From contig NZ_VAWE01000001.1 in assembly GCF_005795905.1 (NCBI RefSeq), positions 7,939,501-8,003,500 of the forward strand: a stretch of 64,000 nt of DNA, given 5' to 3'. The notes below the pieces were generated by a model. The model was not told the DNA's origin, did no database searches, and saw only the letters and a program-made list of their open reading frames with translations. Made by a program: the position numbers and the translations under genes. The DNA is from Streptomyces marianii (GTDB taxonomy: Bacteria; Actinomycetota; Actinomycetes; Streptomycetales; Streptomycetaceae). Below are positions 1-64,000 of this stretch, one piece after another; position 1 is the stretch's first letter; every line of letters starts with the position of its first letter.

Positions 1-81
1 GGCGACGCTCCCGCCGCGCGGCGGGCGGCGGAGGCCTATCTCGCCGAGACCGAACGGATCATGCTGGACGGCCTCGTATGA
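1..81 (+). CDS. C-terminal end of an upstream protein (partial)
   Basis: The frame open from base 1 gives the last 26 residues of a protein (ending TERIMLDGLV) and stops with TGA at 79-81. That stop overlaps the ATG of the next gene as ATGA, so the two genes are probably co-transcribed and translationally coupled. Too little is present to name the protein; the tail is charged and helical in character. Confidence 0.6.
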   Translation, partial: GDAPAARRAAEAYLAETERIMLDGLV

Positions 82-1724
82 GCACGAGCGGGAGCGACGC
101 GGGCACGGGCGCGGACGCGGTGGCGAGCGCCGGCTCGGCGTGGGGAGTGGGTACGGGCACGGGCGAGGAGGCGGACGCCGGCTCGGCGGGAGACGTGGGC
201 GCGGACGCGGCGGTGACCGCCGTCCCGACCGGGGGCGTGGGCACGAAGGCGGACGGGACCGCCGCGGCGGGGGCGGCTGCCGCAGCGACGGCCACGCCGT
301 CGGTCACCGCCCCGAGCGCGCCCGGCGGCGCGGGCCGGCGCGGCACCGTGTTCGGCGAGACCATGCTCGGAACCGTCCGGCTCGACGGCGAGGACCACTC
401 CCGCCGGGTCCGCCTCGACCTCCGTGTGACGGCGGACCGGGTCATGCGTCCGCTCGGCACGACCGCGGCCCGGGCGAGCGGTCGGATACGCGTCGCCGGA
501 TGGACCGACGACGCCCGCGCCGAGGGCGAGTTGGAGATCTCCCCGCTCGCCCGGCGCCGCATCCGCTACCGGATCTCGTTCACCGCCGGGGGGCGCCGGT
601 TCACGCTCGACGGATGGAAGTCCGTCACTCCGCGCAGACCGCTCACCTCCATGACCGTCCTGCCCTTCACCCTCTACGAGGACGGAGCGCGGGCCGGCGG
701 GGGCACACTGCGCTTCCCCCTGGCCACGGGACTCCTGCCCTTCCTCGCGAGCTTCCGCTTCCCCCGCGGCACAGGGAGCGCCGAGGCGCTGACGGCGCCC
801 CGCTGGAAGGGCGAGCCGGGACGCACCGAGGTCTGGTACACGACCCTCACCGACCCGGCCACCGGTGCCGGGCTGTGGCTCCACCACGAACTCACCGCCC
901 CCGCCGACGGTTCCGAGGCGTACGCCCACGGCTGGGCCGCGGTGTTCCCCGAGCACGGTCCGGTGCGCCACGCCCGCTTCGGTCCCGCCGAGTGGACGCC
1001 CGGAGGGGCCGGCTTCACGGCCGACGGCGTCGAGGCCGTCCCCGGCCGGCTGACCGGTTCGGCCGGGGCGCTGCGCTGGGACCTCACCGAACGGGCCGCG
1101 GACGCACCGCTGTTCACCTTTCCCCGGTGGTCCTGGCGCCGGCCCCTGCTTCCCGCCGCCCAGATCCTCCCGGCGGCCCGCGCCTCGTACGACGGCACGT
1201 TCTCGTACGGCGACACCACTCTGACGCCCACCTCCGCACCCGGTGCCTCCGCCCGGATCTACGGGCACGGCAACGCCCGCCGATGGGCCTGGCTGCACGC
1301 GGACCTGGGCGGTGGCGACGTGCTGGAGATCGTCGCCGCGGTCTCCATGCGGCCCGGGCTGCGCCGACTACCGCCGCTCGTCTTCCTGCGCCTGCGTCGG
1401 GGCACGCGCACCTGGCCCCGGCGCGTCGAGCGCTCGGCCGCCGGCTGGGCCGGACTCGGGCGCTTCCGCGCCGCCGTCGGCCTGCCCACGTGGACCGTCA
1501 GCGGCCGCGCGGGGCTGCGCCGGATCCGGGTCGAGGTCACCCAGCCGGAGGACCGCACCCTCGCGCTCGACTACACCGATCCGGACGGCTCTCCCGCCGT
1601 CTGCCGCAACAGCGAACGCGCCGACGCCCACGTCCTGCTGGAGCGCTGGTGGTTCGGCGGCTGGCGCACCGAGGCCGAGTGGACCCTGGACGGCACCGCC
1701 CACGCGGAAGTGGGGACCCGATGA
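78..1724 (+). CDS. lipocalin/CrtC-like protein coupled to a GMC oxidoreductase
   Basis: 548 aa if read from the ATGA overlap with the upstream gene. Residues 1-90 are low-complexity Gly/Ala/Thr/Asp. The conserved-looking part starts near FGETMLGTVRLDGE, so an internal ATG at 363 is a possible alternative start. Residues about 95-230 resemble the beta-rich segment found beside bacterial cholesterol-oxidase-type GMC enzymes. The rest (EVWYTTLTDPATG, then YGHGNARRWAWLHADLGGGD and ERWWFGGWRTEAEWTLDG) has the Trp/Tyr-rich look of the hydroxyneurosporene-synthase/AttH lipocalin-like fold. The stop overlaps the GMC gene by 4 nt, so a shared pathway is likely. The family assignment comes from memory of motifs; no reaction can be assigned. 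Confidence 0.7.
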   Translation: MSTSGSDAGTGADAVASAGSAWGVGTGTGEEADAGSAGDVGADAAVTAVPTGGVGTKADGTAAAGAAAAATATPSVTAPSAPGGAGRRGTVFGETMLGTVRLDGEDHSRRVRLDLRVTADRVMRPLGTTAARASGRIRVAGWTDDARAEGELEISPLARRRIRYRISFTAGGRRFTLDGWKSVTPRRPLTSMTVLPFTLYEDGARAGGGTLRFPLATGLLPFLASFRFPRGTGSAEALTAPRWKGEPGRTEVWYTTLTDPATGAGLWLHHELTAPADGSEAYAHGWAAVFPEHGPVRHARFGPAEWTPGGAGFTADGVEAVPGRLTGSAGALRWDLTERAADAPLFTFPRWSWRRPLLPAAQILPAARASYDGTFSYGDTTLTPTSAPGASARIYGHGNARRWAWLHADLGGGDVLEIVAAVSMRPGLRRLPPLVFLRLRRGTRTWPRRVERSAAGWAGLGRFRAAVGLPTWTVSGRAGLRRIRVEVTQPEDRTLALDYTDPDGSPAVCRNSERADAHVLLERWWFGGWRTEAEWTLDGTAHAEVGTR

Positions 1725-3556
1725 ACCTCGCCGGCTTCGTCGCCTCCCTCATCGCCGACGACGGCACCGCCGGCTGGCCGGGGCGGGTGCCCGCACGGCT
1801 CGACGCCGTGCTGGACTCGATGCCCCTGCCCGCGCGTGCCGGGATACGTTCCGCCGCCCGTGCCCTCGACGCCTGCGCCGTCGTCCGCACCGGCCGCGGT
1901 CTCGACGCCCTCACCACCGGCGAACGGGAGTCCGTCCTGGCCTCCCTCGCCGCTCGCCCCGCGCTCCTGCCCCTGCTCGACGTGCTCAAGGTGCCCGTCC
2001 TGCTCGCCGCCGGCACGGAGCACATGCTCCAGCGGCCGGCGCCGGCCCGGCGGATCGTGCGGACGGACCCGCCGCTGGACTGCGCACCCGCCGGCGAGTG
2101 GCCGGACCGTTCCACCGCCGACGCCGTGGTCGTCGGCTCCGGCGCGGGCGGTGCCACGGCCGCGCGGACCCTTGCCCGTGCCGGGCTCAACGTCGTCGTC
2201 CTGGAAGAGGGCCGGCACCACACCACCGCCTCCTTCGCCGGACGCGCCCCGCTCGAACGGTTCGCCGATCTCTACCGTGACGGCGGCGCCACCGTCGCCC
2301 TGGGCCGCCCGCCGCTGCTGCTCCCGGTCGGCCGGGCCGTCGGCGGCACCACCGTCGTCAACTCGGGGACCTGCTACCGCACCCCGGACCACGTCGCCGA
2401 ACGCTGGACCAAGGGCTTCGGATTCGTCCTCGCCGAACGCCTCGGCCCCTGTCTCGACGAGGTCGAACGCCTCCTGAACGTCGCGACCCAGCCGCTCGAC
2501 GTCCTCGGCCGCAACGGCCGGATCGCCCTCGCCGGGGCCGAGCACCTCGGATGGCGAGCCGCGCCCCTGCGCCGCAACGCACCGGGCTGCCTGGGCTCCT
2601 GCCAGTGCGTCGTCGGCTGCCCGACCGGGGCCAAGCAGAGCGTCCAGCTCTCCGTACTGCCCGACGCCTGCGCCGCCGGGGCCCGCATCGTCACCGGGGC
2701 GCGGGTACGGCGCGTCCTGGTGGACGCCGACCGCCCCGGCGGCCCCCGCGCCGCCGGAGTGCGCGTACGGCGCGAGGACGGGGGCGACTTCGAGATCCTC
2801 GCCCCGCTGGTCGTCGTCGCCGCGGGCGCCCTCCAGTCGCCGCCCCTGCTCCGGCGGTCCGGCCTCGGCGGACACCCCCGGCTCGGCCGCAACCTCAGCG
2901 TCCACCCCGCGACCAGCGTCGCCGGGCGCTTCGACGAGCCCGTCACGGCCTGGGAGGGCGTGCTGCAGAGCGTCGGCGTGGAGGAGCACCACGACGGCGG
3001 CGTGCTGATCGAGGCGACGGCGACCCCGCCCGGCATGGGCTCCTTCGTACTGCCGGGACTCGGCGGCGAGCTGCGGCGGGAACTGGAGGACGCCGACGGG
3101 CTCGCCACCCTGGGTGCGATGATCGCCGACCGGCCCTCGGGCCGGGTCCTGGGCCGCGATCGCACCCTGCTGCGCTACGACCTGGAACGGCGGGACGGCG
3201 CCCGGCTGATGCGCGCCGTACGTGCGATGGGGGAGATCCTGTTCGCCGCCGGCGCCCGGGAGGTCCTCACCGGCATCCCCACCGCGCCGCGCGCCCGCGA
3301 CCTCGGCGAACTGGACGCCGTCCTCGCCGGCGCGGGCCCCCGGAAGCTGCACCTCTCCGCGTACCACCCCACCGGCACGGTCGCGGCCGGCTCCGATCCG
3401 GAACACTCCCCGGCCGACGCCACCGGACGGCTGCGGGGCGTCGCGGGCGTGCTGGTAGCCGACGCCTCCGTGCTGCCCGGCTGTCCTGAGGTGAACCCGC
3501 AGCTGAGCATCATGGCCGCCGCGCTGGCTGTCACCGAGGCGCATCTGGAGCGGTGA
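1721..3556 (+). CDS. GMC-type FAD-dependent oxidoreductase
   Basis: 611 aa, starting at the ATG that overlaps the previous stop. A Rossmann FAD motif (VVVGSGAGGATAARTLARAG) lies near residue 135, followed by GRAVGGTTVVNSGTCYR. A Cys cluster (CLGSCQCVVGCPTGAK) sits near residues 290-306, as in long sterol/alcohol GMC enzymes. The C-terminal AYHPTGTVAAGSDP and NPQLSIMAAAL segments carry the usual catalytic His and FAD-closing region. The 110-130 residues before the FAD motif form a helical N-terminal extension, also common in this subfamily. The substrate is unknown. Cholesterol-oxidase-like activity is conceivable because the window holds other steroid genes, but that is inference. Confidence 0.85.
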   Translation: MNLAGFVASLIADDGTAGWPGRVPARLDAVLDSMPLPARAGIRSAARALDACAVVRTGRGLDALTTGERESVLASLAARPALLPLLDVLKVPVLLAAGTEHMLQRPAPARRIVRTDPPLDCAPAGEWPDRSTADAVVVGSGAGGATAARTLARAGLNVVVLEEGRHHTTASFAGRAPLERFADLYRDGGATVALGRPPLLLPVGRAVGGTTVVNSGTCYRTPDHVAERWTKGFGFVLAERLGPCLDEVERLLNVATQPLDVLGRNGRIALAGAEHLGWRAAPLRRNAPGCLGSCQCVVGCPTGAKQSVQLSVLPDACAAGARIVTGARVRRVLVDADRPGGPRAAGVRVRREDGGDFEILAPLVVVAAGALQSPPLLRRSGLGGHPRLGRNLSVHPATSVAGRFDEPVTAWEGVLQSVGVEEHHDGGVLIEATATPPGMGSFVLPGLGGELRRELEDADGLATLGAMIADRPSGRVLGRDRTLLRYDLERRDGARLMRAVRAMGEILFAAGAREVLTGIPTAPRARDLGELDAVLAGAGPRKLHLSAYHPTGTVAAGSDPEHSPADATGRLRGVAGVLVADASVLPGCPEVNPQLSIMAAALAVTEAHLER

Positions 3557-3599
3557 GCCCGCGCCCGCCGGGTGAGAATGGGCCGGTGAGGTGAGTGGC

Positions 3600-4886
3600 A
3601 TGGCTCCATGGCGGGTCCGGGACCTGGAGGACGGCGATCTCGACCAGGTGGTGCGCATCTGGGAGGAGGCGCGGGACACCCCCTCCGACCCGGCCGTGAC
3701 GCTGGCCGAGGTGGTCAGCGCCATACGCACGGACGCTCCCGCCGTGGTCGCCGCGGTGGGGGACCGGATCGTCGGCGCGGCGGTGTCCTCGACCGCCCAG
3801 GAACGGGCGTGGGTGCTGCGGCTGGCCATCGCCCGCGAGTGGCGCAGACACGGCATCGGGTCCGCGCTTCTCGCGGCTCTGGAGGAGCGCCTCTCCCAGG
3901 CGGGTGTACGGCGTATCGGCGCCCTGCTGCCCGAGGGGGAGGTCGGCGAGCGGGCCTTTCTGAACTCCCGGTACACCCAGCGGCCCGACCTGAGCTACTT
4001 CGAGAAGGTGCTGTCCGCGGACTCGGCCGAGGCGACCATCCTGGAGCAGCTGGGCGGCGCGGTCCCGGAAGCGGGTCTGTGGCAGCACATCGCGGGCATG
4101 GACGCGGAGAAGACGCTGATCGAACGGCGCCTGGTGCTGCCGCTGGAGCACCCGGAGGCCGCGGAACGCTTCCAGCTGGTGCCGCCGCGCGCCGTGGTGC
4201 TGTTCGGCCCGCCGGGCACGGGCAAGACCACCTTCGCCCGAGCGGTGGCCTCCCGGCTGCGGTGGGCCTTCATCGAGGTCTTCCCGTACCAGCTCGCCTC
4301 CGATCCGCACGGCGTGGCCGCCGGCCTGCGCCAGCTGTTCTCCAGGGTGGCCCACCTCGACCGGGTGGTCCTCTTCTTCGACGAGGCCGAGGAGATCGCC
4401 TCCGAGCGCCGCGATCCCACCACCCTCGCCCACCGGGTGACCAACGAACTGCTCAAGCTCATCCCGCAGTTCCGGCGCGGCGACCGCCGGCTGCTGATCT
4501 GCGCCACCAACGCGGTCCGCAGTCTGGATCCCGCCTTCCTGCGGCCCGGAAGGTTCGACTACCTGATCCCGGTCGGACCGCCCGACGCCGACGCCCGGCG
4601 GGCCATCTGGACGCGCTACATCGGCCCCGACCGCCTCGTCGGCATCGACCTGGAGGCGCTCGTCGCCGAGAGCGACCGGTTCACCCCCGCCGACATCGAG
4701 TTCGCGGCACGCACCGCCGCGCAGAGCGCCTTCGAACGGCATCTGGCCGACGGTTCGCCGTCCGCAGGGGCGAGGGCCGGCCTCACCGACGACTATCTGC
4801 GGGCGGTGGCGCAGACCCGCACCACGCTCACGGAGGAGGACATCCGGGCCTTCGACCACGACCTTCGGGCGGCGGCCCGGGTGTGA
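3600..4886 (+). CDS. GNAT acetyltransferase domain fused to AAA+ ATPase
   Basis: 428 aa from ATG 3600 (GAGGTGAG just upstream); a GTG at 3591 is an alternative start. Residues 1-150 read as a GNAT fold, with WVLRLAIAREWRRHGIGSAL as the acetyl-CoA loop. Residues about 165-425 are a CDC48/FtsH-type AAA+ module: Walker A GPPGTGKTT near 203, Walker B VVLFFDEAEE near 256, sensor-1 LLICATN and arginine-finger region RPGRFDY. An ATP-driven remodeller with an attached acetyltransferase could act on protein substrates, but the target is unknown. It sits at the edge of the stress-gene island, 280 bp before a universal stress protein. Both halves look intact. Confidence 0.85.
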   Translation: MAPWRVRDLEDGDLDQVVRIWEEARDTPSDPAVTLAEVVSAIRTDAPAVVAAVGDRIVGAAVSSTAQERAWVLRLAIAREWRRHGIGSALLAALEERLSQAGVRRIGALLPEGEVGERAFLNSRYTQRPDLSYFEKVLSADSAEATILEQLGGAVPEAGLWQHIAGMDAEKTLIERRLVLPLEHPEAAERFQLVPPRAVVLFGPPGTGKTTFARAVASRLRWAFIEVFPYQLASDPHGVAAGLRQLFSRVAHLDRVVLFFDEAEEIASERRDPTTLAHRVTNELLKLIPQFRRGDRRLLICATNAVRSLDPAFLRPGRFDYLIPVGPPDADARRAIWTRYIGPDRLVGIDLEALVAESDRFTPADIEFAARTAAQSAFERHLADGSPSAGARAGLTDDYLRAVAQTRTTLTEEDIRAFDHDLRAAARV

Positions 4887-4948
4887 GGCCCCCCGGGTGC
4901 GATCACCGCCCGCCGGGGCGCCCGGGCGGTTCCGGCCCGAACCTTCCA

Positions 4949-5140
4949 ATCGCTGCCCGCGCGGTCGCCGTAGGCCAGGCCATGGCCGACGCCCGAACCC
5001 GCCACCACGCCTGGGTCCGGGAGCACGGTGTCGACATGCCCGAGGTCGCCGAGTGGACCTGGGACGCCCGAGCGCGGGCGGACCCCTCCGGCGGCGGCGC
5101 TCGCCTGGCGGAACCGCGCGGGGGCGCGCAGCGTGGATGA
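4949..5140 (+). pseudogene. phosphoketolase C-terminal remnant
   Basis: Between the AAA+ gene and the stress-protein gene, one frame encodes ADARTRHHAWVREHG followed by VDMPEVAEWTWD. This matches the conserved tail of D-xylulose-5-P/fructose-6-P phosphoketolase, which ends with a stretch like ...HRAYTREHGEDMPEVRDWTW. Only about 40 codons of the roughly 800-residue enzyme remain, and no start is credible. The frame then runs through unrelated sequence to a stop at 5140. It is a deletion remnant. Phosphoketolase genes near universal stress proteins are common in actinobacteria, so the gene was probably once part of this island. Confidence 0.65.
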
Positions 5141-5167
5141 CGGGGTCTGCGAGAAAGGTGGAACGGC

Positions 5168-5638
5168 ATGGGCACGAGCGATCCGGCTCCCCGGGTGGTC
5201 GTGGGCATCGACGGCTCGCCCTCGTCGTACGCCGCGCTGCGCTGGGCCGTCCGGCATGCCGGCCTGATCGGGGCGACGGTCGACGCGGTGGCGGCGTACG
5301 AACTGCCGGGCGCGCACGCCTGGTCGGCCCCCGCGGTCGACATGGAGTTCGACGCCGAGGAGGCCAAGCGCGGCCTCGTGGAGGAGGTGCGGAAGGTCCT
5401 CGGCGAGACCGGTGAGACCCAGGTCCACGAGCGCCTGGTGCACGGCAACCCGGCCGAGGCCCTGCTCGTCGCCGCCGAGGGCGCCGAGCTCCTGGTGGTG
5501 GGTTCCCGAGGCCGAGGAGGATTCGCACGGATGCTCCTCGGATCGGTGAGCCAGCAGGTCAGCCAGCATGCGCGGTGCCCCGTGGTGATCGTCCGCCCGG
5601 ACGTGAACGTGAGTGGCACCGGGGCCGGCACGGCCTGA
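5168..5638 (+). CDS. universal stress protein, single domain
   Basis: 156 aa, with GAGAAAGG upstream of the ATG. The UspA fold begins VVVGIDGSPSSYAALRWA. The ATP-binding signature VVGSRGRGGFARMLLGSVS (G-x2-G-x9-G-S) is complete, so nucleotide binding is expected. Such proteins bind ATP and modulate survival under hypoxia, starvation or oxidative stress; in M. tuberculosis several are DosR-controlled. It is followed by a hairpin and then the convergent MFS gene. The precise partner or target is unknown. Confidence 0.9.
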   Translation: MGTSDPAPRVVVGIDGSPSSYAALRWAVRHAGLIGATVDAVAAYELPGAHAWSAPAVDMEFDAEEAKRGLVEEVRKVLGETGETQVHERLVHGNPAEALLVAAEGAELLVVGSRGRGGFARMLLGSVSQQVSQHARCPVVIVRPDVNVSGTGAGTA

Positions 5639-5763
5639 AGCAGGACGCCCGGCAGTCCGCGGCGCCCGCTCGCCGCGGACCCCGGCCCGCGGGCCGGGGC
5701 AGGCGCCCGTCGCCCGCTACGGCGGCCCGGTCCGGCAGGGATGCCGGTGCGGCCGAACCCACC

Positions 5764-5799
5764 GGCCCGGGGGCCGCAGGCCGTTTCGGCCCCGGGCCC
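5764..5799. terminator. hairpin between convergent genes
   Basis: Left arm GGCCCGGGGGCCG (5764-5776) and right arm CGGCCCCGGGCCC (5787-5799) pair with one bulged G and a 10-nt loop. It lies between the 3' ends of the universal stress gene (+) and the MFS gene (-), so it can end transcription from both sides. Confidence 0.55.
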
Positions 5800-5828
5800 G
5801 CCCACGGCTCGTGGGTACCCGCCGGGTG

Positions 5829-7457
5829 TCATACCGCGGCCCGGTCGCCTCCGCCGTCGCCTCCGGCCTCGTCGTCCCGTTCCCGGCCCGGCCGGGAGGT
5901 GGGCAGCCGGCGGGTGAACGGGAACGCCGCGAGCGTCACCCCGGCCGCGGTCAGGATCGCCGCCTTCAGGCTGCCGAGCTGCGCCTCGGCGTACGAGGAG
6001 ACGAGAGCGTCCACCTCGGCCGGCGGCAGCGCCGCCCGCTGGGCCGCAGCCCGTACCTCCTCGGTGCTCACGAAGCTGACCCCGGCCTCGACGGCGATGC
6101 CGGTCTGCTCACGGGCGGCGTCCGAAACACGGGGGTCGTTCTCGATCTGCCCGGTGAACACGCCGACCAGCGCGCCGATCAGGATGGAGCCCATGAGCGC
6201 GGTCCCCAGGGAGGACCCGAGGTTCTGGGCCGTGTACTGCAGACCGCCCGCCTCGCTGCGGTCCGCCTCCCCGACGCCGGACTGCACGATGTTGCCGAGC
6301 TGCGAGGCGAGCAGTCCCATGCCCAGACCGAGCACGGCCATCGACAGCGCGAACTGGACGTCCTCGATCTGCGGCTCGATCCCGGCGAGGAGCCACAGCA
6401 CGGCGGTGAACAGGACGAGCAGACCGATCCGCACCACCGTGCGCGGGCTCGCGATCCGGCCGAGGAAGGGCCCGCTCAGAGAGGCGACGAGCATGGTGAC
6501 CGAGACGGGCAGCAGCCTGAGGCCGGTCTGGAAGGCGTCGAAGCCGAGGACGATCTGCAGGTACAGCGGGATGACGAAGAACAGGCCGAGCAGCACGAGG
6601 TTCTGGCACAGCAGCATGGCCAGCCCCGCGCGCAGCGGAGGGACGCCGAAGAGGGAGAACCGTACGAGCGGGTCCCGGGCCCGCTCCTCCCGCCGGCGCT
6701 CCCAGGCCCGGAACAGCGCGAGTACGACCGCTCCTGCGGCGATGACGGCGAGTGTGGGCGCGAAGCCGAACACCGTGAACGGGGCGTTGCGCGGCTGCAC
6801 CCACCCCCAGGAACTGCTCTGCAGCACTCCCAGGACCACCAGCCCGAGGCCGACGGCCGACAGCGCGGCGCCGACGCCGTCGATTCGCACCCGGGGACCG
6901 GTGGCGGGACGGTCGTCGATCCAGCGGACGCAGCACAGCAGCGCCAGGACGACGACCACCTCGCCGGCGAAGACCACCCGCCACGTCAGATAGGTCGTGA
7001 CCCACCCTCCGAGGAGTGGTCCCACCGCGATGCCGGCCCCGGCGAGTCCGCCGATGACGCCGTACGCCACGGCACGGTCACGACCGCGGTAGGCACCCGC
7101 CACGAGGGCTGCCAGCGCGGGCAGGACCAGCGCGGCGCCGAGCCCCTCGACGACCGACCAGCCGGCGGCCAGCACCCACAGCGCCGGGGCGACCGCCGTG
7201 ATCGCGGATCCCACCCCGTAGACGGCCAGGCCCACCGCGAACGTGCGGCGCCGCCCGAACGAGTCCCCCAGCCGACCTCCAGTGATCATGAAGGCGGCCA
7301 TGACCAGGGTGTACAGGGTGATCACGGCCTGGATCGCCGTGACCTCGGTGTCGAAGTCCTCGACCAGCCGGCTGATCGACACGTTCATCACCGAGGTGTC
7401 CAGAACTACGAGGAACTGGGCCGTCCCGAGGACGAGCAGGGCCCGCCACCTCCGCAT
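5829..7457 (-). CDS. MFS drug exporter, DHA2 (14-TMS) type
   Basis: 542 aa from the ATG at 7457, which has GGAGGTG 6 nt upstream. It opens LGTAQFLVVLDTSVMNVS, the hallmark of EmrB/QacA-type 14-helix exporters. Motif A (GGRLGDSFGRRRTF) lies near residue 63 and the motif C region (GLAGAGIAVGPLLGGW) near residue 145. It is an inner-membrane proton antiporter probably exporting an amphipathic drug or metabolite. The C-terminal tail is charged and cytoplasmic. It is divergent from the DUF1876 gene (about 226-bp shared upstream region) and convergent with the stress protein. The substrate cannot be inferred. Confidence 0.9.
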   Translation of the reverse strand: MRRWRALLVLGTAQFLVVLDTSVMNVSISRLVEDFDTEVTAIQAVITLYTLVMAAFMITGGRLGDSFGRRRTFAVGLAVYGVGSAITAVAPALWVLAAGWSVVEGLGAALVLPALAALVAGAYRGRDRAVAYGVIGGLAGAGIAVGPLLGGWVTTYLTWRVVFAGEVVVVLALLCCVRWIDDRPATGPRVRIDGVGAALSAVGLGLVVLGVLQSSSWGWVQPRNAPFTVFGFAPTLAVIAAGAVVLALFRAWERRREERARDPLVRFSLFGVPPLRAGLAMLLCQNLVLLGLFFVIPLYLQIVLGFDAFQTGLRLLPVSVTMLVASLSGPFLGRIASPRTVVRIGLLVLFTAVLWLLAGIEPQIEDVQFALSMAVLGLGMGLLASQLGNIVQSGVGEADRSEAGGLQYTAQNLGSSLGTALMGSILIGALVGVFTGQIENDPRVSDAAREQTGIAVEAGVSFVSTEEVRAAAQRAALPPAEVDALVSSYAEAQLGSLKAAILTAAGVTLAAFPFTRRLPTSRPGRERDDEAGGDGGGDRAAV

Positions 7458-7683
7458 GGCCGCACCTCCGGCGGTCGCCGACGGGATGGAGCATCCAGCC
7501 CAGCGTCCCAGCCGTCGTGACCTCCTGCGACTCCGGCGTCGCCCGCGCCCGCCCTCCCCGTCTCCGGTGGGGCCCCGCCCCCGGCTCGGTCGCGCGGGCG
7601 CACGCGCGCGGGGGATCCTGGAGCGAGGGCGGTGCCGCGCCGGTCCGCAGGCGCCGGTCCGTACGCGGGCGAGGAGGTACGCC

Positions 7684-7974
7684 ATGACACGGACGCTGGA
7701 ATGGAAGGTCCGCATGTACCTGTCCGAGGAGGACGGGACGACCAGGGCCAGGATGGACCTGGACACCGGCACGGCGAAGCTCACCGGCCACGGGACCGCG
7801 CGCTGCAACCCGCAGGACGTGGACGTTCCCGAGATCGGCGACGAACTCGCGGCGAGCCGGGCCATGAGCGACCTCGCCCGGCAGCTGATGCGGGTGGCGG
7901 ACCAGGACCTCGAGGCGGTGGGCGCGGGGCCGGAGAGCACGGTCGCGGCCCCGTACGGCTGGCCCTCGGCCTGA
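7684..7974 (+). CDS. DUF1876 (dsRBD-fold) hypoxia-type protein
   Basis: 96 aa with AGGAGG 8 nt before the ATG. The sequence runs EWKVRMYLSEEDGTTRARMDL, then GHGTARCNPQDVDVPEIGDELAASRAMSDLARQLM. This is the DUF1876 family, which includes M. tuberculosis Rv1738 and Rv2632c. Those proteins have a double-stranded-RNA-binding-like fold and Rv1738 is one of the strongest DosR-induced genes. A role in slowing translation during dormancy has been proposed for Rv1738. Its position next to the devS-like gene supports a dormancy role here. A hairpin follows the stop immediately. Confidence 0.85.
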   Translation: MTRTLEWKVRMYLSEEDGTTRARMDLDTGTAKLTGHGTARCNPQDVDVPEIGDELAASRAMSDLARQLMRVADQDLEAVGAGPESTVAAPYGWPSA

Positions 7975-8014
7975 GGGCTTGCAGGGAAGCAACACCTTGA
8001 TGCCCCGCAAGCCC
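7975..8014 (+). terminator. hairpin after the DUF1876 gene
   Basis: GGGCTTGC (7975-7982) pairs with GCAAGCCC (8007-8014). Three more G-C pairs form inside after one mismatch, leaving a 16-nt loop. It starts directly after the TGA codon and has no U tract, as usual for streptomycete terminators. Confidence 0.5.
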
Positions 8015-8100
8015 TTGGCCTCCGACTCACTCGGCCGACTCAGGAGACGAGCGAAAGCCCGGCGCTCGGACCCCGGAAGGGCCCGGACGGTGCCGCTGTG

Positions 8101-8114
8101 GGGCCGGTGGGCCC
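8101..8114. promoter_or_regulatory. DevR-like dyad upstream of devS
   Basis: GGGCCGGTGGGCCC is a GGGCC-N4-GGCCC dyad like those at 11811, 25445 and 29132. It lies 294 nt before the devS start, in a 380-bp gap (8015-8394) where I see no convincing gene. M. tuberculosis DosR boxes have the same layout (GGGAC-N4-GTCCC). The assignment is by analogy only. Confidence 0.35.
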
Positions 8115-8370
8115 TGGCGGTACCCGTCGACCGGTGATTCCATGGAAGAGACGGAAAGGGCTCCTACAGAGGACGCGGAGAAACGGTCGGAACGCTCACC
8201 GCGCAATCAGGATCCACGAGAAGTGGATGGGCCCTTTCCGCCTTCCGCGCGCCCAGGACGCGGGCACGGGATCCCTCGGGGCCACCGGGGACCGGCCCGG
8301 GCGCGCTCCGTCGACCGCGCACCCCGACTTCCTCCGGGCTACCGTGAGAACTGCGCGTAGCGCGCGATGA

Positions 8371-10131
<1,761 letters not shown>

Positions 10132-10256
10132 GGCGGCCGTGCCGGTGGCGACGGCGCGGGCGCCCGCCCCGAGCAGCCCCGGTCATCCGGACCGCCTCTC
10201 GGCGGGCGGGCCCCGTCCGGGAGGGCCGTGCGTGGCGACGGCGGCCGTGTGCGCGC

Positions 10257-10949
10257 TCAGGCGCGCGGTTCGTCGTGTTCGTGGGCCTGTGCGGCGATGA
10301 CCGCCGCCTGGACGCGGCGCTCCACGCCGAGCTTCGACAGCAGTCGTGAGATGTGGTTCTTGACGGTCTTCTCCGAGAGGTAGAGCCGCTTGCCGATCTG
10401 GCGGTTCGTCAGGCCCTCGCCGATCAGGTCGAGCACGTCGCGTTCCCGCGTCGAGAGGGCCGCGAGGCGTTCGTCCTCGGCCGGCTGCGCGGTCTCCGGG
10501 TCCCGCAGCGAGTGCATCAGCCGCGCCGTGGTGGAGGGATCGAGCATCGACTGCCCCGTCGCCACCGTCCGCACGGCGGAGATCAGGTCGGACCCCTTGA
10601 TCTGCTTGAGGACATAGCCCGAGGCCCCCGCCATGATCGCGTCGAGCAGGGCGTCCTCGTCGTCGAAGGACGTCAGCATCAGACATGCGAGCTCCGGCAT
10701 GCGGGAGCGCAGCTCCCGGCAGACCGTGACGCCGTCGCCGTCGGGCAGCCGTACGTCCAGGACCGCGACGTGGGGGCGCAGCGCAGGCCCCCGGGCCAGG
10801 GCCTGTTCGGCGTTCGCCGCCTCGCCGACGACCTCTATGCCGGGTTCGGCGTCGAGCATGTCGTGCAGCCCGCGCCGGACGACCTCGTGGTCGTCGAGGA
10901 GGAACACCCTGATGGGCGATTCCTCGGAGTAGACCGGTGCCTCGGACAT
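10257..10949 (-). CDS. DevR-type NarL/LuxR response regulator
   Basis: 230 aa from the ATG at 10949, preceded by GGAGGG. The receiver has the acidic pair D19/D20, phospho-acceptor D65 in VAVLDVRLPDG, and K115. A LuxR HTH (LSTRERDVLDLIGEGLTNRQI, read as two overlapping motifs, then LSEKTVKNHISRLL) covers about residues 160-205. This is the architecture of DevR/DosR and of the S. coelicolor OsdR. It should bind dyads upstream of stress genes once phosphorylated by the DevS-like kinase. It faces that kinase gene tail to tail rather than lying in one operon. An inverted repeat just upstream of its ribosome site may serve autoregulation. Confidence 0.92.
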   Translation of the reverse strand: MSEAPVYSEESPIRVFLLDDHEVVRRGLHDMLDAEPGIEVVGEAANAEQALARGPALRPHVAVLDVRLPDGDGVTVCRELRSRMPELACLMLTSFDDEDALLDAIMAGASGYVLKQIKGSDLISAVRTVATGQSMLDPSTTARLMHSLRDPETAQPAEDERLAALSTRERDVLDLIGEGLTNRQIGKRLYLSEKTVKNHISRLLSKLGVERRVQAAVIAAQAHEHDEPRA

Positions 10950-10959
10950 CTCAGCCCTC

Positions 10960-10979
10960 CAGGTGTGTCGTCCCACCTG
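10960..10979. promoter_or_regulatory. inverted repeat ahead of devR
   Basis: CAGGTG (10960-10965) and CACCTG (10974-10979) form a perfect inverted repeat with an 8-nt spacer. It begins 11 nt before the devR start, next to its ribosome site. It could be an operator or an mRNA hairpin limiting translation. The remaining gap to 11238 shows nothing else clear. Confidence 0.35.
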
Positions 10980-11238
10980 ATCACGTCCGCTCGGGAGAGC
11001 ACGGCAACCGGGCCGGACGCTCGTCGGCGGCCCCCCTTCCCCGTCCCCTCCCCGGGTACACCGTCCAGCGTCCCCCGGTGCACCGTCTTCCCGTACGCGG
11101 TCCGCGCCGCCCCGACCTGCGGGCAGGCCGCGTGGGCACGGCGCTCCGTCGGCCGCACGGGCACGGCGCACGGGCACCCGGTCGGGCCGCCCGGAGCGGC
11201 CCCTCCGGGCCGACGACGCCGGCGCGTAGTTCCGCGGC

Positions 11239-11754
11239 TCACGAGTGACACGGCCGTACGGCCGCCGCCGGTGTCCACTCGTGGACGAGTTCCCGCTCCA
11301 CACGGTCGGCCAGGGACTCGACCATGGCCGCGAGCGTCGGCGACAGGCCGGTTCCGAGCGAGGAGTCGGCTCCCTGCACCGCGTACACCACCAGCCGGCC
11401 GGGCAGCCTGCCGAGCAGGCGGGACAGCTCCAGGGCCTCGTTCAGTACGCGATCGTGCGGCTCTCCGTGCGCGGGCAGTGAGAGCCCGTCCGCATCGAAC
11501 TCCCGGCGGACCACCCTGCCGGGCTCGCCGGGATACGCGTGTGCGCTGGTCACCACCACCGCCAGGGCCACGTCGTGCCACAGACCCACCAGCCGCGCGG
11601 GCTCCCCGTTGCTGGTCTCCAGGTCGACCTCCGGGGGGAGGGGCCGCTCCAAGGCGCGTTCGCGGAGCGCGTCGACGACGGCCCAGCCCACTCCCTCGTC
11701 CCGCCGGGAGTCGCTGCCCAGTCCGATGAGCGCGATGCGTGTACGGAGATCCAT
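11239..11754 (-). CDS. hydrogenase-maturation-protease family protein
   Basis: 171 aa from ATG 11754. The N-terminus IALIGLGSDSRRDEGVGWAVVDAL matches the GxG(N)xxxxDDGxG start of HycI/HybD-type proteases, which trim [NiFe]-hydrogenase large subunits. E20 corresponds to the first nickel ligand. The second conserved acid, normally in a VVVDA-type strand, appears replaced (ALAVVVTSAHAYPGEPG), though a His follows. No hydrogenase genes are in the window. It therefore may be a divergent peptidase with another target, or serve a hydrogenase elsewhere. A GGGCCGAACGGCCC dyad 57 nt upstream links it to the dormancy genes. Confidence 0.75.
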   Translation of the reverse strand: MDLRTRIALIGLGSDSRRDEGVGWAVVDALRERALERPLPPEVDLETSNGEPARLVGLWHDVALAVVVTSAHAYPGEPGRVVRREFDADGLSLPAHGEPHDRVLNEALELSRLLGRLPGRLVVYAVQGADSSLGTGLSPTLAAMVESLADRVERELVHEWTPAAAVRPCHS

Positions 11755-11810
11755 GGCGTGTCTCCTGTCGTGCTCCCACCACGCTGGCGTGCGCGCGCGG
11801 CGGCGCGCAT

Positions 11811-11824
11811 GGGCCGAACGGCCC
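11811..11824. promoter_or_regulatory. DevR-like palindrome GGGCCGAACGGCCC
   Basis: The arms GGGCCG and CGGCCC are perfectly complementary around AA. The site lies 57 nt upstream of the protease-like gene on the minus strand, a sensible activator position. The identical 14-mer recurs at 29132-29145 in another island promoter. The rest of the 305-bp gap 11755-12059 holds no gene. Confidence 0.45.
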
Positions 11825-12059
11825 AATTGGCGGGACCACCTCGCCCCGGCCGGTGCACCTCGGCCGGGCGCGGGGCGGCGGCCCCGAACCTGGCACGGGG
11901 CCGCCGGAGCGTCGCCCGTGCCCGGCGATGCGGTGCCTGCCGCCTCCTCCGGCTCCCACGGCAGGCCGCCGCTGTCGCCGTTCTCGTACCGTCCGGTCGT
12001 CCGGGGCATTGGGCTCGTCCGTGCCGCCGGCCCCGGTCGTCCTGCTCTCCGTGCCCGCT

Positions 12060-14147
12060 TCAGTTGGCCAGCAGCGACTCCAGGACCGCCTCGTCCGGCG
12101 GGTTGACCCCGGCCCGGTTCATGGAGACGCAGTCCGGGTCCAGACGCAGCCGCGCCAGTTCCCGGCCGGACACGCCCCAGGCGTGCCAGGACCGTGGCTC
12201 CCAGGCCAGCTGAGGGGGGGTGTACCAGCCGTCGCCGAGGCCGGAGAGGATCGGCTGGGCCTCGTCGAGACCGGGGCCGATCCGGTACACCAGTCCGCCG
12301 AAGACCGAGGCGAACACCTGTCCGCGCTGCACGGTCAGCTCGCCGTAGCTCGGCAGCCTCCCCGACCTCAGCACCGTTCGGGTCTTCAGGTCCATGGCGA
12401 ACCACATGCCCGCCAGCCGCTTGTAGACCCCGTACAGCACTCCGTCCAGCACCTCGATGTGCTGCAGGCTCGCGTATCCCTCGAACGGCGCGACCTCCCA
12501 CAGCACCTTGCGGCGCCGCAGGTCGAAGGCGACGATCGTCGCGCTCGGCCGGGTCGGGGTCACGCTTCCGCCGCCCCAGGTGTCCCCGGCGAGATACGCG
12601 ATCCGGGTGCCCAGGCGGTCGTCCAGGGCCAGGGACATCACGCTCTGGTCCGTGATCACGTCCTGGTGCACCGTCAGCCGCCGTCTCGCCCGGTCCGCCA
12701 GGGTCAGCGCACCCTTGAGCCGGCCGGCCGGCGGGGCGGACGCGATGAGGAACTGGTCCGTCGCCCGCTCGTACACCATGTCCGTCGGGCGCTGCTGATC
12801 GTTGTCGATGAACCCGAGCGAACGGATGCTGCCGCGGTCCGGGTCGAGCTCCAGCACCTCCGTGCTCGGATAGAGCGCCGCGTAGACGCGGTCGCAGGCC
12901 GTGCGCAGCTGTTTCGGCTCGCCGGACACCGGGATCCGCCGGCTCGTGCCCTGGGCGGGCCGGTGGGTCGTGATGGAGAAGTGCCCGCCGACGTGCACCG
13001 CCCCACGCGTGCCCATGGTGATGGACTGCACGGGGTCCGGGCCCGCCATGGCCGTGTCGATCAGTTCCACCGTGGTGGACCCCCCGCCTGCCGGGTCCAG
13101 CCACCACAGCCGGCCGCTGCCCGCGCCGCCCAGCAGCCTGCCGTCCGGGAGCGGGAAGAGCGCCCGGTGCTCGTCGAGCGGCGTGGGCGCGGCGACCGGC
13201 ACGAGGGCGTCGCCGTCGCGCCGGTAGACCGTTCCCGTCGGGCGGCCGACGCAGTAGACCGTGCCGTCGCCGGTCGACGTGATCGCGTCGACGAGACGCT
13301 CCGCGGCCGGTATCGGGATGACCCGCGCGTCGCTCCCGTCGGGTGCCAAATCCACGACGGACCTGCCGAACCCGCCGACCACCCGTCCGCCCGCGGCGAG
13401 CAGACACGCGGCTCCGCCGTACGGCGTCGGGGTGATGGAACGCTTCGCGCCCGTGGCACGGTCGTACGCGACGATGTGGCCGAGCGGAAGCGTGCCGGCG
13501 TAGACGTAGCGGTCGTCGGCGGCGATCGCGCGCACGTACTGCTCGCCCGGCATCGCGATGCCCAGGTTGCGCAGCACACCGGTCGACGGCGAGTACTCCC
13601 AGACCTCGCCGCGCGGATACGTGCCCGCGTAGACCGTCCCGTCCGGAGCCGTCGTCAGGCACCAGACGAAACCGCCCGAAGGCCCTATCGTGCCGAGCTG
13701 CGCCACCGATCCGGTCGCCGGATCGAAGCGGTACAGGTCCGGGACGGGGTAGGTGCCCACGTACACCTGTCCGCCGGAGACCGTCGCAGCCCAGCCGCCC
13801 TCGCCGCGCGAGAGCCGTACCGTCCTCGTGAGCTTCCCCGACGCCAGGTCGATCTCTCCCAGCAGCGGCGGGTTCTGGCCGCGTGCCACCACGTAGGCGT
13901 GACCGCCGAGAACGGTCATGCCGACGATCGCCGCGGTGTACGTCGCTATGCCGTACGTCGAGACCGCCGGACCCGAACAGCGGCCGGCCGTGCCGGTCGA
14001 GGCCGCTCTGCTCTCCGCGCCCGGGGCGCCCGGCGCACCCGTGCCGTCGGCCGTGCGGGCCTGAGCCGTGGCCGGGGCGAGCACGGGACCCACCACGGAC
14101 GCCGCGACGAGCCCGGCTCCGGCATGCAGTAACCGCCTGCGTTCCAT
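12060..14147 (-). CDS. secreted beta-propeller protein (Tat signal)
   Basis: 695 aa, with GGGAGG upstream of the ATG. The N-terminus MERRRLLHAGAGLVAASVVG ending in ATAQA is a twin-arginine-type signal peptide. The remainder is a chain of short beta repeats with recurrent phrases such as VYAGTYPRGEVWEYSPSTG, YVYAGTLPLGHIVAYD and TVYCVGRPTGTVYRRDGD, as in WD40/PQQ-like propellers; roughly 10-14 blades-worth of strands are present, possibly two propellers. It is probably exported folded and acts outside the cell in ligand or polymer binding. No catalytic motif is evident. The gene stands alone, reading away from the downstream fadE. Confidence 0.8.
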   Translation of the reverse strand: MERRRLLHAGAGLVAASVVGPVLAPATAQARTADGTGAPGAPGAESRAASTGTAGRCSGPAVSTYGIATYTAAIVGMTVLGGHAYVVARGQNPPLLGEIDLASGKLTRTVRLSRGEGGWAATVSGGQVYVGTYPVPDLYRFDPATGSVAQLGTIGPSGGFVWCLTTAPDGTVYAGTYPRGEVWEYSPSTGVLRNLGIAMPGEQYVRAIAADDRYVYAGTLPLGHIVAYDRATGAKRSITPTPYGGAACLLAAGGRVVGGFGRSVVDLAPDGSDARVIPIPAAERLVDAITSTGDGTVYCVGRPTGTVYRRDGDALVPVAAPTPLDEHRALFPLPDGRLLGGAGSGRLWWLDPAGGGSTTVELIDTAMAGPDPVQSITMGTRGAVHVGGHFSITTHRPAQGTSRRIPVSGEPKQLRTACDRVYAALYPSTEVLELDPDRGSIRSLGFIDNDQQRPTDMVYERATDQFLIASAPPAGRLKGALTLADRARRRLTVHQDVITDQSVMSLALDDRLGTRIAYLAGDTWGGGSVTPTRPSATIVAFDLRRRKVLWEVAPFEGYASLQHIEVLDGVLYGVYKRLAGMWFAMDLKTRTVLRSGRLPSYGELTVQRGQVFASVFGGLVYRIGPGLDEAQPILSGLGDGWYTPPQLAWEPRSWHAWGVSGRELARLRLDPDCVSMNRAGVNPPDEAVLESLLAN

Positions 14148-14439
14148 GCGAGCCTCCCAGGGGATGCGGACCGTTCCCTAGAGGATGACCAGCGGCTTCT
14201 CCGGAAACACCTTGCCACGAGCGGTTTCTGATGCAGTTTCAGCCACTCGCCGGAAAGCGGGGCGGATGGGGCGGGTTGTCGGCAATGGGATGGAGGGTGG
14301 ACGAGGGGCAGGGGTGCCGGCTCGGCACACCCCCCCCCGCATGCCCCATCCGTCGCCGCGCGCCCGGTGTCGTCACCGTCCGTGACGACGTTCGCGGCGC
14401 GCCGAGGGGAGGCCGCGGCCGAGAGGCATCCTCGCCGCG

Positions 14440-14487
14440 GACGCCCGGACGCCCGGACGCCCGGACGCCCGGACGCCCGGGCGCCCG
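14440..14487. repeat. 8-bp tandem repeat (GACGCCCG)n
   Basis: Five perfect copies of GACGCCCG and a sixth with one change run from 14440 to 14487. The repeat lies in a 727-bp gene-free stretch (14148-14874) that otherwise shows only a C8 run near 14331 and the operator at 14810. It is a slippage-prone microsatellite-like tract. Confidence 0.85.
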
Positions 14488-14809
14488 GACGACGCGGCCC
14501 GCGGCCCGTGACACGCACCACGGCCGCCGCCGGCGCCGGGCAGGAGGGTCCCCCGTGCGCCGGGTTGTGACAGGCCCTGCCGTGCGGGGGCGGGGTGTCG
14601 CCGAGCCGGGGGCGGTACCCGGGCCGTCCGTCGGGACGGACTCGTGCCTCCGTTCGTCGGCGGGCGTCGGACCCGGCGCGGCGGCGGTGGCGTCGCGGTG
14701 CTCGACGGCGGCGGTGGGACGGTGGGCGGCGGGGTGACCGGATCCGGCCTCCGGGCCCCGGACAGTGAGTCCCGGCGTTTCCCGCCCGCGCACGTCTCTT
14801 CCGGATTCC

Positions 14810-14823
14810 TGGAACGCGTTCTA
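14810..14823. promoter_or_regulatory. KstR-type operator
   Basis: TGGAACGCGTTCTA matches the KstR consensus TnnAACnnGTTnnA at every fixed position. KstR is the TetR-family repressor of cholesterol catabolism in mycobacteria and rhodococci, de-repressed by steroid CoA thioesters. The site ends 52 nt before the start of a FadE26-like steroid acyl-CoA dehydrogenase, exactly where an operator is expected. Confidence 0.7.
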
Positions 14824-14874
14824 CTCTGTGCCGCCGCAGGGACGCACGCCGGCACGAGACGCCTGGAGGGACCC

Positions 14875-16053
14875 GTGCACCTGGAATACACGCAGGGACA
14901 GCAGCAGTTGCGCGCCGAGCTGCGTGCCTACTTCGACGGGCTCGTCCCCGGCAACGCCTACGCCCGCTACGGGGAACCCGCCGCGCAGAAGCGCTTCTAC
15001 CGGGAGACGATCCGCCGCCTCGGCACCGACGGGTGGCTCGGCGTCGGCTGGCCGGAGGAGTACGGCGGGCGCGGGCTGACGCCGATGGAACAGTTCATCT
15101 TCTTCGACGAGGCGGCGCAGGCGGGCGTACCGCTGCCGCTCATGGCACTCAACACGGTCGGTCCGACGATCATGCAGTACGGCACCGACGAGCAGAAGGC
15201 GTACTTCCTGCCGCGGATCCTCTCCGGCGAGATCGACTTCGCCATCGGCTACAGCGAGCCGGGCGCGGGCACCGATCTCGCCTCGCTCACGACCCGTGCC
15301 GTGCGCGAGGGCGACACCTACGTCGTCAACGGCCAGAAGATCTGGACCACGAACGGCGACACGGCGGACTGGGTGTGGCTCGCCGTCCGGACCGACCCGG
15401 ACGCGCCGCCGCACAAGGGAATCACCATGCTGCTCGTGCCGACGTCCGACCCGGGCTACTCCTGCACGATCATCAACACGCTCGCCTCGCACGACACCAC
15501 CGCCAGCTACTACGAGGACGTCCGGGTGCCCGTCTCCCGCCGGGTGGGCGAGGAGAACAAGGGGTGGCGGCTGATCACCAATCAACTCAATCACGAGCGC
15601 GTCACCCTGGCAGCCCACGGCACCATGGCCATCCGTGCCCTCCACGACGTCCAGCGCTGGGCGGCCGCGACCAAGCTCGCCGACGGGAGGCGTGTCATCG
15701 ACCTCGGCTGGGTGCGGGGGCGCCTTGCCCGCACGCACGTCCGGCTCGATGCGATGAAGCTGCTCAACTGGCAGATGGTCGGCGCCGTCCAGGACGGCTC
15801 GCTCACCCCGCAGGACGCCTCGGCCGTGAAGGTGTACGGGTCGGAGGCCCGCCGTGACGCCTATGCGTGGCTGATGGAGGTCGTCGGGGCGGCCGGCCCG
15901 CTCAAGGAGGGCTCGGCCGGGGCCGTCCTCCACGGTTCGCTGGAGCGCGGCTACCGTTCCGCCGTGATCTTCACCTTCGGTGGTGGCAACAACGAGATCC
16001 AGCGCGAGATCATCTCCTGGATCGGACTCGGGATGCCACGAGTCAGGCGCTGA
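14875..16053 (+). CDS. steroid side-chain acyl-CoA dehydrogenase, FadE26-like
   Basis: 392 aa from GTG 14875, preceded by CTGGAGGG. It shows the acyl-CoA dehydrogenase fold: GYSEPGAGTDLA (FAD/substrate loop), VNGQKIWTTNGDTADWVWLA and the C-terminal FTFGGGNNEIQREII. The first 130 residues (GWLGVGWPEEYGGRG, then NTVGPTIMQYGTDEQK) closely follow mycobacterial FadE26, which pairs with FadE27 as the alpha2beta2 ChsE4 enzyme that dehydrogenates sterol side-chain CoA thioesters. The usual FadE27 partner gene is missing: the stop codon abuts an ISL3 transposase remnant. The catalytic base in ChsE4 lies on the partner subunit, so activity may need a partner encoded elsewhere. Confidence 0.85.
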   Translation: MHLEYTQGQQQLRAELRAYFDGLVPGNAYARYGEPAAQKRFYRETIRRLGTDGWLGVGWPEEYGGRGLTPMEQFIFFDEAAQAGVPLPLMALNTVGPTIMQYGTDEQKAYFLPRILSGEIDFAIGYSEPGAGTDLASLTTRAVREGDTYVVNGQKIWTTNGDTADWVWLAVRTDPDAPPHKGITMLLVPTSDPGYSCTIINTLASHDTTASYYEDVRVPVSRRVGEENKGWRLITNQLNHERVTLAAHGTMAIRALHDVQRWAAATKLADGRRVIDLGWVRGRLARTHVRLDAMKLLNWQMVGAVQDGSLTPQDASAVKVYGSEARRDAYAWLMEVVGAAGPLKEGSAGAVLHGSLERGYRSAVIFTFGGGNNEIQREIISWIGLGMPRVRR

Positions 16054-16295
16054 CCGAACTCCAGCCCGCCCTCGCCGTACGGCGGATCGCGGGGCCGGGT
16101 CGTCGCGGAGCCCTTCACCCGGGTGGCGAACACCCACCCTCGGGGCAGGCCCTGCTCATCGGCGGTGATCAGGTGCACCCGGCGGGTGCCGTCCTCCAGC
16201 CGCTCCACCCGCGTGACGGCCAGGCCGTCCAGGTCGAGCAGCAACGTCGTGCGGCGACGCGGCCGTCCGGGTGGGGGCGAATCCTTGAGGCGCAC
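16054..16295 (-). pseudogene. ISL3-family transposase N-terminal remnant
   Basis: On the minus strand, an open frame from GTG 16295 reads LLLDLDGLAVTRVERLEDG, then TRRVHLITADE and VFATRVKGSATTRPRDPPYG. This is the start of streptomycete ISL3 transposases. The zinc-finger cysteines expected after TADE are already lost (QGLPRGW), and the rest of the roughly 400-residue enzyme is absent. The fragment ends exactly at the fadE stop. It probably marks the deletion that removed the FadE26 partner gene. Confidence 0.7.
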
Positions 16296-16352
16296 GGCGC
16301 GGCGGCGTACGGTGAGAAACGGAGTACACCGTGTTTTCGATCTGGTGATGTC

Positions 16353-17399
16353 ATGCGCGCTATCACCGTACGCGGGAGCGGAAGACCCGGTATGCGGATC
16401 AGCGAAGTGCCAGATCCGCGCCCCCTGGAGGACGAAGTCCTGGTGTCGGGACTGGAATTGGGAATCTGCGGGACGGATCGCGAAATCTGCTCCGGACTCT
16501 TCGGCACACCGCCCCCCGGACGATCCTGGTTCGTCCTCGGCCACGAGGGCTTGGGCCGGGTGAGTCGGGCGCCCTCCTCGGCCCATCCCCTGCGCGAGGG
16601 AACCCTGGTGATCGGGGTGGTACGACGGCCGGACCCCGAGCCGTGCGCGGCCTGCTCCGCCGGAGAGGCCCACGGGTGCCTCAACGGCCGCTACACCGAG
16701 ACGGGCATCACCTCGCTCGACGGCTACGGCAGCGAGCTGTGGACGGCCCGGCCCGAGCATCTCGTCCCCGTCGCCGAGAACCTGCGGGACGTGGGCATCC
16801 TGATCGAACCGGCCAGTGTGGTGGCGAAGGCGTGGGAGACGATCGCCCAGCTGGAAGCCGGGTTCTGGAGCGCATCCGAGCGTGTGCTCGTGACGGGCGC
16901 CGGGCCCATCGGTCTGCTCGCGGCGCTGTTCGCCCGGCAGCGGGAACGGGAGACCCACGTCTTCGACCGCGACGGCGGGCTCCGGGCGGCTCTCGTGAGG
17001 GACCTGGGAGCCCATTTCCATTCCGGCCGTGCCGACGAGGTGGCACGCCGGGTCCGACCCGCCGTCGTGGTCGAGACCACCGCGGCCCCGGAGGTGATCT
17101 CCGGCGTCTCCCGGGGGCTCGCGCCCCACGGTGTCCTGTGCCTGCTCGGCATCGCCGCCGACGACGGCGTGGCCGCGCCGGTGTCCAGCCGGTCCACGGT
17201 CCTCGGCAACCAGTCCGTCTTCGGTTCGGTCAGCGCGGGGCCGCGGCACTTCCAGCAGGCCCAGGACGCCCTGCTCGCCGCCCCGGTGAACTGGCTGCCT
17301 CGGTTCGTGACGAGACGCCTTCCTCTGGAGGAGGCCGAGTACGCCGTCCGCCACCACCCGGAGGACGTGAAGGTCTCCGTCGTGCTCGGCGACGCCTGA
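16353..17399 (+). CDS. glucose 1-dehydrogenase-like zinc medium-chain dehydrogenase
   Basis: 348 aa from ATG 16353. The catalytic-zinc Cys is in LELGICGTDREI and the GHE motif in FVLGHEGLGRV. The lobe VVRRPDPEPCAACSAGEAHG followed by CLNGRYTETGI resembles archaeal-type glucose dehydrogenases, though some structural-zinc cysteines are missing. A Rossmann motif (VTGAGPIGLLAAL) follows. It likely oxidises a sugar or sugar derivative with NAD(P). It opens a three-gene run with a VOC protein and a GMC oxidase, 33 bp before the next gene. The ISL3 remnant lies divergently just upstream, so its original promoter may have been disturbed. Confidence 0.85.
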   Translation: MRAITVRGSGRPGMRISEVPDPRPLEDEVLVSGLELGICGTDREICSGLFGTPPPGRSWFVLGHEGLGRVSRAPSSAHPLREGTLVIGVVRRPDPEPCAACSAGEAHGCLNGRYTETGITSLDGYGSELWTARPEHLVPVAENLRDVGILIEPASVVAKAWETIAQLEAGFWSASERVLVTGAGPIGLLAALFARQRERETHVFDRDGGLRAALVRDLGAHFHSGRADEVARRVRPAVVVETTAAPEVISGVSRGLAPHGVLCLLGIAADDGVAAPVSSRSTVLGNQSVFGSVSAGPRHFQQAQDALLAAPVNWLPRFVTRRLPLEEAEYAVRHHPEDVKVSVVLGDA

Positions 17400-17432
17400 A
17401 CCGATCCGACCCTCCCACGCCAGGAGGCATCC

Positions 17433-17999
17433 ATGACGCAGCCCCCGTACATCCGGATACCCGGGGCCACCGGGGTGCACCATCTGGGGCTGACCGTCCC
17501 GGACCTGTCGTCCGCCGTCGCCTTCTTCACCGAGGTCCTGGGAGCCGAGGTGCTGTACCGCCTGGGAACCGTCTCGGACCCCGACGGCTCGTGGATGTCC
17601 GACCACCTCAACGTGCACGAGCACGCGGCCATGGAGATCGCCATGCTCCGGTTCGGACCGGCCACCAACATCGAACTCTTCGAGTACCGGGCCCCCGACC
17701 AGCGACGCCGCCATCCGAGGAACAGCGACTGGGGAGGTCATCACCTGGCCGTGTGGACGGAGGACTTCGATGCCTCGTTCGCCTACCTCGAACGGCAGCA
17801 AGGGGTGGTGCCGTTGGGGGAGTCCGACGTCGTCGACGGGGGACCCATCGCCGGTACCCGCTGGATCTACTTCTCGACGCCGGTGGGCCTGTACCTCGAA
17901 CTCGTCTCCGCGCCGACCGGACTGGCCTATGAGGAGGACACCCCTGCCCGTCTGTTCCGGCCCGAGAAGCCTGAGACGTCTGCGGGGAAGGTCCCGTGA
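17433..17999 (+). CDS. VOC-superfamily (glyoxalase/dioxygenase-fold) protein
   Basis: 188 aa with CAGGAGG before the ATG. It shows paired beta-alpha-beta-beta-beta modules: GVHHLGLTVPDLSSAVAFFT at the start and HHLAVWTEDFDASFAYLE in the second half, with metal-ligand candidates H (HHLG), E (NIELFEYR), H (GHHLA) and E (LYLELVS). Such proteins act as metal-dependent isomerases, dioxygenases or lyases. Overlap with the downstream GMC gene (GTGA) and the sugar dehydrogenase upstream suggest it processes an oxidised sugar intermediate. That role is inference. Confidence 0.85.
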   Translation: MTQPPYIRIPGATGVHHLGLTVPDLSSAVAFFTEVLGAEVLYRLGTVSDPDGSWMSDHLNVHEHAAMEIAMLRFGPATNIELFEYRAPDQRRRHPRNSDWGGHHLAVWTEDFDASFAYLERQQGVVPLGESDVVDGGPIAGTRWIYFSTPVGLYLELVSAPTGLAYEEDTPARLFRPEKPETSAGKVP

Positions 18000-19552
18000 G
18001 CGCCGTCTGGGGTCCCGGGACCCCTCCCGTCGTGGTCGCGGACCAGGACGAGTACCGGGCCGACGTCGCCGTCGTGGGGTCGGGAGCCGGCGGGGCGACG
18101 ACCGCCTGGGCCTTGGCCGACAGCGGGGCGCGTGTCCTCGTCCTGGAGCGCGGCGACTTCCTCCCGCACGAGCCGGAGAACTGGGAGCCGGAGGCCGTCC
18201 TCGGGCAGCGGCGGTACGACACGACCGAGACCTGGAGCACTCCCTCGGGAGAACGCTTCCGGCCCATGGCCTACTACAACGTGGGGGGAGCAACGAAGAT
18301 CTACGGCGCGGCGCTGATCCGGATGCGCGAGAGCGACTTCGGCGTCGTCGAACACCTGGACGGTATGTCACCGGCGTGGCCCTTCGCGTACGCCGATCTG
18401 GAGCCCTACTACGGGGAAGCCGAGCGGCTCTTCAAGGTGCACGGGCGGAGCGGTGTCGACCCGACGGAGCCGCCCCGGAGCACTCCGTTCGCGTATCCGC
18501 CCGTGGCGCACGAGCCCATGGTCGCGGAACTGTCCGCCGCGCTGGAGCGAGGGGGACTGCATCCGCACCACCTCGAACTCGGGATACAGCGCGGACCGGG
18601 CGAGCCCTGTGTGCGCTGCGGCACGTGCGACTGCTTCCCCTGCCTCGTCAGCGCGAAGAGCGACGCCGAAGTCGTGGCCATGCGGCCCGCCCTGCGGAGT
18701 GACACGGTCCGGCTCCTGACCGGGACGCGCGCCACACGTCTGCACACGGACCCCACGGGGAGGCGCGTCACCGGGATCAGCGCTGTGCGCGCCGGACGCA
18801 CGGTGCGAGTCCGGGCCGGCGTGGTCGTCGTGTCGTGCGGGGCCGTCAACAGCGCTGTGCTGCTTCTGCGGTCTCCCGCCGGGGCCGGGGACCACACCGT
18901 CGCCAACAGCAGCGGGCTCGTCGGACGCAACCTCATGTTCCACAACAACAGCGTGGTCCTCGCCGTCGACCCCCGCCGCAGGAACACCGTGCGCTACCAG
19001 AAGACGCTGGCGGTGAACGACTTCTACCGCGGTGGACCGGGATTCCCCTACCCGATGGGCAATCTGCAGCTCATGGGGAAGGTCTATCCACCGGCCGTGG
19101 CGGGCCTCTACCCTTACGTGCCCGGTCCCGTCCTGGCCTGGCTGCTGCGGCGCAGCGTGGACTGGTGGGTCATGTCGGAGGACCTGCCGGACCCGGGCAA
19201 CCGGGTCGTACTCCGCGGAGGCAGGATCGTCGTCGACCGGCGGGCGAGGAACATCCGCGCGCACCACCGGCTGGTGTCGACGGTGCGGTCCCACATGCGC
19301 GACGCCGGGTATCCGCTGACCTCGTTCCGCACCATGGGCCCCGCGGCCACCGGGCACCAATGCGGCACAGTCGTCGCGGGGACGGATCCCCGTACCTCGG
19401 TCCTCGACGGGTACTGCCGCAGCCACGACGTGCGGAACCTGTTCGTGGTGGATGCCGGGTTCTTCCCTTCGTCCGCGGCGGTCAACCCCACCTTGACGAT
19501 CGTGGCTCAGGCCCTGCGCACGGCCCGGCAAGGCGGCCTTCTGCCCGCCTGA
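17996..19552 (+). CDS. GMC oxidoreductase (sugar-oxidising type)
   Basis: 518 aa from a GTG overlapping the VOC stop. The FAD motif VAVVGSGAGGATTAWALADSG is near residue 25 and NVGGATKIYGAALIRMRESD carries the FAD-contact loop. A Cys-rich segment CVRCGTCDCFPCLVSAKSDAE lies near residues 202-222. The C-terminal half has HQCGTVVAGTDP and VNPTLTIVAQAL, with the catalytic His/Asn area. It resembles bacterial GMC enzymes that oxidise glycosides or sugar alcohols at a secondary carbon. It is the last intact gene of the oxidation trio; a broken sugar transporter follows 44 bp later. Confidence 0.88.
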   Translation: MSAVWGPGTPPVVVADQDEYRADVAVVGSGAGGATTAWALADSGARVLVLERGDFLPHEPENWEPEAVLGQRRYDTTETWSTPSGERFRPMAYYNVGGATKIYGAALIRMRESDFGVVEHLDGMSPAWPFAYADLEPYYGEAERLFKVHGRSGVDPTEPPRSTPFAYPPVAHEPMVAELSAALERGGLHPHHLELGIQRGPGEPCVRCGTCDCFPCLVSAKSDAEVVAMRPALRSDTVRLLTGTRATRLHTDPTGRRVTGISAVRAGRTVRVRAGVVVVSCGAVNSAVLLLRSPAGAGDHTVANSSGLVGRNLMFHNNSVVLAVDPRRRNTVRYQKTLAVNDFYRGGPGFPYPMGNLQLMGKVYPPAVAGLYPYVPGPVLAWLLRRSVDWWVMSEDLPDPGNRVVLRGGRIVVDRRARNIRAHHRLVSTVRSHMRDAGYPLTSFRTMGPAATGHQCGTVVAGTDPRTSVLDGYCRSHDVRNLFVVDAGFFPSSAAVNPTLTIVAQALRTARQGGLLPA

Positions 19553-19596
19553 CCGATCCGACATCGGCGAGGGGCCGACAGACGGGAGGGACACCG

Positions 19597-19917
19597 ATGG
19601 CCTCCCCCGCGTCCCACCGGACGTCCGACTGCCACCAGGTGGTCTGAGACGGGTCGTGCTGGTCTCCGGGTCGGCCGCCATGGGGGGCCTGTTCGGCTAC
19701 GACAGTTCGGTCGTCAACGGCGCCGTGGAGGCGATCCAGAGCCGGTACGACATCGGTCCCGGTCCGCTCGGCCAGGTCGTCGCCGCCGCTCTCGTCGGCT
19801 GTGCCGTCGGGGCGTCGACCGTCGGCAGGCCGGCCGACCGGTTCGGACGCGTCCGCTGCATGCGTATGGCCGGCCTCCTCTTCGCCGTCAGCGCCGTGGG
19901 GGCCGCCCTTCCCTTCG
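19597..19917 (+). pseudogene. truncated MFS sugar porter
   Basis: A good ribosome site (GGGAGGGA) precedes ATG 19597, but the frame hits TGA within 17 codons. Restoring one base near 19644 joins it to GLRRVVLVSGSAAMGGLFG, then YDSSVVNGAVEAIQSRYDIG and GRPADRFGRVRC. That is the first two to three helices and the GR-x-DR-x-GR motif of a sugar/H+ symporter. Homology ends at about 19917, where transposase debris begins. It would have been the importer of the upstream oxidation operon and is now dead through both a frameshift and truncation. Confidence 0.75.
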
Positions 19918-20045
19918 CCTGTGACCTGGTGGTCGGAGCGGATGCCGACCTGGCCGGCGAAGAGGATCTCGCCGCCTTCGGCCTGCTCCTTCGCGCGGAT
20001 CTTGGGCCAGGTCTCCTGGTGCCAGCTCCGGACGGCCTCGGGGTC
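19918..20045 (-). mobile_element. IS630-family transposase fragment
   Basis: The minus strand encodes DPEAVRSWHQETWPKIRAKE followed by QAEGGEILFAGQVGIRSDHQV. This corresponds to the IS630 transposase segment around the second catalytic Asp (usually LFADEAGIRSDH). The catalytic D appears changed (LFAGQVG). Only about 43 codons remain, truncating the sugar porter on one side and fused to an IS1380 piece on the other. Confidence 0.65.
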
Positions 20046-20055
20046 GGCGATCGGC

Positions 20056-20185
20056 CGGTCCGAGGTGTTGGTGGCGAAGCAGGTCAGCCGCATGCCGTCC
20101 GCGTCCGTGATCCTCAACTGGGCCCCGGGGTGCGGCTTCTCCTTGCGGACGATCAGCCGCGTGCCCGTGGGCCGGCCGTCCAGCA
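20056..20185 (-). mobile_element. IS1380-family transposase fragment
   Basis: The minus strand reads GTRLIVRKEKPHPGAQLRIT, then DADGMRLTCFATNT, a well-conserved block of IS1380 transposases. It continues in frame directly into the IS630-like fragment, so two unrelated transposons recombined here. The 200 bp beyond it (20186-20386) show no recognisable gene. Confidence 0.65.
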
Positions 20186-20386
20186 GGCCCCCGCAGCCTG
20201 AAGACGCCGAGCGCGCGGGTGCCCTTGCGGGTCCCGAGCCGTTCGCGGTGTCCGCGCAGCGGCTTCGCGAGATGCCCTGCGGTCGCCCTGCGGACATCGA
20301 CCTCCTCGGCGAACCACTGCGCGGCGCGTCCCGCGAGATCGTGTCCTGAGGGACGACGGGAACCGGCAAGACGACCGCCGGGGAAC

Positions 20387-21316
20387 TCACTGCCGGCTGC
20401 GGAGCTCGTCGAGCTTCTTCCCCAGGGCATTCATCTCCGCGATCAGGCGGTCGCGCGACTTCTCCTGCGCCCTGTCCCCCCGCTCCTCGAACGCCTCGCT
20501 GAAGTGCGGCGCGAGCTGGGTCCACCAGCCGTAGTCCAGCATCGCCCACGCCTGCGGGCACAGCGGGGCCCGGGACTCCGGCAGGTACCCCGCGCCGACC
20601 AGCGGCCCGTGGTACTTCTTCGGGTCGCTCCCCTCGAGGTAGCAGAGGAAGGTGAACACCCGCTGCTGCGTGACGGGATGATCGCTGGACAGCCCTTCCA
20701 GTGTCAGCTCGCCCTCCTCGCGGGCGAGCTCGTCGAAGAGGATCGCGGCGGCGACCGAGGGGCCCGGTCCGACCTCGTTGACCGTGTAGAACGAGGCGAA
20801 CCCGTCGGCGGCGTCCTCCTCGAGTCCGAGGTTCGCGAGCAGCAGCTGCCGCTGAAGGGCATGGCCCATCTCGTGGCCGAAGACGAACTGGGTCGACAGC
20901 GCGGTGAGGTCGTCGGCGTTCCACTCGGTCCGGGGGAACAGGGCGGGGCGCTCGACGGTCCTGACCACCTTGCCGAGGACCCCCTCGATCCGGGTCAGGA
21001 AGGGAGGGGGCACGAAGATCGTCCGGCCGTCCGGCTGGGTGACCGCGTCCGTGACCCCTGGCGGGACCCTGTCGGTGACCTTCACGGCCAGGTCGTGCGG
21101 CAGGGCGACCGACTCGGTCACCCAGTCGGCGAGCTGTTCGAGCACACGGGACTCACGGACAACCGCCACGGCTCGCCGGTCCTTCGGCTTGATCGTGTCG
21201 TCCTCGTAGACGACCGTGACCTTGCCGTTCCCGCCGGCCGTCCCGCCTTCGCCGCCGCACGAGGCGACGGCGAGGGCGGCGACGAGCAGCGCGGCCGCGA
21301 GCGCAGCCCTCGACAC
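20387..21316 (-). CDS. DUF4344-type zinc metallopeptidase lipoprotein
   Basis: 309 aa from GTG 21316 (GGAGGGAG upstream). It starts MSRAALAAALLVAALAVASC, a signal peptide with a lipobox Cys20, so it should be anchored on the outer face of the membrane. The zinc motif HEMGH is near residue 147 and a third acidic ligand is likely in LGLEEDAADGFASF. The C-terminal PLCPQAWAMLDYGWWTQLAPH is conserved in this family. DUF4344 proteins are predicted gluzincin-type peptidases of unknown substrate. The same frame stays open upstream to 21556 but that part is Pro/Arg-rich and not a signal peptide. The 332-bp gap 21317-21648 shows nothing else. Confidence 0.8.
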   Translation of the reverse strand: MSRAALAAALLVAALAVASCGGEGGTAGGNGKVTVVYEDDTIKPKDRRAVAVVRESRVLEQLADWVTESVALPHDLAVKVTDRVPPGVTDAVTQPDGRTIFVPPPFLTRIEGVLGKVVRTVERPALFPRTEWNADDLTALSTQFVFGHEMGHALQRQLLLANLGLEEDAADGFASFYTVNEVGPGPSVAAAILFDELAREEGELTLEGLSSDHPVTQQRVFTFLCYLEGSDPKKYHGPLVGAGYLPESRAPLCPQAWAMLDYGWWTQLAPHFSEAFEERGDRAQEKSRDRLIAEMNALGKKLDELRSRQ

Positions 21317-21648
21317 GGCGCCGTGTCCGCTCCCTCCGGGCCCCTCCTGCCGCCGCTGGTCCTTCCGGCAGGGGTCCCGGGGCGGTCCCTCGCCCACTCG
21401 CGGTCCCCGGGCCGGGTCCCGGGGCCGGAGGAGGGAGGCGAGCACGGCGAGCCGGTACGGCCGGCGGGGACGCGGATGTGCCGGTGACGACGGCCGGGCG
21501 AGGGAGGAGGGGCTCATGGCTGACATGCGGAACATGATCGGCGGCCCCTTCCGCACAATCGGTGATCTGCGGAGGATTTAGCCCGTTCGGTGGGGGCGGC
21601 TGTGACCGTACTCCCCGCGCGGCGCCGCGCACTGCTCGGGGTCTGCGC

Positions 21649-23373
21649 CTACTGCTCGGGGCCCTCCTTCTGCCCACGCACCCAGGACCGGTACGCCTCC
21701 ATCGCCGTCGGCAGGGTGGGGAAGATCCGGTCCTCGCCGACCGACGCGGTCAGTCCGTAGGCGTCCAGCTCCGCACGCAGGTCCTGCTTGACGCGAGCGA
21801 GGGCGAAGACGATGCCGCGGCCGGTCAGTTCCTCGCGCACGGCGTCGACGGAGTCGAGGGCGGTGATGTCGACCGCCACGTTCGCCTCGGTGTTGAGCAC
21901 GAACCACCGCACAGGGCAGTCCTGTTCGTCCACGGCGGCCAGGGCCCGGCGGCGGAAGTCCTCCGCGTTGGCGAAGAACAGCGGTGAGTCGTAGCGGTAC
22001 ACCAGCAGGCCGGGGACGACCCGCGCCTCGGGGTAGTCGTCCACGTCGTGCATGCCCGCCAGCCCCGGCACCAGGCCCTGGACGGCGTCGTGCGGGCGCG
22101 CGACCCGGCTCAGCAGCTCGGCCACCGACAGGGCCACGGCCAGCAGCACGCCGTACAGGATGCCCAGGAGGAGCACCCCGGTGAGGCAGCCGAGGGCGAG
22201 CAGCAGCTCCCGGCGGCGGAAGGACGCCAGACGCCGGTATCCGGCCAGGTCGATCATCCGGACCGCCGCGTAGACGACCAGCGCTCCCAGCACGGCCGTC
22301 GGTGTGCTGCGGAGCAGCGGACTGAGGAACAGCAGCACGGCCACCACCGCGGCACCGGCGACGAGCCCGTACACCTGGGTGCGTGCGCCTGTGGACCGGG
22401 CGAGAGCGGTCCGGCTCGCGCTGCTGCTCACCGGGAACCCCCGCAGCACGGCGGCGCCGAGGTTCGCCGCGCCCAGGGCCAGCAGCTCCTGGTTGGGGTC
22501 CAGGCGCGGTCCGTCGTCGTCCGTGACGAAGGCGCGTGCCGTGAGAATGAAGTCGGTGTAGCCGACGAGCAGCACCCCGACGGCCGGCAGCAGCAGCCTG
22601 GGGACCTCGCCGAGGTCCGGCAGGGCGAACCCCGGCAGACCGGCGGGGATGTCCCCGACCACCGCGATCCCGCGGGCCTCCAGCCCGAACGCCGCCACGG
22701 CGGCCGTCCCGAGCGCCACCACCAGCAGCGGACCGGGAAAGGCGCGGGGCAGCAGCAGCGCCGAGAAGAGCAGAAGCAGGGCCACGGCACCGAGGGCGAC
22801 CGTCCCCGGATGTGCCTCGGACAGGTGTGACAGGAAGGACCCGAGCTGCTGGAAGAAGCCCTGCCCTTCCGTCGGCACACCCGTCAGCTCGGTCAGCTGA
22901 CCGACCACCATGATCAGCGCCACGCCGGTGAGATAGCCGACCAGGACGGGCCGTGACAGCAGATCCGCGACGAACCCCAGCCGGGCCGCCCACGCCACGA
23001 GGCACATCAGTCCGACGGCGACGGCCAGAGCGGAGGCCAGGACGGCGTACCGCACGGGGTCGCCCCCGGCGAGCGGCGCGACGACCGCCGCCGTCATCAG
23101 CGCGGTCGTCGACTCGGGACCGACCGACAGCAGCCGGGACGAGCCGAGCAGTGCGTACAGGGCGAGGCTCGGAAGCATCGCCCACAGCCCCACGACCGGC
23201 GGCAGGCCCGCGACGCTCGCGTACGCCATGACCTGGGGCACGAGGTAGGCGGCGACGGTGACCCCGGCGAGCAGGTCACCGCGCAGCCAGTCCCGCCGGT
23301 ACGCACCGAGCACCGCGAGGCCGGGAACCGCGCGGTGGAGGCCGCCGCCCGGTGCGGCGGTCCGGTCAGCCAC
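21649..23373 (-). CDS. SulP-family anion transporter with STAS domain
   Basis: 574 aa from GTG 23373. The N-terminal YRRDWLRGDLLAGVTVAAYL, then VPQVMAYASVAGLPPVVGLW is the SLC26/SulP signature. About ten to fourteen hydrophobic helices follow, including GFPVSSSASRTALARSTGA. Residues about 440-555 form a cytosolic STAS domain (WFVLNTEANVAVDITALDSVDAV). It imports sulfate, bicarbonate or a related anion. In M. tuberculosis the SulP gene Rv1739c lies next to the DosR gene Rv1738, which parallels this neighbourhood. The actual anion cannot be deduced. Confidence 0.92.
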   Translation of the reverse strand: MADRTAAPGGGLHRAVPGLAVLGAYRRDWLRGDLLAGVTVAAYLVPQVMAYASVAGLPPVVGLWAMLPSLALYALLGSSRLLSVGPESTTALMTAAVVAPLAGGDPVRYAVLASALAVAVGLMCLVAWAARLGFVADLLSRPVLVGYLTGVALIMVVGQLTELTGVPTEGQGFFQQLGSFLSHLSEAHPGTVALGAVALLLLFSALLLPRAFPGPLLVVALGTAAVAAFGLEARGIAVVGDIPAGLPGFALPDLGEVPRLLLPAVGVLLVGYTDFILTARAFVTDDDGPRLDPNQELLALGAANLGAAVLRGFPVSSSASRTALARSTGARTQVYGLVAGAAVVAVLLFLSPLLRSTPTAVLGALVVYAAVRMIDLAGYRRLASFRRRELLLALGCLTGVLLLGILYGVLLAVALSVAELLSRVARPHDAVQGLVPGLAGMHDVDDYPEARVVPGLLVYRYDSPLFFANAEDFRRRALAAVDEQDCPVRWFVLNTEANVAVDITALDSVDAVREELTGRGIVFALARVKQDLRAELDAYGLTASVGEDRIFPTLPTAMEAYRSWVRGQKEGPEQ

Positions 23374-23640
23374 GGGCCGACGCGGCGCAGGAGGGGCGAG
23401 CGAGGACGAGCGCGCCCCGGCGGCCGGAAAGGGGCACCGGCTGACGGTCCCCGTCGGACCGGCGGGCCTCGTGTCCGGCCGCGGGATCCGTTCGCCAGCG
23501 CCGCTGACCGTGGTCCTGACCCATGGCGGCCTCCTTCTCCGGACACGTTCCGCACACGATGCCGTACCGGCGTCTGCGGCCCGCCCCGCGCCGACGGCCC
23601 GGGGAGGACGGGACGGAGTACCGTACCGAGCCGGGTCAGC

Positions 23641-24546
23641 CTACTGCGGGGGAACGACGATGACCGGGCAGCCCGCACGGTGCAGAAGCCCGTGCACCAC
23701 CCGTCCGATTCTGAGCCCGGCGCCGGCCCGGCGGGGCGACCGGCCCACGACGACGGCGACCGCCGAGGTGGAAGCCCTCACCAGTTCCTCCACCGGGTCA
23801 CCGCTCAGTACCTCCTCGGCGACCGCCACGCCCGGATACCTCTCCGACCAGCCGGTCACGGTCCCGGCGAGCATCTCGCGCTGACTCTCTCCCGCCCGCT
23901 TCCGGCGAGTGAACGGCAGCACGGGCGGCTCGCTCACGAAGACCGCGTCGAGAGCGACGCCGCGGACGGCCGCCTCACCGAAGGCGAACCCGAGGGCGGC
24001 GGCGGACGGAGAGCGGGCGTCGACTCCGACCACCAGGCGCGGCCGCCGGGACCGCCCGGCCGACGGTTCGCGTACCACGACGACGGGACACCCGGCCCGG
24101 GCGGTGAGGGGCACGACGACCGAACCGGTGCTGATCACTTCCTCCAGGCGGTTGAGGTCCCGGGAGCCGACCACGACCGACTGCGCGTGACGGGATCCGG
24201 CGGTCAGCGCGGCGACCGGACTTCCGTCGTACACCTCCATGACCAGATCCGGGAGCGCGTACTCGTCAGCGGCCCAAGCGGCGGCGGATTCGAGTATCCG
24301 CCCGGCCTGCGTGCGCAAGGAAACGCGCTGCGGTTCGGCGTCGACGTGCCGGGTGTCCGCCAGCCAGGGCACGGCCACCACGAGTCTCAGCGGCAGGCCC
24401 CTGAGCGCGGCTTCCTCCGCCGCCCAGGAGACCGCTCCGCGCGACTGGCCCCGGGGGTCCAGACCGGCGATCACCTCGGGGCTTCCGGTCACATCGCTTC
24501 CGGCCGCGCGGTTCCTGTCCCCGTCGTTCCCGGCTCGGGCGCCCAT
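23641..24546 (-). CDS. tandem universal stress protein, degenerate ATP sites
   Basis: 301 aa from ATG 24546 (AAGGGAG 5 nt upstream). Two UspA domains are present: residues about 20-160 (VIAGLDPRGQSRGAVSWAAEEAALRG) and 170-300 (LVVGVDARSPSAAALGFAFGEAAVRG). In both, the G-x2-G-x9-G-S loop is altered (VVGSRDLNRLEEVISTGS; VVGRSPRRAGAGLRIGR), so ATP binding may be weakened. The family includes DosR-regulated Rv1996, Rv2005c and Rv2623. Two copies of a (G)GCCCTTCGCGG(T/C)CC sequence lie 80-135 nt upstream. Confidence 0.88.
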   Translation of the reverse strand: MGARAGNDGDRNRAAGSDVTGSPEVIAGLDPRGQSRGAVSWAAEEAALRGLPLRLVVAVPWLADTRHVDAEPQRVSLRTQAGRILESAAAWAADEYALPDLVMEVYDGSPVAALTAGSRHAQSVVVGSRDLNRLEEVISTGSVVVPLTARAGCPVVVVREPSAGRSRRPRLVVGVDARSPSAAALGFAFGEAAVRGVALDAVFVSEPPVLPFTRRKRAGESQREMLAGTVTGWSERYPGVAVAEEVLSGDPVEELVRASTSAVAVVVGRSPRRAGAGLRIGRVVHGLLHRAGCPVIVVPPQ

Positions 24547-24690
24547 GGCTCCCCTTTCGACGTCCGGGGCCGCGCCCCCGCGGGCTCCGGACCTCCTCGC
24601 GCGGCCCCGGTTCTGCCCGGTCCGGGCCCTTCGCGGTCCCCGCCTCGCGCCGGCCGGCCCAGGCCGAGCCCTTCGCGGCCCCACCCCGGG

Positions 24691-25329
24691 TCAGGTCCCC
24701 GGACGGCCGGACCACCGCGGTTCGACGACGGTCCACTCCGCTTCCCATGTCTCCAGTGTCCGCCGCTCGAGCCGGCGGGCGCGGATGGTGAAGACGCCCA
24801 GGGAAGCGGCCGAGAGGGCGCTGAACACCGACACGCCGGCCAGCGCCGTAGCCATGATCACATCCGCCTGCGTACGGGGACTCCTCGTGACCCCGCCGTC
24901 GCCGTCGACCCAGATCCGGACGGGACTTCCCGCCGGGGTCCCGAGCGGCACCTCCACGACGCCCTTGTGCCGGGCCTTCCCCGGGCCCCTCCAGGTGGCT
25001 TCGGCGCGCGCCGCGTCGGCGAGCCCGGAGCCGCTCTCGCTCGTCCTCGCCGCCGCGCGCGTCACGGTGGTCGCCGTGATCTGCTGTCGCTGCTGCCGGT
25101 CGTCCAGCGCACGTCGGTGCTCGGCGTTCCAGGTCCCCCACGCGGCCACGGCGGCGAGTACGAGTGCCGCCACCACGGCGAGTGCGCATTCCGTCACCAG
25201 ACGGCTGTGTGCGCGGTCGGCGGGGCGGACGAGCGGTCCCGTGTCCCGGCCGGTGGCGCGGAGCAGATGCCGCCACAGACTGTGCCTCGACGTTCCTTGC
25301 CGCCGGGGCTCGGAGAGATCATGTGCCAT
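24691..25329 (-). CDS. Rv1733c-like two-helix membrane protein
   Basis: 212 aa from ATG 25329, with GGGAGG upstream. After an Arg-rich start (LWRHLLRATGRDTGPLVRPADR) there is one membrane helix (ALAVVAALVLAAVAAWGTW), an external loop of about 90 residues, a second helix (VIMATALAGVSVFSALSAAS) and a short basic tail ending VEPRWSGRPGT. This is the layout of M. tuberculosis Rv1733c, a DosR-induced latency antigen. Function is unknown in any species. It shares a promoter region containing GGGCCGGTCGGCCC with a divergent stress-protein gene. Confidence 0.85.
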   Translation of the reverse strand: MAHDLSEPRRQGTSRHSLWRHLLRATGRDTGPLVRPADRAHSRLVTECALAVVAALVLAAVAAWGTWNAEHRRALDDRQQRQQITATTVTRAAARTSESGSGLADAARAEATWRGPGKARHKGVVEVPLGTPAGSPVRIWVDGDGGVTRSPRTQADVIMATALAGVSVFSALSAASLGVFTIRARRLERRTLETWEAEWTVVEPRWSGRPGT

Positions 25330-25444
25330 GACGGGCCTCCCTGCTGAACCGCCCGTGGCTCGCGAATCCGGCGTGATGGTCGCGCTGATCCCCACTCTCC
25401 GGCCTCCGCCCGGGCGCCGCGTAGGGGCGACCGTCCCCCTCCCC

Positions 25445-25458
25445 GGGCCGGTCGGCCC
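25445..25458. promoter_or_regulatory. DevR-like dyad in a divergent promoter
   Basis: GGGCCGGTCGGCCC, a GGGCC-N4-GGCCC dyad, lies 116 nt upstream of the Rv1733c-like gene (-) and 130 nt from the stress-protein start (+). A second, imperfect copy, GGGCCGTTCGGACTC, starts at 25465. A pair of sites between two DosR-type genes is the arrangement expected for DevR activation. Confidence 0.4.
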
Positions 25459-25587
25459 TTCCGGGGGCCGTTCGGACTCTGCCGTCGCCGCTTCCGGAGG
25501 GGGAGGCTGAGTCCGTGCGGGCATCGCGGTCGCGTCTTTCCATCGTCATGCCTTGCCCGTCGTCGCGCCGCCCCGAGGAGGCCGCCG

Positions 25588-26532
25588 ATGCCGCAGCATG
25601 TGACCGCCGGTCTGGACGGATCGGCCGAGAGCGCCGCCGCGGCGGAGTGGGCGGCCCGTGAAGCCCTGCTGCGGGAGGTCTCCTTGCGCCTGGTGCTGGT
25701 GGCGGACCCGCCTGATCCACCACGGCGCGGCCCGGACGAGGGGGACGCCGTCGACGATGTGCTGGCCGGCACCGCGCGAGCCCTGCAGGGCAGGCACCCG
25801 GGACTGGAGGTCCGCACGCAACGGCTGTCCGGGCGGCCCCCGGCCGTGCTGGCCCGCGAAGCGGCCACGTCCGAGCTCGTGGTGCTCGGTTCCCGCGGTC
25901 TGGGGAGCGTCAGGGGCTTTCTCCTCGGGTCCGTCGCGATGGCGACGATCATCGGGACGGACCGGCCGGTCGTCCTCGTACGGCCGGGGCACGAGCCTCG
26001 CACGCAGGCGTACGCGGAGGAGCGGGCGTACGCGGAGGGCCCGCCCTCCGCGGAGCCGCATGCCAAGGGCGGGCCGCGCCCGGCCCGGTCCGGCGCCGTG
26101 GCCGGTACCGCCGGCCCGGTGGTCGTCGGTGTGGACGTCCACGACGCGTGCGAACCGGTACTGGACTTCGCCTTCGCCGAGGCGGCCCTGCGCGGTGGGC
26201 GTCTCCGGGCGGTGCACTCCTGGTCCCTCCCGCCGTTCGGGCGGGACGCGTTGGCCCTCGACATGGCTCTGCAGGAGATGCGGCCGGACGTCGTCCGGCA
26301 ACTCAGGAACGTCCTCGCCCCCTGGCGGCAGAAGTACCCGTCGGTCGACGTCGTCGAACTCACGCCGGTGGGCGGGGTCTCCGAGCAGTTGCTGCACGCC
26401 GCCGACGGTGCCGCTCTGGTGGTCGTGGGGCGGCGCATCCGCACGGGGCGCGTCGGGGCCCATGTCGGGCCCGTGACCCATGCAGTGATCCACCACTGCG
26501 GCGCTCCGGTGGCCGTCGTCGCTCATGCCTGA
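25588..26532 (+). CDS. tandem universal stress protein
   Basis: 314 aa with GAGGAGG before the ATG. Domain 1 (residues 1-135) starts VTAGLDGSAESAAAAEWAAR and keeps an intact ATP loop (VLGSRGLGSVRGFLLGSVA). A linker with a small repeat (AYAEERAYAEG) leads to domain 2 (about 175-312), whose loop is degenerate (VVGRRIRTGRVGAHVGPVTH). This half-active layout is typical of actinobacterial double USPs. It is divergent from the Rv1733c-like gene and convergent with the nitroreductase. Confidence 0.9.
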   Translation: MPQHVTAGLDGSAESAAAAEWAAREALLREVSLRLVLVADPPDPPRRGPDEGDAVDDVLAGTARALQGRHPGLEVRTQRLSGRPPAVLAREAATSELVVLGSRGLGSVRGFLLGSVAMATIIGTDRPVVLVRPGHEPRTQAYAEERAYAEGPPSAEPHAKGGPRPARSGAVAGTAGPVVVGVDVHDACEPVLDFAFAEAALRGGRLRAVHSWSLPPFGRDALALDMALQEMRPDVVRQLRNVLAPWRQKYPSVDVVELTPVGGVSEQLLHAADGAALVVVGRRIRTGRVGAHVGPVTHAVIHHCGAPVAVVAHA

Positions 26533-26584
26533 CGCACGGTCCGGACCCTGACGCACGGTCCGGACCGTGACGCACGGCCCGGCG
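26532..26584. terminator. tandem dyads between convergent genes
   Basis: Three near-identical copies of an 18-bp unit, (TGACGCACGGTCCGGACC), begin at the stress-protein stop codon. Each of the first two carries the self-complementary GGTCCGGACC. The segment lies in the 61-bp gap between convergent genes and could stop transcription from either side; the first copy contains the natural stop codon. Confidence 0.5.
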
Positions 26585-26593
26585 CGACCTGGC

Positions 26594-27577
26594 CTACGCC
26601 GTCTCCAGCACGTCCTCGACGTCGCGGCGCGGAGTCGCCGGGCCCTCGGGGCCGTACCCGAGCCGGATCACCATCTGCACATGCCCCATGGAGGACACGG
26701 GATCGCGCAGCGCCCAGCGCAGTTCGCGCCACTCCAGCGCCTGGGAGGTCAGCGAGGTGACCAGACCGTCCAAGGTGGCCTGGAGCAGCACGCGTTCCAG
26801 TGCCTGTCCGGCCCTGAGCCAGTCGAGGGGCCCGTCGTGGGGTGTGCCCAGCAGGGCGAGCCGGGGCCGCTTCTCGAACGTGGCGCTGCCGCGGCCGGCC
26901 AGAGCCCGTCCGGCTGCGAAGTCCCTTACCGGGGCGGTGACATCGTGCTGCCGGGGGCCGAAGGCGTGCACGGGGATGCCCTCCCCGGCCGACGCGCCGC
27001 CAGGAGTGCCCGTCCAGCGCAGCAGTTCCTCCCGTGCCTCCGGGTCGAGCGACTCGCGGCTCTCGGCGTCGTGCACCAGGTGCAGGACCTCGTCCACGTG
27101 CCAGGCGCCGGGTATGTGCAGCCGCGCGCCCTCCAGCCGTGCCGCGGCGCGCAGTCCGTCCAGAACCCCGCTGGGGACGTCCTCGTCGGTGAACGGGAAA
27201 CGACTGGTGTGCCGCCGGTGAATCGCCGGGTGGAGCGCGGCGAGGTCGTCGTCCCGGCGCACCGGACGGTCCAGCCGGACCTCGGCCAGGAGCCACGGTT
27301 CGTCGGCGTCGGGGAGCAGCACCGCGTCCGGAGCCCTTCCCGCGTGCGCGGCCGCCACCCGCAGATTGAACAGCGCGGCGCCGCACCCGAGGTGCAGGGC
27401 GCGCCCCTGCGGGTCGGAACTCGGCATGGCCCGTTCCGGGTCCCCGTAGAGCCGGATCGTGCCGCGCCCCGCGTCGTACCGGAATCTCCACGGCTGGGCG
27501 TTGTGCATGGACGGGGCCGCCGTCGCGTCCCGGACGAGGGAGGTGACGACGGCCGTCGCGAGGGGTTCTGCGGTCAT
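26594..27577 (-). CDS. Acg-family nitroreductase-like protein
   Basis: 327 aa. It has two nitroreductase-type halves: the first with ATAAPSMHNAQPWRFRYD, and the second containing the AGQALERVLLQATLDGLVTS helix. This is the actinobacterial Acg family (M. tuberculosis Rv2032 and Rv3131, both DosR-induced). Acg has a flavin pocket closed by a lid and is thought to sequester FMN rather than reduce nitro compounds. It ends 61 bp from the convergent USP gene and is followed upstream by another USP on the same strand 21 bp away, forming a probable two-gene operon. Confidence 0.88.
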   Translation of the reverse strand: MTAEPLATAVVTSLVRDATAAPSMHNAQPWRFRYDAGRGTIRLYGDPERAMPSSDPQGRALHLGCGAALFNLRVAAAHAGRAPDAVLLPDADEPWLLAEVRLDRPVRRDDDLAALHPAIHRRHTSRFPFTDEDVPSGVLDGLRAAARLEGARLHIPGAWHVDEVLHLVHDAESRESLDPEAREELLRWTGTPGGASAGEGIPVHAFGPRQHDVTAPVRDFAAGRALAGRGSATFEKRPRLALLGTPHDGPLDWLRAGQALERVLLQATLDGLVTSLTSQALEWRELRWALRDPVSSMGHVQMVIRLGYGPEGPATPRRDVEDVLETA

Positions 27578-27598
27578 GGGACTCTCCAGGGCGGGCGG

Positions 27599-28492
27599 TC
27601 AGTCGTGGGCGATGACGGCCACCGGAGCGGTGGCGTGGTGGAGCACGGCGTGGGCGACGTGGCCGAGGTGCCCGCCGACCGGGGCCCTCCGGATGCGCCG
27701 GCCGACGACCACGAGCTCCGCGTCGGCGGCGTCGTGCAGCACCTGCTCGGCGGGGGCTCCGACGAGGACCCGCTCCTCGGCCTTGACCGAGGGGTACAGC
27801 CCCCGCCACGGCCGCAGCCGCTCGGCGACGGCGCCGGCGATGCCGTCGGCCACCTCCTGCCGGACACCGGGATCGAGTCCGGGCGCGTAGCTGAACGCGA
27901 ACGGCAACGACCAGCCGTGCACGGCGCGGACGCCGCAGCCCCTCCGTGCCGCCTCGTCGAAGGCGAAGGCGAGCACCGCGTCGGTGGTCTCGTGGATGTC
28001 GACCCCCACCACCACGTCCCGGCCCACCGCGACGTTCCCCGACGGACGCGACTCCGGAGCCCCGGAAGGGAACGTGGCAGCTGGGCGTACCAGCACGACC
28101 GGCGTGTCGGTGAGCCCCACGGTCGCCATGCCGACCGAGCCGACGAGGAACCCCTCGACGGCGCCGCGCCCGCGCGATCCGAGAACCAGCATCTGGGAAT
28201 CGGCGGCCTCCACCGCCAGCACCGCGGCCGCCCGTCCGGTCAGGCGTCGCGCTGTCACCGCCAGCTCGGGATACCTCCGGCGCAGTTCGCCGGAGGCCTC
28301 GTCGAGCACGGTGTCGGCCCAGCGCTGGTGCTCCTCCCGGTCGACCGGAGGCACGGCCGGAACGCGGGGCCACTCGTCCGCGTGCACCACGCGCAGAGGA
28401 GCCTCGCGCAGCAGGGCCTCCTTCGCGGCCCAGTCCGCGGCGGCGCGGCTCTCGGGATAGCCGTCCACTCCGACGGTCACAGGGCGAGTCAT
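27599..28492 (-). CDS. tandem universal stress protein
   Basis: 297 aa. Domain 1 (VTVGVDGYPESRAAADWAAK) carries a complete ATP motif (VLGSRGRGAVEGFLVGSVG). Domain 2 begins VVVGVDIHETTDAVLAFAFD and has the altered loop VVGRRIRRAPVGGHLGHVAH. It is nearest in layout to the double USP at 25588, suggesting an old duplication. It precedes the Acg gene by 21 bp, so the two are likely co-transcribed. Palindromes 129-190 nt upstream may be control sites. Confidence 0.9.
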   Translation of the reverse strand: MTRPVTVGVDGYPESRAAADWAAKEALLREAPLRVVHADEWPRVPAVPPVDREEHQRWADTVLDEASGELRRRYPELAVTARRLTGRAAAVLAVEAADSQMLVLGSRGRGAVEGFLVGSVGMATVGLTDTPVVLVRPAATFPSGAPESRPSGNVAVGRDVVVGVDIHETTDAVLAFAFDEAARRGCGVRAVHGWSLPFAFSYAPGLDPGVRQEVADGIAGAVAERLRPWRGLYPSVKAEERVLVGAPAEQVLHDAADAELVVVGRRIRRAPVGGHLGHVAHAVLHHATAPVAVIAHD

Positions 28493-28620
28493 GTCCGTAT
28501 GCCTCCTTCGGGGGTCGGCCGTGCGGCCACGCTTCCAGCCTGACCGGGACGCCGGCCGGGAGGGCAGGGCCGTCGAGCCCGGACGCGAGGGCCGGACGAC
28601 CCGGCCCGTTGGTCCGCGGA

Positions 28621-28638
28621 GGCCGGACCGGTCCGGCC
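28621..28638. promoter_or_regulatory. 18-bp perfect palindrome upstream of USP
   Basis: GGCCGGACCGGTCCGGCC is fully self-complementary. A second inverted repeat, GGACC-CGT-GGTCC, follows at 28648-28660. Both lie in the 271-bp gap between the USP and SHOCT genes, upstream of the USP-Acg pair. They could be operators or a transcription end for the SHOCT gene. Confidence 0.3.
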
Positions 28639-28763
28639 GTCGGGACGGACCCGTGGTCCCGTCCGTCGCGGCTGAACGGTCCCCCGTACGTCCGCACGCC
28701 CTCCGGGCCGGACGTTCGGCCGGCGGCCGTCACGGTCGTGCAGTCTCGGCCCGCGTGCCGCGG

Positions 28764-29057
28764 TCAGCCCTGATGAGTGGGACGGTCGAGGCTCCGGAGG
28801 GTTTCCGAGCGCCTCCGGTACTCCTCGTCGTCGATGTCGCCGTGGGCGTATCGCTCCGCGAGGATCTCCTCTGCCCGCCTCGGCGAATCCGCCCGGCCCG
28901 CCCAGCGCCGCTCGGTTCCTCCGGACGGTGCGCCACCCTCGCCGGTCCGGCGTGCCAGGAAGTAGACCCCGAGCAGCAGCAGGATGAGGAAGGCCGCCGT
29001 TCCGACCACCATGAGTGCGATGAACCAGCCTCCCGGGCCGTGGCCGTACCAGTACAT
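28764..29057 (-). CDS. small membrane protein with SHOCT domain
   Basis: 97 aa from ATG 29057, with AGGAGGAT upstream. It has one N-terminal membrane helix (WFIALMVVGTAAFLILLLLG), a short polar linker and a C-terminal SHOCT motif (AEEILAERYAHGDIDDEEY followed by RRRSETL). SHOCT is a short oligomerisation domain of many bacterial membrane proteins. A GGGCCGAACGGCCC palindrome lies 75 nt upstream, so it likely belongs to the stress island. Function unknown. Confidence 0.85.
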   Translation of the reverse strand: MYWYGHGPGGWFIALMVVGTAAFLILLLLGVYFLARRTGEGGAPSGGTERRWAGRADSPRRAEEILAERYAHGDIDDEEYRRRSETLRSLDRPTHQG

Positions 29058-29131
29058 GACCGGATCCTCCTCGCGATGTCGTGGATCCCTCGTACCCCTC
29101 CACGATCCGTCCCGTGCCAGGACGAAGGCGA

Positions 29132-29145
29132 GGGCCGAACGGCCC
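29132..29145. promoter_or_regulatory. DevR-like palindrome GGGCCGAACGGCCC
   Basis: This is an identical 14-mer to the one at 11811. It lies 75 nt before the SHOCT gene on the minus strand, in the 404-bp divergent region shared with the CBS-BON gene. Another related site, CGGCCTGTTCGGCCCC, is at 29281-29296 on the CBS side. Confidence 0.45.
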
Positions 29146-29192
29146 CGCCGGGCACGCCGGCCGTCCCCCGCGAGCGGACTGTCGGCCCCAGG

Positions 29193-29244
29193 GCGCCGAG
29201 CGGGCCGTCCGTTCCCCCTGCGCCGAGCGGGCCGTCCGTTCCCC
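29193..29244. repeat. 27-bp direct repeat in a divergent promoter
   Basis: GCGCCGAGCGGGCCGTCCGT plus CCCC-tail sequence occurs at 29193 and again 27 bp later at 29220. Each copy contains GGGCCGTCCGTTCCCC, which resembles one arm and a weak second arm of the island dyads. The repeat may multiply binding sites. Confidence 0.6.
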
Positions 29245-29461
29245 GGGCGCGCGCCGCGGGGACCATTGGACCCCGCCGAGCGGCCTGTTCGGCCCCTGCC
29301 GGGCCCGGTCCGCCGCGGTTGAATTGCCGTGCCGCGGTCGAATCGCCATGTCGTACGCGCGGACGGGCGCGCGGTACGCACCGGGCTCGCCGCACACCCG
29401 GGGCCGTGGTCCGCTCGATCGCCCGGGCCCCATGGGCGCCGGCTCGACAGGAGTGGCGAAC

Positions 29462-30181
29462 ATGAAGCACAGCAAGGTCGGAAGCCTGATGGTGGGGGAG
29501 GTCGTCTCGGTCGTGCCGTCGACCCCGTTCAAGGAAGTCGCCAAGCAGCTCGCCGAGCACGACATCAGCGGTCTGCCGGTCCTCGACGAGGACGACCGGG
29601 TGGTCGGCGTCGTCTCGGAGACCGATCTCCTGACGCGCCAGGCCGCCGCCGGTCCCGATGCCGGTCCCGCCGTCCACGCGTCGTGGTACGGCGCCGGCGG
29701 CTTCCCCGGCGACGACCGGGACGCGCCCACCGCCGGACGGCTGATGTCCACGCCCGCGGTGACCGTCCACGCAGAGGACACGATCGCCGAGGCGGCCCGC
29801 ACCATGCTGCGGCGCGGTGTCGAGCGGATGCCCGTCGTCGACGAGGAGGACCGCCTGGTCGGCATCGTCACACGGCGTGACCTGCTCCAGGTGTTCCTCC
29901 GGCCCGATCCGGAGATCCGTCTTCAGGTGGTCGAGGAGGTGCTGGTGGGCGCGCTGGGCCTGGCGCCCGACGCGATCGACGTCCATGTCGTCGACGGAAG
30001 GGTCACCCTGGAAGGGCGACTCGAGGCGGCCGGGCAGATCCCCCTCCTGGTGAAGCTGACGGAGCAGATGGACGGGGTGGTCGCGGTGAGCCAGCACCTG
30101 GCCGCACCCTCCGACGGGTCCCGGCCCGCGGCATGGTCGTCGGGAGGGCCGCCCCGCGCCTGGGACCGGGGCGACGCGTAG
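29462..30181 (+). CDS. CBS-pair and BON domain protein
   Basis: 239 aa from ATG 29462 (CAGGAG upstream). The first CBS motif covers residues 5-62 (VGSLMVGEVVSVVPSTPFKE, LDEDDRVVGVVSETDLL), the second about 90-148 (AGRLMSTPAVTVHAEDTIAE, DEEDRLVGIVTRRDLL). Residues about 155-215 form a BON domain (DAIDVHVVDGRVTLEGRLEA). CBS pairs bind adenine nucleotides; BON domains bind membranes or envelope. M. tuberculosis Hrp1 (Rv2626c) is a DosR-induced CBS protein. It may sense energy charge during oxygen limitation. Confidence 0.9.
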   Translation: MKHSKVGSLMVGEVVSVVPSTPFKEVAKQLAEHDISGLPVLDEDDRVVGVVSETDLLTRQAAAGPDAGPAVHASWYGAGGFPGDDRDAPTAGRLMSTPAVTVHAEDTIAEAARTMLRRGVERMPVVDEEDRLVGIVTRRDLLQVFLRPDPEIRLQVVEEVLVGALGLAPDAIDVHVVDGRVTLEGRLEAAGQIPLLVKLTEQMDGVVAVSQHLAAPSDGSRPAAWSSGGPPRAWDRGDA

Positions 30182-30426
30182 GGCGGTACGGAAAGAGGGG
30201 GCACACCCCGGCGAGCGCCCGGGCCGGTGCGCCCCGTGACCGGCCTGCCGTACAGCCTGCCCGCGAGGGTGAGGTGGGCCGGCGCGTCGCCGAAGGAGGC
30301 GCTGCGTCGACGACGGTCGGCGGATCCCCGTGCCCGCCCGACCGCGTTCGCCGCCCCCGCGGAGGGAGCCGCCCGGACGACGCGGACGCGTGCGTGCGGG
30401 CCGGGACCGCGGGGCAGAGTCGACGT

Positions 30427-31288
30427 ATGAGCGGCGAAGCCGACGACCGGGACCCGGGCCTGTTCGGCCCCGCGTCGGTCACCTGGCAGATGCACGGCGA
30501 CCCCATGATGTGGATCGCCGGGGTCCGCGCGCTCTACCTCCAGGCCCTGCACCCCCGCGCCGTACGCGGAGTCATGGCCAACAGCGACTTCCGCAAGGAC
30601 GCCTGGGGCCGGCTGCTGCGCACCGCGAACTTCGTCGGCACCATCTCCTACGGCACCACCGAGGCCGCCGAGCGGGCCGGTGCCCGCGTCCGCAGGATCC
30701 ACCGCCTCCTCGGCGTGGACGATCCCGACCTGCTGCTCTGGGTGCACTGCGCCGAGGTGGACTCGTACCTGGACGTCCTGCGGCGTTCTGGCTTCCCCCT
30801 CACCGGCGCCCAGGCGGACCGGTACGTCGACGAGCACCGGACGAGCGCCCGCCTCGTCGGACTCGACCCGGCAAGCCGTCCCCGCCACCAGGGCGGCGCT
30901 CGCCGGGTACTTCGCCGGCGTACGGCCCGCGCTGGAAGCCGGTGCGGACGCCCGCGTCGTCGACGGCTTCCTGCGCCGCCCGCCCGTCCACCCCCTGCTC
31001 GTCCCGGCGCGTGGACTGATCTGGCGGCGCGTCGCCGCGCTCGCCTACGACGCGCTGCCCCCGTACGCCCACGACCTCTACGGCCGGCCCGCGCCCCCGC
31101 CCGGACGCGTCACCCGGCGGCTCTGCGCCACCGGAGCGGCCCTGCGCTGCGTCCCCTCGCGCGTGCGCTGGCAGCTGCCGCCAGGTCACATCTTGAAGGC
31201 GATGGCGCGACTCGGGCCCGGGAGCAGGCCGGCACCGTACAAACTGCGCAGACAGGCGGCCATACTGGACGGGCCGGGGAGGGCGTAG
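30427..31288 (+). pseudogene. oxygenase MpaB family (DUF2236), frameshifted
   Basis: Reading from ATG 30427 gives FGPASVTWQMHGDPMMWIAG, LQALHPRAVRGVM and RLVGLDPAS, the DUF2236/MpaB start. At about 30875-30878 (AAGCCGTC) one extra base shifts the frame. The +1 frame continues exactly with VPATRAALAGYFAGVRPAL, PPVHPLLVPARGLIWRRVAA, LPPYAHDLYGRPAPPP and PYKLRRQAAILDG to a stop at 31288. Together they make a normal protein of about 286 aa. Family members are haem/diiron-type oxygenases related to latex-clearing protein and MpaB. It is either a real mutation or a single-base sequence error in a C-rich run. Confidence 0.8.
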
Positions 31289-31314
31289 CGAAGCGACGGG
31301 GGCGACTGCACGCG

Positions 31315-33543
31315 ATGGCGGACACCAGGCTGATCCAGGGCCGGTACCGGCTGCTTGAACTGATCGGTCGGGGCGGCATGGGCGAGGTGTGGCAGGCCCG
31401 CGACGAGTCGTTGGGCAGGCGGGTCGCGGTCAAGTGCCTCAAACCGCTCGGGCCGCAGCACGATCGGACGTTCATACGGGTCCTGCGGGAGCGCTTCCGC
31501 AGGGAGGCCAGGGTCGCCGCCGCCCTGCAGCACCGCGGCGTGACCGTCGTCCATGACTTCGGCGAGCACGAGGGCGTGCTCTACCTGGTGATGGAACTGC
31601 TCGAGGGCCGCAACCTCAGCCAGCTGATGGACGACAACGAGCAGCATCCGCTGCCGGTGTCCGACGTCGTCGACATCGCGGACCAGGTCGCCGACGCCCT
31701 CGCCTACACCCATGAACAGAACATCGTCCACCGGGACCTGAAGCCTGCCAACATCATGCGGCTCACCGACGGCACGGTGAAGATCTGCGACTTCGGCATC
31801 GCCCGGCTCGGCCACGACATCGGGTTCACGTCCCGGCTCACCGGCACGGGCATCGCCATGGGCACCCCCCACTACATGTCGCCCGAGCAGATCGGCGGGG
31901 GCCACGTCGACCACCGCAGTGACCTGTACTCCCTGGGGTGCGTGCTGTACGAGATCGCCACCGGCGCGCCGCCCTTCGACCTCGGCGACTCCTGGTCCAT
32001 CCTCGTCGGCCACCGCGACACCGCGCCCCGGCCGCTGCGCAGCCACCGGCCGGAACTCCCCGACTTCATCGAGGAGATCGTCCTCGAACTGCTCGCCAAG
32101 ACTCCCGAGGAGCGGCCCGCCGACGCCAAGGACCTGCGCCGCAGGATCGGCGCCGGGCGCGTGACGGCCACGCCCGCCGCCGGCACCGTGCCGCCGCCCC
32201 CGCATCGGCACGACGGCGGAGAACCGGGGCTGCCGTCCTGGACGCGCGGGATGACGACCGGTCACAAGGCGATCACGGTCTCGGCGCTGCGGGCCCTGCC
32301 GCCCGACTTCACGGCGGGCCTGACCGGCGAATGGACCACCGGCGTGGATCTGCGCGGTCCCGCACCCGTGCGGCTGCCCCGGCCGGAGAGGCCCACCCCG
32401 TCGCCGGAACTGCTGGCCGTCCTCACCGGCCGGCACAACGCCGGGCTCAGCCTCGGCAGGCTCGGCCGCTGGGAGGAGGCGGGCGAGGTGCACCGGGCGG
32501 TCGCCACCGAACGCGAGCACGCGCTCGGTCCCGACCACCCGGACACCCTCGCCAGCCGGTACGAGGTCGGCTTCACGCTCAGCAGGACCGGCCGGGCGGC
32601 CGACGCGCTCCGCGAGTTCGGCCGCGTCGCCGAGGGCCGCGAGCGAACCCTGGGCCCCGACCACCCGGAGACCCTGGCCGCCCGCCAGGAGATGGCGTAC
32701 GTCCTCGGCCGGCTCGGCCGGCACTTCGAGGCGCACCAGGTGTACACGTCGGTGCTCGCCTCCCGGGAACGGACCGTCGGGCCGGAGCACCCCGACACCC
32801 TGCGCTGCCGTCACAACCTCGCCTTCAACCTGAGCCGTCTCGGCCGGCTCGAGGACTCGTACCGCATGGCGGATGAGGTGGCCGCGGCGCGCACCCGGGT
32901 GCTGGGCGCCGGGCATCCGGACACGCTCGTCACCCGGTACGAGGTCGCTTACGCCCTCGGCCAGCTGGGCCGCTGGACCGAAGCCCTGCAGAACTACCGG
33001 GACGTGGCGGGGGCCCGCGCGCAGGCGCTCGGTCCCGACCACCCGGACACCCTCGCCGCACGTTACGAGATCGGGATCAGCCTCGGCCGTCTGGGAAGGA
33101 GCGCCGAGGCGCTGGAGCAGTACCGGGCGCTGGTGGCCGACCGCACCCGGGTCCACGGCGCAGCCGACCCGGAGACCCTGCGGGCCCGCCACGGGCTCGG
33201 CGTCAACCTGGGCCGGCTCGCCCGGTGGGAGGAGGCGCTGGCCGAGGCCCGTGACGTCTGCGCCGTCCGTGAGCGGGTCCTCGGTCCCGACCACCCGGAC
33301 ACCCTCGTCAGCCGCCGTGAAGTCGCGGTCGGCCTGGGCTGGTTGGGCCGCTGGAGCGACGCGCTGGCCGTCTACCAGCAGGTGGCCGAGTCCCGCGAAC
33401 GCGTCCTCGGCGCAGGTCACCCCGACGCCCTGGCCAGCCGCAACGACCAGGCCCACTGCCTGGAGCAACTCGGCCGAGGCGGCGAGGCAGTCGAGCTCTA
33501 CCGCCGCGTCGCGGCGCTCCGGCGGCAGGGCGGGGCGGGCTGA
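31315..33543 (+). CDS. Ser/Thr protein kinase with C-terminal TPR array
   Basis: 742 aa from ATG 31315. The kinase domain (residues about 8-275) is complete: GRGGMGEVWQARD glycine loop, VAVKCL lysine, IVHRDLKPANIM catalytic loop, ICDFGIARLG and GTPHYMSPEQ. A Pro-rich linker follows. From about residue 355 there are eight or nine 42-residue TPRs of kinesin-light-chain type with the recurring core LGPDHPDTLASRYEVG and LGRLGRWEEA. There is no membrane helix or PASTA domain, so it is a soluble Hanks-type kinase that probably recruits partners through the TPRs. It starts 26 bp after the MpaB-like gene and may share its promoter. Confidence 0.92.
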   Translation: MADTRLIQGRYRLLELIGRGGMGEVWQARDESLGRRVAVKCLKPLGPQHDRTFIRVLRERFRREARVAAALQHRGVTVVHDFGEHEGVLYLVMELLEGRNLSQLMDDNEQHPLPVSDVVDIADQVADALAYTHEQNIVHRDLKPANIMRLTDGTVKICDFGIARLGHDIGFTSRLTGTGIAMGTPHYMSPEQIGGGHVDHRSDLYSLGCVLYEIATGAPPFDLGDSWSILVGHRDTAPRPLRSHRPELPDFIEEIVLELLAKTPEERPADAKDLRRRIGAGRVTATPAAGTVPPPPHRHDGGEPGLPSWTRGMTTGHKAITVSALRALPPDFTAGLTGEWTTGVDLRGPAPVRLPRPERPTPSPELLAVLTGRHNAGLSLGRLGRWEEAGEVHRAVATEREHALGPDHPDTLASRYEVGFTLSRTGRAADALREFGRVAEGRERTLGPDHPETLAARQEMAYVLGRLGRHFEAHQVYTSVLASRERTVGPEHPDTLRCRHNLAFNLSRLGRLEDSYRMADEVAAARTRVLGAGHPDTLVTRYEVAYALGQLGRWTEALQNYRDVAGARAQALGPDHPDTLAARYEIGISLGRLGRSAEALEQYRALVADRTRVHGAADPETLRARHGLGVNLGRLARWEEALAEARDVCAVRERVLGPDHPDTLVSRREVAVGLGWLGRWSDALAVYQQVAESRERVLGAGHPDALASRNDQAHCLEQLGRGGEAVELYRRVAALRRQGGAG

Positions 33544-33590
33544 CCGCCCTGCCCCGGGGCGGGACGGACTGTGGGTCGGTCCGGTCCTCT

Positions 33591-33888
33591 CCGGTGGACG
33601 CCGGAGTGGGCTCTGGGCAGGCGAGCCCTCCGTGACGGGTGCGTCCGGCACGCCGCGTAGCGTAGCGGCGTTCCCGTCGCGACCGCACCGCCCGGTGGAC
33701 GCCGGAGTGGGCTCTGGGCAGGCGAGCCCTCCGTGACGGGTGCGTCCGGCACGCCGCGTAGCGTAGCGGCGTTCCCGTCGCGACCGCACCGTCCGGTGGA
33801 CGCCGGAGTGGGCTCTGGGCAGGCGAGCCCTCCGTGACGGGTGCGTCCGGCACGCCGCGTAGCGGCCTTCCCGTCGCGACCGCACACT
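33591..33888. repeat. 101-bp tandem repeat, three copies
   Basis: Units begin CCGGTGGACGCCGGAGTGGG at 33591, 33692 and 33793. The first two are almost identical and the third loses a CGTAG step and diverges at its end, 7 nt before the DUF2252 start. Each unit can form a hairpin (GGGCTC...GAGCCC) and a second one around CGCCG...CGGCG. It fills the whole gap between the kinase and DUF2252 genes. The period and spacing do not fit a CRISPR. Confidence 0.92.
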
Positions 33889-33894
33889 GTGACC

Positions 33895-35232
33895 ATGACG
33901 GACCTGGCCGAGGAGAGGGAACGCGGCCGTGCCGTGCGCAAGGAGGTTCCGCGGTCCTCCCACGGAAGCTGGATCCCGGCCGCCGACCGGCCGGATCCGC
34001 TCGCGGTGCTGGAGGACCAGGCGAAGACCCGTGAGCCGGACCTGGTGCCCGTGCGGTACGGACGGATGGCCGTCTCGCCGTTCACCTATCTGCGGGGCGC
34101 TCCGGCCGTCATGGCCGCCGATCTCGCCGTCCAGCGGAACACCGGTCTCCGGGTCCAGCTCTGCGGCGACGCCCATCTGCTGAACTTCGGGGTCTTCGCC
34201 TCGCCCGAACGCACCCTGCTGTTCGACCTCAACGACTTCGACGAGACGCTGCCGGGCCCCTTCGAGTGGGACGTGAAACGCCTCGTCGCCAGCGTCGCCG
34301 TCGCCGCACGGGACAACGGCCAGCCGGACGCCGGGGCCCGCCGGGCCGCGCGGGCGGCGTCCGAGTCGTACCGGCTGTCCATGCGGCAGCTCGCCGGGCT
34401 CGGTGAGCTCGACGTCTGGTACGAGCGCATCGCCGCCGAGGATCTGGTGCCCCTCGTGCGCGACCTGGAGCGGGCGCGCCTCGAGGCCCGGCTGGCCAAG
34501 GCGCGGCGCCGGACGAGTCTGCAGGCGCTGGAGAGACTGACCGAGGTCGTCGGCGGACGGCGCCGGATCGTGCAGGATCCGCCGCTGCTCGAGGCCGTGG
34601 CCGGGCTCGACGCCGCGTCCGTGCGCAAGATCCTCAGCGACTACCGCAGCACGCTGCCCGAGGACCGCAGGGTCCTGCTGGACCGGTACCGGTTCGTCGA
34701 GGCGGCCCGCAAGGTCGTCGGTGTCGGCAGTGTCGGGACGCGCTGCTTCGTCGCGCTGATGACCGGACGCGACACGGAGGACCCGCTCTTCCTGCAGATC
34801 AAGGAGGCCCAGCGGTCCGTGCTGGAGCCCCATCTGCCGAAGTCCGCCTACCGCCACCAGGGCCAGCGCGTCGTCGCCGGCCAGCGGCTGCTGCAGGCGG
34901 CGAGCGACATCTTCCTCGGCTGGGTCAGCGGACCGGGCGGCCGGCACTTCTACTGGCGCCAGCTACGGGACATGAAGGGCTCGGCGGACGTCGCGACGAT
35001 GTCACCGACGCTGCTGCGCGACTACGCGGCGCTCTGCGGCAGGGCGCTGGCCCGGGCCCACGCCCGGTCCGGGGAGCGCATCGCGATCGCCGCGTACCTC
35101 GGCGCGTCCGACACCTTCGACCGGGCCATGGGCGACTTCGCGGTGGCGTACGCCGACCGGACCGTCGAGGACCACCGGGCCCTCCTCGCGGCCATCGGGT
35201 CCGGGTCGGTCGAGGCCGCCCCGGGTGTCTGA
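33895..35232 (+). CDS. DUF2252 family protein
   Basis: 445 aa from ATG 33895. Characteristic phrases include PVRYGRMAVSPFTYLRGAPA, LCGDAHLLNFGVFASPER, FDLNDFDETLPGPFEWDVKR and the later HFYWRQLRDMKGSADV. The GDAHLLNF and DLNDFD motifs look like the catalytic loop and metal site of aminoglycoside-phosphotransferase-like kinases, so a kinase-type fold is plausible. No substrate is known for the family. The gene is bracketed by two unrelated tandem repeats, and its last 17 codons lie inside the downstream one. Confidence 0.88.
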   Translation: MTDLAEERERGRAVRKEVPRSSHGSWIPAADRPDPLAVLEDQAKTREPDLVPVRYGRMAVSPFTYLRGAPAVMAADLAVQRNTGLRVQLCGDAHLLNFGVFASPERTLLFDLNDFDETLPGPFEWDVKRLVASVAVAARDNGQPDAGARRAARAASESYRLSMRQLAGLGELDVWYERIAAEDLVPLVRDLERARLEARLAKARRRTSLQALERLTEVVGGRRRIVQDPPLLEAVAGLDAASVRKILSDYRSTLPEDRRVLLDRYRFVEAARKVVGVGSVGTRCFVALMTGRDTEDPLFLQIKEAQRSVLEPHLPKSAYRHQGQRVVAGQRLLQAASDIFLGWVSGPGGRHFYWRQLRDMKGSADVATMSPTLLRDYAALCGRALARAHARSGERIAIAAYLGASDTFDRAMGDFAVAYADRTVEDHRALLAAIGSGSVEAAPGV

Positions 35233-35517
35233 GGCCGCCTTCCGGGCCCGGCGCCGCCTTCCGGGTGCGCGGGGCGTCATGCGTTCCGGCCCCGAGTCGC
35301 CGCCCGGCCGGGGGCTCCCTCCTCGCGGCCATCGGGTCCGGGTCGGTCGAGGCCGCCCCGGGTGTCTGAGGCCGCCTTCCGGGCCCGGCGCCGCCTTCCG
35401 GGTGCGCGGGGCGTCATGCGTTCCGGCCCCGAGTCGCCGCCCGGCCGGGGGCTCCCTCCTCGCGGCCATCGGGTCCGGGTCGGTCGAGGCCGCCCCGGGT
35501 GTCTGAGGCCGCCTTCC
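35180..35517. repeat. 137-bp tandem repeat, about 2.5 copies, including a gene end
   Basis: The segment starting CCTCCTCGCGGCCATCGGGT at 35181 recurs at 35318 and 35455. It therefore duplicates the last 17 codons of the DUF2252 gene (ending IGSGSVEAAPGV and stop) plus 85 bp of downstream DNA. The third copy diverges after about 35517. The rest of the gap to 35720 is G+C-rich with no gene. 137 is not a multiple of 3, so copies fall in different frames. Confidence 0.92.
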
Positions 35518-35720
35518 GAGCCCGGCGCCGCCTCCCGGCCCCGAACCGCCTCCCGGCCCCGGGGGCTCCCTTCCCTCGCCGACGGGCACCGGCAGCGTCC
35601 GCATCCGGGGCGCCCCGCGGCGCGGTACCGCCTCCCGTCTCCGGGGGACCTCCACGGTCCGGGACCGCGAACGTGACGCCGCCCTCTGGTCCGCGCGATC
35701 ATCGCGTGTTACGAAGAGGC

Positions 35721-37286
35721 ATGCCTGCAGCCTCCTCCGAATCGTTCAGCCGGTCCGGGTACGACGCCGTCATCGTGGGCGGCGGCCACAACGGACTGGT
35801 CGCCGCCGCCTACCTGGCCCGTGCGGGGCGTACCGTCCTGGTCCTCGAGCGCCTCGGGAACACCGGGGGAGCGGCCGTCTCCACCCGACCGTTCGCCGGT
35901 GTCGACGCGCGGCTGTCCCGCTACTCGTACCTGGTGTCCCTGCTGCCCGGCAGCATCGTCCGCGACCTCGGGCTGGCGTTCTCGGTCCGCAAGCGCACCG
36001 TCTCCTCGTACACCCCGGTCCTGCGCGACGGCCGGGCCACCGGACTGCTCGTCGGCGGCGACCGTACGCGCGAGTCGTTCGCGGCCCTCACCGGCTCCGA
36101 CCGCGAGTACACCGCCTGGGAGGCGTTCTACGACCGGACGAGGCAGGTCGCCGAGAGGGTCTTCCCCACGCTGACGCAGCCGCTGCCGACCCGCCGGGAG
36201 CTGCGGGAGCGGGTCGGGGACGAGACGGCCTGGCGGACGCTGTTCGAGGAGCCCATCGGTGCCGCGATCGAGGAGAACTTCACCGACGACCTGGTGCGCG
36301 GCGTCGTCCTGACCGATGCCCTCATCGGTACGTTCGCGGACGCCCACGACCCGTCGCTGGTCCAGAACCGCTGCTTCCTCTACCACGTCATCGGCAACGG
36401 CACCGGCGACTGGGACGTGCCCGTCGGCGGGATGGGCGCGCTGACCGACGCGCTCGCCGGGGCCGCCCGGGCCGCCGGCGCCGAGATCGTCACCGGCCAT
36501 GAGGCGATCCGGATCGAGACCGACGGGACGGCCGCCGAGGTCGTCTTCCGCACGGACGACCGCGAAGGCACGGTCGCCGCCCGCAAGGTGCTGGTCAACG
36601 CCTCCCCGCAGGCCCTGTCCGCCCTTCTCGGCGAGCCCGCCCCGCCCCCGGCGGAGGGCGCCCAGCTCAAGGTCAACATGCTGCTGCGCCGGTTGCCCCG
36701 GCTGCGGGACCGCTCGGTCGATCCGCGGGAGGCATTCTCCGGAACCTTCCACATCTCCGAGGGATACGGCCAGCTGGCGGCGGCGTACGCCCAGGCCGAG
36801 GCCGGACGCCTGCCCGAGGCGCCGCCGTCGGAGATCTACTGCCACTCGCTGACCGACCCGTCCATTCTCGGCCCCGAACTGGCCGCCCAGGGCTACCAGA
36901 CCCTGACCCTGTTCGGGCTCCACACGCCGGCCCGGCTGTTCACCGAGGCGCCGGACGCGACCCGTGACGCGCTGCTCAAGGCGACCCTCGCCGAGCTCGA
37001 CGCCCATCTGGACGAGCCGATCACCGACTGTCTGGCGCTCGACGAGGCGGGGCGTCCCTGCATCGAGGCGAAGACCCCGCTGGATCTGGAGCAGGATCTG
37101 AGGCTCCCCGGCGGGCACATCTTCCACCGCGATCTCGCCTTCCCCTGGGCGGACGGCTCGACCGGCCGCTGGGGAGTGGAGACCGGTCATGCCAATGTGC
37201 TGCTCTGCGGCGCGGGGGCCGTGCGCGGCGGGGGTGTGAGCGGCATCCCGGGCCACAACGCGGCGATGGCGGCACTGGGTCGCTGA
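35721..37286 (+). CDS. phytoene-desaturase/PYROXD2-like FAD oxidoreductase
   Basis: 521 aa. An N-terminal dinucleotide motif (YDAVIVGGGHNGLVAAAYLA, then RAGRTVLVLERLGNTGGAA) is followed by a middle catalytic region (GDWDVPVGGMGALTDALAGA) and the C-terminal FAD-closing motif VLLCGAGAVRGGGVSGIPGH. This is the CrtI/retinol-saturase-like family, PYROXD2 branch. No carotenoid genes are nearby, so a different lipid or isoprenoid substrate is likely. AAGAGG lies just upstream of the ATG. The gene ends 4 bp before a 23-bp perfect hairpin. Confidence 0.87.
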   Translation: MPAASSESFSRSGYDAVIVGGGHNGLVAAAYLARAGRTVLVLERLGNTGGAAVSTRPFAGVDARLSRYSYLVSLLPGSIVRDLGLAFSVRKRTVSSYTPVLRDGRATGLLVGGDRTRESFAALTGSDREYTAWEAFYDRTRQVAERVFPTLTQPLPTRRELRERVGDETAWRTLFEEPIGAAIEENFTDDLVRGVVLTDALIGTFADAHDPSLVQNRCFLYHVIGNGTGDWDVPVGGMGALTDALAGAARAAGAEIVTGHEAIRIETDGTAAEVVFRTDDREGTVAARKVLVNASPQALSALLGEPAPPPAEGAQLKVNMLLRRLPRLRDRSVDPREAFSGTFHISEGYGQLAAAYAQAEAGRLPEAPPSEIYCHSLTDPSILGPELAAQGYQTLTLFGLHTPARLFTEAPDATRDALLKATLAELDAHLDEPITDCLALDEAGRPCIEAKTPLDLEQDLRLPGGHIFHRDLAFPWADGSTGRWGVETGHANVLLCGAGAVRGGGVSGIPGHNAAMAALGR

Positions 37287-37290
37287 CGTT

Positions 37291-37341
37291 CCGTCGCCGG
37301 AGGCGGGCGGCCGGGATCCGGCCGCCCGCCTCCGGCGACGG
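37291..37341. terminator. 23-bp perfect-stem hairpin (bidirectional)
   Basis: Arms 37291-37313 (CCGTCGCCGGAGGCG...) and 37319-37341 are fully complementary around the loop GGATC. It fills the gap between the oxidoreductase (+) and the truncated regulator (-). This is the strongest terminator candidate in the window. Confidence 0.85.
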
Positions 37342-37346
37342 AGTGA

Positions 37347-37880
37347 TCAGAGCCCGGCGGCGGCCGCGGTGTGGAAGGTACGCCGGTAGGCGGCGGGGGA
37401 GGCGCCGACGAGTTCGCGCATGTGCTGCCGCAGCGAGTTGGCGCTGCCGAAGCCGGCGCGGTCGGCCACCAGGTCGATCGACAGGTCGCTGGTCTCCAGC
37501 AGTTGCTTGGCCACCTCGACCCGCTGGGCGGTGAGCCACTGGCCGGGGGTGACTCCCGCCTCGTCGCGGAACCGCCGGGTGAACGTCCGCACGCTCATCC
37601 GCGCGTGCGCGGCCAGCTCGCCCAGCGTCAGCGGGCGGTCCAGCCGCTCCAGCGCCCAGGCCCGGGTGGGGGTGGTGGTGGCCGTCGTGGGCTCGGGCAC
37701 GGGCCGCTCGATGTACTGGGCCTGGCCGCCGTCGCGCCACGGAGGGACGATGCAGCGGCGGGCCACCTGATTGGCGAGCGCACTGCCGTGGTCGCGCCGC
37801 ACCAGGTGCAGGCACACGTCGACGCCGGCGGCCGCGCCGGCCGAGCTGAGCAGGTCGCCGTCGCCGGGCCCCCGTTGACG
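37347..37880 (-). pseudogene. GlxA-type AraC regulator lacking its PfpI domain
   Basis: From about 37880 the minus strand reads GDGDLLSSAGAAAGVDVCLH and LVRRDHGSALANQVARR, then IVPPWRDGGQAQYI and a full AraC double HTH (LGELAAHARMSVRTFTRRF, LSIDLVADRAGFGSANSLRQ). GlxA-family regulators have about 320 residues, with a DJ-1/PfpI domain first. Here nearly all of that domain is gone; only a bare start GTG at 37817 would yield a 156-residue DNA-binding part. It may still bind DNA but has lost its sensing half. The 200 bp to 38082 show no gene. Confidence 0.7.
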
Positions 37881-38082
37881 CGGAAACCCCGTGCCGTGTC
37901 CGTGGCCGTCGGCCGGGCCGTTCCTCCTGTGTTCCTTCTGCGTGAAGGGTGGCTCACCGCGGGAGGCACGCGCGGGCCGCGGCCGGGGCGCGGGCTCCGG
38001 TCGCGCCCCGGCCCCGAGGCCGACCGCCGTGACCCCGGGGAGGGGTGGCCCGCTCGCCGTGCTCGAGCCCGTCCACGGGCCC

Positions 38083-39927
38083 TCAGTCGGCGGACGGGCT
38101 CCAGCCGGCCGCCTCGATCCGCACCGCGTCGCCCGACCGGGACTCGTCGAAGAGGGTCCTGTCGCCGTCGTCGATCCGCAGGCCGTCCACGTACGCGCCG
38201 CGTCCCACGTACGACGGGTCCGTCGTGTACCGCCAGCGCAGCCGGAGCGGCCGTCCGTGCCAGGCGGACAGTTCCGCCTCGACGCCGTGCCAGACCCGGC
38301 CCGACCAGCCGGTGACCCAGCCCTCGTGGCGGGGCACCGTGTGCTCCCCCCGGCGCCGGGTCTCGAACGGCAGCGCCTGCCAGGTCGTCCCGCCGTCGGC
38401 GGACGCCTCCAGGAACACCTTGTCGGAGCCCGGTTCGGTGTCCCACCACAGGGAGCACCGCAGCCGGGCTCGCCTGGTGGAGGGGGTGACCTCGGGCAGT
38501 GCCAGCGTCGCGGTGCTGGCCGAGGCCATCCCGGAGAACCAGGCGGTTCGCCCGTGTGCGGGACGCACCGGGACGGCGCGGGCGAGGTGGTTCGCGGCGG
38601 CGACGCGCGGCGCGCTGCCGGAGCGCCATGTGCGCACCGGATGGACGGAGTTGCCGAGGACGACCAGGAAGGAGTCCGTCGACGGGTCGAGTACGAGACT
38701 GGTCCCGGTGAAACCCGTGTGCCCGGCGGTGCGTGGCGTGGCCATCGCGCCCATGTACCAGTGCTGGTACAGCTCGAAACCGAGCCCGTGCCCGTCGCCG
38801 GGGAACGCGGTGTTGAAGTCGGTGAACAGCAGTTCCACCGACTCCGGGGCGAGGACGCGGGCCCGCCCGTACGCGCCCCCGTTGAGCAGGGTGCGGGCGA
38901 GGACCGCCAGGTCCCAGGCGCGGGAGAACACCCCGGCGTGCCCGGCGACCCCGCCGAACGCGTGGGCGTTCTCGTCGTGCACCTCGCCCCACACCAGCCC
39001 GCGGTCCAGGCCGGACCACGGCAGCCGGGCGTCCTCGGTCGCCGCGATCCCGGGACGCCAGGAGGCGGGCGGGTTGAACCGGGTGCGTTCCATGCCGAGC
39101 GGCTCCGTGATGTCCTCCCGCAGCAGGGCGTCCAGGCCCCGGCCGGTGATCTCCTCCAGGATCAGCTGAAGCGTGATCAGATTCAGGTCGGAGTAGAGGT
39201 ACGCGGTGCCCGGCGTACTGGCGGGTGCCTCGTTCCACAGCAGCCGGAGCCGGCCCGCGTGCGTCGGCTCCCTGAAGAGGGGGATCCACGCCCGGAACCC
39301 CGACGTGTGGGTGAGCAGTTGCCGTACGGTGACGTCCTGCTTGCCCGCCGCCCCGAACTCCGGCAGGTACGACGCGACCTTCGCCTCCGGCTCCAGCGCG
39401 CCCCGTTCGATCTGCTGCACGGCGAGGATCGAGGTGAACAGCTTGGACACCGACGCCAGATCGAACACGGTGTCCGCGGCCATGGGGATCTGCCGCTCCG
39501 GCGGGAACTCCACGCCGGTGTCCGTCTTCTCGTCGTAGGCCGAGTAGCGCACGGCCCTGCCGATCGGGTGGTGCAGCGCCACCGTGCCGCCGCGGCCGGC
39601 GAGGAGGACGGCCCCGGCGTACCAGGGGCGCCGGGGCGAGGGGGACAGGAATGCCTCCGCGTCCGCGACCAGCCGGTCCAGATGCCCGCTGACGAGCCCG
39701 GCCCGTTCGGGCGTACCGCGCCGCAGTGTCGTACGCCGGCCGCCCGCGGCCCCGCTCCCGCCCGGCATCCCCGCGGCGGCACCCGGGACCGGTCCGATCA
39801 CCTGGGTCACCTCCCGTGCGCCGTTCTGGGGGAGGCTCCTCCCGGTACCGGCGGCCCGCCGCCGGACCTGCGGCCCGCCGCCGGACCTGCGGCGGCTGCT
39901 CCCGCTGCCTGCCGAGGCCTCCGTCAT
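38083..39927 (-). CDS. serine hydrolase (class C beta-lactamase/CubicO fold) with C-terminal beta domain
   Basis: 614 aa from ATG 39927 (AGGAAGG upstream). After a disordered Arg/Gly/Pro start, the penicillin-recognising fold has the S-x-x-K motif in FDLASVSKLFTSILA, a Tyr motif in TAYLYSDLNLITLQ and HTGFTGTSLVLDP near the third motif. Residues about 420-614 form an added beta-sandwich (VFLEASADGGTTWQALPFE, YVDGLRIDDGDRTLF) like those in secreted peptidases. No signal peptide is visible, although a start further inside is possible. Probable esterase or D-aminopeptidase; substrate unknown. Confidence 0.87.
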   Translation of the reverse strand: MTEASAGSGSSRRRSGGGPQVRRRAAGTGRSLPQNGAREVTQVIGPVPGAAAGMPGGSGAAGGRRTTLRRGTPERAGLVSGHLDRLVADAEAFLSPSPRRPWYAGAVLLAGRGGTVALHHPIGRAVRYSAYDEKTDTGVEFPPERQIPMAADTVFDLASVSKLFTSILAVQQIERGALEPEAKVASYLPEFGAAGKQDVTVRQLLTHTSGFRAWIPLFREPTHAGRLRLLWNEAPASTPGTAYLYSDLNLITLQLILEEITGRGLDALLREDITEPLGMERTRFNPPASWRPGIAATEDARLPWSGLDRGLVWGEVHDENAHAFGGVAGHAGVFSRAWDLAVLARTLLNGGAYGRARVLAPESVELLFTDFNTAFPGDGHGLGFELYQHWYMGAMATPRTAGHTGFTGTSLVLDPSTDSFLVVLGNSVHPVRTWRSGSAPRVAAANHLARAVPVRPAHGRTAWFSGMASASTATLALPEVTPSTRRARLRCSLWWDTEPGSDKVFLEASADGGTTWQALPFETRRRGEHTVPRHEGWVTGWSGRVWHGVEAELSAWHGRPLRLRWRYTTDPSYVGRGAYVDGLRIDDGDRTLFDESRSGDAVRIEAAGWSPSAD

Positions 39928-39963
39928 ACCGCACCCTTCCTGAAGGAATCCTTCGGGTGGCCG

Positions 39964-39977
39964 TGCAACACGTGGAA
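39964..39977. promoter_or_regulatory. near-match to a KstR-type operator
   Basis: TGCAACACGTGGAA fits TnnAACnnGTTnnA except one base (GTG for GTT). It lies in the 150-bp divergent gap upstream of the nitronate-monooxygenase/acyl-CoA-synthetase pair. A second dyad, TCTGA-N7-TCAGA, lies nearer the gene at about 40018-40034. Either could be a TetR-type site; the evidence is weak. Confidence 0.25.
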
Positions 39978-40077
39978 CCTTCTTACCGGGGCGAGGGGGC
40001 GTCAAGGCCGCCCAAGAATCTGACGCTGCATCAGAAAATGTCTTCCCTCGGCCGTCCCGCTGCGGCATCCTGCGCCC

Positions 40078-41187
40078 ATGGAGACGGAGCTGAGCAAGAG
40101 ACTGGGAATCGAGCACGCCATCTTCGGCTTCACCCCCTTCCCCGCGGTCGCCGCCGCCATCAGTCGGGCCGGGGGCCTCGGTGTCCTGGGCGCGGTCCGC
40201 TACACCGCGCCCGGCGACCTCGCCCGGGACCTCGACTGGATGCAGGAGCACACCGGCGGCAGACCGTACGGACTCGACGTCGTGATGCCGGCCGGGAAGG
40301 TCGAGGGCGTCACCGAGGCCGACGTCGAGGCGATGATCCCCGAGGGGCACCGCCGCTTCGTCGAGGAACTCCTCACCAAGCACGGTGTACCCCCGCTGCC
40401 TGCCGGTGAGGCGTCCGGCTGGCGGATCACCGGCTGGATGGAACACGTCGCCCGCAGCCAGCTCGACGTCGCCTTCGACTATCCCATCAAGCTCCTCGCC
40501 AACGCCCTCGGCTCCCCACCGGCCGACGTCGTCGGCCGGGCCCACGACCGCGGAGTGCTCGTCGCGGCCCTCGCCGGCAGCGCCGTACACGCCCGCCGTC
40601 ACGCCGAGGCGGGCATCGACATCGTCGTCGCCCAGGGCTACGAGGCGGGCGGTCACACCGGCGAGATCGCCTCGATGGTCCTCACCCCCGAAGTCGTCGA
40701 CGCCGTCGGCCCGCTGCCGGTGCTCGCCGCCGGAGGCATCGGCAGCGGCGAGCAGATCGCCGCCGGACTGGCCCTGGGCGCCCAGGGCGTCTGGCTCGGC
40801 TCGGTCTGGCTCACCACCACCGAGGCCGACCTCCACTCCCGCGCGCTCACCGCGAAACTGCTCGCCGCGGGATCCGGTGACACCGTCCGCTCCCGCGCCC
40901 TCACCGGCAAACCCGCCCGCCAGCTGCGCACCGAGTGGACCGACGCCTGGGACGACCCGGACGGGCCCGGCACCCTGCCCATGCCCCTCCAGGGCCTCCT
41001 CGTCGCCGAAGCCGTCTCCCGCATCCAGAAGCACGGGACCGAACCGCTCCTCGGCACCCCCGTCGGGCAGATCGTCGGCCGGATGAACTCGGAGCGGAGC
41101 GTCCGGCAGGTGTTCGACGAGCTCACCCGCGGATTCGAACGCGCCGTGGATCGCGTCCAGCGCATCGCCGGAAGGAGCGCATCATGA
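40078..41187 (+). CDS. nitronate monooxygenase-family FMN protein
   Basis: 369 aa. The fold is a TIM-barrel flavoprotein: FGFTPFPAVAAAISRAGGLG at the start, GIDIVVAQGYEAGGHTGEIA near residue 185 and PVLAAGGIGSGEQIAAGLAL near residue 220, all FMN-contacting. True nitronate monooxygenases share this fold, as does IpdC (Rv3553) of steroid C/D-ring degradation. Coupling (ATGA overlap) to an acyl-CoA synthetase favours a role on CoA-linked acids rather than nitroalkane detoxification. That is inference. Confidence 0.85.
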   Translation: METELSKRLGIEHAIFGFTPFPAVAAAISRAGGLGVLGAVRYTAPGDLARDLDWMQEHTGGRPYGLDVVMPAGKVEGVTEADVEAMIPEGHRRFVEELLTKHGVPPLPAGEASGWRITGWMEHVARSQLDVAFDYPIKLLANALGSPPADVVGRAHDRGVLVAALAGSAVHARRHAEAGIDIVVAQGYEAGGHTGEIASMVLTPEVVDAVGPLPVLAAGGIGSGEQIAAGLALGAQGVWLGSVWLTTTEADLHSRALTAKLLAAGSGDTVRSRALTGKPARQLRTEWTDAWDDPDGPGTLPMPLQGLLVAEAVSRIQKHGTEPLLGTPVGQIVGRMNSERSVRQVFDELTRGFERAVDRVQRIAGRSAS

Positions 41188-42761
41188 GCGAGCAGCCGTC
41201 GGGAGCACCGCTGACGGAGACCCCGGGAGGCTTCTGGGCCCAGGCCGGCGCCGATCCGGAACGGACCGTGCTGATCGCCCCCGGCGGCGGGGAGTGGACC
41301 GCGGGACGGCTGCACGAGGAGGTCAACCGCCTCGTGCACGGGCTGCGCGCGGCGGGGATGGAACGGGGCGACGCCTTCGCCGTCGTACTGCCCAACGGCG
41401 TCGAGTTCTTCACCGCCTATCTCGCCGCCTCCCAGGCGGGCTTCTACCTCGTCCCCGTCAACCACCATCTCGTCGGCCCGGAGATCGCCTGGATCGTCGC
41501 CGACTCCGGCGCCAAGGTCCTCATCGCGCACGCACGCTTCGGCGCCGCGGCGTCCGCCGCCGCGGACGAGGCGGGGCTGCCCGCGGAGCGGCGTTACGCC
41601 GTCGGCGACGTGAGCGGCTTCCGCCCGTACGCCGAGCTTGTGGACGGACAGCCGGCGACCCCGCCCGGGGACCGCACCCTCGGCTGGGTCATGAACTACA
41701 CCTCCGGCACCACCGGCAGGCCCCGGGGCATCCGCCGCCCGCTGCCCGGCAGGCCGCCGGAGGAGACGCACCTCGGCGGGTTCCTCGGCATCTTCGGCAT
41801 CAGGCCCTTCGACGGCAACGTCCACCTCGTGTGCTCGCCGCTCTACCACACGGCCGTGCTCCAGTTCGCGGGAGCGTCGCTGCACATCGGCCACCGGCTG
41901 GTGCTGATGGACAAGTGGACGCCCGAGGAGATGCTGCGGCTCATCGAGACCCATGCCTGCACCCACACCCATATGGTCCCGACCCAGTTCCACCGGCTGC
42001 TCGCGCTGCCCGAGGAGGTCCGTGCCCGGTACGACGTCAGCTCCATGCGGCACGCCATCCACGGCGCCGCGCCCTGCCCCGACCATGTGAAGCGGGCGAT
42101 GATCGACTGGTGGGGACAGTGCGTCGAGGAGTACTACGCGGCGAGCGAGGGCGGGGGCGCCTTCGCCACCGCCGAGGAGTGGCTGAAGAAGCCCGGCACG
42201 GTCGGCCGGGCCTGGCCCATCAGCGAACTCGCCGTCTTCGACGACGACGGAAACCGGCTGCCACCCGGTGAACTCGGCACCGTCTACATGAAGATGTCCA
42301 CCGGAGGCTTCAGCTACCACAAGGACGAGGCCAAGACCCGGGGGAACCGCATCGGAGACTTCTTCACGGTCGGCGACCTCGGTCTGCTCGACGAGGACGG
42401 CTACCTCTTCCTGCGCGACCGCAAGATCGACATGATCATCTCGGGTGGTGTGAACATCTACCCCGCCGAGATCGAGTCCGTGCTTCTCGGCCACCCGGCC
42501 GTCGCCGACGCCGCCGCCTTCGGCATCCCGCATTCCGACTGGGGCGAGGAGGTCAAGGCCGTCGTCGAGCCGGCCGAGGGCCACACCCCGGGCCCCGGCC
42601 TCGCCGCCGCGCTCCTCGCCCACTGCGAGGAGCGCCTCGCGGGCTACAAACGGCCCAGGAGCGTGGACTTCATCGCCGCCATGCCCCGCGACCCCAACGG
42701 CAAGCTCTACAAGCGCCGGCTGCGCGAACCGTACTGGGAGGGGCACGAACGTCCGGTGTGA
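41184..42761 (+). CDS. fatty/aromatic acyl-CoA synthetase (FadD-type)
   Basis: 525 aa, ATG overlapping the previous stop, with GGAAGGAG upstream. AMP-forming signatures: MNYTSGTTGRPRGIRRPL (P-loop), YYAASEGGG (A5), GDLGLLDEDGYLFLRDRKID (A7/A8) and the catalytic lysine in DPNGKLYKRRLR. It activates a carboxylic acid to its CoA ester. It most resembles actinobacterial FadD4/FadD17-type enzymes, often tied to steroid or branched acid catabolism. The pair with the flavoprotein upstream suggests stepwise processing of one substrate. Confidence 0.9.
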   Translation: MSEQPSGAPLTETPGGFWAQAGADPERTVLIAPGGGEWTAGRLHEEVNRLVHGLRAAGMERGDAFAVVLPNGVEFFTAYLAASQAGFYLVPVNHHLVGPEIAWIVADSGAKVLIAHARFGAAASAAADEAGLPAERRYAVGDVSGFRPYAELVDGQPATPPGDRTLGWVMNYTSGTTGRPRGIRRPLPGRPPEETHLGGFLGIFGIRPFDGNVHLVCSPLYHTAVLQFAGASLHIGHRLVLMDKWTPEEMLRLIETHACTHTHMVPTQFHRLLALPEEVRARYDVSSMRHAIHGAAPCPDHVKRAMIDWWGQCVEEYYAASEGGGAFATAEEWLKKPGTVGRAWPISELAVFDDDGNRLPPGELGTVYMKMSTGGFSYHKDEAKTRGNRIGDFFTVGDLGLLDEDGYLFLRDRKIDMIISGGVNIYPAEIESVLLGHPAVADAAAFGIPHSDWGEEVKAVVEPAEGHTPGPGLAAALLAHCEERLAGYKRPRSVDFIAAMPRDPNGKLYKRRLREPYWEGHERPV

Positions 42762-42971
42762 CGGCCTGCGGGATCCCGTTGCCCGGCCGTTCCGGAACGC
42801 GCCTCCGGCCGCCGGGCGGGAGCCCGTCCCGTACGGGAATGCCGTCCGCGGCGCGCCCGACCGTGTGCGGACGGGGGCCGTCCGGAGCCGCCCCGTACCC
42901 CCCGGATCCCCGTGGTCCCGTTGGCCCACCAGACCGCGCGAGCCGCCCGGCCTCCTGGCAGCGTGGCGCGC

Positions 42972-44072
42972 ATGAAGACCGGCACGAACGCGCTGAGCGC
43001 GCGGTGGACCAGCTGGGTGCCGGTGGCCGCCGCGTTGGCGCTCGTCGTCGGCTGGGGCAGACACCTGCCGGGCTTCGCCGTGACCGTCGTGGGACTGTGC
43101 CTCGTCGGTGCCGTGCTGGCCGCGGTGCACCACGCCGAGGTCGTCGCGCACCGGGTCGGCGAGCCGTTCGGCTCGATCGTCCTCGCCGTCGCGGTGACCG
43201 TCATCGAGGTCGGACTCATCGTCACCCTGATGGCGGGAGGCGGGGGCAAGGCCTCCACCTACGCCAGGGACACCGTCTTCGCGGCCGTGATGATCACTTG
43301 CAACGGGATCGTCGGACTGTCCCTGCTCGTCACCGCCCTGCGCAAGCGGATCGCCGTCTTCCACGCCGAGGGCTCGGGCGGGGCGCTGGCCACCGTGTGC
43401 ACCCTCGCGACCATGACGCTGGTGCTGCCGAGTTTCACCACCGGCCGCCCGGGCGGCGAGTTCACCACGGCCCAGTTGGTCTTCGCCGCGATCGCCTCGC
43501 TCTGCCTCTACGCGATCTTCATCGCCGTGCAGACCGTCCGGCACCGCGACTACTTCCTGCCCGTCGAACGCGAAGGGCGAAGGAGCGACCCCGACGAGCA
43601 CGCCCCGCCGCCGGGGGTGCGCCAGACCTGGTGGAGCGTCGCGCTGCTGTTCGTGGCGCTCGTGGCCGTCGTGGGGGACGCCAAACTCGTCTCCCCGACG
43701 ATCGAGGGCGGCGTGGAGTCGGCCGGACTGCCCAACTCCGTCGTCGGCCTCGTCATCGCCCTGATGGTGCTGATGCCCGAGACCCTCGCCGCTGTCCGCG
43801 CCGCGCGCCGGGACCGCATGCAGACCAGCCTGAACCTCGCCTACGGCTCCGCCATCGCCAGCATCGGGCTGACCGTCCCGGCGATCGCCCTCGCCTCGGT
43901 CTGGCTGCCCGGTGCGCTGATCCTCGGAATCAACCCCACCCACCTGGTGCTGCTCACCCTCACCGCCGTGGTCAGCGCCCTGACCGTGGTCCCCGGCCGG
44001 GCCACCCTGCTCCAGGGCTTCGTCCACCTCGTACTGTTCGCCGCCTTCGTCCTGCTGTCGTTCAGTCCCTGA
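42972..44072 (+). CDS. Ca2+/H+ antiporter (ChaA/CAX family)
   Basis: 366 aa, about 11 membrane helices. The two alpha repeats typical of cation/Ca2+ exchangers are visible: VAVTVIEVGLIVTLM with a conserved Glu near residue 80, and ALMVLMPETLAAVRAARRD near residue 270. It should sit in the cytoplasmic membrane and export Ca2+ or Na+ against protons. The 210-bp gap before it holds no gene. Transcribed alone. Confidence 0.9.
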   Translation: MKTGTNALSARWTSWVPVAAALALVVGWGRHLPGFAVTVVGLCLVGAVLAAVHHAEVVAHRVGEPFGSIVLAVAVTVIEVGLIVTLMAGGGGKASTYARDTVFAAVMITCNGIVGLSLLVTALRKRIAVFHAEGSGGALATVCTLATMTLVLPSFTTGRPGGEFTTAQLVFAAIASLCLYAIFIAVQTVRHRDYFLPVEREGRRSDPDEHAPPPGVRQTWWSVALLFVALVAVVGDAKLVSPTIEGGVESAGLPNSVVGLVIALMVLMPETLAAVRAARRDRMQTSLNLAYGSAIASIGLTVPAIALASVWLPGALILGINPTHLVLLTLTAVVSALTVVPGRATLLQGFVHLVLFAAFVLLSFSP

Positions 44073-44192
44073 CGACGGGCGGGCGGCCGCTGTCGACGGC
44101 CGGACCGGAGCGGCCGCGTCGCCGGGTCTCTCCCGGTCGGTACGTCCGTCGGGAACCACGCCGCCCCCTCCGCCGTTTGCCGACCGTCGGCC

Positions 44193-44573
44193 GTGACGAG
44201 GGAGAGGGGGCCGGTGGTGGCGATGTGGGCGGCGTCGTTCCCGGCGTTCGCGTGCCTACTGGTCCTGTTCGCCCTGGTGGAGAGTGGATGGAGATGGCTC
44301 ACGGGGCTGGGCGTGATCCCGTGGCTGCGCAGGCGCACGGGGCGGTCGTTGTCGAGCGCGGCCTTCGACGAGTTCACGGCGGTCGTGAACGGAAACAAGA
44401 CGGTGGAGCTGGAGCAGCGGCGGGTGGAGCTGCTGCGGCGGGACGACGAGAGCGACGGCGCGCCGCCCCGCTCCCGCATCGACCTGACCGAGGGCACCGC
44501 GTACATCGTGCTGCCACGGAAGGCGGACGGCTCGCGCGCTGACAGGCGCGATGCCCGTGAGGGCAGGCGGTGA
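44193..44573 (+). CDS. small membrane-anchored protein, DUF6191-like
   Basis: 126 aa if started at GTG 44193; ATG 44223 is an alternative. One N-terminal membrane helix (FPAFACLLVLFALVESGW) is followed by a cytosolic tail with SSAAFDEFTAVVNGNKTVEL and IDLTEGTAYIVLPRK. It resembles streptomycete DUF6191 proteins of unknown function. Its stop overlaps the next gene as GTGA, so the two are coupled. Confidence 0.75.
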   Translation: MTRERGPVVAMWAASFPAFACLLVLFALVESGWRWLTGLGVIPWLRRRTGRSLSSAAFDEFTAVVNGNKTVELEQRRVELLRRDDESDGAPPRSRIDLTEGTAYIVLPRKADGSRADRRDAREGRR

Positions 44574-45079
44574 AACGCGAACCGGAGGGAACGGGCGCGG
44601 AACCGTCCGCGCTGTGGGGGCGCATCGCCTGCTGGTGGTCGGTCGCGTTCGCCGGGCTGCACTTCTACTGGGCCGTCGGCGGGGGTGTGGGGTTGGGCGT
44701 CTCCGCCGGTCCGCTGGCCACCGAGCGCCCGCTGTGGTTCGTCGTAGCCGCTCTGTGGGGTGTGGGTGTGCTCTGTCTCCTCGGCGCCCTGCTGGCATGG
44801 CTGCTCGCCCGTTCCGGGCTCCGGGGCGTTCCCGCCCTGCTGGCAAGGTGGCTGGGGTGGGGCGTCAGTGCCCTGCTGCTGGCCCGCGGCATCGGTGTCG
44901 AGGTGCTGCTGCTGACCGGCACCACACATCTGGACGCCTCCGTGAGCGCGGGGCAGCGGGCCTGGACGCTCGCCCTCTGGAACCCCTGGTTCGTCGCCGG
45001 AGGGCTGGCCTTCGGCCTCGCCGCCCTTCGGTCCCGCAGGCATGCCGAAGCCGAGCCGACCCCCGCGTCCGGACGCTGA
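44570..45079 (+). CDS. DUF3995 membrane protein
   Basis: 169 aa from the overlapping GTG. Four hydrophobic helices are present, the first with FAGLHFYWAVGGGVGLGVSA. The LHxYWAxGG motif and a C-terminal NPWFVAGGLAFGLAAL are characteristic of DUF3995. Function unknown. Probably one operon with the DUF6191-like gene. A hairpin lies 63 bp downstream. Confidence 0.8.
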   Translation: MKREPEGTGAEPSALWGRIACWWSVAFAGLHFYWAVGGGVGLGVSAGPLATERPLWFVVAALWGVGVLCLLGALLAWLLARSGLRGVPALLARWLGWGVSALLLARGIGVEVLLLTGTTHLDASVSAGQRAWTLALWNPWFVAGGLAFGLAALRSRRHAEAEPTPASGR

Positions 45080-45142
45080 GCGAAGCCGGACCGGACCCGG
45101 GCCGCCGTCGGCACCGGCGAGGTCGATTCGGCCGACGCCGGC

Positions 45143-45168
45143 CGCGGGGCGAGTGTTCGGGCCCCGCG
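45143..45168 (+). terminator. 8-bp stem hairpin after DUF3995
   Basis: CGCGGGGC and GCCCCGCG pair perfectly around a 10-nt loop, 63 bp after the DUF3995 stop. The rest of the gap 45080-45418 has short open frames but none with convincing composition or a ribosome site. Confidence 0.45.
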
Positions 45169-45418
45169 CCTCACGGAGCCGGGACGAGGCCGCCCAGCGG
45201 CACGCGCGGACGGTGTGTCACCTTTCCCGACGAGCCGCTCCACTCCGCGGAGTCGCGCGATGGCCGCCCCACGAACAGGAGTTCTGCAGCGATCGCCGTG
45301 ACACCACGGGACGCGGCCGTGTTCGCCGTGTTCCCGCCGTGCGGCCGTGAACCCGGCGCTTCGGCCCGGTCCGGGCCGGCTCGTCGGGCGGTGCGGCCCG
45401 CCACCCCGCGGCGCGGGC

Positions 45419-45628
45419 CTAACTGCCGGGCGGGAACGGCTGAGCCTGCTGCGGGGGCCTACCGGCCGGAGCCACACCCGACCGGAGCACCTGCTCCAGG
45501 CCGCGCAGGGTCTGTTCGGCCTCCCGGCGCACCTGAGCGGGCACATCACCGCGTTCGGTGACGAGCCGGTCGTAGATCGGCGCCTCTTGCCACACAGCCA
45601 ACCAGCCCTCTCCCCAGACAAGTTCCAC
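45419..45628 (-). CDS. hypothetical small protein
   Basis: 69 aa from GTG 45628: MELVWGEGWLAVWQEAPIYD, then a helical ERGDVPAQVRREAEQTLRGL segment and a Pro/Gln-rich tail. G/C is favoured at third positions and the helix is amphipathic, which suggests a real gene, but the ribosome site (GGGGGTG) is poor. Not recognised as a named family. Confidence 0.45.
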   Translation of the reverse strand: MELVWGEGWLAVWQEAPIYDRLVTERGDVPAQVRREAEQTLRGLEQVLRSGVAPAGRPPQQAQPFPPGS

Positions 45629-45766
45629 CCCCGGTTCCGGAGGCGGCTGCCGAGCTTAGCCGGTCCCCGGCACGGTGCCGAAACCGGCCCGTGGAACCGC
45701 CGGTCCGACCGTCCGCCGAACCGGCCCGCCCTGCGCGCCGGGGTCGGCGGCGGCGCGGGCACCGGG

Positions 45767-46312
45767 TCAGCGGTGCCGGGCTGCGAACGCCGCGGTCGAG
45801 GTGTCGTCCAGATCCACGCAGCAGCCGTAGCCCCAGTAGACGTAGTAGTGCGGGGTGGCGAGCCGCCGGCGGCACTCGACGCACTGCACCTGCTGGTGCG
45901 GGTTGGCGCGGATCACGGCGGTGTCCTTGAGCGCGAACACCGCGCGGGTGGCCTCGAGGCCGTGTTCCTCGATGCCCTGCCTGACGAACTCGAACGCCCC
46001 GTAGACGTGGCCCGAAGGGCACTTGATCCGGTTGGAATAGGCGGATCCGCACGCCTCGGCCCCGAGTTCCGCCGTGATCCGGGCCATCTCCTCGTCGGAC
46101 ACCGGCTCCAGACCGAGCTGCTTCATCCGGTTGGGGGTCCAGTACCAGGCGTTCACGGCGTCGAACTGGGGCCGGGTCAGATAGAAGGTCGCCGTACGGC
46201 CGCTGCGCACGGTCTCCTTCACCGCGTCCACGACAGCGGTGTCGTCGGCCGCCATCACGGCTCTGCCGCCCTTGACGACCGACTCGATACCGGCCAATGA
46301 CGATGGGTCCAC
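45767..46312 (-). CDS. hypothetical Cys/His-rich protein
   Basis: 181 aa from GTG 46312, preceded by GGAGGGAT; an ATG at 46255 is possible. No family recognised. The middle shows TATFYLTRPQFDAVNAWYWT followed by PNRMKQLGLEPVSDEEMARI. The second half holds candidate metal ligands: IKCPSGHVYGAFEF, VQCVECRRRLATPHYY and GYGCCVDLDD. These spaced CxxH, CxxC and CC groups could form a zinc site. It borders a decayed phage gene and may be accessory. Confidence 0.7.
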   Translation of the reverse strand: MDPSSLAGIESVVKGGRAVMAADDTAVVDAVKETVRSGRTATFYLTRPQFDAVNAWYWTPNRMKQLGLEPVSDEEMARITAELGAEACGSAYSNRIKCPSGHVYGAFEFVRQGIEEHGLEATRAVFALKDTAVIRANPHQQVQCVECRRRLATPHYYVYWGYGCCVDLDDTSTAAFAARHR

Positions 46313-46499
46313 GGTGCATCCCTCCGCGGGACGGACAGGCCCGGGTGGCCTGTGGCAGGAGGCTTCCGCAGTGATGGTCCGTCCGGCGCGGCTGCACCGC
46401 AAAGCGTGGCGGGCGTTCGGGTGGACCGGCGAGGACGGCGGGACGCGGCGCGCGCGGTGCCATGGCGCGTGGCGAGGCGCGGGCGGCAGTCGGCCGCGC

Positions 46500-46830
46500 C
46501 CCGGCATTGACGGGAGGGGCGGCGCCGACGGACCGGCCGGCTCGCCCGGAGTAGACGGTGCGCCCGGGGCCGACGGCCGGGACGGCGCGACCGGTCCGGT
46601 TGGACCACCGGGACCGCAGGGTGAGCCGGGCGCCGCAGGGACCAGCCGGTCCGCAGGGCCGCCGGCAACGACGGCACCCGCTGCCCGGCCGGGTACAGCC
46701 GACAGCCCAAGTCCGGCGGCCCGGACGTTGTCGAGTGCCGACGGGACGGCGCCCCCTCACCGGCACCGGAGCGACGCGGCTGCTGTCCGTGGCACTCGAC
46801 CCGCAGCGCCGCCAATACGCCTGGACCACA
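46500..46830 (+). pseudogene. decayed phage collagen-like tail protein
   Basis: Gly-X-Y repeats (GADGPAGSPGVDGAPGADG, then GPVGPPGPQGEPGAAG) are followed, in a second frame, by NDGTRCPAGYSRQPKSGG and VVECRRDGAP, and in a third by LLSVALDPQRRQYAW. Actinophage collagen-like tail or fibre proteins end in this order: GxY repeat, NDGTRCPxGYS...CR, then LDPQRRQY. Here the pieces need at least two frameshifts. The flanking part 46313-46499 shows no gene. Confidence 0.6.
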
Positions 46831-46833
46831 GAG

Positions 46834-46863
46834 CCCCTCCCTGCTCGCGGCGGGAGGGGTTTT
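46834..46863 (+). terminator. intrinsic terminator with U tract
   Basis: CCCCTCCC (46834-46841) pairs with GGGAGGGG (46852-46859) and is followed by TTTT. U-tract terminators are rare in streptomycete chromosomes and fit the phage origin of the gene it follows. Confidence 0.75.
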
Positions 46864-46904
46864 CGCTATGCCTGTGCCCGGGCGCCGTCGGTATGGTCGG
46901 GCGC

Positions 46905-47231
46905 ATGGCTGACTACGTGCAGGTGTCCACGGCGACACCGTCCAAGGAACAGGCAGTCCAGCTAGCGCAGTCCGTGGTGAAGGAGCGGCTGGCTGCGGGC
47001 GCGCAGATCATCGGCCCGGTGACGTCGGTGTTCTGGCACCTCGGAGAGTTCGGCACGGGGGAAGAGTGGCAGTTGTTGCTGAAGACCCGTGCCGAGCGGT
47101 ACCCCGACCTCGAGGCGCACCTCATCAAGCACCACCCCTGGGACAACCCGGAGATCGCGGCCGTGCCGATCATCGCGGGCGCGGAGGCGTGCCTGCGCTG
47201 GGTGTCCGAGAACACCCAGCCCGAGGCGTAG
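46905..47231 (+). CDS. cutA: CutA-type divalent-cation tolerance protein
   Basis: 108 aa. VQVSTATPSKEQAVQLAQSV, RLAAGAQIIGPVTSVFWHLG, WQLLLKTRAERYPDLEAHL and the C-terminal PWDNPEIAAVPIIAG are the diagnostic blocks of CutA1. CutA1 forms a very stable ferredoxin-like trimer linked to copper tolerance and signalling; its biochemical role remains unsettled. It stops 1 bp before the convergent XRE gene. CutA copies beside XRE regulators recur in streptomycete accessory DNA. Confidence 0.85.
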   Translation: MADYVQVSTATPSKEQAVQLAQSVVKERLAAGAQIIGPVTSVFWHLGEFGTGEEWQLLLKTRAERYPDLEAHLIKHHPWDNPEIAAVPIIAGAEACLRWVSENTQPEA

Positions 47232-47232
47232 T

Positions 47233-48558
47233 TCAGAACGCCGCCTTGGCCAGGGCGTCGTCGACCTCGGCGACGCCCCGGTGCTGGACTAGGCGCTTGA
47301 GGAGCGGGTCCAGGCGGCGGCGGGGCCGGACCGAGGCGACACCGTTGGTGAGGTCCAGCGCGCGGCTCGTCACCTGTGCCGCCTGCTCGACCTCGCCCGC
47401 CGTCAGATACGCGTCCGCGAGCCACGACAGATACAGAGCCTTGTCCCGCGCCTGGCTGTCGTCGTACTCGTCCAGTGCTTCCTCGAGCACGGGCACTGCC
47501 CGCAGCGGCCGGCCCAGTTCGGCCCAGCACTGGCCGGTCATGATCTGCAGCTCGGTGTGATCCACCCACGAAACCCAGTCAGGCTGGGGAGCGTCCTGCC
47601 CTTCGGCGAGCGCGCGCCCCGCCTCAGCGAGTGCGTGCTCCGTGTCGGTGGCGAGGCCGGCCACGGCGCACGCCCAAGCGCGCCGCTCATGGAGCAGCGC
47701 GCGGACGCCCGCCGGGGCGTCTGGCCCGAGCGTCGTGCACGAGCGGGTGGCGATCTCGACTCCGGCTTTCCGGTCGCCGTTCACCGTCTGATACGCGAGG
47801 AACGCGAGCGCGTTCCCGGCTAGGTCCTTGTCGCCGGCGTCGGTCGCGGCGGTGTGACTCTCCTTGTAGAGCGCCGCGGCGTCGGCTTCGCGACCGCCGT
47901 CGAACGCTGCCCATCCTGCCTGCTGCGCCTGCTCGGCCAGCACCGACAGCAGGGCCCGGCCGGTCGGCTCCGAGTACGTGGCGTCGCGCAGCAGAGCCTT
48001 GGTGGCCTGGTACTCACCGGGGTACATGCGGTAGGTGTCGCCGCCACCGAGCACCGTGTCGAGGCGGCGGAGCCGCGCGGTGCGGAGGCGGAGCAGCTCG
48101 GGGAAGTCCGCGCCGATGCGCTTGCCCGCTGCGGGTTTGGTCAGGTCGGTCATGCCGACGGCGAGGCCGGCACCCGTGGCGCTGTGAAGGAACTCTCTGC
48201 GTCGCACTGTTTTGTCTCTCTGCGTGGCGGTCGTGCGTGCAGGTGGTCCGGGGGAAGCGCGCTCGCTCATCTCCCACGGGCGGTCCGCGAGTCCGAGCAT
48301 GTGCCCCGGAATGCGTAACGCGTCGGAGATGGCCACGACCTTGTCGAAGGTCGTGATGCGGCCGCGGCCGCGGGCGAGGGTGCCCACGCGCTCCGGCTTG
48401 ACGCCGCACTCTGCAGCGATCTTCGAGTAGCTGATGCCGGCCATGTCCCGGGCCAGCCGGAAGACGGCGCCGAAGTCGTGGCTGGTGAGGGCGGCTTGCA
48501 TCTCAGCGCAGTGAAGCACCTGGGAGGGAAGCGCGGTGGGCGGTGTGAAGTCGTTCAT
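47233..48558 (-). CDS. XRE-family regulator with TPR-like domain
   Basis: 441 aa from ATG 48558. An HTH (residues about 28-85) reads FRLARDMAGISYSKIAAECG and VKPERVGTLARGRGRITTFD. After a linker with RRREFLHSATGAG, residues about 170-435 are helical repeats (AALYKESHTAATDAGDKDLA, ALLHERRAWACAVAGLATDT, VPVLEEALDEYDDSQARDKA) of TPR type. This is the large streptomycete class of one-component regulators that often control neighbouring small genes. A palindrome 55 nt upstream is a candidate autoregulatory site. Confidence 0.88.
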   Translation of the reverse strand: MNDFTPPTALPSQVLHCAEMQAALTSHDFGAVFRLARDMAGISYSKIAAECGVKPERVGTLARGRGRITTFDKVVAISDALRIPGHMLGLADRPWEMSERASPGPPARTTATQRDKTVRRREFLHSATGAGLAVGMTDLTKPAAGKRIGADFPELLRLRTARLRRLDTVLGGGDTYRMYPGEYQATKALLRDATYSEPTGRALLSVLAEQAQQAGWAAFDGGREADAAALYKESHTAATDAGDKDLAGNALAFLAYQTVNGDRKAGVEIATRSCTTLGPDAPAGVRALLHERRAWACAVAGLATDTEHALAEAGRALAEGQDAPQPDWVSWVDHTELQIMTGQCWAELGRPLRAVPVLEEALDEYDDSQARDKALYLSWLADAYLTAGEVEQAAQVTSRALDLTNGVASVRPRRRLDPLLKRLVQHRGVAEVDDALAKAAF

Positions 48559-48612
48559 CGTGGCCCCGTGTACCTGCTCGAGCGAGTGTGTCTCACGGTG
48601 TGTCAACGAGCC

Positions 48613-48627
48613 TACCCATGATGGGTA
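48613..48627. promoter_or_regulatory. palindromic operator candidate
   Basis: TACCCATGATGGGTA has perfect 7-bp arms around one base. It lies between the XRE gene (-) and the DUF6415 gene (+) and overlaps GGGTATACC, which could be a -10 element. XRE proteins bind such short palindromes. Confidence 0.5.
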
Positions 48628-48738
48628 TACCGGTGAGAGGGAAGCAACCCTCTCTACGCTCCAGCAGGGTTGAGCATCAGACCCCGGTAACCGCGCGACC
48701 GGTCCCGGGGCATGGCCAACGCTGCGAGGAGCGTCGAC

Positions 48739-49125
48739 ATGAATCAACGTATCGTCCTGGACCAGACCCCCGTGGGAAACCGGGATACCAGGCCACTGGA
48801 TCTCGCCACCATGCGGGAGACCGCCCGCCAGATCATGGCCATGGGTGAACCGGGCCCTGAACTCGAGGACCTCACTGCCGCGATGCGCGGCTTGGTTCAG
48901 CTCCTGGTCCCGGAGATCCGCACCCTCATCGCCGCGAAGCCCGCCGGTGACCAGCCCGCCAAGGTCGCGCAGGTCGGTGTCGACGAGGCGTGGCGCCGAC
49001 TGCACACCACGCCCGGCTTCGGCCCCGACGCGGAGTACCGCCGGGCGCAGAAGCTGGCGCTCAGTGTCTTCTCGCTGTGCGACCACTACGAGAACTTGCA
49101 GCCGCCGGCGGCCGCGGCGTCGTGA
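48739..49125 (+). CDS. DUF6415-like protein
   Basis: 128 aa from ATG 48739 with GAGGAG 7 nt upstream; an in-frame ATG at 48712 lacks this. The helical sequence holds LATMRETARQIMAMGEPGPE, MRGLVQLLVPEIRTLIA and the C-terminal KLALSVFSLCDHYENL, which is the DUF6415 pattern. The family is named for natural-product loci but no activity is known. It is divergent from the XRE regulator, which may control it. Confidence 0.75.
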   Translation: MNQRIVLDQTPVGNRDTRPLDLATMRETARQIMAMGEPGPELEDLTAAMRGLVQLLVPEIRTLIAAKPAGDQPAKVAQVGVDEAWRRLHTTPGFGPDAEYRRAQKLALSVFSLCDHYENLQPPAAAAS

Positions 49126-49285
49126 CCCCACACCCATGGCGACCGAATCGGGTTAAGGGTCGCACCCCCTGGACGCCCGCCCCGCCCGTGATCCGGAAGA
49201 CGCCGGTGGCCACGCGCGCTACTGGCTGAGTCGGCAGCGAGCTACCGCCCCGGCCGAGTACCCAGCCAGAGACCGGCCGAGGCGG

Positions 49286-49305
49286 GCCGGGCCCGCGGGC
49301 CCGGC
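49286..49305. terminator. 20-bp perfect palindrome
   Basis: GCCGGGCCCGCGGGCCCGGC is fully self-complementary. It lies 160 bp after the DUF6415 gene and 53 bp before the next start. It could be a terminator or a protein-binding site. Confidence 0.35.
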
Positions 49306-49358
49306 TGCACGACGGCACGGGGGTAGGCCCCGCGCCGAGCGCACCTCAGGAGGATCGC

Positions 49359-49793
49359 ATGACCGCTGTAGCTGTGGAACTGCGCCGAGGCCGTGATCTC
49401 GTCGAGCCCGAGCTGTTCGACCGGCTCGTCGACTTCTGCGCCACGGAGTACGGCCTGGAACGCGTCGTCGCCGAGCAGGTCCAGGACGAGGCCCTCGCCC
49501 TGCTGTACGTCATGGGCACGACCAAGTCCGGCGCCGCCATGGCCCCGTCCGAGACGGTCGACCCGGGCTGGCACACCTTCATGCTGCACAGCGCCGAGTA
49601 CGCCCAGTGGTGCCACGAGAGCTTCGGTTACTACCTCCACCACGCGCCCAACAGCAAGCTCCGCACCCAGGGCCTGATGGTCGACGTCGTCGGCCGGATC
49701 CGGGAGGCCGGCTTCTTCGTCGACGACCGCCTGTGGGGCACGGCCGGCGACTGCAACGCGCCGACGTGCTGCGGCGACGGCCCCTGCTGCTGA
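49359..49793 (+). CDS. glycine-rich-domain family protein with Cys-rich tail
   Basis: 144 aa with CAGGAGGA before the ATG. LVEPELFDRLVDFCATEYGL, VDPGWHTFMLHSAEYAQWCH and YYLHHAPNSK are shared with streptomycete proteins called glycine-rich-domain-containing; the VDxGWHxF motif is diagnostic. The last 14 residues (DCNAPTCCGDGPCC) hold five cysteines, suggesting metal or cofactor binding, or a precursor-like tail. Function unknown. It belongs to the XRE-associated accessory set. Confidence 0.75.
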   Translation: MTAVAVELRRGRDLVEPELFDRLVDFCATEYGLERVVAEQVQDEALALLYVMGTTKSGAAMAPSETVDPGWHTFMLHSAEYAQWCHESFGYYLHHAPNSKLRTQGLMVDVVGRIREAGFFVDDRLWGTAGDCNAPTCCGDGPCC

Positions 49794-49860
49794 CCCATCC
49801 GACCGGGGCGGGTCGCGCAGGACCGGCGGCCCGCCCGCTCGACACAGAACGGAAAGACCG

Positions 49861-50244
49861 GTGCCGACGCAGCACGCCCCCACCACGGCCAGATCCCGCG
49901 TCACGCTCTTCCCCCTCGAAGGGCTGACCGTCGCGTACACCACCCAGTCCGGCGACACCCGCGGCCTCGGCGACATCGCCGTCGTCGCCGTCACCACACC
50001 CGACACCGCCGAGGGGCGGGACCTGTGGGCCCTGGCTCGCAGCATGTGGAGCCGTGCATCGCAACGACAGGAACAGGCGCGCTGGATCCTCACCCAGGCC
50101 ACCCGAGCCCGCATCGTCCGCGCCCACGACCACCAGGACCTCCCCGACACGAAGTGGACCGCCGAACTCGACAGCCCCTTCCAACTCGACGCCCTGTTCG
50201 CCAACCACGAAACCCTGCTCACCGGCCGGATGAAGATCGGCTGA
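49861..50244 (+). CDS. hypothetical protein of the XRE-associated set
   Basis: 127 aa from GTG 49861. FPLEGLTVAYTTQSGDTRGL and LWALARSMWSRASQRQEQAR, then DTKWTAELDSPFQLDAL are the clearest segments; it looks mixed alpha/beta and soluble. No family is recognised. Third-position G/C is normal for the region. It follows the glycine-rich-domain gene by 67 bp on the same strand, so they may be one operon. The 252 bp after it contain only a dyad, GACCGATCATTCGGTC, at 50339-50354. Confidence 0.65.
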   Translation: MPTQHAPTTARSRVTLFPLEGLTVAYTTQSGDTRGLGDIAVVAVTTPDTAEGRDLWALARSMWSRASQRQEQARWILTQATRARIVRAHDHQDLPDTKWTAELDSPFQLDALFANHETLLTGRMKIG

Positions 50245-50496
50245 ACCAGTGGCTGCCCCGGCTTGCCTTCCCCCGTCCGCAAGCGGAGGCTGGCCGGGGC
50301 TCACGGCTGCGCGGTCCCGTGTCACTCGCAAACCGGGCGACCGATCATTCGGTCGAGCTGTCCGGGATCAGTAACCCAGTCACCCGGGCCGGGCGTCAAG
50401 ACGCCGGTGAGGCCCGGTCGGGTCCGCGGCCGCGCGGCGCACCGTGGGCGGCCCGATCCGTTGGCGGGATCGCCGCCGCCCGGAGAGGATCACCGT

Positions 50497-51354
50497 ATGC
50501 CGACCTTCAGCGCCTACGACGGCACGGCGCTCGCCTACCACGCCGAGGGCCGGGGCGAGCCGCTGGTCTGCCTGCCCGGCGGCCCGATGCGCGCCTCGGC
50601 GTACCTCGGCGACCTCGGCGGCCTGACGGCCCACCGCGGGCTCGTACGCCTCGATCTGCGCGGCACAGGCGACTCCGCGGTTCCCCGCGACGACGCGACG
50701 TACCGCTGCGACCGGCTCGTCGACGACGTCGAGGCGCTCCGCGAGCACCTCGGACTCGACCGTGCCGACGTCCTCGCCCACTCGGCGGGTGGCAGCCTCG
50801 CCCTGCTGTACGCGGCGGCGCACCCCGGACGGGTGCGCTCCCTGACCCTCGTCACCCCCGGCACGCGCGCCCTCGGCATCGAGGCCACCGCGGAGGACTG
50901 GCGCGGCGCGGTCGCGCTGCGCCGGGGCGAGCCGTGGTTCGAGGCCGGCCGCTCCGCCTGGGAGGCGTTCCTCGGCGGGGCCGAGCTCGACGACCTCTGG
51001 CCGGACATCGTGCCCTTCATGTACGGCCGCTGGGACGCCGCCGCCCGGGAGCACGCCGCGGACGACGCGCACCAGACGAACCCGCACGCGCGCGGCTGCT
51101 ACTACGCCGAAGGCGCGTTCGACCCGGGCGCCACGCGGCAGGCGCTGGCCGCACTGGAGGCGCCCGTCCTCGTGCTCGCCGGCGAGTACGACGGCGGTCC
51201 CACACCCGCCCGGGCACGCGAGATCGCCGCGGTGTTCCCGCACGGCACGGCGGCCGTGCAGTCCGGCGCCGGCCACTATCCGTGGCTCGACGACGCCGGC
51301 GCCTTCCGCCGTACCGTCGCGGCCTTCCTGGAGGCGGACGGACGCCCGCCGTGA
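50497..51354 (+). CDS. alpha/beta hydrolase (proline-iminopeptidase-like)
   Basis: 285 aa with GGAGAGGA before the ATG. The oxyanion region is [20 protein letters not shown], the nucleophile elbow [16 protein letters not shown] (AHSAGG rather than the usual GxSxG), the acid is likely in [15 protein letters not shown] and the base in [14 protein letters not shown]. It is a cytosolic hydrolase that could cleave esters or N-terminal prolines. It stands alone upstream of the threonine-degrading operon. Confidence 0.87.
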
Positions 51355-51484
51355 AGTTCTGCTGTCGGCCCGCTTAAGAAGATCTCGATGGACTGAACGC
51401 CCGAGGCTGGGCAGATTGGTGCGCGTCACCGCCGGCCGGGTCGTCACGCCTGGTCAACCCGTCGCCACGCCTGGAGCCGCACCC

Positions 51485-52513
51485 ATGAAGGCACTCGTCA
51501 AGCAGCACGCCGAGCCCGGGCTGTGGCTCATGGACGTCCCCGAGCCCGAGTACGGTCCCGGCGATGTGCTGATCAAGGTCCTGCGCACCGGCATCTGCGG
51601 AACCGACCTCCACATCCGCTCCTGGGACGGCTGGGCGCAGCAGACGATCTCCACGCCGCTCGTGGCCGGCCACGAGTTCGTCGGCGAGGTCGCCGCCGTC
51701 GGCACGGACGTCGAGGACGTGGCCGTCGGCGACCTGGTCAGCGGTGAGGGCCATCTGGTCTGCGGGAAGTGCCGCAACTGCCTCGCCGGCCGCCGCCACC
51801 TGTGCCGCAGCACGGTCGGGCTCGGCGTCGGCCGCGACGGTGCGTTCGCCGAGTACGTCTCCCTGCCTGCTTCGAACGTCTGGGTCCACCGCACCCATGT
51901 CGACCTCGACGTCGCCGCGATCTTCGACCCGTTCGGCAACGCGGTGCACACCGCGCTGTCGTTCCCGCTCGTCGGCGAGGACGTCCTCATCACCGGCGCG
52001 GGCCCGATCGGCGTCATGGCGGCGGCCGTCGCCCGCCACGCCGGCGCCCGCAACGTCGTGATCACCGATGTCAGCGAGCCCCGCCTCGAACTGGCCCGCA
52101 AGGTGGGCGCCACGCTGGCGGTCAACGTCGCCGAGACCGGCATCGCCGAGGCGCAGCGCTCGCTGGGCCTGAAGGAGGGCTTCGACATCGGCCTGGAGAT
52201 GTCAGGCCGTCCCGAGGCCGTCCGCGACATGATCGACAACATGACGCACGGCGGCCGGATCGCGATGCTGGGCCTGCCCGCGCAGGACTTCGCCGTCGAC
52301 TGGTCGAGGATCGTCACCTCGATGATCACGATCAAGGGCATCTACGGCCGTGAGATGTTCGAGACGTGGTACGCGATGACGGTCCTGCTGGAGGGCGGGC
52401 TCGACCTCAGTCCCGTGATCACCGGCAGTTACGGCTACCAGGACTTCGAGGCCGCCTTCGACGAGGCCGCCACCGCCCGCAGCGGCAAGATCATCCTCGA
52501 CTGGACCGCCTGA
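51485..52513 (+). CDS. tdh: L-threonine 3-dehydrogenase
   Basis: 342 aa from ATG 51485. The zinc medium-chain dehydrogenase features are complete: catalytic zinc in [11 protein letters not shown] and AGHEFVGEV, four structural cysteines in [15 protein letters not shown], and [20 protein letters not shown] for [18 protein letters not shown] is specific to threonine dehydrogenases. It oxidises threonine to 2-amino-3-oxobutyrate, the substrate of the next gene product. The genes are 79 bp apart. Confidence 0.95.
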
Positions 52514-52592
52514 TCCCCGGCCCGGCGCCCGCGCCGGGCCGCACGGCGTCCTCCGCCACTCGCCCGCAGCCACATCCCAAGGGAGCACCCGC

Positions 52593-53792
52593 ATGTACGC
52601 CTCCGTGCGCGACGACCTCCGCGCCACCCTCGACGAGATCCGCGCCGCCGGCCTCCACAAGCCCGAGCGGGTCATCGGCACCCCCCAGTCGGCCTCGGTG
52701 GCCGTCACCGCCGGTGGTGCCCCCGGCGAGGTGCTGAACTTCTGCGCCAACAACTACCTCGGACTCGCCGACCACCCCGAGATCGTCGCCGCCGGTAAGG
52801 AGGCCCTCGACCGCTGGGGCTACGGCATGGCCTCCGTCCGCTTCATCTGCGGCACCCAGGAGGTCCACAAGGAGCTCGAGCGGCGCCTGTCCGTGTTCCT
52901 CGGCCAGGAGGACACGATCCTCTACTCCTCCTGCTTCGACGCGAACGGCGGTGTCTTCGAGACCCTCCTGGGCCCGGAGGACGCCGTCATCTCCGACGCC
53001 CTCAACCACGCCAGCATCATCGACGGGATCCGCCTGTCGAAGGCCGCCCGCTTCCGCTACGCCAACCGCGACATGGCCGAGCTGGAGGCCCGCCTCAAGG
53101 AGGCGGCCGACGGCGGCGCCCGCCGCAAGCTGATCGTCACCGACGGCGTGTTCTCCATGGACGGCTACGTGGCGCCGCTGAACGAGATCTGCGACCTGGC
53201 CGACCGGTACGACGCGATGGTCATGGTCGACGACTCGCACGCCGTCGGCTTCGTCGGCCCCGGCGGCCGCGGCACTCCCGAGCTGCACGGGGTGATGGAC
53301 CGCGTCGACATCATCACCGGTACCCTCGGCAAGGCCCTCGGCGGTGCCTCCGGCGGTTACGTGGCGGCCCGCGCCGAGATCGTCGAACTGCTGCGCCAGC
53401 GCTCCCGCCCGTACCTGTTCTCCAACTCCCTCGCCCCGGTCATCGCCGCCGCGTCACTCAAGGTCCTGGACCTGCTGGAGTCCGCCGGCGACCTGCGCGG
53501 GAAGCTCGCCGCCAACACCGCGCTCTTCCGCCGCCGGATGACCGAGGAGGGCTTCGAGATCCTGCCCGGCGACCACGCGATCGCCCCCGTCATGATCGGT
53601 GACGCGGCCGAGGCCGGGCGCATGGCCGAGCTGCTGCTGGAGCGCGGCGTCTACGTGATCGGCTTCTCGTACCCGGTGGTCCCCATGGGCCAGGCCCGTA
53701 TCCGGGTGCAGCTCTCCGCCGCGCACTCGACCGAGGACGTGGAGCGGGCGGTGGGGGCGTTCGTCGACGCCCGGGCGACAATGGCGGGGTGA
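52593..53792 (+). CDS. kbl: glycine C-acetyltransferase (2-amino-3-ketobutyrate CoA ligase)
   Basis: 399 aa with AAGGGAG before the ATG. It is a PLP-dependent alpha-oxoamine synthase: [56 protein letters not shown] and the PLP lysine in [17 protein letters not shown]. It splits 2-amino-3-oxobutyrate with CoA into glycine and acetyl-CoA. With tdh it forms the standard threonine catabolic operon. Its TGA overlaps the LysR GTG. Confidence 0.96.
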
Positions 53793-54703
53793 TCGACCCT
53801 CGCAGGCTACGCATTCTGCGCGCCGTGGCGGACCACCGTACGGTGACCGCCGCGGCCGCGGCGCTGTATCTGACCCCGTCGGCCGTCTCCCAGCAGCTCG
53901 CCGCGCTGGAGCAGGAGACCGGCCACACCCTGCTCATCCGCAGCGGCCGGGGCGTCACGCTGACGGCGGCCGGCGAGATCCTGCTCGGCCACGCCCACGC
54001 CGTGCTCTCCCAGCTGGAACGGGCGGAGGCGGAGCTCGCGGCGTACGCGGGCGGCGCGGCCGGCGAGGTCACCGTCGCCTCCTTCGCCACCGGGATCGCC
54101 GAGGTCCTCGCCCCGGCCATCGGACGGCTCGCCCAGGACCACCCCGGGATCCGGGTGCGCGTCCGCGACGCCGAGGGCGACGAGAGCCTGCCCATGGTTC
54201 TGGACGGGGAGGCCGACCTCGCCCTGGCCGTGGAGTACCGGGGTGCTCCGCGCGACGACGACCGCCGCCTCGCGCGGGTCCCGCTCTACGCGGAGCCCTT
54301 CGACGCCGTGCTGCACTGCGGCCACCCGCTCGCGGACCGCGGCCGGGTGGAGCTCGCAGCCCTCGCGGACAGCGACTGGATCGGCCAGTACCCCGGCAAC
54401 CCCTGCCATGACGTGATGCTCCTGGCCTGCGAACTCGCCGGATTCCAGCCGCGCCTCACGCACTCGTCGGACGACTTCCGGGCCGTGGTGGCCCTGGCCG
54501 GCGCGGGCGCCGGAGTGGCCCTCGTACCCCGCTCGGCCCTGCGCGGCATGGAGCTGAAGGACACCGTGGTCCTTCCCGTCGCCGGCCCGGCCGCCACCCG
54601 GCGCGTCTTCGCGGCGGTCCGGCGCGGCGCCGAGAGCCATCCGCTGCTCAGCCCGGTCCTGGAAGCCCTGGCGCGCGCGGCGGCGGGTCTCTCCACCGGC
54701 TGA
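53789..54703 (+). CDS. LysR-family transcriptional regulator
   Basis: 304 aa from GTG 53789, overlapping the kbl stop. The N-terminal winged HTH is typical ([40 protein letters not shown]), followed by an effector domain with the usual two lobes ([33 protein letters not shown]). LysR proteins usually act near their own gene, so it may adjust tdh-kbl. Being downstream in the same direction, rather than divergent, makes that less certain. Confidence 0.92.
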
Positions 54704-54732
54704 CCACCCGCCGGGCTTCCGCCGGGGCGGCG

Positions 54733-54880
54733 TCACCGCTGCCGGGCGGGCCGCTGCGGCCGGTACAGGAACGGTGTCGTCGTGCCCAGTGCGGTGAATC
54801 CCAGCCGCTCCAGGATCGGCCGACTCGACGGCAGCGCGTCCACCTGGAGGAAGCGGTGGCCCCGTTCGGCACCGGGGTGC
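54733..54880 (-). pseudogene. GNAT acetyltransferase C-terminal fragment
   Basis: The minus strand from about 54880 to the stop at 54733 reads HRFLQVDALPSSRPILERLG, then FTALGTTTPFLYRPQRP. This is the last strand-helix-strand of a GNAT acetyltransferase. No start or acetyl-CoA loop is present. It abuts the 3' end of the aminotransferase gene. A deletion has removed the first two thirds. Confidence 0.55.
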
Positions 54881-54922
54881 CGCGGCGGCAGGCCCGCACG
54901 TCACCGCCCTCCGGCCCCGGGT

Positions 54923-56242
54923 TCAGGCGCCGTGCACCAGCCGGTCCACCGCGGCCGTGCCGGAGGCGTACGGCATCGCGTGCGCCGGGGAGGGGTGGAC
55001 GGCGGGCGTGGGCATCGGGCCGGGGTGCCGCGTGGCGGGCACCAGGTCCTGGCCGGGCAGCGGGGCCGGGCCGGGTACCAGATCCTGGCCGGGCAGCGGG
55101 GCCGGGCCGGACGTGTGGGGCGTTCCGTACAGCGTCCGTTCCAGCCCCGCGACCAGCCGCTGGACGTCCGGCTGCGGCCGCACCACGAGCCGCAGGTACC
55201 TGCTGGAGCTGCCGATCTTGTTGCCGCACTCCCGCACCAGCACCCCGTGCTCCTCCAGCAGCCGGTTCCGCAGCAGCGCGCCGTCCGCGCCCTCCGGGAG
55301 CCGCACGTACACGAAGTTGCCCTGCGACGGGTACACGGTGAGCCCGGGCAGCCGGCTCAGCTGCCAGATCATCTCCTGGCGGTCGCGCTGCACCAGCCGG
55401 AGACTGTGCGCGTACTCCGGCCGGTACTCCTTCAGCATGAACACCACGGTCTCCGCGAAGGAGTTGAGGTTCCACTTGGGCAGGGCCGCCCGTACCAGGC
55501 CGGCGAGCCCCGGGTTGGCGACGAGATAGCCGAAGCGCACCCCGTGGAGCCCGAAGTTCTTTCCCAGGCTCCTCAGCACGATCGTGTTGGGTCGCAGCAC
55601 CGCGTCGCCGACGACACTGGCGTCCGCCTCGGCGTCGGCGAACTCCAGGAACGACTCGTCCACGACGACCAGGTCCAGGTCCTGGAGCTGGTCGAGCAGA
55701 GCGAGGACGGCGTGCCGCGGGAGCAGACCGCCGTCCGGATTGTTCGGATTGCAGATGACGGCGGTACGGGAGCCGCGCGAGCGCACGAAGTCGACGAACG
55801 TCGCCGGATCGAGCACGAAACCGTGGGACTCGGGCAGCGGGAACATGTCCACGCGCTTGCCCGTCTCCATCGGCTGGTCCGTCCAGCGGCCGAACGTCGG
55901 CACCGGCACCGCCAGCGACTCGCGCACCAGCAGGTGGTCGATCCACGTGATCAGCTCGGTGGAGCCGTTGCCCATGGCCACGGTCTGCGGATTGAGCCCC
56001 AGCACGGAGCACAGCTCCGCGGTGATGGTGTCCGCGCCGCTGGGGTAGTAGGTGAGGATATCCCGCAATCGGTCACCCAGTTGCTCGAACATCTCGGGTG
56101 TCGGGAAGTACGGGTTGCAGGGGATGCAGAAGTCGGTGATCGGCTGCCGGTCACCGGTCACCCGGCTCAGTGCGGCGTACGACGGGCTGTGCGCCGTGGA
56201 CGTGCGGAAGAGCTCGGTGACGTTGCTGCCGGCTTCGGCCAT
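54923..56242 (-). CDS. class I/II PLP aminotransferase (HisC-like)
   Basis: 439 aa from ATG 56242, with GGAGGA upstream. Motifs: AMGNGSTELITWIDHLLVRE, VICNPNNPDGGLLPRHAV, LVVVDESFLEFADAEADA and the PLP lysine in IVLRSLGKNFGLHGVRFGYL. C-terminal VRLPEGADGALLRNRLLEEH and the Arg in SRYLRLVVR bind the substrate carboxylate. The tail beyond residue about 375 is an unusual Pro-rich extension with a 12-residue duplication. It transfers an amino group on a histidinol-phosphate-like or other amino acid; the exact substrate is unknown. Confidence 0.87.
   Translation of the reverse strand: MAEAGSNVTELFRTSTAHSPSYAALSRVTGDRQPITDFCIPCNPYFPTPEMFEQLGDRLRDILTYYPSGADTITAELCSVLGLNPQTVAMGNGSTELITWIDHLLVRESLAVPVPTFGRWTDQPMETGKRVDMFPLPESHGFVLDPATFVDFVRSRGSRTAVICNPNNPDGGLLPRHAVLALLDQLQDLDLVVVDESFLEFADAEADASVVGDAVLRPNTIVLRSLGKNFGLHGVRFGYLVANPGLAGLVRAALPKWNLNSFAETVVFMLKEYRPEYAHSLRLVQRDRQEMIWQLSRLPGLTVYPSQGNFVYVRLPEGADGALLRNRLLEEHGVLVRECGNKIGSSSRYLRLVVRPQPDVQRLVAGLERTLYGTPHTSGPAPLPGQDLVPGPAPLPGQDLVPATRHPGPMPTPAVHPSPAHAMPYASGTAAVDRLVHGA
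55041..55110. repeat. 36-bp in-frame duplication
   Basis: ACCAGGTCCTGGCCGGGCAG begins at 55041 and, with one change (G to A), again at 55077. It encodes GPAPLPGQDLVP twice in the aminotransferase tail. A multiple of three, so the frame is kept. Confidence 0.85.
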
Positions 56243-56462
56243 GGGGGTCCTCCGGAGGTGGCTCGCTGCTCCCTGCCGGGGGAATACGTACGGGCGCGCG
56301 ACCGTGCTCAACGCGAGTGGCAGATGCTGTTCCCGGGGCGGGCGGGACGGGCGCTGCCGCCTCGGCAGCCGGCGAGCGCTCCTGCCCGGCCACCTGGGCG
56401 GCGGGCCCCTTGACCGTGGGCGGTTCGCCTCGCCGGGCCCCGTGGGGCGTCCGGGCAGGGGC

Positions 56463-58094
56463 TCACCCCGTCCCGGTGCCGCCGGCCGCCGCGGCGACCG
56501 CCCGTGCCCAGCGGTAGTCCGCCTTGCCGCTCGGAGAGCGCTGGATGGCCGGGGTGACGACCAGTTGTCGCGGGATCTTGTACCCCGCCAGCCTGCTGCG
56601 GCAGTGCGCCTGGACGGACCCCAGGTCCAGCGCGGGCGCCCCCTCCCGCAGTTGTACGACCGCGGCCACGTGGTTGCCCCACTTCGCGTCGGGAACCCCG
56701 GCCACCAGTGCGTCGTAGACGTCCGGATGGGCCTTCAGCGCCTGCTCGACCTCCTCCGGATAGACCTTCTCCCCACCGGTGTTGATGCACTGGGAGCCCC
56801 GTCCCAGCACGGTGACCACGCCCTCCTCGTCCACCGTGGCCATGTCGCCGAGCAGCACCCAGCGCTCGCCGCCCCGGCGGAAGAAGGTCTCGGCGGTCTT
56901 GGCCGGGTCGTTGTAGTAGCCGAGCGGCACATGGCCGCGCTGGGCGATCCGGCCCGGTTCGCCCACCGCGACCGGCTCGCACGTCACCGGATCGACCACC
57001 TGCGTACGGTGGTTGACCCGCAGCCGTAACCCCTTCCCCGGACCCGAGTCCTCCGTGGCCGTCCCGTTGAAGCCGGACTCCGACGAGCCGAAGTTGTCCA
57101 GGAGCATCACATGCGGTGCCAGCGCCCTGAACTGCTCCCGCACCGTCTCGGACATGATCGCGCCGGAGGACGACACGCTGAACAGCGACGAGAGGTCCGT
57201 GCCCTGCGACGGGCCGTTCAGCGCGTCGACCAGTGGTCGCAGCATCGCGTCGCCCACCAGAGACACCGACGTCACCCGCTCCCGCTCGATCGTGCGCAGC
57301 ACCTCCTCCGGCACGTACTTGCGGTGGAGCACCACCCGCTGGCCGAAGCCGAAGCCGATGAACGAGGTGAGCGTCGACGTGCCGTGCATCAGCGGGGGAG
57401 TGGGGAAGAAGGTGATGCCGTCGCCGCCCGCCGCGACGCGCTCCGCCAGTTCCTCCGGCCGCTTCACCGGCTCACCGGTCGGCGCCCCACCGCCGAGCCC
57501 GGCGAAGAAGAGGTCCTCCTGGCGCCACATCACACCCTTGGGCATCCCGGTCGTGCCGCCCGTGTAGATGATGAACTGGTCGTCCGCCGAGCGTGCCCCG
57601 AAGCCGCGCCCCGGCGAGCCGGACGCCTCGGCGTCCGTGAACACGGTGCAGTCCAGGGCAGGCGCGTCCGGTGCCGGTGCGCCGACGCGAACGAGGTGCC
57701 GCAGCTTCTCCGTCCGCGGCAGGGCGGCCGCCACCCGCCCGGTGAACTCCGCGTCGAAGACGAGAGCCGCGAGATCGGCGTCGCGGTAGAGGTAGACGAG
57801 TTCCTCCTCGACATAGCGGTAGTTCACGTTGACGGGGACGATGCGCGCCTTGAGGCAGCCGAGGACCGTCTGCAGGTACTCGACGCCGTTGTAGAGGTGC
57901 AGGCCGACGTGTTCCCCGGGCTTCAGCCCCGCGTCGGCGAGGTGGTGGGCCATCCGGTTGGCCGCCGCGTCGAGCTGCGCGTAGGTGAGGCGACGCTCGG
58001 CCCCCGTTCCGGGGTGGTCGAGGTAGAGGAGCGCCTCGCGGTCCGGCACCACGTCGACGACCGACTCGAACAGGTCGGCAAGGTTGTACTCCAC
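56463..58094 (-). CDS. steroid acyl-CoA ligase, FadD19-like
   Basis: 543 aa from GTG 58094, with AGGAGG upstream. AMP-forming signatures are IIYTGGTTGMPKGVMWRQED, LDNFGSSESGFNGT, LLGDMATVDEEGVVTVLGRG and the catalytic lysine in RSPSGKADYRWAR. The GGTTGMPKGVMWRQEDLF block and overall length resemble mycobacterial FadD19 (Rv3515c), which activates C24-branched sterol side chains. It is divergent from an EchA19-like gene, as Rv3515c is from Rv3516, and a KstR-type operator lies 140 nt upstream. The 220-bp gap to the aminotransferase gene is empty. Confidence 0.87.
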   Translation of the reverse strand: MEYNLADLFESVVDVVPDREALLYLDHPGTGAERRLTYAQLDAAANRMAHHLADAGLKPGEHVGLHLYNGVEYLQTVLGCLKARIVPVNVNYRYVEEELVYLYRDADLAALVFDAEFTGRVAAALPRTEKLRHLVRVGAPAPDAPALDCTVFTDAEASGSPGRGFGARSADDQFIIYTGGTTGMPKGVMWRQEDLFFAGLGGGAPTGEPVKRPEELAERVAAGGDGITFFPTPPLMHGTSTLTSFIGFGFGQRVVLHRKYVPEEVLRTIERERVTSVSLVGDAMLRPLVDALNGPSQGTDLSSLFSVSSSGAIMSETVREQFRALAPHVMLLDNFGSSESGFNGTATEDSGPGKGLRLRVNHRTQVVDPVTCEPVAVGEPGRIAQRGHVPLGYYNDPAKTAETFFRRGGERWVLLGDMATVDEEGVVTVLGRGSQCINTGGEKVYPEEVEQALKAHPDVYDALVAGVPDAKWGNHVAAVVQLREGAPALDLGSVQAHCRSRLAGYKIPRQLVVTPAIQRSPSGKADYRWARAVAAAAGGTGTG

Positions 58095-58194
58095 CGTTCC
58101 TCCTGACCCCGGCCCGCACGGCGCAACCGCCTCGGAGCGGTCATTAGAGCGCCGCCGCCCACAACTGGGAAGGGCTACCGCAGAAGAAAACTGA

Positions 58195-58205
58195 CTGACT
58201 GTCAG
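58195..58205. promoter_or_regulatory. short dyad CTGAC-T-GTCAG
   Basis: Perfect 5-bp arms around one base, 101 nt upstream of the FadD19-like start. It might be a second regulator site in the divergent promoter. It is too short to weigh heavily. Confidence 0.25.
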
Positions 58206-58233
58206 AAAACTATTGAACTGCTCCCCGGGCTCC

Positions 58234-58247
58234 TGCAACCTGTTCTA
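58234..58247. promoter_or_regulatory. KstR-type operator at a MITE junction
   Basis: TGCAACCTGTTCTA matches TnnAACnnGTTnnA at every fixed base. It lies between the FadD19-like (-) and EchA19-like (+) genes. Its last three bases (CTA) are shared with the CTAG that starts the inserted element. Without the element the operator would end 24 nt before the EchA19-like start codon; now it is 232 nt away. Confidence 0.7.
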
Positions 58248-58456
58248 GGGCGTGTTGCGAAAGTAGCTCCGTCCGCCCGCAGGGCGGGGCCTGCGGCGTC
58301 TGGTGCATGGGGTCTCCCCAGGCCCTCCGGGCCGAGGGGAAGATCGCAAGGCGGAGGATCATCCTCGTACTGGGCGTACTTGGATGACTCCGACAACGCA
58401 GCGAGCGTGCGTGCCAGGCGTCGCGGGCCAGGAGGGACTTTCGCAACACGCCCTAG
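58245..58456. mobile_element. 212-bp MITE-like element
   Basis: Terminal inverted repeats are exact over 20 bp: CTAGGGCGTGTTGCGAAAGT at 58245-58264 and its complement at 58437-58456. CTAG at both ends may be the target duplication. The inside has no transposase; a 79-codon open frame (minus strand, ending in LLSQHALEQV) is a known kind of spurious annotation in streptomycete genomes. The end sequence resembles those of IS5-like streptomycete elements, which could move it in trans. It ends 22 bp before the EchA19-like start. Confidence 0.85.
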
Positions 58457-58478
58457 GTCTTGAGACGGGAGGACGGCC

Positions 58479-59279
58479 ATGACGGGTACGGAACACCTCA
58501 CCGTGCAGCGCGAAGGCGCCACTCTGGTGCTCACGCTGAACAGACCGGAGGCCAGGAACGCGCTGTCGCTGCCCATGCTGGTCGGGCTGTACGACGCCTG
58601 GCTGGAGGCCGACGCGGACGACGGCGTCCGCTCGGTCGTCCTGACCGGCGCGGGCGGCTCGTTCTGCGCCGGAATGGACCTCAAGGCCCTGGCCGGGAAG
58701 GGCATGGCGGGCGAGGAGTACCGCGACCGGCTCAGGGCCGACCCCGACCTCCACTGGAAGGCCATGCTCCGCCACCACCGCCCCCGCAAGCCGGTCGTCG
58801 CCGCGGTCGAGGGGCCCTGCGTCGCCGGCGGTACCGAGATCCTCCAGGGCACGGACATCCGGGTCGCCGCGCAGAGCGCCGTGTTCGGGCTGTTCGAAGT
58901 CCGCAGAGGACTCTTCCCCATCGGCGGTTCGACCGTGCGGCTCCAGCGTCAGATCCCGCGCACCCACGCCCTCGAGATGCTGCTCACCGGCCGTCCCTAC
59001 AGCGCAGCCGAGGCGGAGCGCATCGGCCTCGTCGGCAGCGTCGTCCCCGACGGCACGGCGCTGGAGCGGGCCCTCGAGACCGCCGAAAGGATCAACGCCT
59101 GCGGGCCGCTCGCCGTCGAGGCGGTGAAGGCGTCCGTCTACGAGACGGCCGAGATGACGGAGACCGAAGGGCTCGCGGCAGAACTGAAGCGCGGCTGGCC
59201 GGTCTTCGACACCGCCGACGCGAAGGAGGGTGCCCGCGCCTTCGCCGAGAAGCGCGACCCCGTGTACCGCCGGGCCTGA
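58479..59279 (+). CDS. enoyl-CoA hydratase, EchA19-like
   Basis: 266 aa with GGGAGGA before the ATG. Crotonase features are clear: LNRPEARNALSLPMLVGLYD, the oxyanion-hole loops GSFCAGMDLKALAG and GPCVAGGTEILQGTDIRVAA, and the C-terminal VEAVKASVYETAEM helices. It hydrates an enoyl-CoA intermediate; EchA19 (Rv3516) does so in sterol side-chain beta-oxidation. Start of a probable operon with the OB-fold and Ltp genes. Its native promoter has been separated from it by the MITE. Confidence 0.88.
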   Translation: MTGTEHLTVQREGATLVLTLNRPEARNALSLPMLVGLYDAWLEADADDGVRSVVLTGAGGSFCAGMDLKALAGKGMAGEEYRDRLRADPDLHWKAMLRHHRPRKPVVAAVEGPCVAGGTEILQGTDIRVAAQSAVFGLFEVRRGLFPIGGSTVRLQRQIPRTHALEMLLTGRPYSAAEAERIGLVGSVVPDGTALERALETAERINACGPLAVEAVKASVYETAEMTETEGLAAELKRGWPVFDTADAKEGARAFAEKRDPVYRRA

Positions 59280-59377
59280 CCGCCTGACCGCCTGACCGCC
59301 TGATTGACCGTGCGCCTGCCTGCCCGCCTGCCCGCCTGCCCGCCTGATTGCCCGTGCGCCTGGCCGCCCGCCCGACG
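59280..59377. repeat. CCGCCTGA/CCCGCCTG short tandem tract
   Basis: Directly after the stop codon come repeated CGCCTGAC and CCGCCTGC-like octamers, about ten in all, broken by two TGATTG interruptions followed by GTGCGCCTG. The rest of the 235-bp gap to 59514 is featureless. It looks like replication slippage and is not coding. Confidence 0.7.
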
Positions 59378-59514
59378 GGCCGTTCGGCGGACCGACCGCC
59401 GGATACCGCCGCCCCGCGCCCGGGCAGCCGGACTCCGGGGCGGTCCGCACGGGAGCACCACGGCACCCCGGGGACCCGCAGGGCCCTCCGTACGCAACCG
59501 GCAGAAGGAGTCCC

Positions 59515-60537
59515 ATGACCGCCACCCCCGCATCCCGGGTGCCCCCCGCACCGGAGGTGCTGCGCGCCCCGCTCACCGTCGAGTTCCCGTTCACCCGCTC
59601 CCTCGGCCCCGTGCAGTCCGCCTTCCTGACCGGACTGCGCGAACGTACCGTGCTCGGTGTCAGGACCACCGGCGGCCGGGTTCTCGTCCCGCCGGTGGAG
59701 TACGACCCCGAGAACGCCGAGGAGCTACGCGAACTCGTCGAGGTCGGCACCGCCGGCACCGTCACCACCTGGGCCTGGAACCCGGAACCGCGCCGGGGCC
59801 AGCCCCTCGCCACCCCCTTCGCCTGGGTGCTGGTGAGGCTCGACGGCGCCGACACGGCCCTCCTCCACGCCCTCGACGCGCCCGGCCCCGACGCCGTGCG
59901 CACCGGAATGCGGGTCCGCGTCCGCTGGGCCGCCGAGCGTGCGGGAGCCATCACGGACATCGCCTGCTTCGAACGGTGCGAGGACCGCGGCCAGCGGGAA
60001 CCGACCCCGGCGACATCCGGTACCGAGAGGCGCGCCGCAGCCGAACCCCGCCTCCACAGCGGGGAGTTCGACGACCCCGTCACCGGCATCGTCGCCCCGG
60101 CCCGGCTCGACTACACCTACACGCCCGGGCGTGCCCAGACCCGCTTCATCAACGCCCTCGCGGAGCGCCGCACCACCGGCGAGCGCTGCCCTTCCTGCCG
60201 CAAGGTGTACGTACCGCCGAGGGGCGCCTGCCCGACGTGCGGCATCGCGACCTCCGAACAGGTCGAGGTCGGTCCCCGCGGCACCGTCACCACGTTCTGC
60301 ATCGTCAACATCAAGGCGAAGAACCTCGACATCGACGTCCCGTACGTGTACGCGCACATCGCCCTCGACGGTGCCGGCCTCGCGCTCCACGGCCGCATCG
60401 GGGGCATCCCCTACGACCAGGTGCGCATGGGCCTGCGCGTCGAACCGGTGTGGACCGAGGACGGCCGGCACCCCGACCACTACCGGCCCACCGGCGAACC
60501 CGACGCGGACTACGACACCTACAAGGAGCTGCTGTAG
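59515..60537 (+). CDS. double OB-fold/DUF35 protein (Rv3521-like)
   Basis: 340 aa. It has two DUF35-type OB folds. The first (residues about 20-150; AGTVTTWAWNPEPRRGQPLA) lacks zinc cysteines. The second (about 200-320) begins with a zinc ribbon, RCPSCRKVYVPPRGACPTCG, followed by RGTVTTFCIVNIKAKNLDID. DUF35 proteins dock acyl-CoA substrates onto thiolase-like partners; in steroid degradation such a domain is required by the aldolase Ltp2. Two Ltp-type genes follow immediately, as Rv3522 and Rv3523 follow Rv3521. Confidence 0.85.
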   Translation: MTATPASRVPPAPEVLRAPLTVEFPFTRSLGPVQSAFLTGLRERTVLGVRTTGGRVLVPPVEYDPENAEELRELVEVGTAGTVTTWAWNPEPRRGQPLATPFAWVLVRLDGADTALLHALDAPGPDAVRTGMRVRVRWAAERAGAITDIACFERCEDRGQREPTPATSGTERRAAAEPRLHSGEFDDPVTGIVAPARLDYTYTPGRAQTRFINALAERRTTGERCPSCRKVYVPPRGACPTCGIATSEQVEVGPRGTVTTFCIVNIKAKNLDIDVPYVYAHIALDGAGLALHGRIGGIPYDQVRMGLRVEPVWTEDGRHPDHYRPTGEPDADYDTYKELL

Positions 60538-60539
60538 CC

Positions 60540-61592
60540 ATGCGAGACGTCGCGATCGTCGCCTTCTCCCAGACCGACCACGTACGCGGCAGCGAGGAGA
60601 TCTCCGAGGTCGAGATGCTCATGCCCGTGCTCCACGACGTCCTCGGACGCACCGGGCTGCGCACCGGTGACATCGGCTTCACCTGCTCCGGCTCCTCCGA
60701 CTACCTCGCCGGCCGGGCGTTCTCCTTCACGATGGCGCTCGACGGCGTGGGCGCCTGGCCGCCCATAGCCGAGTCGCACGTGGAGACGGACGGTGCCTGG
60801 GCGCTGTACGAGGCCTGGGTCGAACTCCTCACCGGCGAGGCGGACACGGCCCTCGTCTACGCCTGGGGCAAGTCCTCGCCCGGCTCCGTCCGCGACGTCC
60901 TCACCCGCCAGCTCGACCCCTACTACCTCGCCCCGCTCTGGCCCGACTCGGTGGCCCTCGCCGCCCTGCAGGCCCAGGCGCTCGTCGACGCGGGGGAGAC
61001 GGACGAGCCGGCCCTGGCCGCGATCGCGGCACGCAGCAGGACCGACGCCGCGGACAACCCGCACGCCCAGCTCCGCGGGGCCCGCGCGCAGGGCGACTAC
61101 GTCGTCCGGCCCCTGCGCACCGGCGACTGCCCACCCGTCGGCGACGGCGCGGCCGCGGTGGTCCTCGCCGCCGGGGACAGGGCGCGGGAACTGTGTGACC
61201 GCCCCGCCTGGATCCGGGGCATGGACCACCGCATCGAACCGCACTCCCTCGGGGTGCGCGATCTCACCGACTCGCCCTCGACCCGGCTCGCCGCCGAAGG
61301 GGCCGGAGCCTTCGAGCGGCCCGTGGACACCGCCGAACTCCACGCCCCGTTCACCTCCCAGGAGGTCGTGCTGCGCAAGGCGCTGCGTCTCGGCGGCTCC
61401 GTGCGGATCAATGCCTCGGGCGGCGCCCTCGCGGCCAATCCCGTCATGGCGGCGGGCCTGATCCGCATCGGCGAGGCCGCCGCCGCCGTCCACCGGGGTG
61501 CCTCCGACCGCGCCCTCGCCCACGCCACCTCCGGCCCCTGCCTACAGCAGAACCTGGTCGCCGTCCTCGAAGGAGAGCCGCATGCCCGCTGA
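60540..61592 (+). CDS. Ltp4-like thiolase-fold lipid-transfer protein
   Basis: 350 aa, starting 2 bp after the DUF35 stop. Thiolase-fold strands are seen at VAIVAFSQTDHVRGSEEISE, LYEAWVELLTGEADTALVYA and VRINASGGALAANPVMAAGL. The usual nucleophilic-cysteine loop is replaced by ESHVETDGAWALYEA, so classical thiolysis is unlikely; a retro-aldol or structural role, as for Ltp2, fits. Gene order and length match Rv3522 (ltp4). It overlaps the next gene by 11 bp. Confidence 0.83.
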   Translation: MRDVAIVAFSQTDHVRGSEEISEVEMLMPVLHDVLGRTGLRTGDIGFTCSGSSDYLAGRAFSFTMALDGVGAWPPIAESHVETDGAWALYEAWVELLTGEADTALVYAWGKSSPGSVRDVLTRQLDPYYLAPLWPDSVALAALQAQALVDAGETDEPALAAIAARSRTDAADNPHAQLRGARAQGDYVVRPLRTGDCPPVGDGAAAVVLAAGDRARELCDRPAWIRGMDHRIEPHSLGVRDLTDSPSTRLAAEGAGAFERPVDTAELHAPFTSQEVVLRKALRLGGSVRINASGGALAANPVMAAGLIRIGEAAAAVHRGASDRALAHATSGPCLQQNLVAVLEGEPHAR

Positions 61593-62751
61593 GGAACCCG
61601 TGGCCGTCGTCGGCGTCGGCCAGACCAAGCACGTCGCGGCCCGCCGCGACGTGTCGATCGCCGGGCTCGTCCGTGAGGCCGCGCGGCGGGCCCTCGACGA
61701 CGCCGGACTCGGCTGGGTCGACGTCGACGCCGTCGTCATCGGCAAGGCCCCCGACTTCTTCGAGGGCGTGATGATGCCGGAGCTGTACCTGGCCGACGCC
61801 CTCGGCGCCGTCGGCAAGCCGATGCTGCGCGTGCACACGGCGGGCTCGGTCGGCGGATCGACGGCGCTGGTCGCCGCCAACCTCGTGGCGGCCCGTGTCC
61901 ACCGGACGGTGCTCACCCTCGCCTTCGAGAAACAGTCCGAATCGAACGCGATGTGGGGCCTGTCGCTGCCCGTCCCGTTCCAGCAGCCGCTCCTCGCCGG
62001 CGCGGGCGGGTTCTTCGCCCCGCACGTACGTGCGTACATGCGCCGCAGCGGCGCACCCCAGACCGTGGGCTCCCTGGTCGCGTACAAGGACCGCCGCAAT
62101 GCGCTGAAGAACCCGTACGCCCACCTCCACGAGCACGGCATCACCCTGGAGAAGGTGCAGTCCTCGCCGATGCTCTGGGACCCGATCCGGTACTCGGAGA
62201 CCTGCCCGTCCTCCGACGGCGCCTGTGCGATGGTCCTCACCGACCGGGCCGGAGCCGCCCGTTCGCCGCACCGCCCGGCCTGGGTGCACGGCGGTGCGAT
62301 GCGCAGCGAACCGACGCTGTTCGCGGGAAAGGACTTCGTGTCCCCGCAGGCCGGGAAGGACTGCGCCGCCGACGTCTACCGGCAGGCGGGCATCACCGAC
62401 CCGCGCCGCGAGATCGACGCCGTGGAGATGTACGTGCCCTTCTCCTGGTACGAGCCGATGTGGCTGGAGAACCTGGGCTTCGCGGCGGAGGGCGAGGGCT
62501 GGAAGCTCACCGAGTCCGGCGTCACGGAACTGGACGGCGACCTGCCGGTGAACCCGTCCGGCGGGGTGCTGTCCACCAACCCCATCGGTGCTTCGGGGAT
62601 GATCCGCTTCGCCGAGGCGGCCCTCCAGGTACGGGGCCGGGCGGGTGCGCACCAGGTGGAGGGGGCGCGGATGGCCCTCGGCCACGCCTACGGCGGGGGC
62701 TCGCAGTTCTTCTCCATGTGGCTGGTGGGCGCCGAGCCTCCGGCGACCTGA
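61582..62751 (+). CDS. Ltp3-like thiolase-fold lipid-transfer protein
   Basis: 389 aa from ATG 61582 (AAGGAGAG upstream). The core is VAVVGVGQTKHVAARRDVSI, VHTAGSVGGSTALVAANLVA, ETCPSSDGACAMVLTD and LPVNPSGGVLSTNPIGASGM. The nucleophile position is Ser/Gly (AGSVGGS) rather than Cys. The HAYGGGSQFFSMW end is conserved in steroid Ltp proteins. Gene order and length match Rv3523 (ltp3). It probably forms a complex with the preceding Ltp and the DUF35 protein. A strong hairpin ends the operon. Confidence 0.85.
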   Translation: MPAEEPVAVVGVGQTKHVAARRDVSIAGLVREAARRALDDAGLGWVDVDAVVIGKAPDFFEGVMMPELYLADALGAVGKPMLRVHTAGSVGGSTALVAANLVAARVHRTVLTLAFEKQSESNAMWGLSLPVPFQQPLLAGAGGFFAPHVRAYMRRSGAPQTVGSLVAYKDRRNALKNPYAHLHEHGITLEKVQSSPMLWDPIRYSETCPSSDGACAMVLTDRAGAARSPHRPAWVHGGAMRSEPTLFAGKDFVSPQAGKDCAADVYRQAGITDPRREIDAVEMYVPFSWYEPMWLENLGFAAEGEGWKLTESGVTELDGDLPVNPSGGVLSTNPIGASGMIRFAEAALQVRGRAGAHQVEGARMALGHAYGGGSQFFSMWLVGAEPPAT

Positions 62752-62756
62752 ACTCC

Positions 62757-62790
62757 GTGCCCCGGTGGGCGCGGTCGCCCACCGGGGCAC
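62757..62790 (+). terminator. 15-bp perfect-stem hairpin
   Basis: GTGCCCCGGTGGGCG (62757-62771) pairs with CGCCCACCGGGGCAC (62776-62790) around CGGT. It lies 5 bp after the Ltp3-like stop. It ends the steroid operon. The rest of the gap to 62964 holds no gene. Confidence 0.85.
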
Positions 62791-62964
62791 GAGGGAGGGC
62801 GGCGCCTGCGCACACCGGGGCGGCCGGGCCCGCGGAGGCGGGGCCCCGCGAGCGGCCCCGGCCGGCATTCCGGAAGCGGCCGCGAGTCCTCCTGCGGCGG
62901 CCTGTCCGCGACCGGCCCCGATCGCTACGCTGACCCCGGACGACGAACCGGGAGGAGTAGGGAC

Positions 62965-63207
62965 GTGGGCGAGAGCATCACCACGGAGCAGCCGCTTTCG
63001 GGTTGGAACAAGCCGGAGCTCGACCTCAGCCGGGCGGACTGGCAGTCGGGGAGCCAGGGGGCGGGTGACGTCCAGATCGCCTTCGTCGAGGGCTTCATCG
63101 CGATGAGGAACGGCGGCCGTCCCGGCAGCCCGTCACTGATCTTCAGCCCGGCCGAGTGGCGCGCCTTCGTCATGAACGCCCGGCACGGGGAGTTCGACCT
63201 CACCTGA
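62965..63207 (+). CDS. DUF397 protein
   Basis: 80 aa from GTG 62965, with GGGAGGAG upstream. ADWQSGSQGAGDVQIAFVEG, FIAMRNGGRP and FSPAEWRAFVMNARHGEFDL are the DUF397 pattern (usually W-x-S-S...EVA...VRDSK..G..L.F....W..F). DUF397 proteins typically sit beside XRE/BldB-like regulators, and many act as toxin-like partners. Here no regulator is adjacent, so it is a solo copy. Confidence 0.8.
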   Translation: MGESITTEQPLSGWNKPELDLSRADWQSGSQGAGDVQIAFVEGFIAMRNGGRPGSPSLIFSPAEWRAFVMNARHGEFDLT

Positions 63208-63383
63208 CATGCCTCCGGCGGCGGCCCGTGTGCGAGGCGCGCTGGGCCGCCACCTTGGACGCCGGCCTTCGAATGAAAGGCAAACGTCTCGAGAACTCTT
63301 GAACCTGCGTGCTCGGGTTGCGTTGGTGAGGGGCGCATCGATGGGAAGAGGGGCACCCGCCCGCACGGTCTAGGCTGACGATC

Positions 63384-63782
63384 ATGAGCCCAGAACGTGA
63401 CCTCGGCCGTCTGCTGACCGGTATGCGTCCCGAACCGAACCCCGGCCGCTACGTCTTCACCACCGTCACCGGTGCGCCGCCGCCCGGCCTCGCCCCCGTG
63501 GCCACCGTCGCCGAGGACGAGGGCCTGACCCTCGTCGTACGCGAGGAGGAGGCCGACGCCGCAGGGCTGGTCTACGACTACGTAGCCGGCTGGATCACCC
63601 TCCGCGTGCACTCCGCACTCGACGCCGTCGGGCTCACCGCCGCCGTCGCCACCGCCCTGGCCGAAGCGGGCATCAGCTGCAACGTCGTCGCCGGCCACCA
63701 CCACGACCACCTGTTCGTGCCGTACGAACGCGTGGACGAGTCCATCACCCTCCTGCGGGAGCTGGCGGCACGCGCCGGCTGA
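63384..63782 (+). CDS. ACT-domain protein
   Basis: 132 aa. GRYVFTTVTGAPPPGLAPVA, LTLVVREEEADAAGLVYDYV and WITLRVHSALDAVGLTAAVA, then GISCNVVAGHHHDHLFVPYE match the small stand-alone ACT family found in many actinobacteria. ACT folds bind amino acids. No enzymatic domain is attached, so it may be a regulatory or amino-acid-binding protein. The 176 bp upstream hold no gene. Confidence 0.8.
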   Translation: MSPERDLGRLLTGMRPEPNPGRYVFTTVTGAPPPGLAPVATVAEDEGLTLVVREEEADAAGLVYDYVAGWITLRVHSALDAVGLTAAVATALAEAGISCNVVAGHHHDHLFVPYERVDESITLLRELAARAG

Positions 63783-63885
63783 GCCCGCGGGCCCCGGTGC
63801 GACCGGCCGTCCGCCCCGTTCCGGCGTGTCGCGCACGGGAGCGCCCGGTCGGCGGCACGGCCTGCGGGACACGTACCATGTCGGC

Positions 63886-64000
63886 ATGTCCTTCCTCCGC
63901 CGCCGCAGCGCCGCCACTCCCGCGGGCCCGGACTTCGACGTCCTGGCCATGGACCCGGGGGACTGGCCCGGCAACCTCGGCGCCGGGCTGCTGCCCGCGC
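63886..64000 (+). CDS. N-terminal end of a conserved protein (partial)
   Basis: 38 codons from ATG 63886 run off the window: MSFLRRRSAATPAGPDFDVL, then AMDPGDWPGNLGAGLLPA. The basic start followed by an acidic Pro/Gly stretch and DxGDWPGNL is seen in streptomycete conserved hypotheticals. Too short to name; another ATG at 63878 is out of frame. Confidence 0.55.
   Translation, partial: MSFLRRRSAATPAGPDFDVLAMDPGDWPGNLGAGLLPA

Follow-up and report, generated by a model that had tools for sequence, protein, structure and literature searches.

The window, i.e., the whole stretch of 64,000 nucleotides from Streptomyces marianii that was analysed, contains two divergent genes encoding a FadD19-like acyl-CoA synthetase and an EchA19-like enoyl-CoA hydratase, with a KstR-type box and a MITE in between. 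Their features are listed in Table 1. The EchA19-like protein additionally scores 376.7 against the EchA19 equivalog family, which is below the cut-off of 400. The box is a full match to the KstR consensus TnnAACnnGTTnnA, a motif taken from the mycobacterial KstR study (PMC1995591). The first-pass annotation described a 212-bp element with exact 20-bp inverted ends that starts at a CTAG sharing its CTA with the end of the operator and stops 22 bp before the echA19-like start codon. Coordinates and arms were borne out: the box ends at 58247 while the CTAG begins at 58245, and 22 bp separate the right end of the MITE from the ATG at 58479. The distances given for echA19, about 24 bp before and 232 bp after insertion, hold as well. 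The inverted arms reach further inward (58245-58270 and 58431-58456), with 24 of 26 bp complementary and the outer 20 exact. At 212 bp the MITE is too short to encode a transposase, and every overlapping ORF of 100 aa or more enters or crosses it from outside. The operator had been read as surviving the insertion and it is indeed whole, with the CTAG present at the element; the fadD19 side of the box is undisturbed.

Table 1. Features of the fadD19/echA19 intergenic region and its flanking genes (positions in the window).
Feature	Position	Strand	Remarks
FadD19-like acyl-CoA synthetase, divergent	56463..58094	-	PRK07798 subfamily, 739 bits (cut-off 543)
Second conserved palindrome CTGACnnnnnGTCAG	58191..58205	.	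just upstream of the -35-like hexamer
-35-like hexamer TTGAAC, toward echA19	58213..58218	+	
KstR-type box TGCAACCTGTTCTA	58234..58247	.	last three bases common to the CTAG target
-10-like hexamer CAACCT	58236..58241	+	overlaps the KstR-type box
MITE	58245..58456	+	212 bp counting both CTAGs, net 208 bp; empty site in relatives
Left terminal inverted repeat CTAGGGCGTGTTGCGAAAGT	58245..58264	+	CTAG is the target
Internal unit of the MITE, ~32-33 bp	58308..58339	+	single in the window copy
Right terminal inverted repeat	58437..58456	-	complements the left 20 bp without mismatch
Putative ribosome-binding site GGGAGGA, echA19-like gene	58467..58473	+	outside the MITE; read from the sequence
EchA19-like enoyl-CoA hydratase	58479..59279	+	PRK07799, 416.5 bits (cut-off 316)

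Relatives were collected by an EchA19 search of 150 genomes, the own genome included, in which 102 relatives matched. Of these, 99 were used, as a match at a contig end (G071) and two incomplete ones were left out; one further sequence (L129) is without the conserved promoter block described below, which leaves 98. None of these 98 aligned relatives carries the element at the fadD19/echA19 site. In the genome with the nearest EchA19 among the relatives searched (G034; L032, 97%), the site reads TGCAACCTGTTCTAGGTCTTGAGACGGGAGGACGG, with one CTAG, and an intact single CTAG is present in 17 of the 98, G034 and 16 more, as the first-pass annotation had anticipated for relatives without the element. 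At the level of the sequence, the insertion is proven by these empty sites, and the observation of a MITE inserted at the edge of a KstR-type box is confirmed. Related MITE pieces do occur at other loci of G034 (30 matches, the best being 92% over positions 98-211).

The MITE belongs to a repetitive family. Its own genome of 9.0 Mb contains at least 76 matches, pieces included, a lower bound as 40 of 216 candidates were scored. The 20-bp end, allowing up to three mismatches, has 36 matches per strand, compared to 1 and 0 for the reversed-pattern control. Sixteen near-complete copies could be aligned, with lengths of 181-388 bp; six of them, including the copy in the window, are 212-214 bp long. 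This spread is largely caused by the internal unit of ~32-33 bp, which is missing from three 181-bp copies, single in others and repeated in longer ones; across the MITE loci L001-L018 it is found in zero to several copies. There are also forms of 66-68 bp that consist of almost only the two ends (e.g., G000:C1:6323209-6323276, G000 being the own genome). Among the genomes searched, the family of the window's MITE is a narrow one, as the own genome is the only one of 26 in which the exact 20-bp end is present. The combined pattern of KstR core and MITE end is likewise found in the own genome only (1 of 392); its absence from the other 391 says little on preference, because the exact end is already absent from the 25 other genomes.

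A search of the own genome for an autonomous parent, i.e., pairs of the full MITE end enclosing an IS-sized stretch with a transposase, returned none. One candidate pair, 1.4 kb in length (5978358-5979756), was rejected since it holds a channel-like ORF and not a transposase. This stretch (G000:C1:5978358-5979756; L183) is bounded by MITE ends, each with an outer CTAG, which enclose an ORF of 302 aa, presumably for a potassium-channel protein in view of its TVGYGD motif, and is a possible MITE-borne gene cassette. An IS with a two-ORF transposase (DUF4096 and DDE_Tnp_1) is present in nine near-identical copies (L203-L211) with GGGCGTGTT ends and CTAG at eight of nine left and eight of nine right ends. 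The MITE resembles the MITEs related to such IS4/5-type elements in being short, without transposase, bounded by inverted ends and present in many copies, and it has the first nine end letters (GGGCGTGTT) and the CTAG target of the nine-copy IS. The rest of the end differs, the two diverging after these nine bases, and the MITE has its internal repeat of ~33 bp in variable number. Within this genome, the nine-copy IS would be the strongest candidate for a related helper, and an IS5-type transposase may have carried out the transposition. One of the nine copies abuts a MITE copy without right end at C1:4245694.

The insertion in the window is not the only one at a KstR-type operator. New is that a second MITE copy of the same family (G000:C1:6113253-6113560) occupies the right-hand CTAG of a perfect KstR box, TAGAACGCGTTCTAG, at C1:6113242, and has the same orientation relative to its gene as the window copy; its right end now reads CTGG instead of CTAG. 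The downstream gene is MaoC-like (MaoC_dehydratas and MFE-2_hydrat-2_N domains) and is followed by alcohol and short-chain dehydrogenase genes. The closest relatives at this locus (L275 and L276, 94%) read TAGAACGCGTTCTAGAACAG, with no element. A set of 71 MaoC sequences, composed of the own one, that of Streptomyces sp. MNU76 and those of the 69 best-matching genomes out of 329 others that matched, has the full box in 70 and a CTAG after the box in 64. In many of these promoters the operator continues as a palindrome, GTTCTAGAAC. In 70 of the 71, a promoter-like TTC(A/C/T)CA-N(16-18)-TATAC(A/C) precedes the core of the box by 15-22 bp. The MITE at the MaoC gene also lies downstream of the putative promoter and operator.

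In MNU76, the corresponding operator before the same MaoC gene is occupied at the same CTAG by a related but distinct MITE. This element of 179 bp (L243:4899-5077) has GGGCGTGTTCCGGAAGT ends and is repetitive, with 102 matches in its genome, pieces included, for a 181-bp query holding the element. It matches the window's MITE at 78% over positions 119-212 and at 81% over 1-62, on the opposite strand. The opposite orientation and this divergence point to a separate insertion in MNU76. A scan of the species-genome collection, which may leave out the own genome, for the box core with CTAGGGCGTGTT directly behind it turned up 11 stretches; ten belong to unrelated bacteria and one to Streptomyces (MNU76, L243). 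Operator insertions are rare: inserts at the MaoC operator, judged by a start-codon distance of more than 250 bp, are found only in the own genome and MNU76 (2 of 71), both of which were known before the 71 sequences were assembled.

In the own genome, 27 sites fit the KstR pattern and 12 fit its reversed control. Of the 27, seven have CTA as their last bases, with a G next to it in three cases, so KstR boxes can carry the rare CTAG target. One other box, at window position 14810 (TGGAACGCGTTCTAC), was set aside as it has no CTAG; the two nearest overlapping ORFs tried gave no Pfam family. Together, the three full-consensus boxes that contain CTAG provide four such targets, of which two are occupied. 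CTAG was counted 22 times in 120 kb (six 20-kb samples), 29 times in 184 kb with the window included and 35 times in another sample of 184 kb, from which approximately 1,400-1,700 CTAGs per genome are estimated. It is possible, if somewhat doubtful, that the two hits in one genome are a coincidence among many MITE insertions rather than a preference. CTAG alone explains each hit, and only three such insertions, in two genomes, were found. Yet the chance of at least two hits among 3-4 KstR-box CTAGs is p 0.0002-0.01, a post hoc value that assumes 1,200-2,200 CTAGs with 20-50 of them occupied, and that ignores a possible shared bias of CTAGs and MITEs toward intergenic DNA; the MNU76 element, which entered the same operator, also speaks against coincidence. 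The insertions themselves are plain from the comparisons above, whereas a preference for operators, or a regulatory effect, would be a step beyond them.

A TetR protein (L161:3352-4110, minus strand; G000:C1:6087352-6088110) has KstR as its best NCBIfam match, and among solved structures KstR (5cw8, E 2.4e-38) comes second to an unnamed TetR protein (4e-40). The gap between its gene and the divergent neighbour contains a KstR box, TGGAACTTGTTCTAG. The KstR reading of the first-pass annotation gains indirect support from this protein, from the box at its gene and from the perfect box before the MaoC gene; the NCBIfam score of 193.9 bits falls short of the cut-off of 280. For Mycobacterium, PMC1995591 assigns fadD19 and echA19 to the KstR regulon and places the motif in the kstR promoter over its -10. 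Taken together, these findings make KstR control likely at the MaoC and kstR-like promoters and plausible at fadD19/echA19. The sites resemble the mycobacterial operator by the full match at fadD19/echA19, the perfect palindrome found upstream of the MaoC gene and a position overlapping or following the predicted promoter. They differ from it in that the outer positions are not conserved at Streptomyces fadD19/echA19 and in the MITE attached to the edge.

In the relatives, conservation at the box is entangled with that of a promoter-like block, which reads TCTGAC.....GTCAGAAAAC..TTGAA...CTnCTGCAACCTGTTC. The A2 and T6 of the CAACCT hexamer are kept in 97 of the 98 relatives and TTGnnn is present 17 bp before it in 96, a spacing that suggests a sigma-70-type promoter toward echA19; against this, CAACCT agrees with TATAAT in only two of six letters and is not called by a consensus scan. 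The AACnnGTT core of the box is kept in 92 of the 98, with an out-of-register row of the alignment (L049) among the six misses. The other five break the AAC half (L091, L126, L127 and L128) or the GTT half (L080) and all keep the -10 positions, so conservation at the box may partly reflect the promoter and not the operator. The full match claimed in the first-pass annotation stands for the window; the outer A is not conserved, full TnnAACnnGTTnnA being present in 41 of the 98. The second palindrome, CTGACnnnnnGTCAG, has 38 sites in the genome compared to 4 in the reversed control; this CTGAC palindrome is strongly conserved. It recurs close to the KstR-type boxes of the MaoC gene and of a lipid-transfer thiolase gene, which makes three promoters of steroid-type genes with the palindrome near such a box (58191-58205, G000:C1:6108209 and G000:C1:6113177). 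The lipid-transfer thiolase gene is preceded by ORFs (L162:1290-4071) that encode Mu-type transposase and TnsA-like domains and end about 290 bases ahead of it; a Tn7-like element may border this KstR-box cluster.

These data leave room for an unlikely alternative, in which 58234-58247 is a -10 only, its likeness to KstR sites is accidental, a factor binding CTGACnnnnnGTCAG exerts the control, and the MITE simply hit a CTAG at the transcription start. The low share of full matches, the five relatives that dispense with AACnnGTT and the abundance of the conserved palindrome fit this idea. It has difficulty, however, with the core retained in nearly all relatives, with the KstR-like gene in the genome and with the mycobacterial precedent (PMC1995591), in which the same gene pair is in the regulon and the motif in the kstR promoter overlaps its -10.

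The explanation that accounts best for the observations, and that we regard as probable, is a CTAG-targeting MITE that entered a CTAG at the edge of the operator, left promoter and operator in place and became part of the leader. The MITE would have transposed, by means of an IS5-type transposase, into the CTAG at which the KstR-type operator of fadD19/echA19 ends. The predicted promoter block and the overlapping operator would be unchanged upstream of it; they survive because only the margin of the operator serves as target and the MITE has a CTAG at either end. Since both are located upstream of the MITE, the element should be mRNA leader. Transcription of echA19 would still start at ~58247-58249, under the same control, and read through the MITE, extending the leader from ~23 nt to ~231 nt. 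The same event would have taken place at the second KstR operator of the own genome and, with a related MITE, separately in MNU76. Such operators would be hit because TnnAACnnGTTCTA followed by G contains the rare target CTAG. Retained control, and not uncoupling, is therefore what the arrangement leads one to expect. That the operator was moved away from echA19, as the first-pass annotation put it, applies to the start codon, which moved by 208 bp, but not to the promoter that the operator overlaps. Its suggestion that the MITE uncouples echA19 from the operator, through this added distance or a promoter of its own, is improbable, as the conserved promoter-like block (58213-58241) is located entirely on the upstream side of the MITE and overlaps the box, and a sigma-70 consensus scan called no site in the MITE, which is weak evidence because the same scan misses the conserved block.

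At the RNA level, the leader with the MITE folds at -156.3 kcal/mol, compared to -113.6 for shuffles (z -7.9), the MITE being predicted as one closed hairpin that makes up most of the leader. The ribosome-binding site would stay outside this hairpin, with weak local pairing to the early coding sequence that is the same in the joined empty-site leader. A kept double change was found in only 1 of 77 pairs across 15 copies, and there is thus no sign of selection at the RNA level in this set. From the predicted fold, a change in mRNA stability or translation by the MITE leader is possible. A reading that combines KstR operators as preferred landing pads for CTAG-targeting MITEs, perhaps mostly while the repressor is not bound, with a retention of the MITE leaders because their stable 5' hairpins raise or prolong the expression of steroid-catabolic mRNAs and the switch stays intact, is highly doubtful as a whole.

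MITEs in promoters or leaders of bacterial genes are well known, e.g., the Correia elements. As with Correia-type MITEs, the element described here is located beside a start codon and may alter expression; it differs from them in that its target is part of a likely repressor operator, which is kept whole. Among the titles and beginnings of abstracts listed for Streptomyces MITEs and IS, CTAG, KstR and operator insertion, none reports MITEs at KstR operators. With a 4-bp target built into a repressor operator, an element could keep hitting a regulon without breaking its switch. If true, this would provide a simple rule, open to testing, that predicts the insertion sites of such elements in G+C-rich genomes, in which CTAG is rare, and for how the leaders of several genes in one regulon are rebuilt.
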